From Clostridia bacterium (lineage in GTDB: Bacteria > Bacillota > Clostridia > Oscillospirales > Acutalibacteraceae): a stretch of DNA of 44,168 nt. A model generated the notes under the pieces. The model ran no database searches, was not told the DNA's origin, and saw only the letters and a program-made list of their open reading frames with translations. Below, one piece after another: positions 1 to 44,168 of the stretch. Position numbers and translations under genes: made by a program. Each line of letters opens with the position of its first letter. Position 1 is the first letter of the stretch. The stretch covers positions 1-44,168 of the forward strand of contig JAFWGH010000155.1 of the NCBI GenBank assembly GCA_017512465.1. Reading direction: 5' to 3'.

Positions 1-3000
1 CGTATAGGTGTTACCGTCTAACACACAAGAGGCGGTGGAAGTACGGATATTGTCTTTCTCTTCCACAGTGACTTTGGCAGCAATTTCTACCTTTTCACCG
101 CAATCGCTGCAGGTGAACACAGCAAGCGCATTGCAGTAGGCATCTGTCCAAATCCATTCCGGCTCACCGTAGCGGTGCTCCGAAGCGGGAGTGAGCGTTT
201 TGCCCGCAAGCGCTTCTGCCTGTGCGGCAGTCAATACGCCTTTATAAAGATTTCCTTCGTCATCTTTTAACGCCAGCCCTTCGGCAATGCTGACTTCTTC
301 ACTCTCTAACTTGTCAAAGTGAATGGTATCGCCCGTCTGTTGCCAGCCGAGCTGTAAGCTCTTGTTGAGCGGCAGGTCGCCGATTGTCGTGTTGCCGCCG
401 AGGATAGCGGCTCTGTCACAAGCCAAAACAGCCGCTTTAAAGGTACCGCCGCTTACTATGCAATTTTTGGTGGATTCAAAAAAGCCCGTTTCACTGTCAA
501 CCACACCGCCGTATTGTGCAAAGTCCGTTAAAACCGTGTGGCGCTTACCGAGAAGTAAAGTGCCGGTTTGTGCGCTTTGCCCGTAAACACTGAGGGTGGA
601 GGTAGTGCCCTCCTTCGTTATCAGGCAATCAATATGATCTAAATCATAATAACCGTAGCCTTGGTAGAAAGAGAAAGTAGCACCATCCGCAAGAATGAGT
701 TCCACATCGCCGGAAATGGTCATTTTTTCAATAGACTGAATATTGCTATCCACCACATACCAACCGGCTGTCAGCTCAAGGTTGGTGTGGGTTAAGCGAC
801 GCGCACTGACCGTTTTTTCTACACCGTCACGGTCAATATAAGTTGCCTGCGTCACAGGGAGATAGACGGCTTCAAAGGTTCTTTCGCGATTAGACACGCC
901 TATGTCTTCACCGGTACCGACATAGTAGGCGCCGCTCTCACTCCAACAAACAAATTCCATCCCCTCCGGTGCGTGGGTGCTTGCGGGTGCTTTGATGGTA
1001 CCGCTCACTGGGCCTTTCACCTTTGAGGTGACCTGATTGCCGCTTGTATCCTGCTCTACAAAGGTGATTTCACGCATCACGGCAGAAGCGCCGCAAACCG
1101 TGCAAACATTACTTTCGTTCCACTCATGGTAGCCGGCAGTGGTATAATCACGCAAGCCGCAATCTGTACACTGTTTCACATGTAAAGAATCACTGTCATA
1201 TATCCACTGTGCATTTTTATGCTCACAGGCATGCAGATACACATATTTGGCGTTTTTTGTTGCCGTATAGCGGTCGTCGCCGTAATATCTGGAAGTATGG
1301 TTTTTATCGGAGCCGGCATCACAGACGAGCGTTTCCTCAAACCATCTTGTAATATGGTAGGAATAGAAAATGCTGTTGTCCCCTTTGCCGATTGCCGCAG
1401 CAGTGCCGTCCCCACCGGCAATCGCTTCTACCTTATTGTTTGAACCGTGGATTTCAATATTGGTTTTGTCACCATCCTCGCCGTTGCCAATGCCGGCACC
1501 GTAACTCTTACCTTCGGCATATATATCTGAATTGATAATGGTTATATTACCGCCGTCACCGCCTTCACCGCCGCCGATACCGGCAGCGTCCGTACCGCCG
1601 TAGGCTTTTACGGTGGACTCTCTAATGGTGATATCGCCGCCGTCACCGTTATCGCCACCGCCGATGCCTGCCGCATAGGGGCCGCCGTGTACCGTTACAT
1701 TCGAGTTATTTTGAATGACTATCGTGCCGCCGCGACCGTCCTCACCGCCGCCGATACCCGCGCCGTCACAATTTCTGTGTTCGCGAATGCTCATTTCATC
1801 GTGCGGTTCTTCAAGGTAATAGTAAAGTGCTCTATCGGCAATCACCGTGGAGTGGTCAATCGTGATATTGCCGCCGCTCACATCATCGCCGCCACCGATT
1901 GAGGCAGCATATTCGCCGCCGTTTGCCGTAACGTTGGAATCGGTAATCGTGATGTTTGCTGTGCTCTCGACCTCATTGCCGGTGCCGATGGCAGCCGCAT
2001 CATCACCGGAGGCAGCGTCAATCGTAGAATTTTTAATATCAATGGTAACCTTGTTATCGGCTTCATCGCCGGTACCGATAGCGGCACCGTAATCACCGCT
2101 TGTCGCCGTTACCGTGCTGTTTTCAATGGTAATGGTGTTAACATCGCCCTCTTCGCCGCTGCCGATGGCAGCCGAGTAATTGCCGGATTTGGCTGTTACA
2201 TTACTGTTTTGAATGGTAATGGAAGAAACACTGCCGCCGCAAGAACCGCCGCCGATGCCGCAACCGGATTGGTCAGCGCCAAAGCCATCCACAATCAAAG
2301 CTAAAAGCCCCAAAAACACACCGACAACCGATTCCCCATGGTCAGAGGGATTCGGATTCGTTTTGTTTAAACATTTTAAAATATCATCTGTGGCATCCGC
2401 CATGCTGTTATAATTAGAGGAACAGGCGAATACATTAGCATTTTCAATGTGAATGGTGCCGCCGTTGCCGCCATCCGCGCCGCCGCCAATGCCGGCGCCG
2501 CCTTCGGTGGACGAGGCAACAATCGTACCGCCGGAAATATTGATTTGCGAGGCACTGGCTTCCTTGCCGGCGCCGATACCGGCACCGTTGCGAGAGGTTG
2601 CCACTACAACGCCACCGGAAATATCAATCGTTCCACCCTGGTTTTGTTCCAAACCGCTGCCAATACCGGCACCGGTATAGCCTTCTGCATACGCGACTGT
2701 ATTAATATCGCCACCATAAATATGTATCGGTCCGTTTTTGCCTCTTTGACCGCCGCCGATACCGGCACCGGTGCTGCACTGTGCATTCACTGTACCGCCG
2801 TAAATACCGATACCGTCCTTGCCGCTGTTACCTTCTATCCCGCTACCGATGCTCGCGCCGCCCCAACTTTTGGCATCAATGTCGCCGCCGTATATTTGGA
2901 TGGCTTCCAGCGCAAAGCGGCTTGCAGGTCCATGATAACCGCCGCCGATTGCCGCACCCGAGCCGGCTTGTTGCTGGCAAGTCACATGACCGCCGTAAAT

Positions 3001-3579
3001 GCGCGTTATACCGCCGCCTCTTCCTTCGGCACCGCCGATACATGCGCCGGTACCGCTTAAATAAGTTAAATCAATGGTGCCGCCGTAAATCGTGATATTG
3101 CCGCAATCTTCCCCTTTCACACCGCCAATGAGCGCGCACTCATGGTCATAGGTGCCATCGGAAAAATGAATGTTGGCATATATTTTGCCGGTATCGTTGC
3201 TTTGCCCGTAAATATACAAATTACCGTCGGCTTTGATGTTAATACCTTTTTGCAAGTTCATCGTCACACCGTCGCACAAAATCAGGTGTACCTCACTGCT
3301 CGCCACTATCATACGAGAGCCGACCGTGCAATTTTTTGAAACCACATACCAACCCGGCGCAAGCGATGTGCCTGTCACATCGCTCCAGTCCGTATAATCG
3401 GTACAGGTTTTTTCGGTATCAAGAATGCGTTCCTGCTCCGTTTGCGCCTCCGGATTCCACGCGCGCTCGATATAGGTAACACCACCTGCCGCTGCCGCAT
3501 GAAACGGTACGGCGCTAAAAACGCCAAACGCTATTAAAACGCATAGAAATAAACTTAAAGCTCTGCGCCAATTTTTCAT
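1..3579 (-). CDS. Large secreted beta-helix repeat surface protein (N-terminal part; 3' end outside window)
   Basis: An open frame of 1193 codons runs from ATG at 3579 to the window edge without a stop. AGGAGG lies 6-7 bases before the ATG. Residues 1-32 form a signal peptide (MKNWRRALSLFL, hydrophobic core, then HAAAAGG). After a short conserved block (WYVVSKNCTVGSRM) come about twenty units built on GAGIGGG or AAIGTG followed by GGxITIxxSxVTA, the pattern of a right-handed parallel beta-helix. Near residue 730-790 are paired CxxCG-type motifs (CTDCG, CTVCG) and then an InlB-B-repeat-like stretch (FVCWSESGAYY). The WYVV block recurs after it, so the architecture is duplicated. Such proteins are known in gut Clostridia as cell-surface or adhesin-like proteins; the ligand is unknown. 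The gene is the last in the window on this strand and is followed upstream by repeat-rich DNA. I translated it by eye and saw no frameshift. Confidence 0.85.
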   Translation of the reverse strand, partial: MKNWRRALSLFLCVLIAFGVFSAVPFHAAAAGGVTYIERAWNPEAQTEQERILDTEKTCTDYTDWSDVTGTSLAPGWYVVSKNCTVGSRMIVASSEVHLILCDGVTMNLQKGINIKADGNLYIYGQSNDTGKIYANIHFSDGTYDHECALIGGVKGEDCGNITIYGGTIDLTYLSGTGACIGGAEGRGGGITRIYGGHVTCQQQAGSGAAIGGGYHGPASRFALEAIQIYGGDIDAKSWGGASIGSGIEGNSGKDGIGIYGGTVNAQCSTGAGIGGGQRGKNGPIHIYGGDINTVAYAEGYTGAGIGSGLEQNQGGTIDISGGVVVATSRNGAGIGAGKEASASQINISGGTIVASSTEGGAGIGGGADGGNGGTIHIENANVFACSSNYNSMADATDDILKCLNKTNPNPSDHGESVVGVFLGLLALIVDGFGADQSGCGIGGGSCGGSVSSITIQNSNVTAKSGNYSAAIGSGEEGDVNTITIENSTVTATSGDYGAAIGTGDEADNKVTIDIKNSTIDAASGDDAAAIGTGNEVESTANITITDSNVTANGGEYAASIGGGDDVSGGNITIDHSTVIADRALYYYLEEPHDEMSIREHRNCDGAGIGGGEDGRGGTIVIQNNSNVTVHGGPYAAGIGGGDNGDGGDITIRESTVKAYGGTDAAGIGGGEGGDGGNITIINSDIYAEGKSYGAGIGNGEDGDKTNIEIHGSNNKVEAIAGGDGTAAAIGKGDNSIFYSYHITRWFEETLVCDAGSDKNHTSRYYGDDRYTATKNAKYVYLHACEHKNAQWIYDSDSLHVKQCTDCGLRDYTTAGYHEWNESNVCTVCGASAVMREITFVEQDTSGNQVTSKVKGPVSGTIKAPASTHAPEGMEFVCWSESGAYYVGTGEDIGVSNRERTFEAVYLPVTQATYIDRDGVEKTVSARRLTHTNLELTAGWYVVDSNIQSIEKMTISGDVELILADGATFSFYQGYGYYDLDHIDCLITKEGTTSTLSVYGQSAQTGTLLLGKRHTVLTDFAQYGGVVDSETGFFESTKNCIVSGGTFKAAVLACDRAAILGGNTTIGDLPLNKSLQLGWQQTGDTIHFDKLESEEVSIAEGLALKDDEGNLYKGVLTAAQAEALAGKTLTPASEHRYGEPEWIWTDAYCNALAVFTCSDCGEKVEIAAKVTVEEKDNIRTSTASCVLDGNTYT

Positions 3580-3594
3580 AAAATCCTCCTGAGA

Positions 3595-3784
3595 TAAATT
3601 AGAATTTACAGTTGTTCGTTGCACTCACGTATATTCGCTTCGCTCACAGTTGCAAAGAAACCTTTGCAGTTGCAGGCAAAGCCTGCAGTTAAAGGAAAAT
3701 TCAACTGCAAACGATAGTTTGCGGGCTGCGCAGCAACTGTCGGCTTGCCGACAACTACGAATGGGAACGAGTAACTCTAATTTA
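3595..3784. repeat. 190-bp palindrome-rich element bounded by 9-bp inverted repeats
   Basis: TAAATTAGA (3595-3603) and TCTAATTTA (3776-3784) are perfect inverted ends. Inside are hairpins TGCAGGC-aaa-GCCTGCA (3671-3687) and TGTCGGC-tt-GCCGACA (3738-3753), plus several copies of CAACTG/CAGTTG. A further imperfect hairpin (TTTAGTGCAC with GTGCGCTAAA, 3781-3804) overlaps the right end. It sits directly upstream of the surface-protein gene, touching its ribosome site region. It looks like a small non-autonomous repeat; family unknown. Confidence 0.5.
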
Positions 3785-4041
3785 GTGCACGCTTAGTGCG
3801 CTAAATTATCATTTATTTTATTATATCATAAACCATGAGAGAATTACACATAATAATTTTATTTTTAATTAAAATCTATTTAAATAAAAATTAATTGCAA
3901 CCGGACCGTTGCTCTTACTTTATTGTAAAAAATGGAAAAAGAAGATAATTATGAATGTAACATCATTCACACTATCTTCATTCACTATTTAAATGTTTAC
4001 TTTATTATATCACATGTTCATTTGACTGTCAATACAGTTCG

Positions 4042-4067
4042 TTAGAATTTAGTCAACTAAATTCTAA
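4042..4067. repeat. 26-bp palindrome, 12-bp arms
   Basis: TTAGAATTTAGT and ACTAAATTCTAA are perfectly complementary around the dinucleotide CA. The core AATTAGAATTTA occurs also at 3597-3608, the left end of the 190-bp element, so the two may be related. Confidence 0.6.
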
Positions 4068-4159
4068 TTTGTCGGGCTGATGCTACTTTGCTTTTGTCGG
4101 GCTTTTTCTACCCCAAATTCTACCCCATTTGAAAAAAAGTTATGCCATTTTATGCCAAC
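4064..4159 (-). pseudogene. Possible decayed tyrosine-recombinase C-terminal tail
   Basis: A 31-codon open stretch bounded by stops (TAA at 4160-4162 and TAG at 4064-4066) reads KWHNFFSNGVEFGVEKARQK. Its composition resembles C-terminal tails of integrases of clostridial elements, but no catalytic motif is present and no start is visible. It overlaps the palindrome at 4042-4067. This is a weak call offered only because the frame has protein-like composition. Confidence 0.18.
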
Positions 4160-4360
4160 TTATAGGCAAAAAAGAGAACCTTCATGATGAACAAAACCAA
4201 GATATACCTTCCTTTACCAACCTATGTATTTCAATTATCTCCGGTCCCGACAATGAAACCTTTGAGTGAATAATCGTCGTAACTACGTCAATTACAAAGC
4301 AAAATAATTGTTTCTACCACAAAAATACCACTTTTTTTCTCAAATGTATGGCAAAATAAT

Positions 4361-4399
4361 AGTCACCCTGTTCGTTATAGAACTCAGGGTGACTTTTTT
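4361..4399 (+). terminator. Intrinsic terminator
   Basis: AGTCACCCTG pairs with CAGGGTGACT and is followed by a run of six T on the plus strand. No plus-strand gene lies just upstream, so it may be the relic of a lost gene. Confidence 0.65.
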
Positions 4400-4444
4400 C
4401 CTATATCGGCTTCCGTGAAAAAACAAAAAGCGTGCAAGCTATTT

Positions 4445-5035
4445 TCATAACTTACACACTTTATTTTTCCATTTGAGATTTATGGATTCGGAAAATGTTT
4501 TCACAGATTCCTTAAATCTTTCCAAAAAGCCGCCTGTGTTTTTATTCTCATCCGAATAGACCAGAGAATCAATGGTTCCTTCCACATGCAACTCACCTTT
4601 TTTGTTATCAAACTTGCCAATATGCAATGAGCGGCCTGTAATCGTCAGTTTACCCAGTTCTGTGTGCACCACAATCTTTGTCTCGGTAAAGTCCGCCACT
4701 TCCTTGACACCTGTCAGCGTCATGCTCTTTCTGTCCTCTAAAACAATACCATGCTTATTACTCTGTGCTGTTGACACCTCTTGAAATGCCATGTTCCTAA
4801 CTAAAACATCATTAGAATTATCCTCTGCTTTCTTAGCAGAATATGCTGCTGTTTTCAATTCGGAGAGTGCGTCCTGCGCATTATGAATCTTTACATTCCG
4901 GTCCCCAATCAGGAAAGTACCAATGATAACAAGTGTCGCCACAAAAATAAAAATGAGAATACTGATTTTTCCAATCGATTTTTTTGCTCTGGCAGTCCTG
5001 TTCGGGCTATCGGTTTCGTTTTGTCTTACTACCAT
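4445..5035 (-). CDS. YabP-domain membrane protein
   Basis: A 196-aa protein. Residues 23-44 are a single membrane helix (ISILIFIFVATLVIIGTF), preceded by a basic cytoplasmic tail. Residues 46-80 are a charged, probably helical linker. Residues 97-175 match the YabP/YqfC sporulation family: RKSMTLTGVKEV, then GKLTITGRSLHIGKFD and a VEGTIDSLVYSDE block, in the order known from YabP. Canonical YabP is only about 100 aa, soluble, and encoded beside yabQ; here the domain is tethered to a membrane and no sporulation gene adjoins it. The ribosome site AAGGAG precedes the ATG. A role in spore envelope or in another membrane scaffold is inference. Confidence 0.72.
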   Translation of the reverse strand: MVVRQNETDSPNRTARAKKSIGKISILIFIFVATLVIIGTFLIGDRNVKIHNAQDALSELKTAAYSAKKAEDNSNDVLVRNMAFQEVSTAQSNKHGIVLEDRKSMTLTGVKEVADFTETKIVVHTELGKLTITGRSLHIGKFDNKKGELHVEGTIDSLVYSDENKNTGGFLERFKESVKTFSESINLKWKNKVCKL

Positions 5036-5191
5036 GTTTTTTCTCCTTCATTCAAACTGCTGCATATAAGTTTATATTTCTATTATACCAATATACCATT
5101 TGTTTTACAAGTATATGTAGCAATGAAAAATGTTATTATAATATTAAAACGCTTTTTGTATATCTTGATGTGTCACCAAAAAGTTTATACT

Positions 5192-7294
5192 TTAATCAGC
5201 TTGACAACCAAAATCTGTATACACAATTATCTTATCTTCCGCTTCAAGTGAAACATTTATTTTAGATAAATCGCCACTGAAAATGATGGTTTCACCACCG
5301 GCCTTTACATAGCCGAGCACCAGTGCGGGGGATTGTTTTTCCGAAGCATCGGCAGAGGAAACAGACGCTTCAAAAACGGCTCTAACCAAATCATAAGCCG
5401 TACATGCAGGAGGCATTTCCTTAAAGAAGGATGAGACCTTTTGCAGCTGCGGCTTTTTGTTTTGCGCACCCGGTTTATCCGAAGAGTATCGCAGCAATTC
5501 CTTATAAAAATCATATATAAACTCTTTTTCTCCTATTTGGGTGATGATATTGCCTGCAAAACGGTTGCTGATGACCGCATCGACCATATTGTAGCCCTTA
5601 ACGATATCGAAATGTCCCGGGTTTGTGATTTCAACAATTGTTTTTACTCTTTTATTATCATAGCCGGGGTTTTTGCGCAACATCTGCTTGATAAAGTCCT
5701 GAATATAAGTCAAATACAGCAGCGCTGAGGAGTCGGCATTTTCATTAAGCTCCGTGTCGTCGGAGAGAATGAGTATACATGTTTCTTCCGGTGTATTAAA
5801 AAGCAGAGGACTGATTCTCTGAAGGGTCTTATCGATATTATACATATCCAATTCGACGGTTTCCTCAACAAAGGAATAGCGCTTGTAATCATCCATTCTC
5901 CGAAGGTTTTCGGCTGTATCCATCACGGTGAGTTTTAGCGTACCGTTTTGGTTATCGCGGGGTTGAGAGGATATGTAGGCTGCGTAGCTGCTCATAATCT
6001 CTTCCACCTGGCTGTTGTGACCGACCATAATCACTCTTTTGCATTCACTTTGCACATGCTTTAACTCAACACTGTAGTCCGCGCTATTGAGCGCATGCGT
6101 TTTGTGAATACTTTTTTGATTATCTGCCGCAAAGCAACAGCAGCCCGCGCCGTTACGGCTAAGCAAAGTGAGCGGTATGGCATTTTTGTGCGTGGCGAGG
6201 TAATCTCGAATATAGTCGATTTCATCATCCGTTTGCACAGGCTCGGTATAAAATGCTGCACCCTTGTTGGAAAACAAATCATCGTAAACAGCCACCAGTT
6301 CCGGCGTTACGGATATTTGTGCGAGCAGCTGACCGAGGAATTTTTCAACCTGAAACATGACAATATTGCATTTTTTGCCGAGCTCTTTACTGCGGATAAT
6401 TCTTTGCACAATATCATAAGTCCATAAATCGGTAATCTCGATGATAATGTTTTGATGATGTGCGGCTTTTCCTGCCGAGACAATATCTGCTACTTGCATC
6501 AAAGCCTTTACAGCCTGCGGATTGCCCTCATCGGAATAGCTGCCGTCTTCGGCAACTGAATCCGAGGGGTCGTTGCTGAGTATAATGACAGATTTCGCCG
6601 CTTCTATTTTTATATCCTTAAGCTGCTTTTGAGAGAAAATATTGCCTTCAATAACGATAAAAGAAACATTGCTGCCGAGCCGGTTGTTTTTAAGATAACG
6701 CCTGCGGGCAAAAAAGTGCATGGTATCTGCTTTTTTGCGGACAATCGCATTCTCTTTTTCAATCGTAAGAAAGAGTCTTTCCTCGATTTCCTTTTTGATT
6801 TCATCTCTGCCCGATTTCACCAAAGCCACAACCGTTTCCTTATTATCGCTGTAAAGCAAATCATTGACAATTTCGGGAGCTTTTGCATTCCAATTAAGGA
6901 TAACCGTGTGATTGGACAGATGAAGGGGTGTATTACCGGCGCTCGCATTTTCTATAAAATCATTGAGAATGTTGGTAAGATAACCGATAACCGCGCCTGT
7001 GAAGGTTATCATGCCGATGATGATAACAGCAAGGCAGGTTAAAGTTAAGGCAACGCCTGTGGTGCCTATATCCTTTATGACAAACTCGATACATCCTGCA
7101 TCGAGAATCATTGTCACCGTATAATAAGCGGCGTGGAAGAAATTCATTTTCTCGGTTCCGCTTAAAGAAAGAGAACTGATTACCGCAGCGGAAACCGTGA
7201 AAAAAATCAAGTTGAACAAGATAATTAAGACCAATACCACACGGTTCGGATGCTGTGCAACCTGGATACTTAACCATCCTCTGAACTTTTTCAT
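5192..7294 (-). CDS. CASTOR/POLLUX-type ion channel protein with TrkA-N/RCK-like domains
   Basis: A 700-aa protein starting at the MKKFRGW methionine, which has GGAGG 7 bases upstream; a start five codons earlier has none. Two or three membrane helices lie in the first 120 residues (VVLVLIILFNLIFFTVSA; GVALTLTCLAVIIIGMITFT) around a pore-like loop containing YYTVTMILDAGC. The rest is a long cytoplasmic part with Rossmann-type segments: NHTVILNWNAKAPEIVNDL, a VSFIVIEGN block, and RVIMVGHNSQVEEIM. This layout fits the bacterial relatives of plant CASTOR/POLLUX (SYM8/DMI1) cation channels. Plant members conduct cations across the nuclear envelope; the bacterial role is not established and is likely K+ or Ca2+ transport gated by nucleotide or ions. 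The gene stands 76 bases downstream of the PF06541-type gene and may be cotranscribed. Confidence 0.75.
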   Translation of the reverse strand: MKKFRGWLSIQVAQHPNRVVLVLIILFNLIFFTVSAAVISSLSLSGTEKMNFFHAAYYTVTMILDAGCIEFVIKDIGTTGVALTLTCLAVIIIGMITFTGAVIGYLTNILNDFIENASAGNTPLHLSNHTVILNWNAKAPEIVNDLLYSDNKETVVALVKSGRDEIKKEIEERLFLTIEKENAIVRKKADTMHFFARRRYLKNNRLGSNVSFIVIEGNIFSQKQLKDIKIEAAKSVIILSNDPSDSVAEDGSYSDEGNPQAVKALMQVADIVSAGKAAHHQNIIIEITDLWTYDIVQRIIRSKELGKKCNIVMFQVEKFLGQLLAQISVTPELVAVYDDLFSNKGAAFYTEPVQTDDEIDYIRDYLATHKNAIPLTLLSRNGAGCCCFAADNQKSIHKTHALNSADYSVELKHVQSECKRVIMVGHNSQVEEIMSSYAAYISSQPRDNQNGTLKLTVMDTAENLRRMDDYKRYSFVEETVELDMYNIDKTLQRISPLLFNTPEETCILILSDDTELNENADSSALLYLTYIQDFIKQMLRKNPGYDNKRVKTIVEITNPGHFDIVKGYNMVDAVISNRFAGNIITQIGEKEFIYDFYKELLRYSSDKPGAQNKKPQLQKVSSFFKEMPPACTAYDLVRAVFEASVSSADASEKQSPALVLGYVKAGGETIIFSGDLSKINVSLEAEDKIIVYTDFGCQAD

Positions 7295-7370
7295 ATAAAC
7301 CTCCTGCAATTATCCGTAAAATAGGAATCAGTAGACAACCGCACCGGAGCGTAACCGGTGACATATCGCT

Positions 7371-8030
7371 TTAATTAGTTTCGTCGATAAAACTCCATTC
7401 AATAAAGCGGTGCTGCATCCAATCATCAGGGGTCATTTCATCCACCGTTCTACCGAGTTTTGTATCCGGCGCGGTGTGATAATGCCTTTCGCTCCAGTGC
7501 ACAATGCAAACGGCTGTGATGCACAGATTAATTGCCATCAAAACGGACAACACGATACATATAATATGCATTACTTTGCCGTGAAGTTTGCATAAAATGC
7601 AATCAATTTTATTAAACAGCAGGCAAAAGACTAACCCTGCGACGCCCCAACCCAAAGAGAAGCTTAAGCAAATCATCCCTCTGTAGTTAAAAAATGCATC
7701 TCTGTAATCCCATGCTCTCATACCAAGGCCATCGGCAAGCAGTATGCCGCACAGCAGTTCCAAAACGGTAGCAATTACAGCAATGACAGCCGCTTTTAGG
7801 ATTATATTTTTGTTTTTGAGCAGGGCGGCAACAGAAAAAAACAGCATTGCTCCTGCGCCGTAAAGCGCATTAAACGGACCGACTACTGTCACAACGTGGC
7901 TTTCCCACTCTCCTCTCAAAATCAGGCAAAAAAGCCCTTCAATCAACACCCCTGTAACGGAACCTGCCATAAATAACCAGAAAAGTTTATCATATGTGAT
8001 TTTGCCCTGAATACTTTCTGTATTTTTCAT
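7371..8030 (-). CDS. Putative ABC-transporter permease-like membrane protein (PF06541 type)
   Basis: A 219-aa protein with about five or six hydrophobic helices. It carries the hallmark blocks of this Firmicutes family: FMAGSVTGVLIEGLFCL near the N-terminus, VVGPFNALYGAGAML, and AWDYRDAFFNYRGMICLSFS in the middle. The family is annotated as putative ABC-transporter type IV, but no member has a proven substrate and no ATPase is adjacent. A sigma-A-type promoter lies about 110 bases upstream (8138-8166). The downstream CASTOR/POLLUX-type gene begins 76 bases after the stop, with no strong terminator between, so the two may form an operon. Confidence 0.72.
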   Translation of the reverse strand: MKNTESIQGKITYDKLFWLFMAGSVTGVLIEGLFCLILRGEWESHVVTVVGPFNALYGAGAMLFFSVAALLKNKNIILKAAVIAVIATVLELLCGILLADGLGMRAWDYRDAFFNYRGMICLSFSLGWGVAGLVFCLLFNKIDCILCKLHGKVMHIICIVLSVLMAINLCITAVCIVHWSERHYHTAPDTKLGRTVDEMTPDDWMQHRFIEWSFIDETN

Positions 8031-8137
8031 TAAAACTCTCTTTTACCCCCAATATGATCTGATAAATAGGCGCCCGCTGATAATGTCGCTCTTCGTAATA
8101 ACACTGCGCTTTTTGTGTAAATTTTGCACTGCCTATT

Positions 8138-8166
8138 AGTATAGCAAAAACAAAAACATTTGTCTA
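8138..8166 (-). promoter_or_regulatory. Sigma-A-type promoter
   Basis: On the minus strand TAGACA (8161-8166), a 17-base spacer, then TATACT (8138-8143). It points to the gene starting at 8030, leaving a leader of roughly 100 bases. Confidence 0.6.
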
Positions 8167-8331
8167 TATAAATCGAAATAAGTCGAGGCATTTGTTTTAT
8201 GGTATCTTTGTGAGTGCGCATATTTCTGTTGGAAGCAAACAAATACTTTTCAGTTGAGCGGCAAAAAAAGGGGATATATTTGTGTGCTTACCATTCTATG
8301 CATGAAAGCCTTAAACGGGCAAATAAAAAAT

Positions 8332-8366
8332 TACGGCTGCCCCAAACTGCAGCCGTATTTTTTTTC
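8332..8366. terminator. Bidirectional intrinsic terminator
   Basis: TACGGCTGC pairs with GCAGCCGTA across an 8-base loop. There are eight T on the plus side and an AATTTTTTA run on the minus side. It sits 3 bases past the stop of the SpoIIE-phosphatase gene, which it terminates. Confidence 0.85.
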
Positions 8367-8368
8367 GT

Positions 8369-10567
8369 TTATTGCGCATCCGGCGGGGTTTGCTCCTCTT
8401 CGGGAGCACCTCTATACTCAATGCACACCATGGTTAAATCATCAAACTGTTCCGCTTCTTGCACAAAGGTATCCACCGCACTGCGCATATTCTCTAAGGT
8501 CTCGCGCGGGGAAGCCTCGGGCAGGGTATTGAGTGCATCCAACATTCTTTGCTCGCCAAACAGCTCTTTTTCGCTATTGGTCGCTTCCGGTACGCCATCG
8601 GTATACAAAAACAGCTTGGAGCCGGGGTTAAACTGAATTTCATACTCTTTGTACTTTGCACCATCCATACCGCCGATAACAAAACCGTGCTTATCTTGGA
8701 AGCGCTCAAATTTGCTGTCCGGCAATTTAACTATCGGGTATTCATGCCCCGCATTTGCCGCTGTCAGTTTCCCGGTGGATAAGTCCAATATGCCGAGCCA
8801 AACGGTCACAAACATTTCCTCGCGGTTGTTGGCGCATATCGCGGCATTGGTATCCTGCAAAATCTGTGCCGGCGATTTACCCATTTGGGCATTGTTTGCC
8901 AAAATAATCATGGCAGCCATCATAAACAGCGCCGCAGGTACTCCCTTGCCGGAGACATCCGCAATAAATACGCATAGGTGGTCCTCATCAATCAAGAAGA
9001 AATCATAAAAGTCGCCGCCGACTTCCTTTGCCGGGTCCATGGAGGCATAAATATCAAACTCCGGCCGCTCCGGAAATGCGGGGTAGAGATTCGGCAGCAT
9101 GTCTGCCTGGATGCGCGTTGCCAACGAAAGCTCCACGCCAATGCGTTCCTTTTCCGCTGTCACGCGCTCCACTTCGGAAATATACTTGACTGTTTTACCG
9201 GAGAGCATGGCAAAGGATTCTGCCAAAACCTCAATTTCATCATGTGTGCGGTAGGTATCCTCCATGTGGAATTGCAAATCATCTTCTCCCAAGGATTGCA
9301 CACGATTGGTCATTGCTTCAAGCGGTCTTACCATGCGCTTGGAAATAATCAAAGCGGCGGTAATCGTACCGGCGAGCACAATGAGAAGCAGTACCGCAAT
9401 GGTCACAATGGATTTTGACCAGCCGCTGCTAAAGGAATCGGTTGCGCCCTGTTGAATTTCATCGAACTGTTCGAGCATGGCATTGGCAGGTTTATCCGCA
9501 AGTGATTTCGGAACAAAGCTCATCACCGCCCAACCGATATTTTCTATCGGTGTGCCGACAACATAGTATTCTTCGCCATCCGCTTCAACGAGCTGCAGTT
9601 TTGTGCTCTCCTTAAGGGAACTTGTAACAAAACCGGCAAGCTCCTTGTTTTTATCGTTTCTTAAATCCTTCGCCTTTTCATCGGGCATAACTTGGAAAGA
9701 GCCCTTTTTTTGCGGGGAAAACAAAACATGTCCGTTTTGGTTGACTATGCACAGAAAGCTGCCTTCATGTGCCGTATCGTTGACCGCTTTAGACATATCG
9801 TTTAAAAACATATCGCACCCGATGACTGCGACAAGTTTTCCGTTTTGGTACACGGGAAGCGAGCACATGATGCTGATTTCACCCGTAAACAAATCCGTCG
9901 TAACATCGGTATAGTGCAGCTTTTTTGTTTCAACCGCACCGGTATACCAAAGCCTGTCGCGAATGGGAATGGGGATAATTTTGCCGTTTTCATCAAACTT
10001 GGTGCCCGCATGGTTGTCCGCAAGTAACATCACGCCATTCGGCAGCGCCACATAGCAGGAGTCCACATTCGCATTATTGTAAACCGCCATCATCAACTCC
10101 GACAAATTGCCGATAAGTCCCAACTGCTCTTGAATGGCGGGGTCGGAGATATCTATGCCTTCCTCCGTGAGTACCTGCATGCTCACTTTGCCATCGTTGG
10201 CTTTATCGGGCAAGGAGACTTTGCGGGAGGGGAATGACTGCGGTGCGGCAAAAAGTTTTTCGGTATAATCCGCTACAATATTGACAACGCGCTCCGCATC
10301 ACCAAACATATCGCCTGCGATATCCGCCTGCAGTTTCGTATTTTGGGTTAAATTATTATCCAAAATATCGTCCATGGCCTGCTCGGATATTTTGGTGATA
10401 GATTCTTTTTGAGATGCATTTGTATCATCTACAATCGTTTTAAGGCTTCCGGATTGGTATACGAGAACGGCAGTATACACGGCTATCATCAAAACAATCG
10501 TGACAAAAACGAGATTGAAAACCTTATTTTGAATACCGCCAAGGGTGATGTGCTTAAATTTTTTCAT
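8369..10567 (-). CDS. Cache-HAMP-SpoIIE/RsbU-type PP2C protein phosphatase
   Basis: A 732-aa membrane sensor phosphatase. The start is the MKKFKHITLGG methionine; the frame extends 31 codons upstream but without a ribosome site. Helix 1 (VFNLVFVTIVLMIAVYTAVL) and helix 2 (IVTIAVLLLIVLAGTITAAL) flank an extracellular double-Cache region with NVDSCYVALPNGVM and ENIGWAVMSFVP blocks. A HAMP segment follows (KRMVRPLEAMTNRV), then a C-terminal SpoIIE domain with GGDFYDFF, DVSGKGVPAALFMM, ANAGHEYPIV, LYTDGVPEATN and DDLTM, which contain the metal-binding aspartates. The family dephosphorylates anti-anti-sigma proteins or similar serine-phosphorylated partners in response to a ligand. No partner switch gene is visible nearby. 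The terminator at 8332-8366 ends the unit. Confidence 0.9.
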   Translation of the reverse strand: MKKFKHITLGGIQNKVFNLVFVTIVLMIAVYTAVLVYQSGSLKTIVDDTNASQKESITKISEQAMDDILDNNLTQNTKLQADIAGDMFGDAERVVNIVADYTEKLFAAPQSFPSRKVSLPDKANDGKVSMQVLTEEGIDISDPAIQEQLGLIGNLSELMMAVYNNANVDSCYVALPNGVMLLADNHAGTKFDENGKIIPIPIRDRLWYTGAVETKKLHYTDVTTDLFTGEISIMCSLPVYQNGKLVAVIGCDMFLNDMSKAVNDTAHEGSFLCIVNQNGHVLFSPQKKGSFQVMPDEKAKDLRNDKNKELAGFVTSSLKESTKLQLVEADGEEYYVVGTPIENIGWAVMSFVPKSLADKPANAMLEQFDEIQQGATDSFSSGWSKSIVTIAVLLLIVLAGTITAALIISKRMVRPLEAMTNRVQSLGEDDLQFHMEDTYRTHDEIEVLAESFAMLSGKTVKYISEVERVTAEKERIGVELSLATRIQADMLPNLYPAFPERPEFDIYASMDPAKEVGGDFYDFFLIDEDHLCVFIADVSGKGVPAALFMMAAMIILANNAQMGKSPAQILQDTNAAICANNREEMFVTVWLGILDLSTGKLTAANAGHEYPIVKLPDSKFERFQDKHGFVIGGMDGAKYKEYEIQFNPGSKLFLYTDGVPEATNSEKELFGEQRMLDALNTLPEASPRETLENMRSAVDTFVQEAEQFDDLTMVCIEYRGAPEEEQTPPDAQ

Positions 10568-10797
10568 TGTTTCTTTGCCTGCCTTTTGCTTTTTTAGGGT
10601 GTTTCTATGCAACCGACTACTGTTGCAAAGAAGAAGCGAATAGGGAATATAGGTGTGCAAAACACACTTTTATAAATAACTGTTTTATTATGACATATTT
10701 TCTTGCCGATATCAACCTTATATATAGCTTTTGCTTTTTTCTTTAAAATTTTAGAAGCTTTCATGCTTTTTGAGCCGCTTTTCATTCTCCGTGTCTA

Positions 10798-10826
10798 TTG
10801 CATAATCCGCTTTGGTGCATTATAAT
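10798..10826 (+). promoter_or_regulatory. Sigma-A-type promoter
   Basis: TTGCAT (10798-10803), 17-base spacer, perfect TATAAT (10821-10826), 28 bases before the ATG of the symporter gene. Divergent from the phosphatase gene. Confidence 0.75.
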
Positions 10827-10853
10827 AAAAGTATCAACTATCAGGAGATTTTT

Positions 10854-12320
10854 ATGAACCGCACATTAACCAAAAGAAAAAAGCTCGGGTACGCCTTCGG
10901 TATCTTCACCGAATCGCTGTACTACAACATGTTTTACACCTATTATCTGACTTTCTTAAATGAAATTGTCGGTATTCAGCCGCGCTGGAGCGCTGTAATT
11001 ATTTTTATTTCTATCGCGTGGGATGCGGTTACCGACCCCTTAGTCGGCAATTACACCGACAAGCCGGGGGTGGATAAGCGCAAGGTAATGCGCCGCTCTA
11101 TTTTACCGCTGGCGGTTATTTTTATCGCCGCCTGGACCAGTATCGGCGCGGGCTTTTCTTCGCAAACCGCAAAAATACTTTTGTATACCGTTATTTCCAT
11201 GGGAATTTGGGTATTCTACACCCTGTATTCCATTCCGTATTATGCGGTCATTGCGGAGCTGACGGAGGATTATGATGAGCGCACCTCGATTCGCTCGCTG
11301 TCCTCCTTGCTTAATGCCGTTTGTGTGGGTCTCGGCAATATTTTGCCGGCATTGGTGCCTACAGTCGCGGTGCTGCTCGGCAAAAAGTTTGAAAGCAACG
11401 CCTATGCGGTTATTGCCGCACTCATAAGCATTTTGGCAATTGTGCTCGGCTTCATTTGCTGCAAGTCTTTAGAGGGTGTGTATACCCCAAAACAGGCGGC
11501 ATTGGGTGAGCGGGCGCAAAAGGTAACGGTGAAATCCACCTTCGCGGCATTTCGCGATATTCTGAAACTTAAACCGACAAAGTGGTTTTTGCTGTTTGTA
11601 TTCCTTTTCCTTGCCATGAGCAGTATGATACAGTCGAATCTCACCTATATGGTTATTGACTGTATCGGGATGGAATACGATACCGGCATTGTGTTTGCGA
11701 TTTTGTCGCTCGTTATCAGCATGGGTATCACCGTGCCGATAGTTGAAAAAGTCGCCCAAAAGAAAGACCGGCGCTTTGCGTGCTTAGTGTTTTTGAGCAT
11801 CGTTTTTGTGCTCGAAATACTCATTAAAATTATCGGGTTGGATTTCAGTACCGGTTCGTTTAAAATCATGTGCATTATCAGTCCCGCCGTGCTCGGCATT
11901 GCCATCGGCACATTTTGGACCTTGTTTTATGCCATGGGCTATGATTTGGTGGAGCTCAATGAATTTAAAACCGGTCAGCGCCGCGAAAGCACCATTACCG
12001 CTTTGCCGCAGCTGACACAGAAATTCGGCTCGGCTTTCGGTATCCTGATGGCGGGGCAGCTGCTCTCTGCCTACGGCTACGACAGCTCTAAAGATATTGC
12101 GGGCAATGAGAGCTTGTTTGCGCAAGTAACAGACCCGAAAATCATTAACGGCATGGAGAATATCTCCACCATTATTCCCGCTATTATTTTAGGCATTGCC
12201 ATTCTCTGCCTCGCTCTTTACCCGATGACCCGCAAGCGCTTTAATGCACTCATGGTGCAGCTTGAAAAGAAGCGCAAAGGCGAAGCCTACACCACGGAAG
12301 GGTTTGAGAAGCTGTTGTAG
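10854..12320 (+). CDS. GPH-family (MelB-like) sugar:cation symporter
   Basis: A 488-aa integral membrane protein; the start ATG has CAGGAG 6 bases upstream, and an earlier in-frame start 14 codons upstream overlaps the promoter. About twelve hydrophobic helices are visible. The N-terminus KLGYAFGIFTESLYYNMFYTY and the loop WDAVTDPLVGNYTDKP are typical of the glycoside-pentoside-hexuronide:cation symporters (WDAINDPLMG-type motif, here with T). YSIPYYAVIAELTEDYDERT is the second family motif, with the conserved aspartates and glutamates in the loop after helix 4. Known members import melibiose, xylosides or glucuronides with H+ or Na+. No glycosidase adjoins it, so the substrate cannot be inferred. 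A cluster of hairpins follows the gene. Confidence 0.9.
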   Translation: MNRTLTKRKKLGYAFGIFTESLYYNMFYTYYLTFLNEIVGIQPRWSAVIIFISIAWDAVTDPLVGNYTDKPGVDKRKVMRRSILPLAVIFIAAWTSIGAGFSSQTAKILLYTVISMGIWVFYTLYSIPYYAVIAELTEDYDERTSIRSLSSLLNAVCVGLGNILPALVPTVAVLLGKKFESNAYAVIAALISILAIVLGFICCKSLEGVYTPKQAALGERAQKVTVKSTFAAFRDILKLKPTKWFLLFVFLFLAMSSMIQSNLTYMVIDCIGMEYDTGIVFAILSLVISMGITVPIVEKVAQKKDRRFACLVFLSIVFVLEILIKIIGLDFSTGSFKIMCIISPAVLGIAIGTFWTLFYAMGYDLVELNEFKTGQRRESTITALPQLTQKFGSAFGILMAGQLLSAYGYDSSKDIAGNESLFAQVTDPKIINGMENISTIIPAIILGIAILCLALYPMTRKRFNALMVQLEKKRKGEAYTTEGFEKLL

Positions 12321-12366
12321 AATATATAGCGATTTATCCACTTTCTCGACAGAGCTGTTTGCGCTG

Positions 12367-12482
12367 ATTTTTCTTGGTATGATATAATGTACTTGACCCT
12401 GCCAAAGACAAGCCGTGGATTGTAGTTCCCTAATTTTTCTTGGTATGATATAATAGGGAAGCAAGAAATCAAGTAACTACAA
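12367..12482. repeat. Duplicated 22-bp promoter-like sequence, second copy inside an inverted repeat
   Basis: The 22-mer ending in TGATATAAT (an extended -10 type sequence) occurs at 12367-12388 and 12433-12454, 66 bases apart. The second copy lies between TTGTAGTT/CCCTA (12420-12432) and TAGGG/AACTACAA (12454-12458, 12475-12482). It may be two plus-strand promoters or the core of a small mobile repeat. Confidence 0.5.
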
Positions 12483-12506
12483 GAAAATCAAGAAAAAGGG
12501 CAAATT

Positions 12507-12550
12507 AAAAAAGCAGAGAAATGCTTTAAGCTTTTCTCTGCTTTTTTCTT
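12507..12550. terminator. Bidirectional intrinsic terminator
   Basis: AAAAAGCAGAGAAA pairs with TTTCTCTGCTTTTT, with T runs on both strands. It probably ends plus-strand transcripts from the symporter gene. Confidence 0.8.
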
Positions 12551-12654
12551 TTTTATAGAAGTGTTAACTGTTCATAAGAAATCGGAATGTCGGATTGGAC
12601 ATAATTGTCGAGTAAAATGCGCATGCTTTCATTTCTATTATACCATAGATACAG

Positions 12655-12685
12655 CAAAAAGCCCACCAAAATGGTGGACTTTTTC
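12655..12685. terminator. Hairpin with flanking A/T runs
   Basis: CCACCA pairs with TGGTGG, with AAAAAG before and CTTTTT after, so it can terminate either strand. It lies between the symporter and the peroxide-stress operon. Confidence 0.65.
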
Positions 12686-12694
12686 GACAGTCTG

Positions 12695-12724
12695 AAACGG
12701 AGGGTAACACCCTCCGTTTGTTTT
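12695..12724. terminator. Hairpin terminator
   Basis: AAACGGAGGGT pairs with ACCCTCCGTTT across AAC, followed by GTTTT on the plus strand. It is close to the end of the minus-strand peroxide-stress operon and could stop transcripts from either side. Confidence 0.65.
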
Positions 12725-12747
12725 ATACCATTTGTGTTATCGGTATT

Positions 12748-13137
12748 TTAAAGCAGCTTCATCACGGTATCGCCGTGACGCTTTTCATCTTTTTTAATAC
12801 TTTTCACTTGCGCAAACTTTGCGGCAACCGGCGCATATGTTTTCACTGCGCTGTACTCTCCCTTTGCAATTAAAGGGTACAGTTTTCTTTTGCCGAGCAC
12901 CTTATATAGTATTGGTAAAATGATTGCCATGGTCTTCTTCGGCTTTAAGTTTTGTCTGGTCAATGACCTGAAAACAGCGGCATGGTGACCTTCCTCCGCT
13001 GCAAGCTGCCGAAATACCGCCGCATCGTGTTTATTTTTAACAGCTGCGGCAAGCGCCTTATACATCAGCACGGCATCCAGTTCTCCCTGTTGCGCTTTTA
13101 ATAGTATTTTTCTATCCTCTTTTTTAATTCTCTTCAT
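12748..13137 (-). CDS. Ferritin-like (rubrerythrin-type) di-iron protein
   Basis: A 129-aa helical protein. Two four-helix-bundle half-motifs are visible: QGELDAVLMYKALA then AEEGHHAAVFRSL, and later GEYSAVKTY then KDEKRHGDTVM. This gives the paired E...ExxH pattern of di-iron ferritin-like proteins. There is no rubredoxin domain with four cysteines, so it is shorter than classical rubrerythrin. It is the last gene of the OhrR-GPx-flavodoxin operon, starting 4 bases after the flavodoxin stop, which supports a role in peroxide reduction or iron handling. GGAGTAG precedes the ATG. Confidence 0.8.
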   Translation of the reverse strand: MKRIKKEDRKILLKAQQGELDAVLMYKALAAAVKNKHDAAVFRQLAAEEGHHAAVFRSLTRQNLKPKKTMAIILPILYKVLGKRKLYPLIAKGEYSAVKTYAPVAAKFAQVKSIKKDEKRHGDTVMKLL

Positions 13138-13141
13138 AAAT

Positions 13142-13555
13142 CTACTCCGTTACAAACGCCGCGGCAAAAGCGACTGCAGCCTTCACATCCTCCGCATTCG
13201 GTCTGCCTTTATGAATGCCTTTAAATTCGCCTTTACAGTGAAATTCTTTTTGCGCCATCGGGATACCGACTTTATCCGCTTCCGCTTTCACTTTTTTGTA
13301 AGTGGAGTTAAGCATGGCTGCCGAGCCGAAATTCACAATTTGACCGACCTTGTTTTTATCCAATGATTGCAAAAATGCCTTCACTTCGGGGTCGATATTA
13401 AATGCATAGTAGGAATTGCCGAGAAACAGATAATCTACCTTTTCCGTAATCGGCTCGCTGAGGGGAAGTGCCTCAACACCGAGAGCTTCCGCTACGGCTT
13501 CCGCCAAGCGCTTTGTGTTGCCTGTTTTTGTGTAGTATCTTACTGCATATTTCAT
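13142..13555 (-). CDS. Flavodoxin-like protein
   Basis: A 137-aa protein with the FMN phosphate loop YYTKTGNTKRLAEA at residues 7-20, then VDYLFLGNSYYAFNIDPEV where flavodoxins place their FMN-stacking loop. It lacks a fused domain. By position it may donate electrons to the glutathione-peroxidase-like or ferritin-like partner in the same operon; that link is inference. GGAGG lies upstream of the ATG, and the peroxidase gene stops 18 bases before it. Confidence 0.82.
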   Translation of the reverse strand: MKYAVRYYTKTGNTKRLAEAVAEALGVEALPLSEPITEKVDYLFLGNSYYAFNIDPEVKAFLQSLDKNKVGQIVNFGSAAMLNSTYKKVKAEADKVGIPMAQKEFHCKGEFKGIHKGRPNAEDVKAAVAFAAAFVTE

Positions 13556-13573
13556 CTGATTATCCTCCGTGTA

Positions 13574-14119
13574 TTATAAAATCGCTTCTACTGCCTGTCT
13601 GACTTGCTGCATATCGGTTGTGGGCTCAAAGCGCGCCACGACCTTACCCTCGCGGTCAATTAAGAATTTGGTAAAATTCCACTGAATATATGCCTTGTCG
13701 CCAAAGCGCTTGTTAAGCAGCTTTGAAGCCTGCCTTACGGCTGCATTTTTTAAGCCTTTCGGAAAGCCTTCAAAAGGCTTTTCGCTCGCCAAAAATGCAA
13801 ACAGCGGGTCGGCATTATCACCATTGACATCGATTTTTTTAAACTGCGGAAAATCCGCACCGAATTTGAGTGTGCAAAATTCGTGAATTTCTTCCGCACT
13901 GCCGGGCGCCTGGTTGGCAAATTGATTACAGGGAAAGTCTAATATTTCAAAGCCTTTATCTTTTAAATCCTTGTACATCGCTTCCAAGGGCTCATAGTGG
14001 GGTGTAAAGCCGCAGCCCGTTGCCGTGTTGACAATGAGCAGCACCTTGCCTTGGTATTCGGATAAACTTACATCGTTACCTTTTCTGTCTTTTACCGAAT
14101 AATCATAAACCGTTTTCAT
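13574..14119 (-). CDS. Glutathione peroxidase family (thiol peroxidase)
   Basis: A 181-aa protein. Peroxidatic Cys36 lies in NTATGCGFTPHY, Gln66 in FPCNQF, and Trp147-Asn148 in WNFTKF, giving the full catalytic tetrad of the family. Cys82 in FCTLKFGADFP sits where thioredoxin-dependent non-seleno GPx enzymes carry their resolving cysteine, so the physiological reductant is more likely thioredoxin than glutathione. The codon at position 36 is an ordinary Cys, not TGA/Sec. It is the second gene of the operon led by the OhrR-like regulator, 12 bases after that gene, with AAGGAGG upstream. It reduces organic or hydrogen peroxides. Confidence 0.93.
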   Translation of the reverse strand: MKTVYDYSVKDRKGNDVSLSEYQGKVLLIVNTATGCGFTPHYEPLEAMYKDLKDKGFEILDFPCNQFANQAPGSAEEIHEFCTLKFGADFPQFKKIDVNGDNADPLFAFLASEKPFEGFPKGLKNAAVRQASKLLNKRFGDKAYIQWNFTKFLIDREGKVVARFEPTTDMQQVRQAVEAIL

Positions 14120-14131
14120 CTGTGTGCCTCC

Positions 14132-14578
14132 TTAAAGAGTATTATTTTGTGTACCGAGCAATTCATACAAAAGTGTATACAGCTGCCGTGCCTTTTCGTG
14201 CGGCAAGGCAACACAGCTACCCGCTTGCAGCGGAATATCCTTTGCTTTGAGCTGTAAGTTTTTGCCGGCTTCGGTGAGCGTGATTTTTACCACGCGCTCA
14301 TCTTCTTCACTGCGCCGGCGCTCAATATATCCCGCTTGCTGCATTTTTTTGAGTAAAGGAGAAAGTGTGCCGTTATCCAACATCAGTTTCTCACCGATTT
14401 CGCCAACGGTCAGTCCGTCTTGCTCCCAAAGGACCAAAAAAACAATATACTGTGTGTAGGTAAGCCCCAAGGGTTTTAATAAAGGGGTGTAAAGATTGAC
14501 AACATTTCTCGCTGCCGCATAGAGAGGGAAACAAAGCTGGTTTCCTAATTTCATTGCTTCGCGGTAATTGTATGACAT
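14132..14578 (-). CDS. OhrR-type MarR family peroxide-sensing regulator
   Basis: A 148-aa winged-helix regulator. The start is the MSYNYREA methionine with AGGAG 9 bases upstream; a frame extension of ten codons lacks a ribosome site. LGNQLCFPLYAAAR near the N-terminus matches OhrR, whose conserved cysteine (here Cys16) is oxidised by organic hydroperoxides. The HTH and wing read LTVGEIGEKLMLDNGTLSPLL and RRRSEEDERVVKITLT. First gene of a four-gene minus-strand unit with GPx, flavodoxin and a ferritin-like protein. A repressor site overlapping its own promoter (see 14608-14641) would make the operon autoregulated and peroxide-inducible; this is inference. Confidence 0.88.
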   Translation of the reverse strand: MSYNYREAMKLGNQLCFPLYAAARNVVNLYTPLLKPLGLTYTQYIVFLVLWEQDGLTVGEIGEKLMLDNGTLSPLLKKMQQAGYIERRRSEEDERVVKITLTEAGKNLQLKAKDIPLQAGSCVALPHEKARQLYTLLYELLGTQNNTL

Positions 14579-14607
14579 GTGCGCATCTCCTATTTGTATT
14601 TTGCTCA

Positions 14608-14641
14608 ATTATATTTTATCAAACATAAATGCATTTGTAAA
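14608..14641 (-). promoter_or_regulatory. Promoter and candidate operator of the peroxide-stress operon
   Basis: On the minus strand TTTACA (14636-14641), 17-base spacer, TAAAAT (14613-14618). The spacer begins with the palindrome AAATGCATTT, a position suited to a repressor such as the OhrR-like protein. A second -10-like TATAAT overlaps at 14608-14613. Confidence 0.6.
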
Positions 14642-14688
14642 GCGATTTCTTCTCACCTTTTTGTTTGGATAATGTAATTGATTAATAA

Positions 14689-14723
14689 AAAACGGTTTGC
14701 GTTACGATAACGCAAACCGTTTT
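14689..14723 (-). terminator. Intrinsic terminator after the YhhN gene
   Basis: AAAACGGTTTGCGTT and AACGCAAACCGTTTT form a 15-bp stem; on the minus strand it is followed by a T run (TTTTTTATT). It closes the unit that contains the gene at 14739-15437. Confidence 0.85.
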
Positions 14724-14738
14724 ATATATGCTTATTTA

Positions 14739-15437
14739 TTATTTGATAAACAAAATACTTGACATAATCACAAACTGCGAAGCGTAGTAAGCAAAGTGAT
14801 TGGTGAAGTAGTCAATCGGTCTGTCCTTTCCTTCACCGAAATATGTACCGCTTAAAATCAAATCTGAAATCATAAACAGTACACCGCCGATTGTCATAAG
14901 GATGTAGGGCAGCTCAAAGCCGATTTTCATTGCCGATACCGAGAGCGCAACTGTCAGCGCCAGGAATACGGAATAGATAAATACAATGAGCTTATATTCA
15001 CCGAAATGCAGCTTCATGAGTTTTTCTCCGAGAATGTTGAGCACACCGAATACAATGCATATGCCGGCACAAATGAGAATGGTCTTTAAACTCAGCTTTG
15101 CCGTAATGATAATGCCCGCCTGGTAAAACAGGTGACCGATTAAGAAAAAGATAAATCCGCTGAGCATAAACGGCTTTTCATCCTTTTTGTAAATGCCCTT
15201 TAAATCCAGGGTAATATCACCGCACATGCCCAAAACACCGCCAAAGAGGATGAGTGTGCCGTAAAGTGCATTCTCGGGATGTGTCAGGATGGCGACTGCT
15301 CCTGTTAAAAGGAAGCACAGGCTTGAAGCGATTTTCCACATCAGATTCGATACACTAAAGCCCTTTGCTCTTTTGGTGCAAAATATGAGGGCGACAACAG
15401 CGCCGAGTATTAAAGTGATGATATAATAAATATTCAT
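14739..15437 (-). CDS. YhhN family membrane protein (lysoplasmalogenase-like)
   Basis: A 232-aa protein with about eight hydrophobic helices. Family blocks include FGGVLGMCGDITLDL, MLSGFIFFLIGHLFYQAGI, GGVLFMISDLILSG and the C-terminal NHFAYYASQFVIM. The conserved polar residues (GD, GH, SD, NH-YY-Q) sit within membrane helices, as in YhhN/TMEM86B. Known eukaryotic TMEM86B hydrolyses the vinyl-ether bond of lysoplasmalogens; many anaerobic Clostridia make plasmalogens, so that activity is plausible here. The gene follows the dockerin-protein gene by 31 bases and precedes a strong terminator, so it may be the third gene of that operon. Confidence 0.8.
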   Translation of the reverse strand: MNIYYIITLILGAVVALIFCTKRAKGFSVSNLMWKIASSLCFLLTGAVAILTHPENALYGTLILFGGVLGMCGDITLDLKGIYKKDEKPFMLSGFIFFLIGHLFYQAGIIITAKLSLKTILICAGICIVFGVLNILGEKLMKLHFGEYKLIVFIYSVFLALTVALSVSAMKIGFELPYILMTIGGVLFMISDLILSGTYFGEGKDRPIDYFTNHFAYYASQFVIMSSILFIK

Positions 15438-15468
15438 ATGACAAATTCTCCTCGGTAAAAATCAAAGC

Positions 15469-17556
15469 TTAAGCCGAAATGGTTAAATCGGTTGCGCCGT
15501 AATTAGCAGCGTGCGTAATGAGCGCAATATCGTTGCGCGAAATGATACCATCCGCATTCAAATCTGCCGGCAAGTTCGTTTCGGCTGCGCTCACGCCATA
15601 GTTTTCCTGCAATAAAACCCATGAGATATCTAAGGCGGAAACAACACCGTCTCCATTGACATCGCCCTTTGCCAGCAAGCGGTATAGTTTTTCGGCCTGC
15701 TTTAAGGCGGCGGTCATTTCAAAGGTTTGGTTTGCGCAAATGCCCTCTATAATCACACGCAATCCGGTGGAACCCGGTTTGTAAAAACACAGGTGCACTT
15801 CGGATGCCGTAGCAACTACCGGTATAAAGAGCTTGCTTTGCGCCACAAGAGGCTCATCGGTATTGAGTAATGAACAAGGACTGCTTTCGGCGGTGAAAAC
15901 TTGCGCGCCTTCCAGGCTTTTCACTTTGCTTAAATCCGCTCTCAGCACACAGATGTCGCGCGCGGAGTTAATGATGATATCTTCACCGTGTATTTGCAGA
16001 TTCGGTGTTTCCTCGTCTGTGGGCGTTGTGCGGGGACTTAAGCGAATCACCGTTTCATCCGGTTTAAGCACAATGGCTTTTAAGTATAAAATCGTGCCGT
16101 TTTGCAGCGCTCCTGTGGCACTGCTCCAGTCCACATCAAAGCAGTTTTCCTGCTCGCCAATCGTATCGCTGATACTGTTCTCGCCTGTATCGGCAGCGCT
16201 GACCGAGTCGATTTGCAAGCACGCGCTGTCATATTCAAAATGCAGTGCGCATGATTGCACCGGCACATCGCTTGTCATGCTGATGGGAATTTCCACTGTC
16301 TCACCGGGTTGCGCACTGATATCACTGCTCTCACAATAAAAATCGGCTGTCGGTACTTCCGGCTCACTTGGGGCGGTGGGTTCTATCATTTCATCAGTAT
16401 CTTCATTTTGCGCAGGTGTACCGCTTTGAGCGGCATTGCTTTGCGCTTTCTCTTCCTCAATTTGGTCGATGCATGCCTGAACGCACTCGGCGTAAGCCAC
16501 CACACCGTGCTTGTTCGGATGAATGGAGGAAGAACTGATAATTTGGGAATGGTCTAAATCATCCGCCCTGACAAATTTAATACCGTGAATATATTCCAAT
16601 AAAGTACCGGTGTAAATTTCGTGCCCTTCGAAGGCTTCTTCTACCGAAACAAAATGAATTTTAAAATCATCTGTATATAAGCTGTTAATAATACCTTTCA
16701 TTTCCGTGTTTAACTGCGTAATCGCTCTATTAATAGAAGCGGATTCCGAAGCGCTGAAAATGAGATAACCGTCCTTCGGCAGAATCTTGGGATATCCCGC
16801 AATAATAATATCTGCTTGTGAGCCTGCAGCGTTATGGACATCCTTATAGGCTTGGATGATGCGGTTTTTAATACTGTTAGAGCCGTTGTAAAACTCATCC
16901 CAAAGCCTGCCCAAATAATCATCCATGCCGTTGATGTTGATAAAAGAGCAGTTCATGGCGGCATAGACAAATACATCCGCAAAGTGTGCATCGTTACCGC
17001 CCATGGTCATCGTGACATAATCGGTGGTTCCGGGTTTTATGGATTCAAATACTTTAAGCTGGTTATCCAGTGCCAAAGAGCCGTATTCGGGCGTACCGTC
17101 CGGATTCGGGTAGCGCTCGTAGGATTTATTTTGCGTGCCTTTGAGCGAACCGGTTACCGCGCCGGAGGAGGCAACAAAATACCAGTTATTTTTGCTGAAA
17201 GAGTCATAAGACTTGGTTTTATTGCTGTAAGAGGCTTTGTGCTGTGACATAATCAGGCGCTTGCCGTTACTGCCGGTAAGCTGCAGCTTTCCGGGCCAGC
17301 TGATGCGCGAGCGGTGCGCCAGCCAATCGGGCTGCTCATAGCGGTCCTCTCTGCCGGAAAAGTAGTAGGGCTCCACCCCTTCACCGGAGGAATAGGAATC
17401 TCCCAGCGAAACCATAATCGGCTCTTTTCCGATTTCACTCTCGGCAGCAGGGAGTGCAAATGCCGGAGCAGCGGTTGCGCACATCAATAATACCGCCAGC
17501 ATAAGCGCTAACAGCTTAAAAATATGGATTATGGAGTTGTGTTGCTGCATTTTCAT
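15469..17556 (-). CDS. Secreted SGNH hydrolase with cohesin-like and dockerin modules
   Basis: A 695-aa protein. A signal peptide covers residues 1-35 (LLALMLAVLLMCATAAPAFA). The SGNH/GDSL hydrolase domain spans about 45-370: block I LGDSYSSGEG with nucleophile Ser54, block III GGND at 186-189, and block V IHPNKHG with His346. A Pro/Glu-rich linker (about 371-403) leads to a cohesin-like beta-sandwich (ISAQPGETVEIPISM, then CALHFEYDSACLQI). Residues 631-695 are a type-I dockerin with two calcium loops, DVNGDGVVSALD and DLNADGIISRND. Carrying both cohesin-like and dockerin modules suggests a cellulosome-like or surface-assembled complex; the hydrolase is probably a carbohydrate or lipid esterase. 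The start overlaps the stop of the upstream gene (ATGA), so translation is coupled. Confidence 0.9.
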   Translation of the reverse strand: MKMQQHNSIIHIFKLLALMLAVLLMCATAAPAFALPAAESEIGKEPIMVSLGDSYSSGEGVEPYYFSGREDRYEQPDWLAHRSRISWPGKLQLTGSNGKRLIMSQHKASYSNKTKSYDSFSKNNWYFVASSGAVTGSLKGTQNKSYERYPNPDGTPEYGSLALDNQLKVFESIKPGTTDYVTMTMGGNDAHFADVFVYAAMNCSFININGMDDYLGRLWDEFYNGSNSIKNRIIQAYKDVHNAAGSQADIIIAGYPKILPKDGYLIFSASESASINRAITQLNTEMKGIINSLYTDDFKIHFVSVEEAFEGHEIYTGTLLEYIHGIKFVRADDLDHSQIISSSSIHPNKHGVVAYAECVQACIDQIEEEKAQSNAAQSGTPAQNEDTDEMIEPTAPSEPEVPTADFYCESSDISAQPGETVEIPISMTSDVPVQSCALHFEYDSACLQIDSVSAADTGENSISDTIGEQENCFDVDWSSATGALQNGTILYLKAIVLKPDETVIRLSPRTTPTDEETPNLQIHGEDIIINSARDICVLRADLSKVKSLEGAQVFTAESSPCSLLNTDEPLVAQSKLFIPVVATASEVHLCFYKPGSTGLRVIIEGICANQTFEMTAALKQAEKLYRLLAKGDVNGDGVVSALDISWVLLQENYGVSAAETNLPADLNADGIISRNDIALITHAANYGATDLTISA

Positions 17557-18242
17557 AACGCATCAATCTCCTGTGCGGTGAGCTTTTCCAAAGCCTCTGC
17601 CGTAATGGCAGGAATGTGTTTAACGACCAAAGCGCTTGGCTTCGGTATCATTTTGTAAAAAGAGTTTGTGCCGCTGTCATAAGCGGTAATACTGTCGCTT
17701 TCGGTAATAATTACTTCTGTCGCTTTGTTGTGTTCCAAATTGTAGCCGGCAGGATAGGCGGTTACACTGTCATTGCAAACACTGATAGTCCAATAGTCTC
17801 CGTTTTTAGTCATATAGGTAACCGTGTATTGCGGGTGGGTTGCGGCGGCAGTTTTGTCAATCTCTGTTTTGTCCTGTGCGCTGCCGTCTATCGTGTATTC
17901 GTAGGTAATGGGGAAGTTTCCGCCAAAGCCGCGCGCCGCAAGCTCTTTGCCGATATCCTTTTCGCTGTATACTTGTGAGGATTCCTCGGCAGGCGTAACG
18001 GAAATCAGCTTTTGTGCATTCTCTCTATAGTATTTTGCGGCATCTGTCACCTGTGTGTCAGCTCGCTCGGCATTTTCGGCATCACTTTCGGCGGATGTCT
18101 CTGTCGCGGGCGTGGTTTGTGCGCGCTGGGTTTTGCTCACTTGCGCATAAATAATCCATCCCGTAAAGGCAGCAATTACGCCTAACACGGCGACTATAAT
18201 CCAAACAGAGCCGCGCTTATTTTTATCGGTTTTCTTCGCCAT
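17553..18242 (-). CDS. Membrane-anchored extracellular protein of unknown function
   Basis: A 229-aa protein from the MAKKTDKNK methionine (a GTG three codons earlier is also possible). A basic N-terminus and one membrane helix (VWIIVAVLGVIAAFTGWIIY) are followed by a Thr/Ala/Glu-rich linker and a soluble extracellular domain of about 150 residues with alternating beta-like segments (YTVTYMTKNGDYWTISV). It is translationally coupled to the SGNH-dockerin gene through an ATGA overlap, so the two products are probably made together and may interact at the cell surface. I do not recognise the domain. Confidence 0.75.
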   Translation of the reverse strand: MAKKTDKNKRGSVWIIVAVLGVIAAFTGWIIYAQVSKTQRAQTTPATETSAESDAENAERADTQVTDAAKYYRENAQKLISVTPAEESSQVYSEKDIGKELAARGFGGNFPITYEYTIDGSAQDKTEIDKTAAATHPQYTVTYMTKNGDYWTISVCNDSVTAYPAGYNLEHNKATEVIITESDSITAYDSGTNSFYKMIPKPSALVVKHIPAITAEALEKLTAQEIDAL

Positions 18243-18431
18243 TTTCTTCACTTAAATACTTACGCAATATATGTTTACAAAATAGAAGATATATCTAAGT
18301 TTATAGTAGCAGTATTATATTACATTGTCAAGGATTTCATTCATACATATGTGTTTAAACCATTTACATAGCGAATCATGGTGTGTGGTGCAAAGAAAAG
18401 AGCAAGGTAAAGTGTATTTTTATTGTTAAAA

Positions 18432-18460
18432 TTGAAATGCAGCAGTGGAAGTGCTATAAT
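18432..18460 (+). promoter_or_regulatory. Sigma-A-type promoter
   Basis: TTGAAA (18432-18437), 17-base spacer, TATAAT (18455-18460), 24 bases before the ABC exporter start. Confidence 0.75.
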
Positions 18461-18484
18461 GCTTGCAAAGAGGTGTTATGAAAA

Positions 18485-20209
18485 ATGCTCAAAAGATTTA
18501 TTGCTTACTATAAACCGCACAAGCTGATGTTCACGCTCGATATGGCGGCATCGGTGCTCGTTTCCGTGTTGGGAATGGTTTATCCTGTTATGACCAATAA
18601 ACTGCTTAATGATTATATTCCGAATCGGGCATACCGCGCCATCATTATTGCGGGCACCGCAATGCTTGCATTATATTTTTTGCGGATGCTTCTGCGCTAC
18701 TTTGTGCAGTATCAAGGGCACATGGTCGGCACACATATGCAAGAGCAAATGCGCCGCGAGCTGTTTAAGCACTTACAGCGCTTGCCCTTTTCTTTTTTTG
18801 ATGAGCACGAAACCGGTGCGATTATGACACGCATGACCAATGATTTGTTTGAAGTGAGCGAGCTTGCGCACCATGGACCGGAGATGCTGTTGACCTGTTC
18901 TGTCATGATTATTCTCAGTTTCAGCTATTTATGTACAATTAATGTGTGGTTAACACTGATTATTTTCACCTGCGTGCCGATATTGCTGGCGGTATCGATT
19001 CATTACCGCTTAAAAATGCGCGATGCTTTTCAAAAAAGGCGCGAAAGCAATGCGGTGATTAATGCTTCACTGGAGAGCTCTATCACCGGCATTCGCGTGA
19101 CAAAAGCATATACCAATGCGCAAAAGGAGCTGGAAAAATTTGAGGTCGGCAATAAAATGTTTGTCAAAGCCTCTGCACTTTCCTATAAAGCGATGGGAAA
19201 GTTTTTCTCCTCCACAAGCTTTATTACCGATATTTTCAATGTTTTTATTCTCATTGCGGGCGGTATTTTCCTGTATATGGGAAAGATTAATTTCGGCGAA
19301 TACTCCACCTTTATCGTGGCGGTGAATTTATTTATTGAGCCGGTGCGCATGCTTGTACAGTTTATGGAGCAGTGGCAAAACGGTGCAACAGGCTTTCGCC
19401 GGTTTATCGAGATTATGGATGTAGCAGAAGAAACGGATGCACCGGATGCGCAGGATATTTCCGACTTTGAAGGAGAAATCGAGTTTAAGGATGTGTGCTT
19501 TTCTTATAAAGAAGAGGATAGGGAAGGGGTGCTCGACCATATCTGCCTGCATATCCAAAAAGGCAAAACACTCGCACTTGTCGGTCCCTCCGGCGGGGGC
19601 AAGACAACGATTTGCCACTTAATTCCCGGCTTCTACGCGCTTGAGGAAAACGCCGGCAGTATTTTGATTGACGGCAAGGACATTCGCCACATCACCAAGG
19701 ACAGCCTGCGCAAGCATATCGGCATTGTACAGCAAGATGTTTTCCTGTTTTCCGGCAGTATTCGCGATAATATTGCTTACGGTGATTTAGAAGCGAGCGA
19801 GGAGCAAATCATTGATGCTGCCAAAAAAGCCAATTTGCATGAATTTGTGATGAGCCTGCCGGATGGGTATGATACGGAAATCGGTGAACGCGGTATTCGG
19901 CTTTCGGGCGGTCAAAAGCAGCGCATATCCATTGCAAGAGTGTTTTTAAAGGACCCCGCTATATTGATTTTGGATGAAGCGACAAGTGCGCTCGATAACG
20001 CTACCGAGGTGCTTATTCAAGCCTCTTTGGATGAATTGAGTGCCGGCAGAACCGCCATTGTGGTGGCGCACAGGCTATCGACCATTCGCGGTGCGGATGA
20101 AATTGCCGTGATTGAGGATGGTAAGATTACCGAAACGGGCACCCATGAGCAGCTCATACAGGCTGATGGCACTTATAAGTCCTTGTATGCACTGCAGTTT
20201 AGAGAGTAA
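18485..20209 (+). CDS. ABC exporter, fused permease and ATPase (MsbA/LmrA-like)
   Basis: A 574-aa half-transporter. Six membrane helices occupy about residues 1-310, with the exporter signature FFDEHETGAIMTRMTNDLFEV in the first cytoplasmic loop. The nucleotide-binding domain carries Walker A GPSGGGKTT, Q-loop GIVQQDVFLFSGS, signature LSGGQKQR, Walker B ILILDEATSALD and the switch histidine in VVAHRLSTI; all key residues are intact. It is a single full-length gene, so it probably works as a homodimer exporting lipids, drugs or peptides. The start is placed 9 bases after AAGAGGTG. It is monocistronic between its own promoter and terminator. Confidence 0.92.
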   Translation: MLKRFIAYYKPHKLMFTLDMAASVLVSVLGMVYPVMTNKLLNDYIPNRAYRAIIIAGTAMLALYFLRMLLRYFVQYQGHMVGTHMQEQMRRELFKHLQRLPFSFFDEHETGAIMTRMTNDLFEVSELAHHGPEMLLTCSVMIILSFSYLCTINVWLTLIIFTCVPILLAVSIHYRLKMRDAFQKRRESNAVINASLESSITGIRVTKAYTNAQKELEKFEVGNKMFVKASALSYKAMGKFFSSTSFITDIFNVFILIAGGIFLYMGKINFGEYSTFIVAVNLFIEPVRMLVQFMEQWQNGATGFRRFIEIMDVAEETDAPDAQDISDFEGEIEFKDVCFSYKEEDREGVLDHICLHIQKGKTLALVGPSGGGKTTICHLIPGFYALEENAGSILIDGKDIRHITKDSLRKHIGIVQQDVFLFSGSIRDNIAYGDLEASEEQIIDAAKKANLHEFVMSLPDGYDTEIGERGIRLSGGQKQRISIARVFLKDPAILILDEATSALDNATEVLIQASLDELSAGRTAIVVAHRLSTIRGADEIAVIEDGKITETGTHEQLIQADGTYKSLYALQFRE

Positions 20210-20227
20210 ATATTATTATATAAAAAG

Positions 20228-20268
20228 AAAACCACTGATTTCTTGCAAAATCGGTGGTTTTGTTTTTT
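20228..20268 (+). terminator. Intrinsic terminator of the ABC exporter gene
   Basis: AAACCACTGATT pairs with AATCGGTGGTTT (one G-T pair), followed by TGTTTTTT, 19 bases past the stop. Confidence 0.85.
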
Positions 20269-20307
20269 CTCTCTGATGGGTTTATCGGGGTTAATGCACG
20301 GTAGTGA

Positions 20308-20979
20308 TTATTTATCCGCATCCTTAATTGCTTTTTTTCTGAATGTGGCAAAGAAAATAAATGCCGTATAGTAAAAGCTTAATGAAACAAAATAGAGTAA
20401 GGCGGAGGTGCATTTGTTGAGCAAGAGGAAGGTATGCTCACCGTAAAATGCGAAATTTGCCGCTACTTGATAGGCTTCATAGCCGAGCATTAATGCCGCA
20501 ATACAAATACCGATTGAACCGGCAATTAATAATAAAGTACGCTTGCTTTTATCTTTTATTGTTTTAATAGCAGCAATAAAGCACAGCACTGCAATGCAAA
20601 GATACATTAAGCAAAGAATGATTAAATAGGCGGCGTTTTTCGGAAAAGAGAGAAGGTTATTGGCAAAAATCAGTCTTGCGATAATGATTACACAAGAGAT
20701 GGTTTGCGCCGTGATTGCCACAACACTCATCTTGCGGTAAGCACTGCTCTTTTTGAGATATAATGCTGCGCAAATAATAAAGAGTATCGCAGGAAAGCTC
20801 AGCGCAAATGACTTGCCGCCTTCGGCAATAAGAGAATGGGCGAAACTTGAAGACCCGTAAAGCACGGTTCTTGCCGCCGTCGCCCAAACGGTTTTTAAGA
20901 AGAATAAAACTAAGCTGACACTGAAAAAGACAATGCTTAAAATCGGCATTACCTTGTAGGAACCCTTTTTACTGCTCAT
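20308..20979 (-). CDS. Multi-pass membrane protein of unknown function
   Basis: A 223-aa protein with six probable helices, such as VMPILSIVFFSVSLVLFFL, FALSFPAILFIICAALYL and LIILCLMYLCIAVLCFIAA. Short basic loops and a charged C-terminus (FRKKAIKDADK) suggest a cytoplasmic C-terminus. No catalytic motif and no recognised family. CGAGGTGA precedes the ATG. It faces away from the YitT gene, sharing the 270-base upstream region with it. Confidence 0.7.
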   Translation of the reverse strand: MSSKKGSYKVMPILSIVFFSVSLVLFFLKTVWATAARTVLYGSSSFAHSLIAEGGKSFALSFPAILFIICAALYLKKSSAYRKMSVVAITAQTISCVIIIARLIFANNLLSFPKNAAYLIILCLMYLCIAVLCFIAAIKTIKDKSKRTLLLIAGSIGICIAALMLGYEAYQVAANFAFYGEHTFLLLNKCTSALLYFVSLSFYYTAFIFFATFRKKAIKDADK

Positions 20980-21248
20980 ACTATCACCTCGTTATCTTTA
21001 TTAACTATACTGTAGCATATTCAAATGGATTTTACAAGAAAAACACGCAATCAAATCGAAAAATCCGCCCGTGTACCTCTGCGCCCGCTGTTCTGAGCAT
21101 AGCGCGCCGGCAGGTAGTTTATATACAAAGCAGAGTATGTAGTGTACCATACTTGTGACGATTTGTGACAGAAGCCGCCCGGCGTATACGCTATACTCAT
21201 TATCAAAAAGCCGTTTCGAAATAAATGGATGTATAAGGAGTTTTCTAT

Positions 21249-22118
21249 ATGAAGGCGGGAAAACAGGATGTAAAAAAAGGGATACAAACAATCGTATTTG
21301 TCGTATGCGGCAATGCGCTGCTTGCTTTCGCAGTGGCAGCGTTTGTGATGCCGCACCGCTTAATTATCGGCGGGACTACGGGCATTGCCCTGATTTTGCA
21401 GAGAGCTTTCGGCATAGATACGGCATTGATTGTGTTTATTCTCAACGCAGTATTACTATTGTTGGGACTGTTGCTTATCGGAAAAAAGCTGTTTTTAACA
21501 TCGATTGCCGGCACCGTTATTTATCCGCTCTTTTTAGCGCTTTTTCAAAAGATACCGAGCATCACCGCATGGACAGAGAATACCTTGCTTGCCGCGCTTT
21601 TTGCCGGCGTTTTAATGGGTGCCGCTTTGGGGTTGACCATGCGCGTGGGTGCTTCTACAGGCGGCATGGATATTGCGGGGTTGATATTAAACAAATACTT
21701 GCATAAGCCGGTTGCGCTCTTTGTATATTTGTGCGATATTGTAATTGTCGGCGTGCAGGCGCTTGTTGCGGATGCCGAGAGTATTATGCTCGGCATTGTG
21801 GTGTTGGTACTCGAAAGTCTTGTGCTCGGTCAGGTCATGGTATTCGGGCAAGCGCAGATTCAGCTGTATGCGGTGAGTGAAAAGCATGAGCAAATCAAAG
21901 CCAAATTTTTAAATGAATTGCAAGCAGGGGTTACACTGATTCATATTCAAACCGGTTTGCGTGCCAAAGAGCAAGAGGCGGTCATGTGCATCATCCCTTC
22001 GCGCAAGCTGTATCATGCAATCGCACTCATTCATCAAATCGACCCCGATGCATTTATTACCATTACCAAGATAAAAGAAGTGCAGGGCAGGGGATTTACA
22101 AAAGCGCGAGATGCATAA
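21249..22118 (+). CDS. YitT family membrane protein (DUF161 plus DUF2179)
   Basis: A 289-aa protein. Five or six membrane helices lie in the first 200 residues, with the family blocks FVMPHRLIIGGTTGIALIL and GASTGGMDIAGLIL. A C-terminal cytoplasmic domain of about 85 residues (VSEKHEQIKAKFLNEL to ITKIKEVQGRGFTK) matches the DUF2179 regulatory domain, ending in the family's GRGF box. Function unknown; some relatives are linked to amino-acid or small-molecule export. AAGGAG lies 9-10 bases before the ATG. The tRNA-Arg follows about 50 bases after the stop. Confidence 0.88.
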   Translation: MKAGKQDVKKGIQTIVFVVCGNALLAFAVAAFVMPHRLIIGGTTGIALILQRAFGIDTALIVFILNAVLLLLGLLLIGKKLFLTSIAGTVIYPLFLALFQKIPSITAWTENTLLAALFAGVLMGAALGLTMRVGASTGGMDIAGLILNKYLHKPVALFVYLCDIVIVGVQALVADAESIMLGIVVLVLESLVLGQVMVFGQAQIQLYAVSEKHEQIKAKFLNELQAGVTLIHIQTGLRAKEQEAVMCIIPSRKLYHAIALIHQIDPDAFITITKIKEVQGRGFTKARDA

Positions 22119-22168
22119 AATGAGTCTTTACAAAAGGATAGTTTAACGGTATAATAGTTTAGCTATCC

Positions 22169-22243
22169 CCGCCCATAGTATAATGGATAGCACGCAAGAT
22201 TCCGGTTCTTGAGATAGGGGTTCGACTCCTCTTGGGCGGGCCA
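22169..22243 (+). tRNA. tRNA-Arg, anticodon CCG
   Basis: A 75-base cloverleaf. Acceptor CCGCCCA (22169-22175) pairs with TGGGCGG (22233-22239), discriminator G22240, encoded CCA. The anticodon stem CAAGA/TCTTG encloses loop TTCCGGT, giving anticodon CCG at 22202-22204. The T-arm AGGGG-TTCGACT-CCTCT is at 22216-22232. The rare-codon arginine tRNA CGG; its 3' end is copied in the downstream tandem repeat. Confidence 0.9.
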
Positions 22244-22569
22244 AAAAAGGAGGCTTCACTTTGGTGAAACCTCCTTTTCAATTCACACAGCATAAAAAAG
22301 AGGAGTCGAACCGTCATCCATCTCGCGGCGGTTCGCGGGGCGGAGCCGCGAGGGATATAAAATCGGCGCGGCTTGCGAAGCAAGCGAACGCGAGCGCAAG
22401 TGCGCGTGCAAGCCGGACTCCTCTTGGGCGGGCCAAAAAAGGAGGCTTCACTTTGGTGAAACCTCCTTTTCAATTCACACAGCATAAAAAAGAGGAGTCG
22501 AACCGTCATCCGGCTCGCGGCGGTTCGCGGGGCGGAGCCGCGAGGGATATAAAATCGGCGCGGCTTGCG
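22224..22569. repeat. 192-bp tandem repeat (1.8 copies) starting inside the tRNA-Arg 3' end
   Basis: Copies 22224-22377 and 22416-22569 match over 154 bp with two differences (22320-22321 against 22512-22513). Each unit begins with the last 20 bases of the tRNA (GACTCCTCTTGGGCGGGCCA), then a terminator hairpin, then an inverted copy of the tRNA T-arm (AAGAGGAGTCGAACC), then GC-rich palindromes. Between copies is a further palindromic spacer (22378-22415). The second copy therefore carries a partial, non-functional tRNA end. Confidence 0.85.
22245..22278 (+). terminator. Intrinsic terminator of tRNA-Arg (repeated at 22437-22470)
   Basis: AAAAGGAGGCTTCAC pairs with GTGAAACCTCCTTTT with one mismatch; the stem ends in a T run. 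It starts immediately after the CCA end and is duplicated in the second repeat unit. Confidence 0.85.
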
Positions 22570-22829
22570 GGCTGATTCATCCGTAAAGTTATTTTGTTTT
22601 ACAACTAACGATAAAAGAAAAACAAAAAGTTGCCGAAAAAACCGAATACCGCTCTATACGGTGTATTACGGAAGTCATCCAAATAATCTTAGGCAAAAGA
22701 CATCGATATTATCTGTAAAGTGAAATCATTTGACGCAACGAATCTGTTTCATTTATGACGCTTGCGGGCTTTTAATTTGTATCAAGCATAGTTTTCTCTA
22801 TGCGTTATGCTACAGCAACAAGCGGTTGC
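22570..22829. other. Non-coding stretch after the tRNA repeats
   Basis: AT-rich, no ORF with a ribosome site and no long repeat seen. It separates the tRNA repeat from the promoter of the XRE gene. Confidence 0.45.
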
Positions 22830-22858
22830 TTGCTTTTTGTTCGTTTTTGCATTACAAT
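22830..22858 (+). promoter_or_regulatory. Sigma-A-type promoter
   Basis: TTGCTT (22830-22835), 17-base spacer, TACAAT (22853-22858), about 75 bases before the XRE regulator start. Confidence 0.6.
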
Positions 22859-22871
22859 GATATGCACAGGG

Positions 22872-22911
22872 AGTTCGTGTGCGACGGATAAGCCTTGGTG
22901 CGAACTTTTTT
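22872..22911 (+). promoter_or_regulatory. Terminator-like hairpin in a 5' leader (possible attenuator)
   Basis: AGTTCG pairs with CGAACT, followed by six T, between the promoter at 22830-22858 and the ribosome site of the XRE gene. The loop is long (23 bases), so the structure is weak; attenuation is only a possibility. Confidence 0.3.
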
Positions 22912-22933
22912 ATCTTTTAGAGGAGGGATGATT

Positions 22934-23698
22934 ATGCAAACAAAAGATGTATTATATGAACTGAGAACCAAAAACGGTTTCTCACAGGATGAACTGGCGC
23001 AAAAAGTGTTTGTAACGCGACAGGCGGTATCGCGTTGGGAAACAGGTGAGACCGTGCCGAATACACAAACCCTAAAGCTGCTCTCCGAGGTGTTTCAGGT
23101 TTCGATTAATACACTGCTCGGCTCCGAGCAAAAGCTGATTTGCCAGTGCTGCGGCATGCCGATGGAGGATGACATTATCAGCCGCAATCAAGACGGCAGC
23201 TTTAATGAGCAATATTGTAAGTGGTGCTTTGCCGATGGCAAGTATACTTACAGCGATATGGATGAGTTAATCGAGGTATGCGTAAAGCATATGGTGAGTG
23301 ATGATTTTTCCGAGCAGCAGGCGCGCGCCTATATGAAGCAGAGACTGCCTGAGCTGGATTATTGGAAAAAGTATGAGCAGTTGAGTGATAACGGGGAGTT
23401 TGAGCAGTTTAAAAAGCAGCTCATTGATGAAATCAATGCTTTGGAGATTGAAGGTATGCCCAAGGTGGATGCACTCAATGCCCTTGTGGGCAGATTTGTA
23501 AATTTGGAATATCCGCTTGCCGGCGGCAACACGGCAAAGTTTTTGGATGATAATGTTACCTATTTGGGTAACCAACTGCCCTCGGAGTTCGGGGGAGAGC
23601 GCTGCTTCGGTATTCTCGCTTGTATGGATTTTATCTTAATTTGTACTTATGAAGCAGAGGGTGCCAATCCCGAACTGGTGCTTTATAAAAAACGCTGA
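22934..23698 (+). CDS. XRE-type HTH regulator with zinc-ribbon domain
   Basis: A 254-aa protein. The second of two close ATGs is chosen because GGAGG is 7 bases upstream of it; the first overlaps the ribosome site. Residues 1-60 form an HTH_3 domain (LRTKNGFSQDELAQKVFVTR with RQAVSRWETGETVP). Residues about 68-110 are a putative zinc ribbon, CQCCGMPMEDD then YCKWCFADGKYTYSDMDEL, matching the PF12674-type domain found in many Firmicutes. The C-terminal 120 residues (from about 135) form a mixed alpha/beta domain that I cannot name, with further cysteines (RCFGILACMDF, LICTY). It is likely a DNA-binding sensor of metal or ligand; regulon unknown. Confidence 0.85.
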   Translation: MQTKDVLYELRTKNGFSQDELAQKVFVTRQAVSRWETGETVPNTQTLKLLSEVFQVSINTLLGSEQKLICQCCGMPMEDDIISRNQDGSFNEQYCKWCFADGKYTYSDMDELIEVCVKHMVSDDFSEQQARAYMKQRLPELDYWKKYEQLSDNGEFEQFKKQLIDEINALEIEGMPKVDALNALVGRFVNLEYPLAGGNTAKFLDDNVTYLGNQLPSEFGGERCFGILACMDFILICTYEAEGANPELVLYKKR

Positions 23699-23722
23699 GT
23701 TATTTTAAAACAATAATAAAGA

Positions 23723-23759
23723 CGGCGATAACGAGCTGCATCGTTATCGCTGTTTCTTT
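23723..23759. terminator. Bidirectional hairpin terminator between convergent genes
   Basis: GCGATAACGA (23725-23734) pairs with TCGTTATCGC (23741-23750), followed by TGTTTCTTT on plus and ending luxS transcripts on minus. Confidence 0.75.
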
Positions 23760-23766
23760 AATGTAA

Positions 23767-24291
23767 TTATGAATCAAAGAATTGTTGACCGTCATCCGTT
23801 ATCGGTCTTTCCGCCTTCGGGTATTCAAAGATAGCGGGATTATCGGCATTTTGCTCCAAATACTCGGCAAATTCCTTGGCATACCATTTTGCCATGGCAA
23901 GGTTATGCATCAGGTAATGCCCGCAGTTTTCCGCTGAAGTGCCCGGTACCGCTTCGGCTTCACCCACCGCTCGGAACGCGGCAAGCAGCAGCGCATAAAT
24001 TTCTTTCGGTGCGCGGTTGCCTTTGAGTATCAGATAAAAGCCGGTCAGGCACCCCATCGGTCCCCAGTAAATGACTTCATCCTTCCACGCGGCATCATTG
24101 CGCAAAAAGGTGGCTATAAGGTGCTCTAAAGAGTGCATGGCTGCCACATCAATCACCGGCTCTCGGTTCGGCTTTTTCAAGCGAATATCATAGGTGGTGA
24201 CAGTATCGCCGCCCACTTGGTCGGTGCGGCTTGTAAAAATACCGGGCACAATGCGCATGTGGTCCACGGAAAAGCTTTGTATTAATTTCAT
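23767..24291 (-). CDS. luxS: S-ribosylhomocysteine lyase LuxS
   Basis: A 174-aa enzyme, a little longer than the usual 155-170. It cleaves S-ribosylhomocysteine to homocysteine and DPD, the precursor of autoinducer-2, in the activated methyl cycle. The metal site is intact: His53 and His57 in HSLEHL and Cys123 in ENCGHY. Catalytic Cys81 lies in GPMGCLTGFY. The N-terminus VPGIFTSRTDQVGGDTVTTYD is typical. No pfs/mtnN neighbour is seen. The flavodoxin gene lies 44 bases upstream on the same strand and may be cotranscribed. Confidence 0.96.
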   Translation of the reverse strand: MKLIQSFSVDHMRIVPGIFTSRTDQVGGDTVTTYDIRLKKPNREPVIDVAAMHSLEHLIATFLRNDAAWKDEVIYWGPMGCLTGFYLILKGNRAPKEIYALLLAAFRAVGEAEAVPGTSAENCGHYLMHNLAMAKWYAKEFAEYLEQNADNPAIFEYPKAERPITDDGQQFFDS

Positions 24292-24335
24292 GCGGTTTTT
24301 CTCCTTTAGTTTTTCTATCCTTGAAAGCTGTGCAG

Positions 24336-24794
24336 TTACAGATTAATGTATTCCTCAAATGAGCTCACACCGTTGAGCATAGCGCCTTCCACTACCTCAG
24401 CTTGCGGAACAGCGGCTTGAATATGCGCAACTGCTTTGTTAATACCGCTGCCGCCGGAGGTGGCAAATAGTACAATTCTTTTGCCGCTGAAATCATAAGC
24501 GGAAAGAAAGCTCTTAATAATCAGCGGTGCGGTGTAATACCAAATGGGAAATGCTAAGTAGATTGTATCAAAAGCGGCAATGTTGGCATCCGTATCCGCA
24601 AGTGCGGGTTTTGCTTTTTTTATCCACTCCTTATTACATCTTGCAAGCGGGTTGGTCCACTTGATATCAGCCGGGGTATAAGGGACCGCGGGTTTAATTT
24701 CATAAAGCTCTGCATCGGCAGCGGCAGCAAGCGCTTCCGCTTTTTTCGCCGTCACACCGCTCGCGGAAAAATAAGCTACTAATTTCTTGCTCAT
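24336..24794 (-). CDS. Flavodoxin-family protein
   Basis: A 152-aa protein with an FMN-binding-like loop YFSASGVTAKKAEALA at residues 8-23, the segment YLAFPIWYYTAPLIIKSFL around the second FMN loop, and FATSGGSGINKAV near the third. This is the flavodoxin_4 style seen in many Clostridia, proposed to act in quinone or disulfide reduction rather than as a classic electron carrier. GGAGACAATAACC lies upstream of the ATG. It precedes luxS on the same strand. Confidence 0.85.
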   Translation of the reverse strand: MSKKLVAYFSASGVTAKKAEALAAAADAELYEIKPAVPYTPADIKWTNPLARCNKEWIKKAKPALADTDANIAAFDTIYLAFPIWYYTAPLIIKSFLSAYDFSGKRIVLFATSGGSGINKAVAHIQAAVPQAEVVEGAMLNGVSSFEEYINL

Positions 24795-24901
24795 GGTTAT
24801 TGTCTCCTGTTCATTTAAAATAGTGTAAAGTTAATGCTTTCAAAACGCTACTCATTCATTATATCCGTTTTCTTTTTGCTTGTCAAAAACTAATATCGGC
24901 A

Positions 24902-24930
24902 TTGCATATAAGAAATTAATTGTGTATAAT
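24902..24930 (+). promoter_or_regulatory. Sigma-A-type promoter
   Basis: TTGCAT (24902-24907), 17-base spacer, TATAAT (24925-24930), 35 bases before the VanX-like gene. Confidence 0.75.
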
Positions 24931-24965
24931 TTAAGTAAGATATTTTCATAAAGGGGAGATATACT

Positions 24966-25748
24966 ATGTTAAAGAAAAAAGGGGCATTATGTTTAGCTCT
25001 GCTGTTGGCAGTAAGCTTCATTTTCTGTGGTTGTTCAAATAAAACAAATAGCGAAGAGACAACCCAACCGACCGAAGCGGTCACCGAAACAGTGGCGGAA
25101 GATGGCACAAAGCTTTCCAACGATTCTTCCGACTTTGTATTAATCAGCGAAGCGATACCGGATGTTATTTTGGAAATTCGTTATTATTCCACCTATAATT
25201 TTGTAGGTGATCGTATTGATGGATATGAGGAACCGCTTGCCTTTATTACTAAAGAAGCGGCTGCTGCGCTCAAAAAAGTGAGTGATGAAGTGAAGGCAAA
25301 GGGCTACAGATTGAAGATTTATGATGCCTATCGTCCGCAACAGGCTGTAACAAACTTTGTTAATTGGGCAAAGGATGCGGAGGATATACGCATGAAGGAA
25401 TACTTCTATCCCGATTTGGATAAAGATGTGCTGTTCCCGCAGGGATATATTATGGAGCATTCCGGTCACAGCCGCGGCAGCACAGTGGATTTAACCCTGT
25501 TTGATATGAAAACAGAAAAAGAGCTCGATATGGGCGGTACTTTTGATTTCTTCGGCGAAGAGAGCCATCCGGATTATAAAAATATTACCAAAGAGCAATA
25601 CAATAACCGCATGATTTTAAGGGAAGCGATGTTAAATAACGGCTTCAAGCCGCTGGCAGAAGAATGGTGGCATTTCACACTCGAAAACGAGCCGTATCCC
25701 GACACTTATTTTACCTTCCCGGTAAACAGTGATGCTTTAAAGAAATAA
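24966..25748 (+). CDS. VanX/DdpX-like D-Ala-D-Ala dipeptidase lipoprotein (peptidase M15D)
   Basis: A 260-aa lipoprotein. The signal peptide ends in a lipobox FCGC with Cys23, followed by a Thr/Glu-rich tether. The M15 catalytic domain is intact: Arg123 in YDAYRPQQA, zinc ligands His168 and Asp175 in SGHSRGSTVDL, and EEWWHF with the catalytic Glu233 and zinc ligand His236. VanX removes D-Ala-D-Ala in the cytoplasm of vancomycin-resistant bacteria; an exported lipoprotein form cannot do that and more likely trims peptidoglycan-derived dipeptides outside the cell. No vanH/vanA neighbours. AGGGGAGA ribosome site, own promoter. Confidence 0.88.
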   Translation: MLKKKGALCLALLLAVSFIFCGCSNKTNSEETTQPTEAVTETVAEDGTKLSNDSSDFVLISEAIPDVILEIRYYSTYNFVGDRIDGYEEPLAFITKEAAAALKKVSDEVKAKGYRLKIYDAYRPQQAVTNFVNWAKDAEDIRMKEYFYPDLDKDVLFPQGYIMEHSGHSRGSTVDLTLFDMKTEKELDMGGTFDFFGEESHPDYKNITKEQYNNRMILREAMLNNGFKPLAEEWWHFTLENEPYPDTYFTFPVNSDALKK

Positions 25749-25785
25749 TTACAAAATACGCAATACAGAATTAAGAGGTAATTTT

Positions 25786-26869
25786 ATGAGTACAATTCAA
25801 CTCATACAAGGCTCTGCCGTGGCGCAGCAGGTCGATGCGGTTGTCAATGCCGCCAATCGATATTTAGCCGCGGGCGGCGGCATTTGCGGTGCGATTTTTG
25901 CCAAGGCGGGTAATGCGCAGCTGCAGCAAGCGTGCGATCAGTATCAAACACCGCTGAGCGATGGCGATGCGGTGATTACCCCGGCATTCGGTATCACCAA
26001 CGCCAAGGCGATTATTCACGCAGTCGGTCCCGATTTCAGGTTAGCCCGACGGGAGCCGAACCCAAACAGGTTTATATCGCCTTTTTTTCACTAATACTGC
26101 GTTAAAATGCCTTGCAATACGACAGTATTCCCTCACCATTTTGCCTTGTCTTAGTAAAAAACAGGCAGATATAAACTGCAAGCACCTCTCGGTTAGAAAT
26201 TTTTGAGATAATTGTGCCTCATTTGAGGCAGTTTGGCTAGTGGCAATAATACTATCGCACAAATACGGTTTCTATTTACTGATTTGCCTTCATATTGCGT
26301 TAAAAATACTCGAAATACACGCCGGTATTTCTGCGCTTTTTGCCTTATCTGAAAACAAATCAGTAAAATAAAAACTGCTTTGCACTTTCAATACTTTAGT
26401 GGAGTGCAGTTTGGTGCTTTGAAAGCGCCGGTTGGCTAACGCCAATCAAGATTGAAAACGCCGAAATGCGCTTTAATAAAGTATTGAAAGCGTGTTTGTG
26501 CGGTAGCATTATTGCCCACAACGAAAATGCGGTAGAATTAGCCATAAAGTTCAAGCGAGAGGCTGTTCGGGTTCGACTCCCGTCGGGCTAACCCCGAATG
26601 CCTATAAGGCTTTAAACGATGCTTATTATAATGCACTCAAAGTATTGATGGAAAACGATTTGCACAGCATTGCTTTTCCGCTGATTAGTGCAGGCATTTT
26701 CGGCGGCGACCTTGCTGATCCGATTGTAGTGTCCGCAACAGAGTGTAAGAAAGCATATGGGTATTTTATCAAAAATCATCCTGATTATGAAGTGGATGTC
26801 TTTCTTTGTGCGTATTCGCTTCGTGAGTATCACGCAGCACGGGAGAGCTTTGATAATACAGTATCATGA
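25786..26869 (+). pseudogene. Macro-domain (ADP-ribose-binding) gene split by an insertion
   Basis: The 5' part (25786-26040) encodes the N-terminal half of a macro domain: VDAVVNAANRYLAAGGGICGAIF, containing the NAAN and GGG ADP-ribose loops, then IIHAVGPDF. The 3' part (26591-26869) continues in register with TPNAYKALNDAYYNALKVL and the second loop IAFPLISAGIFGGD. Between them lies a 550-bp insertion at 26041-26590. Removing exactly that stretch rejoins the frame as GPDFR-TPNAY, so the disruption is recent. Intact homologues of this type bind or hydrolyse ADP-ribose on proteins or O-acetyl-ADP-ribose. AAGAGG precedes the ATG. A strong terminator follows at 26878. Confidence 0.85.
26039..26593. 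mobile_element. MITE-like insertion with tRNA-end-like 25-bp terminal inverted repeats
   Basis: The 25-bp left end (26039-26063, GGTTAGCCCGACGGGAGCCG...) and right end (26569-26593) are inverted copies with one mismatch. Read outward on the right, GGGTTCGACTCCCG followed by TCGGGCTA looks like a T-arm and acceptor 3' half of a tRNA. The interior has no transposase; it carries two diverged copies of a block at 26093-26160 and 26293-26360 (TATTGCGTTAAAAAT and TTTTGCCTT shared) and the palindrome TGCCTCATTTGAGGCA near 26215-26230. No clear target duplication is visible. The element interrupts the macro-domain gene. Confidence 0.75.
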
Positions 26870-26877
26870 GTATAGTT

Positions 26878-26921
26878 AAAGAACAGCCGCCGACAGAGAA
26901 GTCGGCGGCTGTTCTGTTTTA
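26878..26921 (+). terminator. Intrinsic terminator after the macro-domain gene
   Basis: GAACAGCCGCCGAC pairs with GTCGGCGGCTGTTC across AGAGAA and is followed by TGTTTT. Confidence 0.9.
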
Positions 26922-26930
26922 AAAATATAT

Positions 26931-27575
26931 TTAAGATATTTCTTTTTTCTTTTTTAAGAAAGTTAAAAGAATCAGTACATAGCAAATGGTTTTGGGCAGC
27001 ATCAGTGCGCCGAGGAGCGGCACGGCATCCGCGCCGACCACAACCGGAATGTAAAATAAAAACGACAGCGTTACATAGAGCCAAACAAAGCGAAAACAGG
27101 TATCCTCTTTTCTGTATTTGAAATACAGTATTACAATAATAAGACCGAGAATGGCAAAGGGAATGTTGCGCACAATGCCCCACAGCAGCGGGGAATTGTT
27201 GCTTAACCAAGCGTTTTGCGGGAATAAGCACAGCGCTATTCTAACTGCCGACAAGCCCCAAACTGCCGTGCTTATGCTTTTATTCACATGCACTTTAAAG
27301 TTATGGAGAAAAATTTCATACATCAAGATGTAAAACACGGTCATTGTAATAGAGGTAATCAGCTTGCCGATACCGAGTGCGGCGGTAAAATCCTTTTCCA
27401 CAAAGTAGTTGAGTACTCGCGGCACCAGGTGAAAAGCATCACCGCAGCCGAGCACCAGCGCTGCCGCGCCCATCAGCTTTTGCAGCTTTCCGCCCGCTTT
27501 TGCAAGCAGGTAGATGCCGATACCGATGGCAAGGATTAAATATGCAATATCAAAAAAAGATTCACCGTATTTCAT
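26931..27575 (-). CDS. Seven-helix membrane protein of unknown function
   Basis: A 214-aa protein with about seven hydrophobic helices (FDIAYLILAIGIGIYLLA, ITMTVFYILMYEIFL, IPFAILGLIIVILYF and others). The segment GCGDAFHLVPRVLNYF carries conserved-looking polar residues (D, H, R) inside the membrane, suggesting a buried functional site. I do not recognise the family. It starts 18 bases after the gene at 27594-28070 and is probably the last gene of a three-gene minus-strand unit with that gene and the GNAT. GGGAGTG precedes the ATG. Confidence 0.72.
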   Translation of the reverse strand: MKYGESFFDIAYLILAIGIGIYLLAKAGGKLQKLMGAAALVLGCGDAFHLVPRVLNYFVEKDFTAALGIGKLITSITMTVFYILMYEIFLHNFKVHVNKSISTAVWGLSAVRIALCLFPQNAWLSNNSPLLWGIVRNIPFAILGLIIVILYFKYRKEDTCFRFVWLYVTLSFLFYIPVVVGADAVPLLGALMLPKTICYVLILLTFLKKKKEIS

Positions 27576-27593
27576 AAATTCACTCCCGTTTTA

Positions 27594-28070
27594 TCAAAGG
27601 TTTTCCGCTTCCTTTTTGTGGTTTAAATGTATGCCGATATGCCCGATTCCCAATACAACAGTTGCAATGATTAAAGGTGGGTTTTTGCCGTAAATACCTA
27701 AGAGTAAAAATGCCAAAACAGGAAGCGTTGCACCTGCCACAGGTATGCCGAAAAGGCTGCTATACATATCCTTCATCGTTTTTTCACTCTTAAAGTATCT
27801 TATCCAATACACTTCGTATAAGAGCATTAAAAGAAATGCGATAAGCAAAATGATTGTCCATACGGAAAGCTTATTGATATTAAAATCCGAAAATATCAGC
27901 GATAGGCAGGAAACAGCTATCTCACCGATTCTTTCAAATGCCAATAAAGCTTTGTTTTCATTTTTTGAAAATGAATCATAATCCTTCGGTTTGTTTTTGC
28001 TCCAGATGATATTCGGGACCATCAGTATCAGCAAAAATACCAAACCGACATAGGAAAACCCAAAATGCAT
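27594..28070 (-). CDS. Small multi-pass membrane protein of unknown function
   Basis: A 158-aa protein with four to five helices. The N-terminus FSYVGLVFLLILMVPNIIWSKNKP and the middle segment YEVYWIRYFKS resemble a small Firmicutes membrane family of unknown function. The C-terminus GIGHIGIHLNHKKEAENL places two histidines and an N-H pair at the membrane face. AAGGAG lies before the ATG. It is 18 bases after the GNAT gene and 18 bases before the next, a tight operon. Confidence 0.72.
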   Translation of the reverse strand: MHFGFSYVGLVFLLILMVPNIIWSKNKPKDYDSFSKNENKALLAFERIGEIAVSCLSLIFSDFNINKLSVWTIILLIAFLLMLLYEVYWIRYFKSEKTMKDMYSSLFGIPVAGATLPVLAFLLLGIYGKNPPLIIATVVLGIGHIGIHLNHKKEAENL

Positions 28071-28088
28071 GTTTTTTCTCCTTAAGAA

Positions 28089-28559
28089 TTAAAGAATTAA
28101 TTCCATCGTGGTTGATTTCGGTTTCATGTCCATTTTTTCATAAAAGCCCCGCGCACTGTCATTGCCTTCCCAAACATTGAGCGTGATTTCATAACAGCCG
28201 AGGCGTTTTGCTTTTTGCTTCACATACTCAAATAACCGTGTGCCGATATGCCTTCCTCTTGCGCTGTCTGCGACACACAAATCATCAATATACATCTCGG
28301 TGTGCGGGACAATGTTGTTCGTGGCGGTAAAGGTTTTTATTTCACATAGCGCATAGCCGATAACCGTGTCGTTTTCATCCACAGCAACATAGGTGCGCCT
28401 GTTTTCATCTTTAATGATTTGCGCAACCTCTTTTTCGGTATACTTTGTGGTACCCGAAATAAAAATATCCGGGCGTATAGCAGCATGAAGCTCCAGCACC
28501 TGCGAGAGCAAGCTCAGTATTGCATGTATATCCTTTGTTTCGGCTTTTCTAATGTTCAT
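28089..28559 (-). CDS. GNAT family N-acetyltransferase
   Basis: A 156-aa enzyme starting at MNIRKAET, where GAGG precedes the ATG; the frame extends twelve codons further without a ribosome site. The acetyl-CoA pyrophosphate loop reads VADSARGRHIGTRLFEYV, matching the R/Q-x-x-G-x-G/A signature with H-I in the variable place. Preceded by the beta4 strand MYIDDLCV and followed by LNVWEGNDSARGFYEKMDM, the usual C-terminal block. It may acetylate a small amine or an N-terminus. First gene of a three-gene unit with two membrane proteins. Confidence 0.88.
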   Translation of the reverse strand: MNIRKAETKDIHAILSLLSQVLELHAAIRPDIFISGTTKYTEKEVAQIIKDENRRTYVAVDENDTVIGYALCEIKTFTATNNIVPHTEMYIDDLCVADSARGRHIGTRLFEYVKQKAKRLGCYEITLNVWEGNDSARGFYEKMDMKPKSTTMELIL

Positions 28560-28664
28560 TATAAGCATCCTCGTGCCGGAATCGTTTATAAGCATGCATG
28601 ATTACGGCGAATTTTTCGTTTAATTATTATTGTCGTGTGGTTTTAGCCGCTTGGTCGACACTCT

Positions 28665-28694
28665 AACAGCCGTCGGGCTAGCCTGCCGGCTGTT
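28665..28694 (-). terminator. Hairpin downstream of the first zinc-ribbon gene
   Basis: AACAGCCG pairs with CGGCTGTT, with an inner CGGGCTAGCCTG-type extension. No long T run, so it may be a weak or Rho-assisted terminator. Confidence 0.5.
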
Positions 28695-28701
28695 AATATT
28701 A

Positions 28702-28998
28702 TTAAGAGAGGGGAGACCCGCAAAATTCGCAGAAATTGCCGGTACCGGCAGGGGCTCCGCAGTTGCCGCAAAAGTTCGGTTTCTTTGTCGGTGTGGGGAT
28801 CTCTCCGGCTGCTATTTTTGCAGCCATATCAAGCAGCCTTTGCTGCTCGGCTTCGTCCTCGCGCATGGCTTGCTGTGCCTTCGCTTCCGCAGCCGCGCGC
28901 TCTTCGGGTGTCATCTTCTCGAGTTGCTCTTGAAGATCCCTTTGCATCCGCTCAATCTCTTTTTGCACTTCTTCTTGTGTCATATTCAAATAATCCAT
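28702..28998 (-). CDS. Small coiled-coil/zinc-ribbon protein, paralogue 1
   Basis: A 98-aa protein starting at MDYLNMTQEEV, with AAGGAGG upstream. Residues 6-60 are a highly charged amphipathic helix (EEVQKEIERMQRDLQEQLEK), probably a coiled coil. Residues 78-98 form a double-CxxC zinc ribbon: FCGNCGAPAG then FCEFCGSPL. The gene at 35867-36163 encodes the same length and architecture with about two-thirds identity by eye. The organisation suggests a small adaptor or oligomeric scaffold; function unknown. Confidence 0.78.
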   Translation of the reverse strand: MDYLNMTQEEVQKEIERMQRDLQEQLEKMTPEERAAAEAKAQQAMREDEAEQQRLLDMAAKIAAGEIPTPTKKPNFCGNCGAPAGTGNFCEFCGSPLS

Positions 28999-29191
28999 AC
29001 CGGCGCGCCTCCTTCTCATTATAGATGCCATTGCTTCAAAAAATAGCTGTATTCATCACACCGTATTCGGTTGTTTTTGTATAAAACCATTATATCACAA
29101 TTTTAGTGCTTTAACACCGCTATTTTGCAATTCGCACAAAAAAGAGTGTTTTACAACCTAAGAAGTTCCTGTGTTGCGCGCCCTTTGGGGT

Positions 29192-29220
29192 TGATTTTTA
29201 AGCTGTTTTGTAGTATGATA
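29192..29220 (+). promoter_or_regulatory. Sigma-A-type promoter
   Basis: TTGATT (29192-29197), 17-base spacer, TATGAT (29215-29220), in front of the AbrB-ABC operon, leaving a 43-base leader. Confidence 0.65.
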
Positions 29221-29263
29221 AGTATGAAAAGTATAACTAATATATCTTAGGAGGATTTGCAGG

Positions 29264-29464
29264 ATGCAGAAAGATAAATTTATCGGTATTAGCAAAGTGG
29301 GCGAAAAGGGGCAGATTGTTATCCCTAAAGAAGCCCGCGAGATGTTTGAGATTCAGCCCGGTGATTCTGTCATTGTGCTGTGCGACAGAGCAAAAGGCAT
29401 TGCGCTGTTAAAAGCAGATGCATTTGAAGATTTAACCGATAAGGTATTTCCCAAAGGAGATTAA
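29264..29464 (+). CDS. AbrB/SpoVT-type swapped-hairpin DNA-binding protein
   Basis: A 66-aa regulator. The AbrB domain is complete: GISKVGEKGQIVIPKEAREM, then FEIQPGDSVIVLCDR and a short C-terminal tail. It has no C-terminal ligand domain. First gene of an operon with an ABC ATPase (starting 3 bases after its stop) and an ABC-2 permease, so it most likely controls this exporter, probably by binding its own promoter region. TAGGAGG lies upstream of the ATG. Confidence 0.9.
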   Translation: MQKDKFIGISKVGEKGQIVIPKEAREMFEIQPGDSVIVLCDRAKGIALLKADAFEDLTDKVFPKGD

Positions 29465-29466
29465 AA

Positions 29467-30195
29467 ATGTTTGCAATAGAGACCAAAAATTTAGTAAAAA
29501 AATATAAAGATTTAACTGCCGTTGCAGGGATTGATTTGAAAGTGCAGGAAGGGGAACTTTTTGCGCTTTTGGGCACCAACGGCGCCGGTAAAACCACCAC
29601 CATTAAAATGCTCTCGAGTTTGATTTTACCCACCTCCGGTGAGATTAAAATTTTGGGTATGGATATTGTAAAAGACCGGCAAAAAATCAGAGAAATTTTA
29701 AATGTTTCACCGCAGGAAACGGCGATTGCGCCGAATCTTTCTGTTAAAGAAAATTTGGAATTTATGGCAAATGTCTACCAAATTCCGGATAGAAAAGAGA
29801 AAATTGAGGAATTGGTAAAGCTCTTCCGCCTGGAAGAGGTGTTACCCAAAAAAGCCAAAACCCTCTCCGGCGGGTGGCAGCGCAAGGTTTCGATTGCCAT
29901 TGCCCTTATCAATGAGCCCAAAATTTTGTTTTTAGACGAACCGACTTTGGGACTGGATGTTATTGCCCGCAAAGAGCTGTGGACGGTCATTGAGAGTCTC
30001 AAAGGGCGTATCACCATCATTTTGACCACTCACTATATGGAAGAAGCCGAGAGCTTGTCCGAGCGCATCGGCATTATGGCGCACGGCAAGTTGGTCGATA
30101 TCGGTACCGCTGCAGAGCTTAAGCAAATCGCCGGCAAAGACACCCTGGAAGATGCCTTTGTGGAATTGGCAACGAAAGGGGGCGCGCCGGCATGA
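29467..30195 (+). CDS. ABC-2 type exporter ATPase
   Basis: A 242-aa ATPase with Walker A LGTNGAGKTTTIKML, signature LSGGWQRKVSIAIAL, Walker B ILFLDEPTLGLDV and the switch histidine in LTTHYMEEAE. It is closest in style to DrrA/CcmA/NatA-type ATPases of drug or Na+ exporters. It overlaps the following permease gene by 4 bases (ATGA), so the two subunits are cotranslated. Confidence 0.93.
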   Translation: MFAIETKNLVKKYKDLTAVAGIDLKVQEGELFALLGTNGAGKTTTIKMLSSLILPTSGEIKILGMDIVKDRQKIREILNVSPQETAIAPNLSVKENLEFMANVYQIPDRKEKIEELVKLFRLEEVLPKKAKTLSGGWQRKVSIAIALINEPKILFLDEPTLGLDVIARKELWTVIESLKGRITIILTTHYMEEAESLSERIGIMAHGKLVDIGTAAELKQIAGKDTLEDAFVELATKGGAPA

Positions 30196-30929
30196 GAACC
30201 ATGAATTTTGCCAAAAGAAATTTTAAAGAGATTATTCGCGACCCGTTAAGCGTTGTGTTTGCTGTTTTGCTCCCGCTGCTCTTGCTGTTTATCTTTCAAC
30301 AGTTTAAAATCCCGAGCGATAACTACCGCTTGGAAAACTTCACCCCCGGTATTGTGGTGTTTGGTTTTTCCTTTATCAGCATGTTTACCGCAACCCTTGT
30401 CAGTAAAGACAGAACTTCATCTTTTCTCATCCGCTTAGGTGTAAGCCCCATGAAGCCGGTGGAATACATTTTGGGCTATGTGCTCGCAATTATCCCTATG
30501 ATTGCACTGCAAAATGTGCTCTTTTTCATCCTCGCCGTGGTGTTGGGCTTGCCCTTTAGCGTGCATATCATTTGGGCGATTTTGGTGTCGTTTGCCGTAT
30601 CGGTGCTTTTTATTGCGCTTGGCATCATCATCGGCAGTGTCTTTTCGGAAAAAGCATCCTCCGGTATCGCGAGCATCGTTGTACAGTTAGTTTGTTTTAC
30701 AAGCGGTATGTATTTCCCGCGCGAGATGCTCGGCAAAGGTTTTTCTAAAGTTTGCGAGTTTTTACCCTTCGAGTCCTGCGTAACCATTATAAAGGGCGTT
30801 ATGAACAATGACCTCGCAGGTATCACACCGAGAAATATCATCGTTTTTGCCGCCTATACCGTGGTAGTTTTTGTCATAGCCGTAGTTCTCTTTCAAAAGA
30901 AAATGCTCAGCGACAATAAGGGCAGCTGA
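30192..30929 (+). CDS. ABC-2 type exporter permease
   Basis: A 245-aa membrane subunit with six helices. The N-terminal FAKRNFKEIIRDPLSVVFAV and the central IRLGVSPMKPVEYILGYVLA are typical of ABC-2 permeases, as is the PREMLGKGFSKVCEFLPF block late in the protein. It pairs with the ATPase encoded just upstream; the substrate is unknown (drug, antibiotic peptide or lipid). The AbrB-type protein of the operon is its likely regulator. Confidence 0.9.
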   Translation: MRTMNFAKRNFKEIIRDPLSVVFAVLLPLLLLFIFQQFKIPSDNYRLENFTPGIVVFGFSFISMFTATLVSKDRTSSFLIRLGVSPMKPVEYILGYVLAIIPMIALQNVLFFILAVVLGLPFSVHIIWAILVSFAVSVLFIALGIIIGSVFSEKASSGIASIVVQLVCFTSGMYFPREMLGKGFSKVCEFLPFESCVTIIKGVMNNDLAGITPRNIIVFAAYTVVVFVIAVVLFQKKMLSDNKGS

Positions 30930-30955
30930 GCGTTTAGCAGTTAAACATAATAAGA

Positions 30956-31001
30956 GGGGCTGTCTCAACTATTTAATTTAGTTGAGACAGCCCCATTTTA
31001 T
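30956..31001 (+). terminator. Intrinsic terminator of the AbrB-ABC operon
   Basis: GGGGCTGTCTCAACTA pairs with TAGTTGAGACAGCCCC, followed by ATTTTAT. Confidence 0.9.
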
Positions 31002-31134
31002 ATCATTGCAATGATATAGTTTGATTAGATTTAGCAATATTAAGCGGGTTTTTAAAAAACTTGGTTTTATTTTGCTTTAAGCTTGCCCTTTGTGGTATAA
31101 TAAAGTCAAATATTGCTATTGGCGGAGGAAACGT

Positions 31135-32970
31135 ATGGAAAAGAGTAACACAAAAAAGAATCTGCACATTTTCTTTTGGATCATTACCGGCTTTACGGCT
31201 CTTGTCTATTTTGCCATTTTGGAGCTTTCCAAAAACACACTTTTAGGGTGGGCATTGGCACTGCTTGCCATTGCAGGGCTCATTGTTTGCGAAGTGAAGT
31301 TTTTGAAAGGAAAAAAGAAACTCGTGCATATGGGGCTTTGGGCAGCACTGGTCGCGGTGTTTGCCGTTATCAGCCTTGTGTCCGCACCGCCTTTCAAAAG
31401 GGTGCCGGCGGTGGATGTGAAGCAACCGGAGCAAACACAAATTGCGCAAACGGCTTACGGTGATGTGCAAGGGGTTTGCAACGCCGATAAAAGCGTGGAG
31501 GTTTTTGCCGGCATTCCTTATGCGAAGCCGCCGGTGGGCGAGTTGCGTTGGAAAGCACCGGTGGAGCCGGAAAAGTGGAATGATGTTTTGGCGTGTGACC
31601 ATTTTGCGCCAATGTCCATGCAAAGCCGCGATAGCGAATTGATGAATTCTTTAACACAAATTGTAGGTTACAATAACTACAAAATCTCTCTTTCCGATAA
31701 TTACCGCGAGGCAGTCAGTGAGGATTCTTTGTATTTGAATGTGTTTAAACCGGCAGGCGATATTTCCGATGCGCCTGTATTGGTCTTCATTCACGGCGGT
31801 TCTCTCACCACAGGGCAGTCCTCTTTTAGTGAATACCGCGGTGAGGATTTAGCGAAGCAGGGTATTGTTTTTGTTTCGATTACCTACCGCTTAGGCGTGT
31901 TTGGTTACTACGCAAATGAGCAGTTGCAGGCAGAGTCGCCCGAAGGCACCACCGGTAACTACGGTTTGCTCGACCAAATTCAGGCACTCAAGTGGGTACA
32001 AAAAAATATTGCCGCCTTTGGCGGTGACCCGCAAAAGGTGACGGTTGCGGGTGAGTCTGCCGGTTCCTCAAGCGTGAATGCGCTGTGCGTTTCTCCGCTT
32101 GCGAAGGGACTTTTCCGCTATGCCATTGCGGAAAGCAGCGGCATTGCAGCGAAAAAACCTTTCCACACCTTTCGCTCCTTTGAAGAAGCAAAGCAAACCG
32201 GCAGCGATATTATGAAAGAATTCGGCTGCGAAACCATAGAGCAGCTGCGCGATATTCCTGCCAAAGAATTGGTAAAAACGCAGCATGAAAACTCTGCCAT
32301 GACGGTGGATGGCTATGCGATTGCCGAACAGCCGTACCTCACTTATGAAAAGGGGAACAACAATGAAACCGCGCTTTTAAACGGCTTTAATGCACACGAA
32401 GCAGATGTTTTTAATTTCATGCAAAAGGTGGAGCAGGCGGACTATGCAGAAGCTCTGCAAAAACTCTTCCCGGCAGGAAATGCCGCCGATGAAGCGCTAA
32501 AGCAGTTCCCTTATGACAGCAAACAGCCCGAATATGCCCTTGCCGTGGATATGGGCGGAGAAGCAAAGGGAACCTATAATTATATTTTAAGCGGTGCCTG
32601 GTTTGCCTATTCGCACTACCGCTGGTCGGAATATATGGCAGGGCAGGAAAAGCCTGTTTACTTATACTGTTTTACAAAGAATAATCGCTCTCTGCGCGCC
32701 TACCACGGCGGAGAAATGCCTTATGCTTACGGCAACTTGTGGCGCCACGCGTGGCTCTATGATGAAAGTGATTTGGCGCTGAGCGAAACCATGCAGCACT
32801 ACTGGGTGAATTTTGTAAAAACCGGTAACCCGAATGGGGGAGGACTCCCTGCATGGGAGCAATATTCCCGCGGCAAGGTGTTGGAATTGGGCGAGAATGT
32901 GGCAATGGCGCAGGATATGTATAACGACCTGTACCCGATTATTGATGACTACCAAAATGCCGCCGAATAA
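31135..32970 (+). CDS. Membrane-anchored type-B carboxylesterase
   Basis: A 611-aa protein starting at MEKSNTKKN, with GGAGG 6 bases upstream; an earlier in-frame start has none. Residues 1-90 hold three membrane helices (about 11-30, 36-52, 64-84), an unusual N-terminal extension. From about 100 the carboxylesterase-B fold begins: FAGIPYAKPPVGELRW, SEDSLYLNV, oxyanion HGGS at 220-223, and nucleophile Ser308 in GESAGSSS. The C-terminal catalytic histidine lies in AYHGGEMPYAYG, the usual place. Relatives hydrolyse p-nitrobenzyl and other esters. Being tethered to the membrane, it may act outside the cell. Confidence 0.9.
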   Translation: MEKSNTKKNLHIFFWIITGFTALVYFAILELSKNTLLGWALALLAIAGLIVCEVKFLKGKKKLVHMGLWAALVAVFAVISLVSAPPFKRVPAVDVKQPEQTQIAQTAYGDVQGVCNADKSVEVFAGIPYAKPPVGELRWKAPVEPEKWNDVLACDHFAPMSMQSRDSELMNSLTQIVGYNNYKISLSDNYREAVSEDSLYLNVFKPAGDISDAPVLVFIHGGSLTTGQSSFSEYRGEDLAKQGIVFVSITYRLGVFGYYANEQLQAESPEGTTGNYGLLDQIQALKWVQKNIAAFGGDPQKVTVAGESAGSSSVNALCVSPLAKGLFRYAIAESSGIAAKKPFHTFRSFEEAKQTGSDIMKEFGCETIEQLRDIPAKELVKTQHENSAMTVDGYAIAEQPYLTYEKGNNNETALLNGFNAHEADVFNFMQKVEQADYAEALQKLFPAGNAADEALKQFPYDSKQPEYALAVDMGGEAKGTYNYILSGAWFAYSHYRWSEYMAGQEKPVYLYCFTKNNRSLRAYHGGEMPYAYGNLWRHAWLYDESDLALSETMQHYWVNFVKTGNPNGGGLPAWEQYSRGKVLELGENVAMAQDMYNDLYPIIDDYQNAAE

Positions 32971-33030
32971 TTCATAAAAAGAACGGCAAGCGCAGCGGTG
33001 AGTGGGAGGTGTTCGTGGAAATTTCATGAA

Positions 33031-33095
33031 ACAGCACAAAAGAATTAGATTATGTGACATAATAAAACCCGCCGACAGGGGAGCCTGTCGGCGGT
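33031..33095. repeat. 65-bp repeat with terminator, copy 1 (copy 2 at 33827-33892)
   Basis: The two copies share ATTAGATTATGTGACATAAT and the hairpin CCGCCGACAGG-gggag-CCTGTCGGCGG, almost without difference. In each case the hairpin lies just downstream of a minus-strand gene. Confidence 0.8.
33069..33094 (-). terminator. Intrinsic terminator of the DUF6933-like gene
   Basis: CCGCCGACAGG pairs with CCTGTCGGCGG; on the minus strand it is followed by GTTTTATT. Confidence 0.85.
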
Positions 33096-33108
33096 GAATT
33101 ATATTTGC

Positions 33109-33690
33109 TTAATCTGAATAGTGTTCCATAATTAATTGCTTGAAATATTCTCCGGGATAAACATATTCTTTCCTGCCATTAATAGCTACAGTGGTTAAAT
33201 TATCAAAATTGGCATCATAATTCAATTGGTGAGTGTTGAGAATACCGCCTTCAATGTAATCAGATAAGCGATACCCGTCACAAGCAAAATCCGTAACGGC
33301 ATGGTTGACAGTTGCAATTGCACTCTTATTCTTTAATGGCGCAAATAAGCAAAGAGGGATATCCGTCATGTATTTTTCAAGATACGGTTGTATTTGCTCG
33401 TCATTTTCAAAAAGGTATTGAATATAGTGAGCGACATAGTTGCCGATTTCAGTCAAATCATTCACTTTGATATCAACCAAGAAAATGGTTAGCTTCGTTG
33501 CGAAATTGACACACGCAATGCATTTTTTTCTGTCGAAATAGAATAATTTAAGTGCCCACTCTTTATATGGGTCACCTTTTTGGTGTTCAAAAAGAGACAT
33601 TACAAAATCTCTTGCCGTTTCATCACTGAACTCATGCGGTTCTTTAATTTTATATCTTTCAAAAGTCTTTTTCGTTGCATAAAAAATCAT
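33109..33690 (-). CDS. DUF6933-like protein
   Basis: A 193-aa protein, no signal or membrane helix. The pattern MIFYATKKTFERYKI at the start and LKLFYFDRKKCIACVNFATK with FLVDIKVNDL in the middle resembles a Firmicutes family annotated DUF6933. The C-terminal part (LNYDANFDNLTTVAINGR) is less familiar. Function unknown. GAGGTAA precedes the ATG. It is monocistronic, flanked by copies of the terminator repeat. Confidence 0.6.
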   Translation of the reverse strand: MIFYATKKTFERYKIKEPHEFSDETARDFVMSLFEHQKGDPYKEWALKLFYFDRKKCIACVNFATKLTIFLVDIKVNDLTEIGNYVAHYIQYLFENDEQIQPYLEKYMTDIPLCLFAPLKNKSAIATVNHAVTDFACDGYRLSDYIEGGILNTHQLNYDANFDNLTTVAINGRKEYVYPGEYFKQLIMEHYSD

Positions 33691-33782
33691 TTTATTACCT
33701 CAATGAATTTTTTGTTTTTTTTGCTGCCACATTGTTCTCCGAAAACAGATGAATCTTTGATTCATCTACAGCCTTGTGAGGC

Positions 33783-33816
33783 TATTATACTACAACCCAA
33801 AAGCAAAGGCAAACAG
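33783..33816. repeat. 33-bp direct repeat (also at 35771-35803)
   Basis: ATTATACTACAACC followed by AAAGCAAAGGCAAACAG-type sequence occurs at both places with a few differences. Each lies just upstream of a minus-strand terminator hairpin of the CCGCCGACAG family. Confidence 0.65.
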
Positions 33817-33865
33817 GTGATGAAAAACAGTGCAAAAGATATTAGATTATGTGACATAATAAAAC

Positions 33866-33891
33866 CCGCCGACAGGGGAGCCTGTCGGCGG
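33866..33891 (-). terminator. Intrinsic terminator of the acetyltransferase operon
   Basis: Same CCGCCGACAGG/CCTGTCGGCGG hairpin as at 33069, followed by GTTTTATT on the minus strand. Confidence 0.85.
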
Positions 33892-33905
33892 TTGCGTTTT
33901 TCTGT

Positions 33906-34397
33906 TTAGTCTTTTTCGGTGAGTTCTATGTAATAGGGGCAAATGTTTTCATAGTGACCGTCTTTCATCCTAAAGCCGGCGGGAATCACGCCTAATTGGT
34001 GAAAGCCGATGCGCTCATACAAATGCCTTGCGTGAATATTGCTTTCCACCACTGCGTTAAATTGCAAAATTCTAAAGCCCAGCCGCTTTGCGTTTTCAAT
34101 ACAGTCGAGCACTAATTTTTCGCCGATGTGTTGCCCGCGGCACGAAGCGCTCACGGCATAACTCGCGTTGCAGATGTGAGCGCATCTGCCGACATTGTTG
34201 GGGTGTAAAATATATAAGCCGACAATATCACCGCCATTCTCAGCCACACCGCAATAGCTCTGCAAAGCAAAAAATGCCGCGCCTGTTTCGGCAGTGAGCA
34301 ATTCTTCCTGCGGGAAGGCGATACCTTCTGCCACAACCTCGTTCCATAAAGCAATCATTGCCGCTAAATCAGCTTGCGTATATTCTCTTATTATCAA
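33906..34397 (-). CDS. GNAT family N-acetyltransferase
   Basis: A 163-aa enzyme. The best start is TTG at 34395-34397, because GGAGG sits 8 bases upstream and the nearby ATG is out of frame. Acetyl-CoA loop VSASCRGQHIGEKLVLDCI, then LQFNAVVESNIHARHLYERIGF, the standard C-terminal block; the closest described type is the phosphinothricin/streptothricin-like GNAT group. Third gene of a unit with a Vat-like and a CAT-like acetyltransferase, which supports a drug- or metabolite-modifying role. Confidence 0.85.
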   Translation of the reverse strand: MIIREYTQADLAAMIALWNEVVAEGIAFPQEELLTAETGAAFFALQSYCGVAENGGDIVGLYILHPNNVGRCAHICNASYAVSASCRGQHIGEKLVLDCIENAKRLGFRILQFNAVVESNIHARHLYERIGFHQLGVIPAGFRMKDGHYENICPYYIELTEKD

Positions 34398-34420
34398 ATG
34401 TTCATCCTCCGTGCAAAGCG

Positions 34421-35062
34421 CTATTTCAAACGCTTTACCAGTTCTTTTTTCACTTTTTTTACATCGTCACTCGTTAAAAGGGGAATGAGCGCATTGATTT
34501 GCTCAATGCTTTTGTCCCACCATTTGAATGAAAGCAATACATCAATCATCTCATTATCAAAGCGCTTGCGTATTACCTTTGCAGGATTGCCTACCACGAT
34601 CGTGTAGGGTTCCACATCGCTGCCAACCACGCTTTGCGCGCCGATAATCGCACCGTCACCGATATGTACACCGGGAAGAATAACGGCGTTTTGCCCTATC
34701 CAAACATCGTTGCCGATAACGGTGTCCCCCTTTAGCGGCAAGTTTGAAGTTGCAGGTGCATCCATATCCCACCCTTCCAGCGTATAGAATGGGAAGGTGG
34801 TGACAGCGTTCATTTGGTGGTTTGCACCGTTCATTATAAATTCAACTCCCGAAGCAATCTGGCAGAACTTACCGATTATCAGTTTGTCACCGTTCCATTC
34901 GTAAAGGTGAGTAACGTGGCTCTCAAACTCCCTGTCGGTAATATAAGTGAAATCGCCGACAAGGATATTCGGATTTTGAATAGTTGGCTTAACATATATT
35001 TCCTTATCATATCCTGCAATCGGATGAATGGTATTAGGATTTGGCATTTTTGTATCTTTCAT
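34421..35062 (-). CDS. Vat/XAT-type xenobiotic acetyltransferase (left-handed beta-helix)
   Basis: A 213-aa protein of the xenobiotic acetyltransferase (CatB/Vat) family. [15 protein letters not shown] and [30 protein letters not shown] are diagnostic; the histidine in NGANHQM is the catalytic base. Hexapeptide turns follow ([48 protein letters not shown]). Vat enzymes acetylate streptogramin A, CatB chloramphenicol. Middle gene of the three-acetyltransferase unit; 23 bases before the GNAT and 30 after the CAT-like gene. Confidence 0.9.
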
Positions 35063-35092
35063 CTTTTTTCCTCATTTAATCGGCATTTTTTA

Positions 35093-35734
35093 TTACCGGT
35101 TTGCAAACAGTTTTATTTCCTGCTCCAAGAGGCGAAACACATTTGCGACTAAAAACCCATCCGCAATCGCATGATTGAGGCGGACAGTGACAGGCATCAT
35201 CAGCCTGCCGTTTTCCTCTCGGTATTTACCCCAATTGATAATCGGCGCAAAAAAGAGGTAACCGTCCGGTAACTCTATATTTAGTGAATCATATGAAAGC
35301 CATGATATATAAGAAGCATCAAACCAGTTGGGGTGATTTGGCATATCCAATAAGTAATCTCTTGTTTGTTTCGCCGTTTCAACATCCTGTAAAGCGTTAT
35401 GATAAAACCTGTCATAATCATCATAGTATTTTGAGTATACGGGAGTGCAGGTTTGCGTATCTTCATGAAAAACATACTGTGTGGGATGAATGACATCATA
35501 ACAGATTAATTCGTCCGTGTACCCCATCCTGTAATCTTCGCGGGAATTAAGCACTTTTGATAAGATATAAAGAAAGTTGATATAAAATTTTGTTTCTGTC
35601 TGTTTTGAATAGCGCACAAGGTCTGTAACATCAATTCTCGCCGTCATAGAAGTGGAACATTTGCAATCCTCTGTAAAATGGCGAAACACGCCTTTTCGGT
35701 AGTACTGCTCTTTATCAATTATTTTATAGTTCAT
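35093..35734 (-). CDS. Chloramphenicol acetyltransferase-like protein
   Basis: A 213-aa protein starting at MNYKIIDKEQYYRK, where GAGG precedes the ATG; an upstream in-frame start lacks one. The CAT fold is recognisable throughout: FRHFTEDCKCSTSMTARID, the tyrosine-rich TCTPVYSKYYDDYDRFYHN, and the active site VRLNHAIADGFLVANV with His and Asp of the HxxxDG motif. Canonical CAT has HHAVCDGFH; the first H is N here, as in many clostridial relatives. First gene of a unit with Vat- and GNAT-type enzymes. Chloramphenicol resistance is likely but not proven by sequence. Confidence 0.88.
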   Translation of the reverse strand: MNYKIIDKEQYYRKGVFRHFTEDCKCSTSMTARIDVTDLVRYSKQTETKFYINFLYILSKVLNSREDYRMGYTDELICYDVIHPTQYVFHEDTQTCTPVYSKYYDDYDRFYHNALQDVETAKQTRDYLLDMPNHPNWFDASYISWLSYDSLNIELPDGYLFFAPIINWGKYREENGRLMMPVTVRLNHAIADGFLVANVFRLLEQEIKLFANR

Positions 35735-35820
35735 TGGAATCATCCTCACGAGTTTTGATTTGTTGCATTTATTATACTACAACCAAAGCGCAAAGGCAAA
35801 CAGCAAAGAATAAGATAAAT

Positions 35821-35851
35821 AACCGCCGACAGATGAAGCCTGTCGGCGGTT
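35821..35851 (-). terminator. Intrinsic terminator of the second zinc-ribbon gene
   Basis: AACCGCCGACAG pairs with CTGTCGGCGGTT, followed on the minus strand by ATTTAT. Same family as the hairpins at 33069 and 33866. Confidence 0.8.
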
Positions 35852-35866
35852 AGGGTTTGTGATTAT

Positions 35867-36163
35867 TTAAGCAAGGGGAGAGCCGCAGAATTCGCAAAAT
35901 TTGCCGCTGCCTGCGGGTGCACCGCAGTTGCCGCAGAATTTCGGTTTTTTTGTCGCAGCGGGTGTGATACCTGCTGCTATTTTGGCACCTTCATCTAATA
36001 ATTTTTGCATCTTAACCGCATCGTCTTGTATGGCTTGTTGCGCCCGTGCTTGCGCCTGCGCGCGCTCTTCGGGTGTCATCTTTTCCAATTGCTCTTGGAT
36101 TTCCCGCTGCATCCTTTCAATCTCTTTTTGCATTTGCTCTTGTGTCATATTCAAATTATCCAT
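35867..36163 (-). CDS. Small coiled-coil/zinc-ribbon protein, paralogue 2
   Basis: A 98-aa protein starting at MDNLNMTQEQM with AAGGAG upstream. A long charged helix (QKEIERMQREIQEQLEKMTP) precedes a zinc ribbon FCGNCGAPAGSGKFCEFCG. It has the same length, start and layout as the gene at 28702-28998, so the pair arose by duplication. Function unknown. Terminated by the hairpin at 35821-35851. Confidence 0.78.
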   Translation of the reverse strand: MDNLNMTQEQMQKEIERMQREIQEQLEKMTPEERAQAQARAQQAIQDDAVKMQKLLDEGAKIAAGITPAATKKPKFCGNCGAPAGSGKFCEFCGSPLA

Positions 36164-36287
36164 ACCATTTCTCCTTTTTGATGATACCGCCGCGATAGTC
36201 CTCACCGGTGGTTACAGTAAGCATCACAGTGTATTTTCTGCTGTTTTGAAAAATTTACCGCAATTATTTTTACTTTGACAGATGCGG

Positions 36288-36836
36288 TTATTTGATTTCG
36301 TATTTCTTCTCGGGAATTGTCCACCAGCAGGAGACAAGCGCCACGATAATGAACGCCGCAATCGGGCAAAAGCCGCCAAACATTGCCGCTGCAAAGTAGG
36401 TGATGAGGCTGATTATGTTGCGCGCACCGGGTTTGAACTTTTTGCCGTTTTCGTGCGCTATGAGCACCGCCATCAGGTGGAAGGCAACGCATGCCAGCGC
36501 CATATCCGCAAAGTAGACAGACAGCGGCGCCCAAGAAGTCGGGTAAGTGCCGACCCAAGCGGTGGCAAAGGGGATAAAGGACATTACAAACATCCACGCA
36601 ATATTGCACCACAGTATTTTTACATTGATTTGTCCCGCCTTTTGAAAGAGCAGGTGGTGGTTAACCCAGTAAATGGCAATAAACAGGAAACTGATAAAGT
36701 AGGTGAGCAGGGTGGGACCGAGCGCCAAAAAGTCTTTGAGCCCGTCGCTGACCGGCTGCTTGAGTTCCAAAACCATAATGGTGATGATAATGGCGAGCAC
36801 ACCATCGCTAAACGCTTCTAATCGATTTTTTTCCAT
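36288..36836 (-). CDS. TMEM175-family potassium channel subunit (DUF1211)
   Basis: A 182-aa protein with six helices. The N-terminus RLEAFSDGVLAIIITIMVLEL is the family signature; the FSDG motif lines the pore of bacterial and lysosomal TMEM175 channels. Bacterial members have one six-helix repeat and assemble as tetramers conducting K+. AGGGAGG lies upstream of the ATG. The terminator at 36894-36922 separates it from the small ORF upstream. Confidence 0.92.
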   Translation of the reverse strand: MEKNRLEAFSDGVLAIIITIMVLELKQPVSDGLKDFLALGPTLLTYFISFLFIAIYWVNHHLLFQKAGQINVKILWCNIAWMFVMSFIPFATAWVGTYPTSWAPLSVYFADMALACVAFHLMAVLIAHENGKKFKPGARNIISLITYFAAAMFGGFCPIAAFIIVALVSCWWTIPEKKYEIK

Positions 36837-36893
36837 AATGCCTCCCTTTTTTTGTTCTATTCACATTATATCTGTTTTTCCGTTGCTTGTCAA

Positions 36894-36922
36894 AAAGCGG
36901 CGAGCTATCAGCTCGCCGCTTT
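36894..36922 (-). terminator. Intrinsic terminator downstream of the 45-aa ORF
   Basis: AAAGCGGCGAGCT pairs perfectly with AGCTCGCCGCTTT; TTTTTGAC follows on the minus strand. Confidence 0.85.
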
Positions 36923-37005
36923 GTAGAAACAACTTTTCCACTAATTAACTTGAAAAATGAAAAAATATGGATATAATAAGGCACTTCAATGCATTTTTTG
37001 TTTCT

Positions 37006-37143
37006 TCATTTCACTATTTCTTTATACACCCGCACTGTTTTGACTAACGCCAGTGCGGCGACTGCCACATATGTGGCAGTGTGCAGGGCGTTTGCCACGC
37101 GAATGGCGGTGAGATATTTATTAAAATTTGGTAGTTTGTTCAT
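37006..37143 (-). CDS. 45-aa ORF with predicted membrane helix
   Basis: Reads MNKLPNFNKYLTAIRVANAL followed by HTATYVAVAALALVKTVRVY and KEIVK. AAGGA stands 9 bases before the ATG. The middle is hydrophobic (about residues 22-37) and may be a single membrane helix. The coding DNA contains a perfect 20-bp palindrome (37061-37080) and the inverted pair CGCACTG/CAGTGCG (37031-37058), so it may also function as structured RNA. It ends at the terminator at 36894. Too short to classify. Confidence 0.55.
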   Translation of the reverse strand: MNKLPNFNKYLTAIRVANALHTATYVAVAALALVKTVRVYKEIVK

Positions 37144-37250
37144 AATATCAATCCTTTATATAGTGTGAAGAGTGGAGAGCGGAGAGTGAAGTTGTGGGGT
37201 GGTGTCGTTTGCGGCACATTTTAATGCAACACAAAGTGTTGCCACCTTTA

Positions 37251-37297
37251 ATTCCGCATTCCGCATTCCGCATTTGAAGCGAAGTTACTTCGCTTCC
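37251..37297. repeat. Triple heptamer plus hairpin at the spoVAD remnant stop
   Basis: ATTCCGC occurs three times in tandem at about 37252-37272, followed by GAAGCGAAGT-t-ACTTCGCTTC, which spans the stop codon of the spoVAD remnant. The hairpin has no T run. Confidence 0.6.
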
Positions 37298-37761
37298 AAA
37301 ATGACCGCGTGAGCGACTGCGGGTATGGTTCTGCCTTGTTTAACCGTGGCTGCCGAGAGCAGGGCACCGGTGGGTACAAAGAGTATCCTTTTCAGGTCGC
37401 CTGCGGCGAGCGCGCCCAAGAAGTGGGCGCAGAGCATGGAGGCGCAACACCCTGCGCCGGAGCCGCCGCCATGCACATCTTGCGCTTCGCGCGCAAAAAT
37501 AAGCTTGCCGCAATCATCGTGAAGCGGCTGAATATCCAAGTGATATTCGCGCTCCAGATATTTGTAGAGAATATCACTGCCGATATGCCCGAGGTCACCG
37601 GTAACAATGCGGTCAAAATCGCTCAAATCACCCTTTAAATCATCCACAACGCCGGCAATGGTGTGCGCCGCGGCAGGTGCCATTGTCAAGGTTAGAACAA
37701 TGAACTGTGATTTTGACCAAATAAAAAAGCCACCAATTGTTAAAGTCGCACAATTTTCCAC
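37285..37761 (-). pseudogene. spoVAD: Truncated stage V sporulation protein AD (C-terminal part)
   Basis: About 135 residues match the C-terminal third of SpoVAD, a thiolase-fold protein of the SpoVA channel that moves dipicolinic acid into and out of spores: TMAPAAAHTIAGVV, FDRIVTGDLGHIGSDI, AQDVHGGGSGAGCCASM and FVPTGALLSAATVKQG. Full SpoVAD is about 340 aa; here the match begins near 37692 and the preceding 20 residues are unrelated. The only start is a weakly supported GTG. No spoVAC or spoVAE neighbour is present, so this is a fragment left by a rearrangement, with the intact copy presumably elsewhere. Confidence 0.75.
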
Positions 37762-38184
37762 GTTTTTCCAAGATTTATCATAAAATTTTTTCGATGAATT
37801 TACGCAAATATGTATCTAATACCAACCATGGCAGGGTTACAGCTTTGTAACTATTTTGTGCAATACACACAATTAAATGGCAATTTTTTATAGCAATATA
37901 AACAACAAAAACTGCTGAAATTTGCCGTTTTTACTCTGATTTTAGCGAAAAAGTTTACGTCTATTTTTATAAAGGTTACAGCACATCATGAATGTTGAAC
38001 CAAAAATCAAAAATGGCGTAGGTATAGGGAAAACGCGGGGTTTTAAAAATTGGGAATTGCCAAAAAACTGCCAAAAAACGACTACGTCGCATTTTTTGAC
38101 CTATTTTTTTGGATGAAAAACTGCTATGCGGGTTGGATGATAAAAGAGGAATTATCCTTTTTTAGGAAGCAAAGTATATTTACT
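37762..38184. other. AT-rich non-coding boundary stretch
   Basis: No gene found on either strand: only short ORFs without ribosome sites. AT-richness rises here, marking the edge between the spoVAD fragment and the accessory genes to the right. It is a likely recombination boundary. Confidence 0.45.
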
Positions 38185-39852
38185 TTACCATTCGATTTGA
38201 ATTATTTCATCATCAAATGTTTCTATCCACATTTTTTCTGGCATATTATTACGTGAAAGGTAAATCTTTTTCCCGTCAAAAGGAACGTTTTCATCAAAAG
38301 TGTGTACTGCAAATGAAATCCGAGAGTTGTTGTTGCCATATTGACTATAGGTAGGACTTTCTTGGTCAAGTAACGGGATTACTTTATATTTTACGTTTTC
38401 ATCAAATTGAAAGATACAGTGTTTTACAGAATAAGGCAAATTATTAATTTTTCGGAATAATCTGTCAAAAGAATTATCTGTGACACCTATATACTCACCG
38501 TCCTTAATTGGTGTATCGGTGAGTTTGCACCCTCCAATTAAACAATAAATACAAATTATGGTATTATTACGAATCGATTCGATTGTTTTTATATCATTTA
38601 TAATATCTTTGTGAAAATGACTGTTTCTACAAAATGTTTTATAGTCAGATAGAACTTTGCAGGTTTTTTTGATACCGTCCTTTGATAGATACCAACCGTT
38701 TGTGCGATGACTAAGAAAATTAATAAGGTTGCCCATTTCCGTGGCAAAACATTCCCGGTTTTCATAGGTGAATTTTACTAATTTATTCTTTTTTTGGTAG
38801 TTAATATCACTCTTATTCTTTGGTTCTTTGCTGCACTTAATCCACAACTCATCATGCCCGTGACAATTGAGAGCAAGTTCAATAATTTTTTGTAAAAGAA
38901 GTTCAATACATTTAAAATATCCTGTGGCAACTGCAGAGTAATCAAAAAAAACTGCGTTTCCTTTTTTAAAAACATTAAATAGGTACTCCGAAGTGATAAA
39001 ACATTTTGCAAAGTCTTCATTACCATTAAGTGATAAGAAAAGCTTCTTATCAATAAAACGTTCTTTCAGCACTTGATAATCTTTTTGAGTAAAAGCATAG
39101 TTATTGTCTTCTTGCACTTCTTGTGTTTTTTGAAATTTCAAATCGCATAAAGACATTTTTGAAATATTTGTCAATGTGTCAATTTTAAAATCACATAAAA
39201 AAGCAGGTGATAAAGTATGTATACTATCAAAACCAATAATAGCATTTGCAATTTCAACAGCATTGGAAATTTCATTAAAAAAAATCTCATATGTTTCTTC
39301 ATTTAAATAAACTTTAAAAAAACTCTTTAAAAATCTATGAAAACATAATTTTGTTTCTTTCCTTTGAATACTTGCATTTTTTTCTGAATATCGAAAATTG
39401 GTGTTTTCAAAATCAAGGATTTCAATATGATTCAACTTATATTCTTTGATTATATCCTTTGCTTCTTTTTGACTTAAGCAACTATATCTAATTCCAATGC
39501 GTTCATGGTCTTCAATTACAAAATCTACTGGCAATAAGCGGTTTTTTAATGTCTTATTAAAATCCTTTAAACCATATTTACAGTTTTCTTCAAGTATGGA
39601 TGTACTATATCCTTTTTTGCACAACAGTTCACACAAAGCAGGAGTGATTAGATATTCTCTTAAATAGCCATCTATTAGTTTTTGAAAAAACAAATATTCA
39701 AAAAATTCAGGGTTGCCAAGTTTAAAGACAGGGAAGTCTGAATGAGGAAGTTCCTTTTCCGTACGTTTTCTTTTTTTCTCGTTTTTTATTTGAAGTAGAA
39801 AATTAGAGGTGTATTTTTCCATTATAGATTTTACTGTTTTATTATTAATCAT
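38185..39852 (-). CDS. Large protein of unknown function with HEPN-like Rx4H motif
   Basis: A 555-aa soluble protein in AT-rich DNA. No signal peptide or membrane helix. Residues about 105-150 (LPVDFVIEDHERIGIRYSCL, then KLNHIEILDFEN) have the strand pattern of a nuclease-like or degenerate PD-(D/E)xK fold; catalytic residues are not certain. Residues about 305-445 are helical: SAVATGYFKCIELLLQKII, then CRNSHFHKDIINDIKTIESI with R409-x4-H414, then IICIYCLIGG. RN-x3-H within paired helices is the ribonuclease motif of HEPN domains. The C-terminal 100 residues are beta-rich. AAAGGAG lies upstream of the ATG, and a terminator separates it from the 54-aa ORF. An anti-phage or toxin-like role is inference. 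Confidence 0.65.
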   Translation of the reverse strand: MINNKTVKSIMEKYTSNFLLQIKNEKKRKRTEKELPHSDFPVFKLGNPEFFEYLFFQKLIDGYLREYLITPALCELLCKKGYSTSILEENCKYGLKDFNKTLKNRLLPVDFVIEDHERIGIRYSCLSQKEAKDIIKEYKLNHIEILDFENTNFRYSEKNASIQRKETKLCFHRFLKSFFKVYLNEETYEIFFNEISNAVEIANAIIGFDSIHTLSPAFLCDFKIDTLTNISKMSLCDLKFQKTQEVQEDNNYAFTQKDYQVLKERFIDKKLFLSLNGNEDFAKCFITSEYLFNVFKKGNAVFFDYSAVATGYFKCIELLLQKIIELALNCHGHDELWIKCSKEPKNKSDINYQKKNKLVKFTYENRECFATEMGNLINFLSHRTNGWYLSKDGIKKTCKVLSDYKTFCRNSHFHKDIINDIKTIESIRNNTIICIYCLIGGCKLTDTPIKDGEYIGVTDNSFDRLFRKINNLPYSVKHCIFQFDENVKYKVIPLLDQESPTYSQYGNNNSRISFAVHTFDENVPFDGKKIYLSRNNMPEKMWIETFDDEIIQIEW

Positions 39853-39873
39853 GTGCTTTTTCTCCTTTAATTT

Positions 39874-39908
39874 AGAAAAAGGTGCGCAACCAGATGATTG
39901 CGCACCTT
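39874..39908 (-). terminator. Intrinsic terminator between the 54-aa ORF and the HEPN-like gene
   Basis: AAGGTGCGCAA pairs with TTGCGCACCTT across 8 bases, followed on the minus strand by TTTTTC. It lies just before the ribosome site of the 555-aa gene, so read-through or attenuation would set that gene's expression. Confidence 0.85.
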
Positions 39909-39918
39909 GATGTGAGAT

Positions 39919-40083
39919 TTAGTCGGAAATTGTTTTTATGCCGACAGTGCCAAGAACTTTAATCGAATCGTCGATGATTTCTTTTGCTTGTTCGGCATTC
40001 ATCTTATGAGATAAGATGATCCCGGCAGCACAGACACCAATTGCTGTGATTGATTTCCAGTCAATGATAACTGTGATATTCAT
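39919..40083 (-). CDS. 54-aa protein with hydrophobic segment
   Basis: Starts MNITVIIDWKSITAIGVCAA and continues GIILSHKMNAEQAKEIIDDS, ending in IKVLGTVGIKTISD. The N-terminal half is hydrophobic and could span a membrane once; the C-terminal half is an amphipathic helix. The ribosome site AAAGGAGG 8 bases before the ATG and a near-consensus promoter at 40152-40180 indicate strong expression. Immediately upstream of the HEPN-like gene. It could be a small antitoxin, toxin or sensor; no family recognised. Confidence 0.7.
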   Translation of the reverse strand: MNITVIIDWKSITAIGVCAAGIILSHKMNAEQAKEIIDDSIKVLGTVGIKTISD

Positions 40084-40151
40084 GTGCGTACCTCCTTTCT
40101 CGAGTAGGCTCGATTTTTAAATACGGTACGTCACTAAATCACATCAAAAAT

Positions 40152-40180
40152 ATTCTAGCATAATTCTTTTACAGTGTCAA
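40152..40180 (-). promoter_or_regulatory. Near-consensus sigma-A promoter
   Basis: On the minus strand TTGACA (40175-40180), 17-base spacer, TAGAAT (40152-40157). It drives the 54-aa ORF with a leader of about 60 bases that contains the small hairpin TCGAG-ccta-CTCGA (about 40099-40112). Confidence 0.85.
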
Positions 40181-40225
40181 TACATAGGGCTTTTAGGATT
40201 GTTGTTCTAAAGGCAAAATTCAAAT

Positions 40226-41110
40226 CTAATGCTCCGGTGAATAAACGGAAACGGATATTTCTTCATCATCGGGGTCAAAGTTGATGCTCACTTTATAGCC
40301 GGTTTCATTTTCTGCATTGTACATGGAATACTCGGTATAGTCATAGTTTTTGTCATCCTTTGTAAATCCCTGTTCTTTGCAGGCGTTTACATAGGTTTGA
40401 AAGTCTGTTTTAGCGGTGCCGTGCATAGTGAAGTGCAGGGCTGTATCGTTCTCGGTCACAAGTTCCACATATTCCGCTGTCGGTTTCGGAACCGCTTTTG
40501 CTAATGCGCTCTCGCTCCACTCAAAAGCCTTAACGGAACCGGAATCATCAGAATAACTTTTTTCCTTAAAGTCATAGTTTGTGGTGACAATATTACCGTC
40601 TTTAATGTAGGAAACAGTTGCTATATCGGGTTCAAACATTTCACAAACAGCTGCATCCCGTACATAGTAGGTGCCTGTGAAGTAGTAGCAGTGGATGTTT
40701 TTGCAGGTATCCCCGGATTTAACAACTTTATCACTTTTAAAGTGTATTTGCGGTTCATTCTCCTTGATTTTCTCAAACTCATTTTTTTCGAGAATGTCAA
40801 GTTTTTCAATAGAAGCAAAGAAAGCATCTGTCTGTTCTGGGGTACTATCTGCCTTGAGTGTCATACTTAGCGAAAATGCGGTGATTGTGTATTCGCTTGC
40901 GTTGGTCAAACTCATTAATGCAAACCTTTTTTCCTTGATAATACCGCTTGCAATTTCCCACTGTAAATCGGCAATGTTAATGCGCTTTTCTTCTTGTGCG
41001 GTGGTTACTTTTTTATCGCTATCCTGTTTGGTTTGTGTGCAGGCACAAAGACCTGCACACAAAGTGATGATGAGTGTTACAATGAGTAAACTGCTGATAT
41101 TTTTTTTCAT
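40226..41110 (-). CDS. Lipoprotein with two unknown-function domains (DUF5780/DUF6591-like)
   Basis: A 294-aa lipoprotein starting at MKKNISSLLIVTL (GAGAGG 8 bases upstream); a TTG two codons earlier is less likely. The lipobox is LCAC, cleaved before the second cysteine. The N-terminal domain (NIADLQWEIASGIIKEKRFA to YYFTGTYYVRDAAVCEMF) resembles DUF5780; the C-terminal domain (FQTYVNACKEQGFTKDD, then GYKVSINFDPDDEEISV) resembles DUF6591. Both are known from Firmicutes surface lipoproteins without proven function. It begins 2 bases after the Mor-type regulator stop, so the two form an operon. Confidence 0.75.
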   Translation of the reverse strand: MKKNISSLLIVTLIITLCAGLCACTQTKQDSDKKVTTAQEEKRINIADLQWEIASGIIKEKRFALMSLTNASEYTITAFSLSMTLKADSTPEQTDAFFASIEKLDILEKNEFEKIKENEPQIHFKSDKVVKSGDTCKNIHCYYFTGTYYVRDAAVCEMFEPDIATVSYIKDGNIVTTNYDFKEKSYSDDSGSVKAFEWSESALAKAVPKPTAEYVELVTENDTALHFTMHGTAKTDFQTYVNACKEQGFTKDDKNYDYTEYSMYNAENETGYKVSINFDPDDEEISVSVYSPEH

Positions 41111-41112
41111 TT

Positions 41113-41400
41113 TCAATTCCTCTCTTTCGTTTTTAAAATTGTTCTAATCCACTTTTCACTGTAGCCGAATTTCGAAGCAAGCTGCTTTACATTTGTGCCG
41201 TCATATTCACATATTATTTGTTCTTGTACAAATTCTTTTGTGAATAAGTTCACGGGAAAATTGATTTGCTGACCACGGTATGCGGCATGTATTTTTAATG
41301 CAGCATCAATACCGACTAATTCGGCAAGCTCACAATAGATGTGTGAAAGTTGATTGCTTTGAATTTCGTCCTGTGGCATTTCGGTAAAAACCTCTCTCAT
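41113..41400 (-). CDS. Mor transcription activator family protein
   Basis: A 95-aa protein starting at MREVFTEMPQDE, where AAAGGAG precedes the ATG; the frame runs further upstream without support. The Mor/C-type dimerisation part (LSHIYCELAELVGIDAALKI, then YRGQQINFPV) and HTH (IICEYDGTNVKQLASKFGYS then EKWIRTILK) are complete. The family was defined by Mor, the middle-gene activator of phage Mu, and is common in conjugative and phage elements of Firmicutes. It is followed by a lipoprotein gene and is divergent from 41628, with the palindrome at 41583-41607 between them. Confidence 0.85.
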   Translation of the reverse strand: MREVFTEMPQDEIQSNQLSHIYCELAELVGIDAALKIHAAYRGQQINFPVNLFTKEFVQEQIICEYDGTNVKQLASKFGYSEKWIRTILKTKERN

Positions 41401-41582
41401 AAGTACTCCTTTCATCATAATTGATTTTTTAATTGGAACTTTCAAGTAACGCAGTTCCACGGAACACTTCCTTGGACAAAGGATGTGGAAAAACGTATAC
41501 TCATAAAAGAGGTTGTAAATTTCGCGCAGAAAAAAAGCACCTGCATAAGCGGGTGCAGATATACGCAAAATTTACAAATCAT

Positions 41583-41607
41583 ATATTGAAACGTTTTGTT
41601 TCAATAT
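41583..41607. promoter_or_regulatory. Perfect 25-bp inverted repeat, candidate operator
   Basis: ATATTGAAAC and GTTTCAATAT flank GTTTT. It lies between the divergent Mor-type gene and the 72-aa gene, just upstream of the latter's ribosome site; a good candidate binding site for a dimeric regulator. Confidence 0.6.
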
Positions 41608-41627
41608 AAAAGAAAGGAGAGAGTGTT

Positions 41628-41846
41628 TTGGTAAAAATCAAAGTAAAAAGCATTTATCAAGCAGTCAAGTATCTGGAAATGGCTTATTTTGAAAAGCTTC
41701 CGTATGATTTGCAAATCGGCTTTGATGAGGTGAAAGATGAGAAGAAGGCGTATTATACCGTTGAAATCGGTACGGACGAAGAAACCTTTAAGGATTTGAC
41801 CGGTCGGCGCGGACTGTTCCGCCATGAAATTATTGAAACAGCTTAA
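41628..41846 (+). CDS. 72-aa protein of unknown function
   Basis: Starts at TTG with AAAGGAG about 8 bases upstream. It reads as a small charged alpha/beta protein (KSIYQAVKYLEMAYFEKLPY, then DEVKDEKKAYYTVEIGTDEE, then GRRGLFRHEIIE). No domain recognised. Similar small proteins occur in conjugative elements, but I cannot confirm a family. Its stop is overlapped by the hairpin AACGAG-ttttat-CTCGTT. Confidence 0.6.
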   Translation: MVKIKVKSIYQAVKYLEMAYFEKLPYDLQIGFDEVKDEKKAYYTVEIGTDEETFKDLTGRRGLFRHEIIETA

Positions 41847-41912
41847 CGAGTTTTATCTCGTTAAAAAATGCCATATGCTACATAGCCTTTGTGATTGAAA
41901 GGGTAAATCGTA

Positions 41913-41942
41913 TTAACTTATTATGAAATAAATCACTTCCAT
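41913..41942 (-). other. Nine-codon ORF with ideal ribosome site
   Basis: AAAGGAGG, a 9-base spacer, then ATG and MEVIYFIIS followed by TAA. The ribosome site is near perfect and the peptide hydrophobic. It could be a leader peptide, a very small membrane peptide or the relic of a decayed gene. Coding status uncertain. Confidence 0.3.
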
Positions 41943-41998
41943 GCAGCATCACCTCCTTTCACCCGATGTTGTTCGGAACCAATATGGCATTTTGAAGC

Positions 41999-42036
41999 AA
42001 GGCAGTGAGGTCACCCTCACTGCCTTGTGTTTTTTT
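41999..42036 (+). terminator. Intrinsic terminator
   Basis: AAGGCAGTGAGG pairs with CCTCACTGCCTT across four bases, followed by GTGTTTTTTT. It ends plus-strand transcription from the 72-aa gene. Confidence 0.85.
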
Positions 42037-42037
42037 A

Positions 42038-42166
42038 CTTGCAAGTTACCCTGTGTCACTTATAGAGTTGGACTTGCAAGTTCCCCTGTACCATTTGTAG
42101 AGTGTAGCAACGTGTGACAGCAAGCACAGGGCTTGTAAGTTGCCCCCTGTCACTTATATAGTGTGG
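42038..42166. repeat. Three degenerate ~35-bp repeats
   Basis: Units begin at 42038, 42073 and 42132 and share CTTGCAAGTT or CTTGTAAGTT, then CCCTG, then CACTTATAGAGT-like ends. The first two are adjacent, the third is offset by 24 extra bases. Non-coding, in front of the unknown operon. Confidence 0.6.
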
Positions 42167-42271
42167 GGATTGGAAGCCGCAAGGCGACCGCCGACCCGAT
42201 CACCCCCGCACTTTCGCTTTAGGGATGGAAAAAGGGAACAAAAGTAGCAAGCGACCGCTTGCGAATGTGTC

Positions 42272-42405
42272 ACCCCCTTTGCGGTGTAGATTAACGGACG
42301 ACACAACCGCCTTGATAACCTCACCCTTTGCGGTATAGGTTGTAAGCGGTCACGCTTGCGGTTGTGCCACCCTTTGTGGTGTGGGTTGTACCCCCTTTGC
42401 GGTTA
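42272..42405. repeat. Four degenerate repeats of CACCCTTTGCGGTGTAGGTT type
   Basis: Copies at 42272-42293, 42322-42344, 42368-42390 and 42391-42405, differing in a few bases. Between them lie G/C-rich AACCGC/GCGGTT-type inverted segments (for example AAGCGGTCACGCTTGCGGTT near 42345-42364). The first three are spaced by about 46-50 bases; the fourth abuts the third. No ORF. May be iterons, protein-binding sites or a structured leader RNA. Confidence 0.6.
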
Positions 42406-42515
42406 AAAGGCAGAGGGGATACTTTTTGAGTAATCTCTGTTGAGTTAATGCAAGCAAAAAAGGAGGTGAGTTTTTACTTGCTTGCAATTTTAATTATTAT
42501 TTGGAGGTGTTTTTA

Positions 42516-42881
42516 ATGATTCTTTACAAAAGTTTTGAAACGGCGAAAATGGTGGTAGAGGAGGCAACAAAACAGTTTGCGCCTTGTTGGGAATTGAGTG
42601 TTGACAAACTCTCCGCCTGTGAACAGTACTGTAGTGTGTTTGATTCGTTTTTAAAAGAAACGGATGCAAAAATGTTTTCTGTGTCTGTGGATGAAATTCA
42701 AATGACAGTTGCTTTGAGCAGTCGTTTCGAAAAAATAGAATTTGAGAGCAGTAAATCTTTCGTTCGTTTAACAGAGTGTGCGCTTAAAACCACTGTAGAG
42801 CCGTCAGAAGATGAGTGGGAAGTGACTTTCATTTTCTCTTCGCTTTGGAAAAAATCGGTATTTTGTCAGGGGGTGAATTGA
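42516..42881 (+). CDS. 121-aa protein of unknown function
   Basis: Starts at ATG with GGAGGTG 9 bases upstream; an earlier TTG overlaps the ribosome site. Soluble, mixed alpha/beta: ILYKSFETAKMVVEEATKQF, then SVDEIQMTVALSSRFEKIEF and a C-terminal strand EWEVTFIFSSLWKKSVF. No recognised motif. First gene of a tightly packed unit: its TGA overlaps the ATG of the next gene (TGATG). Confidence 0.65.
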   Translation: MILYKSFETAKMVVEEATKQFAPCWELSVDKLSACEQYCSVFDSFLKETDAKMFSVSVDEIQMTVALSSRFEKIEFESSKSFVRLTECALKTTVEPSEDEWEVTFIFSSLWKKSVFCQGVN

Positions 42882-43057
42882 TGAGCTGGAGCAAAACATT
42901 TGAAGATAATTTCGAAGATTCCACAGAACGCTTCGAGATTAGCGATTATTATCAAGAATTAATCAAACAAAATAATCAAGTAAAGGCTGTCCTGATTACA
43001 GGGCAGTCTTTTTGTTACGGCAATTCAAAAAATGTCAGTAAAGGAGAAACAAGATGA
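42881..43057 (+). CDS. 58-aa protein of unknown function
   Basis: Reads MSWSKTFEDNFEDSTERFEI, then SDYYQELIKQNNQVKAVLIT. CAGGGGG precedes the ATG. It overlaps both neighbours: TGATG with the upstream gene and ATGA with the downstream gene. A terminator-like hairpin (42983-43014) lies inside its coding region, so expression of the last gene may depend on translation of this one. No family recognised. Confidence 0.55.
   Translation: MSWSKTFEDNFEDSTERFEISDYYQELIKQNNQVKAVLITGQSFCYGNSKNVSKGETR
42983..43014 (+). terminator. Intragenic terminator-like hairpin
   Basis: AAGGCTGTCCTG pairs with CAGGGCAGTCTT (two G-T pairs), then TTTTTG. It sits within the 58-aa ORF, 40 bases before the next start. 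Confidence 0.6.
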
Positions 43058-43713
43058 GTTTTTTGGAAGGTTTGTTTGCTGCTGCACTTGGCAAGGCAAT
43101 CGTAGATTACAGGGAAGAAAACAAAAAAGCAAAGCAGTGGAATGATTTGTATGAGAAGCTTTTGGAATTGCAGGATGACATGTCGGCTTTTTTGGAAAGA
43201 ATGAATTTTCAAACTCCCTTAGTGGTTTTGGACCCCGATGTCATTGATGCGGGGGAAGCAGGTTTGTTGCAAGAAAAAATGCGTTTAAACCGCATAAAAG
43301 AAAAAATCATCGAATTTGTAAGCCTTGGCGGAAATGTTGAGAATATTGCAGATTATGAAGAAATTGATTTTTACCTCGAACAGATGAAAAAACTGATTCG
43401 ATTGGGAATACCGGAGGAACAAGATGACTGTTTGGGACTGTGTACGCCTATGTTTGATTTTTCCGTCATGATACCGTATTATTTTAAGCAGTATGATGAT
43501 GTTGTGGAGAGAGTAAATGCAGTAATCAGGTATTTGGCAGAGCAGGAAGATATCATTAACACCAAACTTGCTACAACCGCCGGGAAAGAATATAAAGAGT
43601 GGCAACAAACAAAAGAATACTTAATAAAGCTGCAAGCAGCTATTGAAAGAACGAGGAATACAACCTATGAGAATGATGAAGAACAAGATGAAGGAGATAG
43701 TTTAGAGACTTAA
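43054..43713 (+). CDS. 219-aa coiled-coil-rich protein of unknown function
   Basis: Starts within the stop of the previous gene (ATGA). The N-terminus MSFLEGLFAAALGKAIVDYR is weakly hydrophobic and could be a membrane-associating segment. The rest is mostly helical and acidic (AKQWNDLYEKLLELQDDMSA; KMRLNRIKEKIIEFVSLGG; KEWQQTKEYLIKLQAAIERT) with an acidic tail ending in EEQDEGDSLET. No catalytic motif. Third gene of the unknown unit, followed by a hairpin at 43722-43760. Confidence 0.65.
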   Translation: MSFLEGLFAAALGKAIVDYREENKKAKQWNDLYEKLLELQDDMSAFLERMNFQTPLVVLDPDVIDAGEAGLLQEKMRLNRIKEKIIEFVSLGGNVENIADYEEIDFYLEQMKKLIRLGIPEEQDDCLGLCTPMFDFSVMIPYYFKQYDDVVERVNAVIRYLAEQEDIINTKLATTAGKEYKEWQQTKEYLIKLQAAIERTRNTTYENDEEQDEGDSLET

Positions 43714-43721
43714 ATCGGTAA

Positions 43722-43760
43722 AATAAGAGTAGGTACTGACAGTGCCTACTCTTATTCGAG
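43722..43760 (+). terminator. Hairpin terminator after the unknown operon
   Basis: AATAAGAGTAGGTAC pairs with GTGCCTACTCTTATT (one G-T pair) across about five bases. The T run is short, so strength is uncertain. Confidence 0.65.
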
Positions 43761-43789
43761 TTGTAAGATTTGACAAATTGTTTTATAAT
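43761..43789 (+). promoter_or_regulatory. Sigma-A-type promoter
   Basis: TTGTAA (43761-43766), 17-base spacer, TATAAT (43784-43789), 28 bases before the partial gene at 43818. Confidence 0.65.
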
Positions 43790-43817
43790 ATACTAAAGCA
43801 TAAAATTGAGGTAAATC

Positions 43818-44168
43818 ATGAAAAGAATAGAAGAATACTTAAAAGAGAATAAGTTAACCTTGGTTTCGGTTTCCCGTGTGCGATTTGAGCATTTGCCGAA
43901 AACGATTTATGTTACCAACTATAGAGTGAAATTCTGTCCGATTTGTTCAAAGCCGTTAAATCGAAATTTTACCAATGCTTTAAAAATCAGTGAAGACGAG
44001 TGTGTAAAAATTAACGGGTGTTTTTGTAAAAACTGTGATGCTTTTTTTGGAACAGATTATTCATTATTGCATTACTTGGCAAACAATTCGTTTAACGACG
44101 ATATAACATTCAATAAAAAATACTATTTAGATAATTATGCACAGTATAGTAGAATCCTTAAAAAGAGC
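43818..44168 (+). CDS. Zinc-finger-like protein, partial (3' end outside window)
   Basis: 117 codons without a stop from ATG at 43818, with TTGAGGT upstream. The N-terminus KRIEEYLKENKLTLVSVSRV leads to cysteine pairs CPIC (about residue 44-47) and CFCKNC (about 74-79), spaced like a zinc ribbon. After it comes a tyrosine-rich stretch (KKYYLDNYAQYSRI). It has its own promoter, separate from the preceding unit. Family not recognised; part of the same accessory segment. Confidence 0.6.
   Translation, partial: MKRIEEYLKENKLTLVSVSRVRFEHLPKTIYVTNYRVKFCPICSKPLNRNFTNALKISEDECVKINGCFCKNCDAFFGTDYSLLHYLANNSFNDDITFNKKYYLDNYAQYSRILKKS

Follow-up and report, generated by a model that had tools for sequence, protein, structure and literature searches.

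What places a second copy of a tRNA gene's 3' end, together with a reversed copy of its T-arm, directly behind that gene? The window analysed here, a stretch of 44,168 nucleotides that forms contig 12 of a 193-contig genome, raises this question at an intact tRNA-Arg(CCG) gene with an encoded CCA (22169-22243, forward strand; ARAGORN and Rfam RF00005). TRF detects a period of 192 bp in 1.8 copies at 22224-22569, and the unit opens with the last 20 nt of the tRNA (22224-22243). Its order is tRNA 3' end, terminator, antisense T-arm, GC-rich palindromic core and the tRNA 3' end again. In the first unit, an A-rich/T-rich terminator hairpin (22244-22279, forward strand) precedes the antisense piece AAGAGGAGTCGAACC (22298-22312, reverse strand), which is the exact reverse complement of GGTTCGACTCCTCTT in the T-arm of tRNA-Arg(CCG); the structured core follows at 22313-22415 (forward strand), and its stem CTCGCGGC/GCCGCGAG covaries among relatives. 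We refer to this core as type 1. A direct copy of the tRNA 3' end, running from the T-loop to the CCA (22416-22435, forward strand), closes the first unit and opens the second. The second unit has an identical terminator hairpin (22436-22471, forward strand), another antisense T-arm copy (22490-22504, reverse strand) and a truncated core that lacks the closing tRNA end (22505-22569, forward strand).

When the last 30 nt of the tRNA are compared with the 600 nt downstream of the gene, the longest direct copy spans 20 nt and the longest inverted one 15 nt, and neither length is reached in any of 2000 block shuffles. TRF, the coordinates and these shuffles confirm the 192-bp tandem repeat with tRNA end, terminator, antisense 15-mer and GC-rich palindromes that a preliminary description had reported. 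Rfam, at gathering and at permissive thresholds, reports only the tRNA at this locus.

Recurrence of the unit and its cores

The unit is neither single nor unrelated to tRNAs in the relatives of the window organism, as the same arrangement recurs behind many tRNA genes of its genus and family. Within one genus, BLAST and pattern searches locate the type-1 core in sister species not only behind tRNA-Arg(CCG) but also behind Val(CAC), Val(GAC) and Pro(GGG), and at each of these loci both the antisense piece and the closing 3' end match the neighbouring tRNA itself. Indeed, where the tRNA-Arg of one species has the T-loop variant TTCAACTCC for TTCGACTCC, both copies mirror it (L006). The close relatives with the same core are metagenome bins of uncultured Clostridia, Oscillospiraceae and Ruminococcaceae, two of them from goat jejunum. 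Across four genomes of the genus, 21 of 82 tRNA genes are followed by an antisense copy of their own T-arm and 19 of 82 by a direct copy of their own 3' end, against 2.8% and 0.45% in a control with the tails of other tRNAs; a single-contig genome from another genus of the family gave 0 of 21 for both (denominators count tRNA genes without another tRNA after them). Tail repeats thus occupy a minority of the tRNAs in any genome, and since the genomes are mostly metagenome bins whose contigs often end in these repeats, the counts are lower bounds.

At least two structured cores, unrelated in sequence, occur in this same frame. The genome of the window organism itself carries a second type behind tRNA-Trp, Lys, Pro, Glu and Leu, and we built covariance models for both, R1 for type 1 and R2 for type 2. 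R1, whose match at the window locus begins at 22302, is found in 3 genera of the family, and its hosts in two further genera are Pro, Glu, Thr, Gly and Lys tRNAs. R2 detects its core in 45 of the 150 genomes of the family, which represent 42 of 135 genera; its hosts include Lys, Arg, Leu, Pro, Ser, Gly, Glu, Val, Trp, Gln and Thr tRNAs as well as tmRNA 3' ends. Two-sided covariation supports 6 of 17 pairs in type 1 and 7 of 29 in type 2; none of 500 shuffles reaches these counts, and slid structures drop to 0-2. The unit behind tRNA-Lys is predicted to fold into a branched hairpin closed by the antisense T-arm and the 3' end (z = -6.2). At gathering and permissive thresholds Rfam gives no credible match to either core, and the exact core patterns are absent from IMG/VR viral contigs. 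Hammerhead-like and group I/II intron-like cores were considered by eye and found no support from models.

Other repeats were seen at tRNA genes. Further families of long palindromic repeats (AATGATGTTTGCC.., ATGAAATAAATCCC..) stand behind tRNA terminators at L075, L083, L077, L068 and L124; in front of some of them lie 5-8 nt that are antisense to the CCA end of the tRNA. A structured element (..CGATGAGGC...GCCGAAGAGG...GTTTCTGACGG) at about 1650-1823 of L067 is also present upstream of tRNA-Pro(GGG) in L150 and L189; it occupies the D-loop of degenerate tRNA-Thr and tRNA-Pro copies beside the intact genes, and is possibly a counterpart of the tail repeats on the 5' side.

Local ends and travelling cores

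The relation of the ends to the neighbouring tRNA was measured on 83 distinct type-2 units. An upstream T-arm matches the antisense piece in 59 of 82 units, in 44 of them exactly, and the matching T-arm mostly lies 57-75 nt from the antisense piece. The control is 3.0% for exact matches and 49% when up to two mismatches are allowed, so that only the exact matches are informative. After the core, 47 of the 59 units have a copy, at least 12 nt long, of the 3' end of the same tRNA, compared with 2% for the tails of other tRNAs. Units without a nearby tRNA are often second tandem units or lie at contig ends; others come after an isolated tRNA 3' fragment or are separated from the tRNA by foreign DNA. 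In L213 and L220, a gene whose end resembles that of a large serine recombinase terminates at a tRNA CCA fragment and a type-2 unit comes directly next, a layout that looks as if an integrative element had split the tRNA from its unit.

The cores follow a different rule. The median distance between cores is 0.24 within the same genome behind different tRNAs, 0.36 between different genomes with the same tRNA end, and 0.38 when both genome and tRNA differ. Of 49 units, 37 have their closest core in their own genome, against 3.5 expected (permutation mean). This means that cores spread among tRNA loci within a lineage, whereas the ends are local to each tRNA. Gene conversion of whole units would not produce this pattern, since it would carry the ends along.

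One pair of orthologous loci shows a site with and without the unit. In one species, the CCA of tRNA-Pro(GGG) is immediately followed by GAAAAATCCG; in a sister species, the terminator, an antisense T-arm, a type-1 core and a second 3' end stand before GAAAAATCCG, and the comparison of the flanks thus defines the extra piece as exactly one unit. The loss of one unit by deletion across the 20-bp direct repeats would explain this pair equally well. Distal units are often truncated (the window, L195, L252, L265), so intact units tend to adjoin the tRNA.

Proposed spread of the repeat and rival explanations

We propose that the locus carries a non-coding tRNA-tail repeat of the RtT type, named after the Escherichia coli repeats discussed below, which probably spreads between tRNA genes as a selfish or neutral passenger; we favour the view that it is dispensable. 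In one unit, [terminator - antisense T-arm - folded core] is flanked by an intact tRNA gene on one side and by a second copy of its 3' end on the other. On a single strand, the antisense T-arm would pair with the second 3' end and close the core into a branched hairpin. The core would then move from tRNA gene to tRNA gene through recombination or template switching primed by the conserved T-arm (GGTTCRANTCC), and the sequence outside the T-arm, namely the outer ends, would be taken from the target tRNA. Tandem copies may be gained and lost through unequal recombination between the direct repeats of the tRNA end. The spread of cores and the locality of ends are established by the statistics above, and from them we infer the molecular step. 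If ends were rewritten after landing, fresh insertions with mismatched ends would be expected, and these are hardly seen; the second unit of L206 is one possible case. Among the origins that the preliminary description had offered, a satellite multiplying by way of the tRNA end fits best, as the unit recurs, its cores cross tRNA loci and its ends follow the tRNA at hand.

The main rival is a function in the cell, which we consider rather unlikely: the unit would be a structured RNA or a processing signal of tRNA operons, and selection on pairing would keep the ends matched. Such an RNA would arise by transcription through the terminator, be cleaved off as the tRNA matures, and act in trans or tune tRNA expression, as proposed for the E. 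coli rtT RNA. The helices covary and the loops are conserved, the latter so strongly that this could reflect such a function, and the tRNA-Lys unit has a strong predicted fold. In addition, RtT RNAs are reported to be released from the transcripts of tyrT and other tRNA operons in tRNA processing and to modulate the stringent response (PMC4986893). However, the units are patchy, being present in about 30% of the genomes of the family; a unit can be absent behind the same tRNA in a sister species; distal units are truncated; and about half of the E. coli proK alleles among the matches listed lack a full unit.

An origin as scars or minimal satellites of tyrosine-recombinase islands is improbable. 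By this route, a circle carrying a tRNA 3' end, a terminator and attP would integrate at the T-loop and restore the tRNA, leaving the displaced 3' end on the far side. An intact tRNA with a displaced fragment is indeed the signature of an island (PMC4383910), and at tRNA-Pro(GGG) the flank that adjoins the CCA in one species adjoins the second 3' end in its sister species. Against this, the units are 150-200 bp long and gene-free, one core is common to many unrelated tRNAs, and a move from one tRNA to a different one would by this route give the target a 3' half that is not its own. Tyrosine recombinases occur throughout, in counts unrelated to copy number, only two of them in the window organism's own genome. 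The att scars of successive insertions suggested in the preliminary description are therefore a weak explanation for integrase-free units of about 150-200 bp with a conserved core.

Least probable is a retro-insertion, in which a reverse transcriptase would fold back on the terminator, copy the tRNA 3' end into the antisense piece and switch to the core RNA; it accounts for the order tRNA - terminator - antisense and for palindromes that run through the terminator into the CCA at several loci, but no reverse transcriptase domain was found in the window organism's genome, G118, G146 or G094 (RVT_1 is absent from the first and from G118, which is 99% complete and has 12 type-2 copies), so that reverse transcription is unlikely as a current driver. 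As copy number is linked neither to reverse transcriptases nor to tyrosine recombinases, both were rejected as drivers of the repeat.

A common origin with another element of the window was also considered. The element at 26039 comprises 545 bp between TA and TA (26042-26043 and 26589-26590); it interrupts a macro-domain gene (PF01661), and joining the two flanks of this gene yields a 178-aa frame. Its use of T-arm sequence as inverted ends, as noted in the preliminary description, is real (31 nt, 94% complementary). BLAST finds 38 stretches of this family in the genome, many at contig ends; the subfamilies have inverted ends of their own, three of them T-arm-like and the others not. The element is MITE-like, with TA duplicated at its target site, and seems to contain a second, related element nested within it. 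The common mechanism that the preliminary description had suggested from the T-arm ends does not find support, since terminal inverted repeats are fixed in each subfamily, TA is duplicated and the macro-domain gene is interrupted; a common origin was rejected on the TA duplication and the fixed ends. Behind tRNA-Lys(TTT) of two sister species (L116 in G006, L173 in G004), the same MITE occupies the same place in the type-2 core, in opposite orientations between T-arm-like ends. Elsewhere in the window, GC-rich repeats of about 87-90 bp in 11-12 copies at 1387-3053 probably encode a repetitive protein, and two 300-nt stretches with 76% identity (28702-29001 and 35867-36166) are probably paralogous genes.

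Comparison with known systems

Several known systems resemble the tail units in part. Genomic islands in tRNA and tmRNA genes (Islander) likewise combine an intact or regenerated tRNA with a displaced 3' fragment, which in the tail units starts in the T-loop; however, islands span many kb, while the tail units measure about 0.2 kb, have no integrase in the 150-200 bp between tRNA and fragment, contain an antisense T-arm and have a core common to different tRNAs. MITEs are also small, non-coding, multi-copy and bounded by inverted ends, but their ends are fixed within a subfamily and accompanied by a TA duplication, whereas those of the tail units come from the tRNA and vary with it, and the tail units are almost confined to tRNA and tmRNA tails. 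REP and BIME palindromes are structured non-coding repeats as well; to our knowledge, they are not confined to tRNA tails and have no tRNA-derived ends. With an integron attC site there is a resemblance only, in that both ends of the tail unit are predicted to pair into one stem.

The closest known system is found in E. coli, namely the 178-bp repeats of tyrT/tyrV with the RtT RNA (Rfam RF00391, rttR) and their relatives at proK. Like the tail units, the RtT repeats stand directly behind the tRNA gene, have a stretch antisense to the T-arm and acceptor about 59 nt downstream, continue with a GC-rich palindromic core and close by repeating the tRNA 3' end, T-loop through CCA, in direct orientation. 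Behind tyrV of K-12, the antisense GGGGAAGGAT at +59, the palindromic core and AATCCTTCCCCCACCACCA follow one another three times. The Rfam structure line of RF00391 closes by pairing the antisense T-arm with the 3' end and ends in CCA, as do the predicted folds of the tail units. In E. coli, too, the ends follow the local tRNA, as seen at tyrT/V and proK; proK has RtT units with proline-specific ends, in tandem and with the distal one truncated, and argQ/Z/V has a shorter form with arginine-specific direct copies. Strains of E. coli differ by exact units. About half of the E. coli genomes listed have a proK allele short by exactly one unit (L281; the listing gave 60 records per query, distributed across about 5,400), the sole short allele read throughout retains a truncated unit after the tRNA, and tyrT/V carries between 0 and 6 annotated RtT copies. 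For the tyrT repeats, we know of no explanation in the decades since their description. The two systems differ in that their core sequences are unrelated, and that the clostridial units fall into two or more core families and have many more tRNA isotypes, as well as tmRNA, as hosts. Neither model crosses over: RF00391 has no match in three genomes of the family, and the type-2 model has none at E. coli tyrT. Some relatives of RtT are BIMEs (PMC2965389). Beyond E. coli and Pasteurellaceae, we found no relevant prior description in the open-access literature.

Independent families with the same layout in about one third of the sampled genera of one gut-bacterial family make the E. coli oddity one case of a class with testable rules: the place is the tail of a tRNA or tmRNA, the ends are copies of the neighbour, and the core travels between tRNAs. 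If the units are mobile, they represent a kind of element without fixed ends; if they are functional, they form an unannotated family of structured RNAs attached to tRNA genes. A further caution is that a tRNA 3'-end fragment need not be the scar of a genomic island. Tentatively, there might be a general class of minute tRNA-gene parasites with neither genes nor fixed ends, which use the T-arm of any tRNA or tmRNA as a landing site and acquire both ends as copies of the target, one of them inverted and the other direct, several unrelated cores having arisen in Clostridia and Gammaproteobacteria through an end-copying mechanism. By analogy, the tail units appear to work like the RtT repeats and to have the same architecture while being no members of RF00391, and the layout that they share with the E. 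coli repeat suggests a wider class of small elements living on the tails of tRNA genes.
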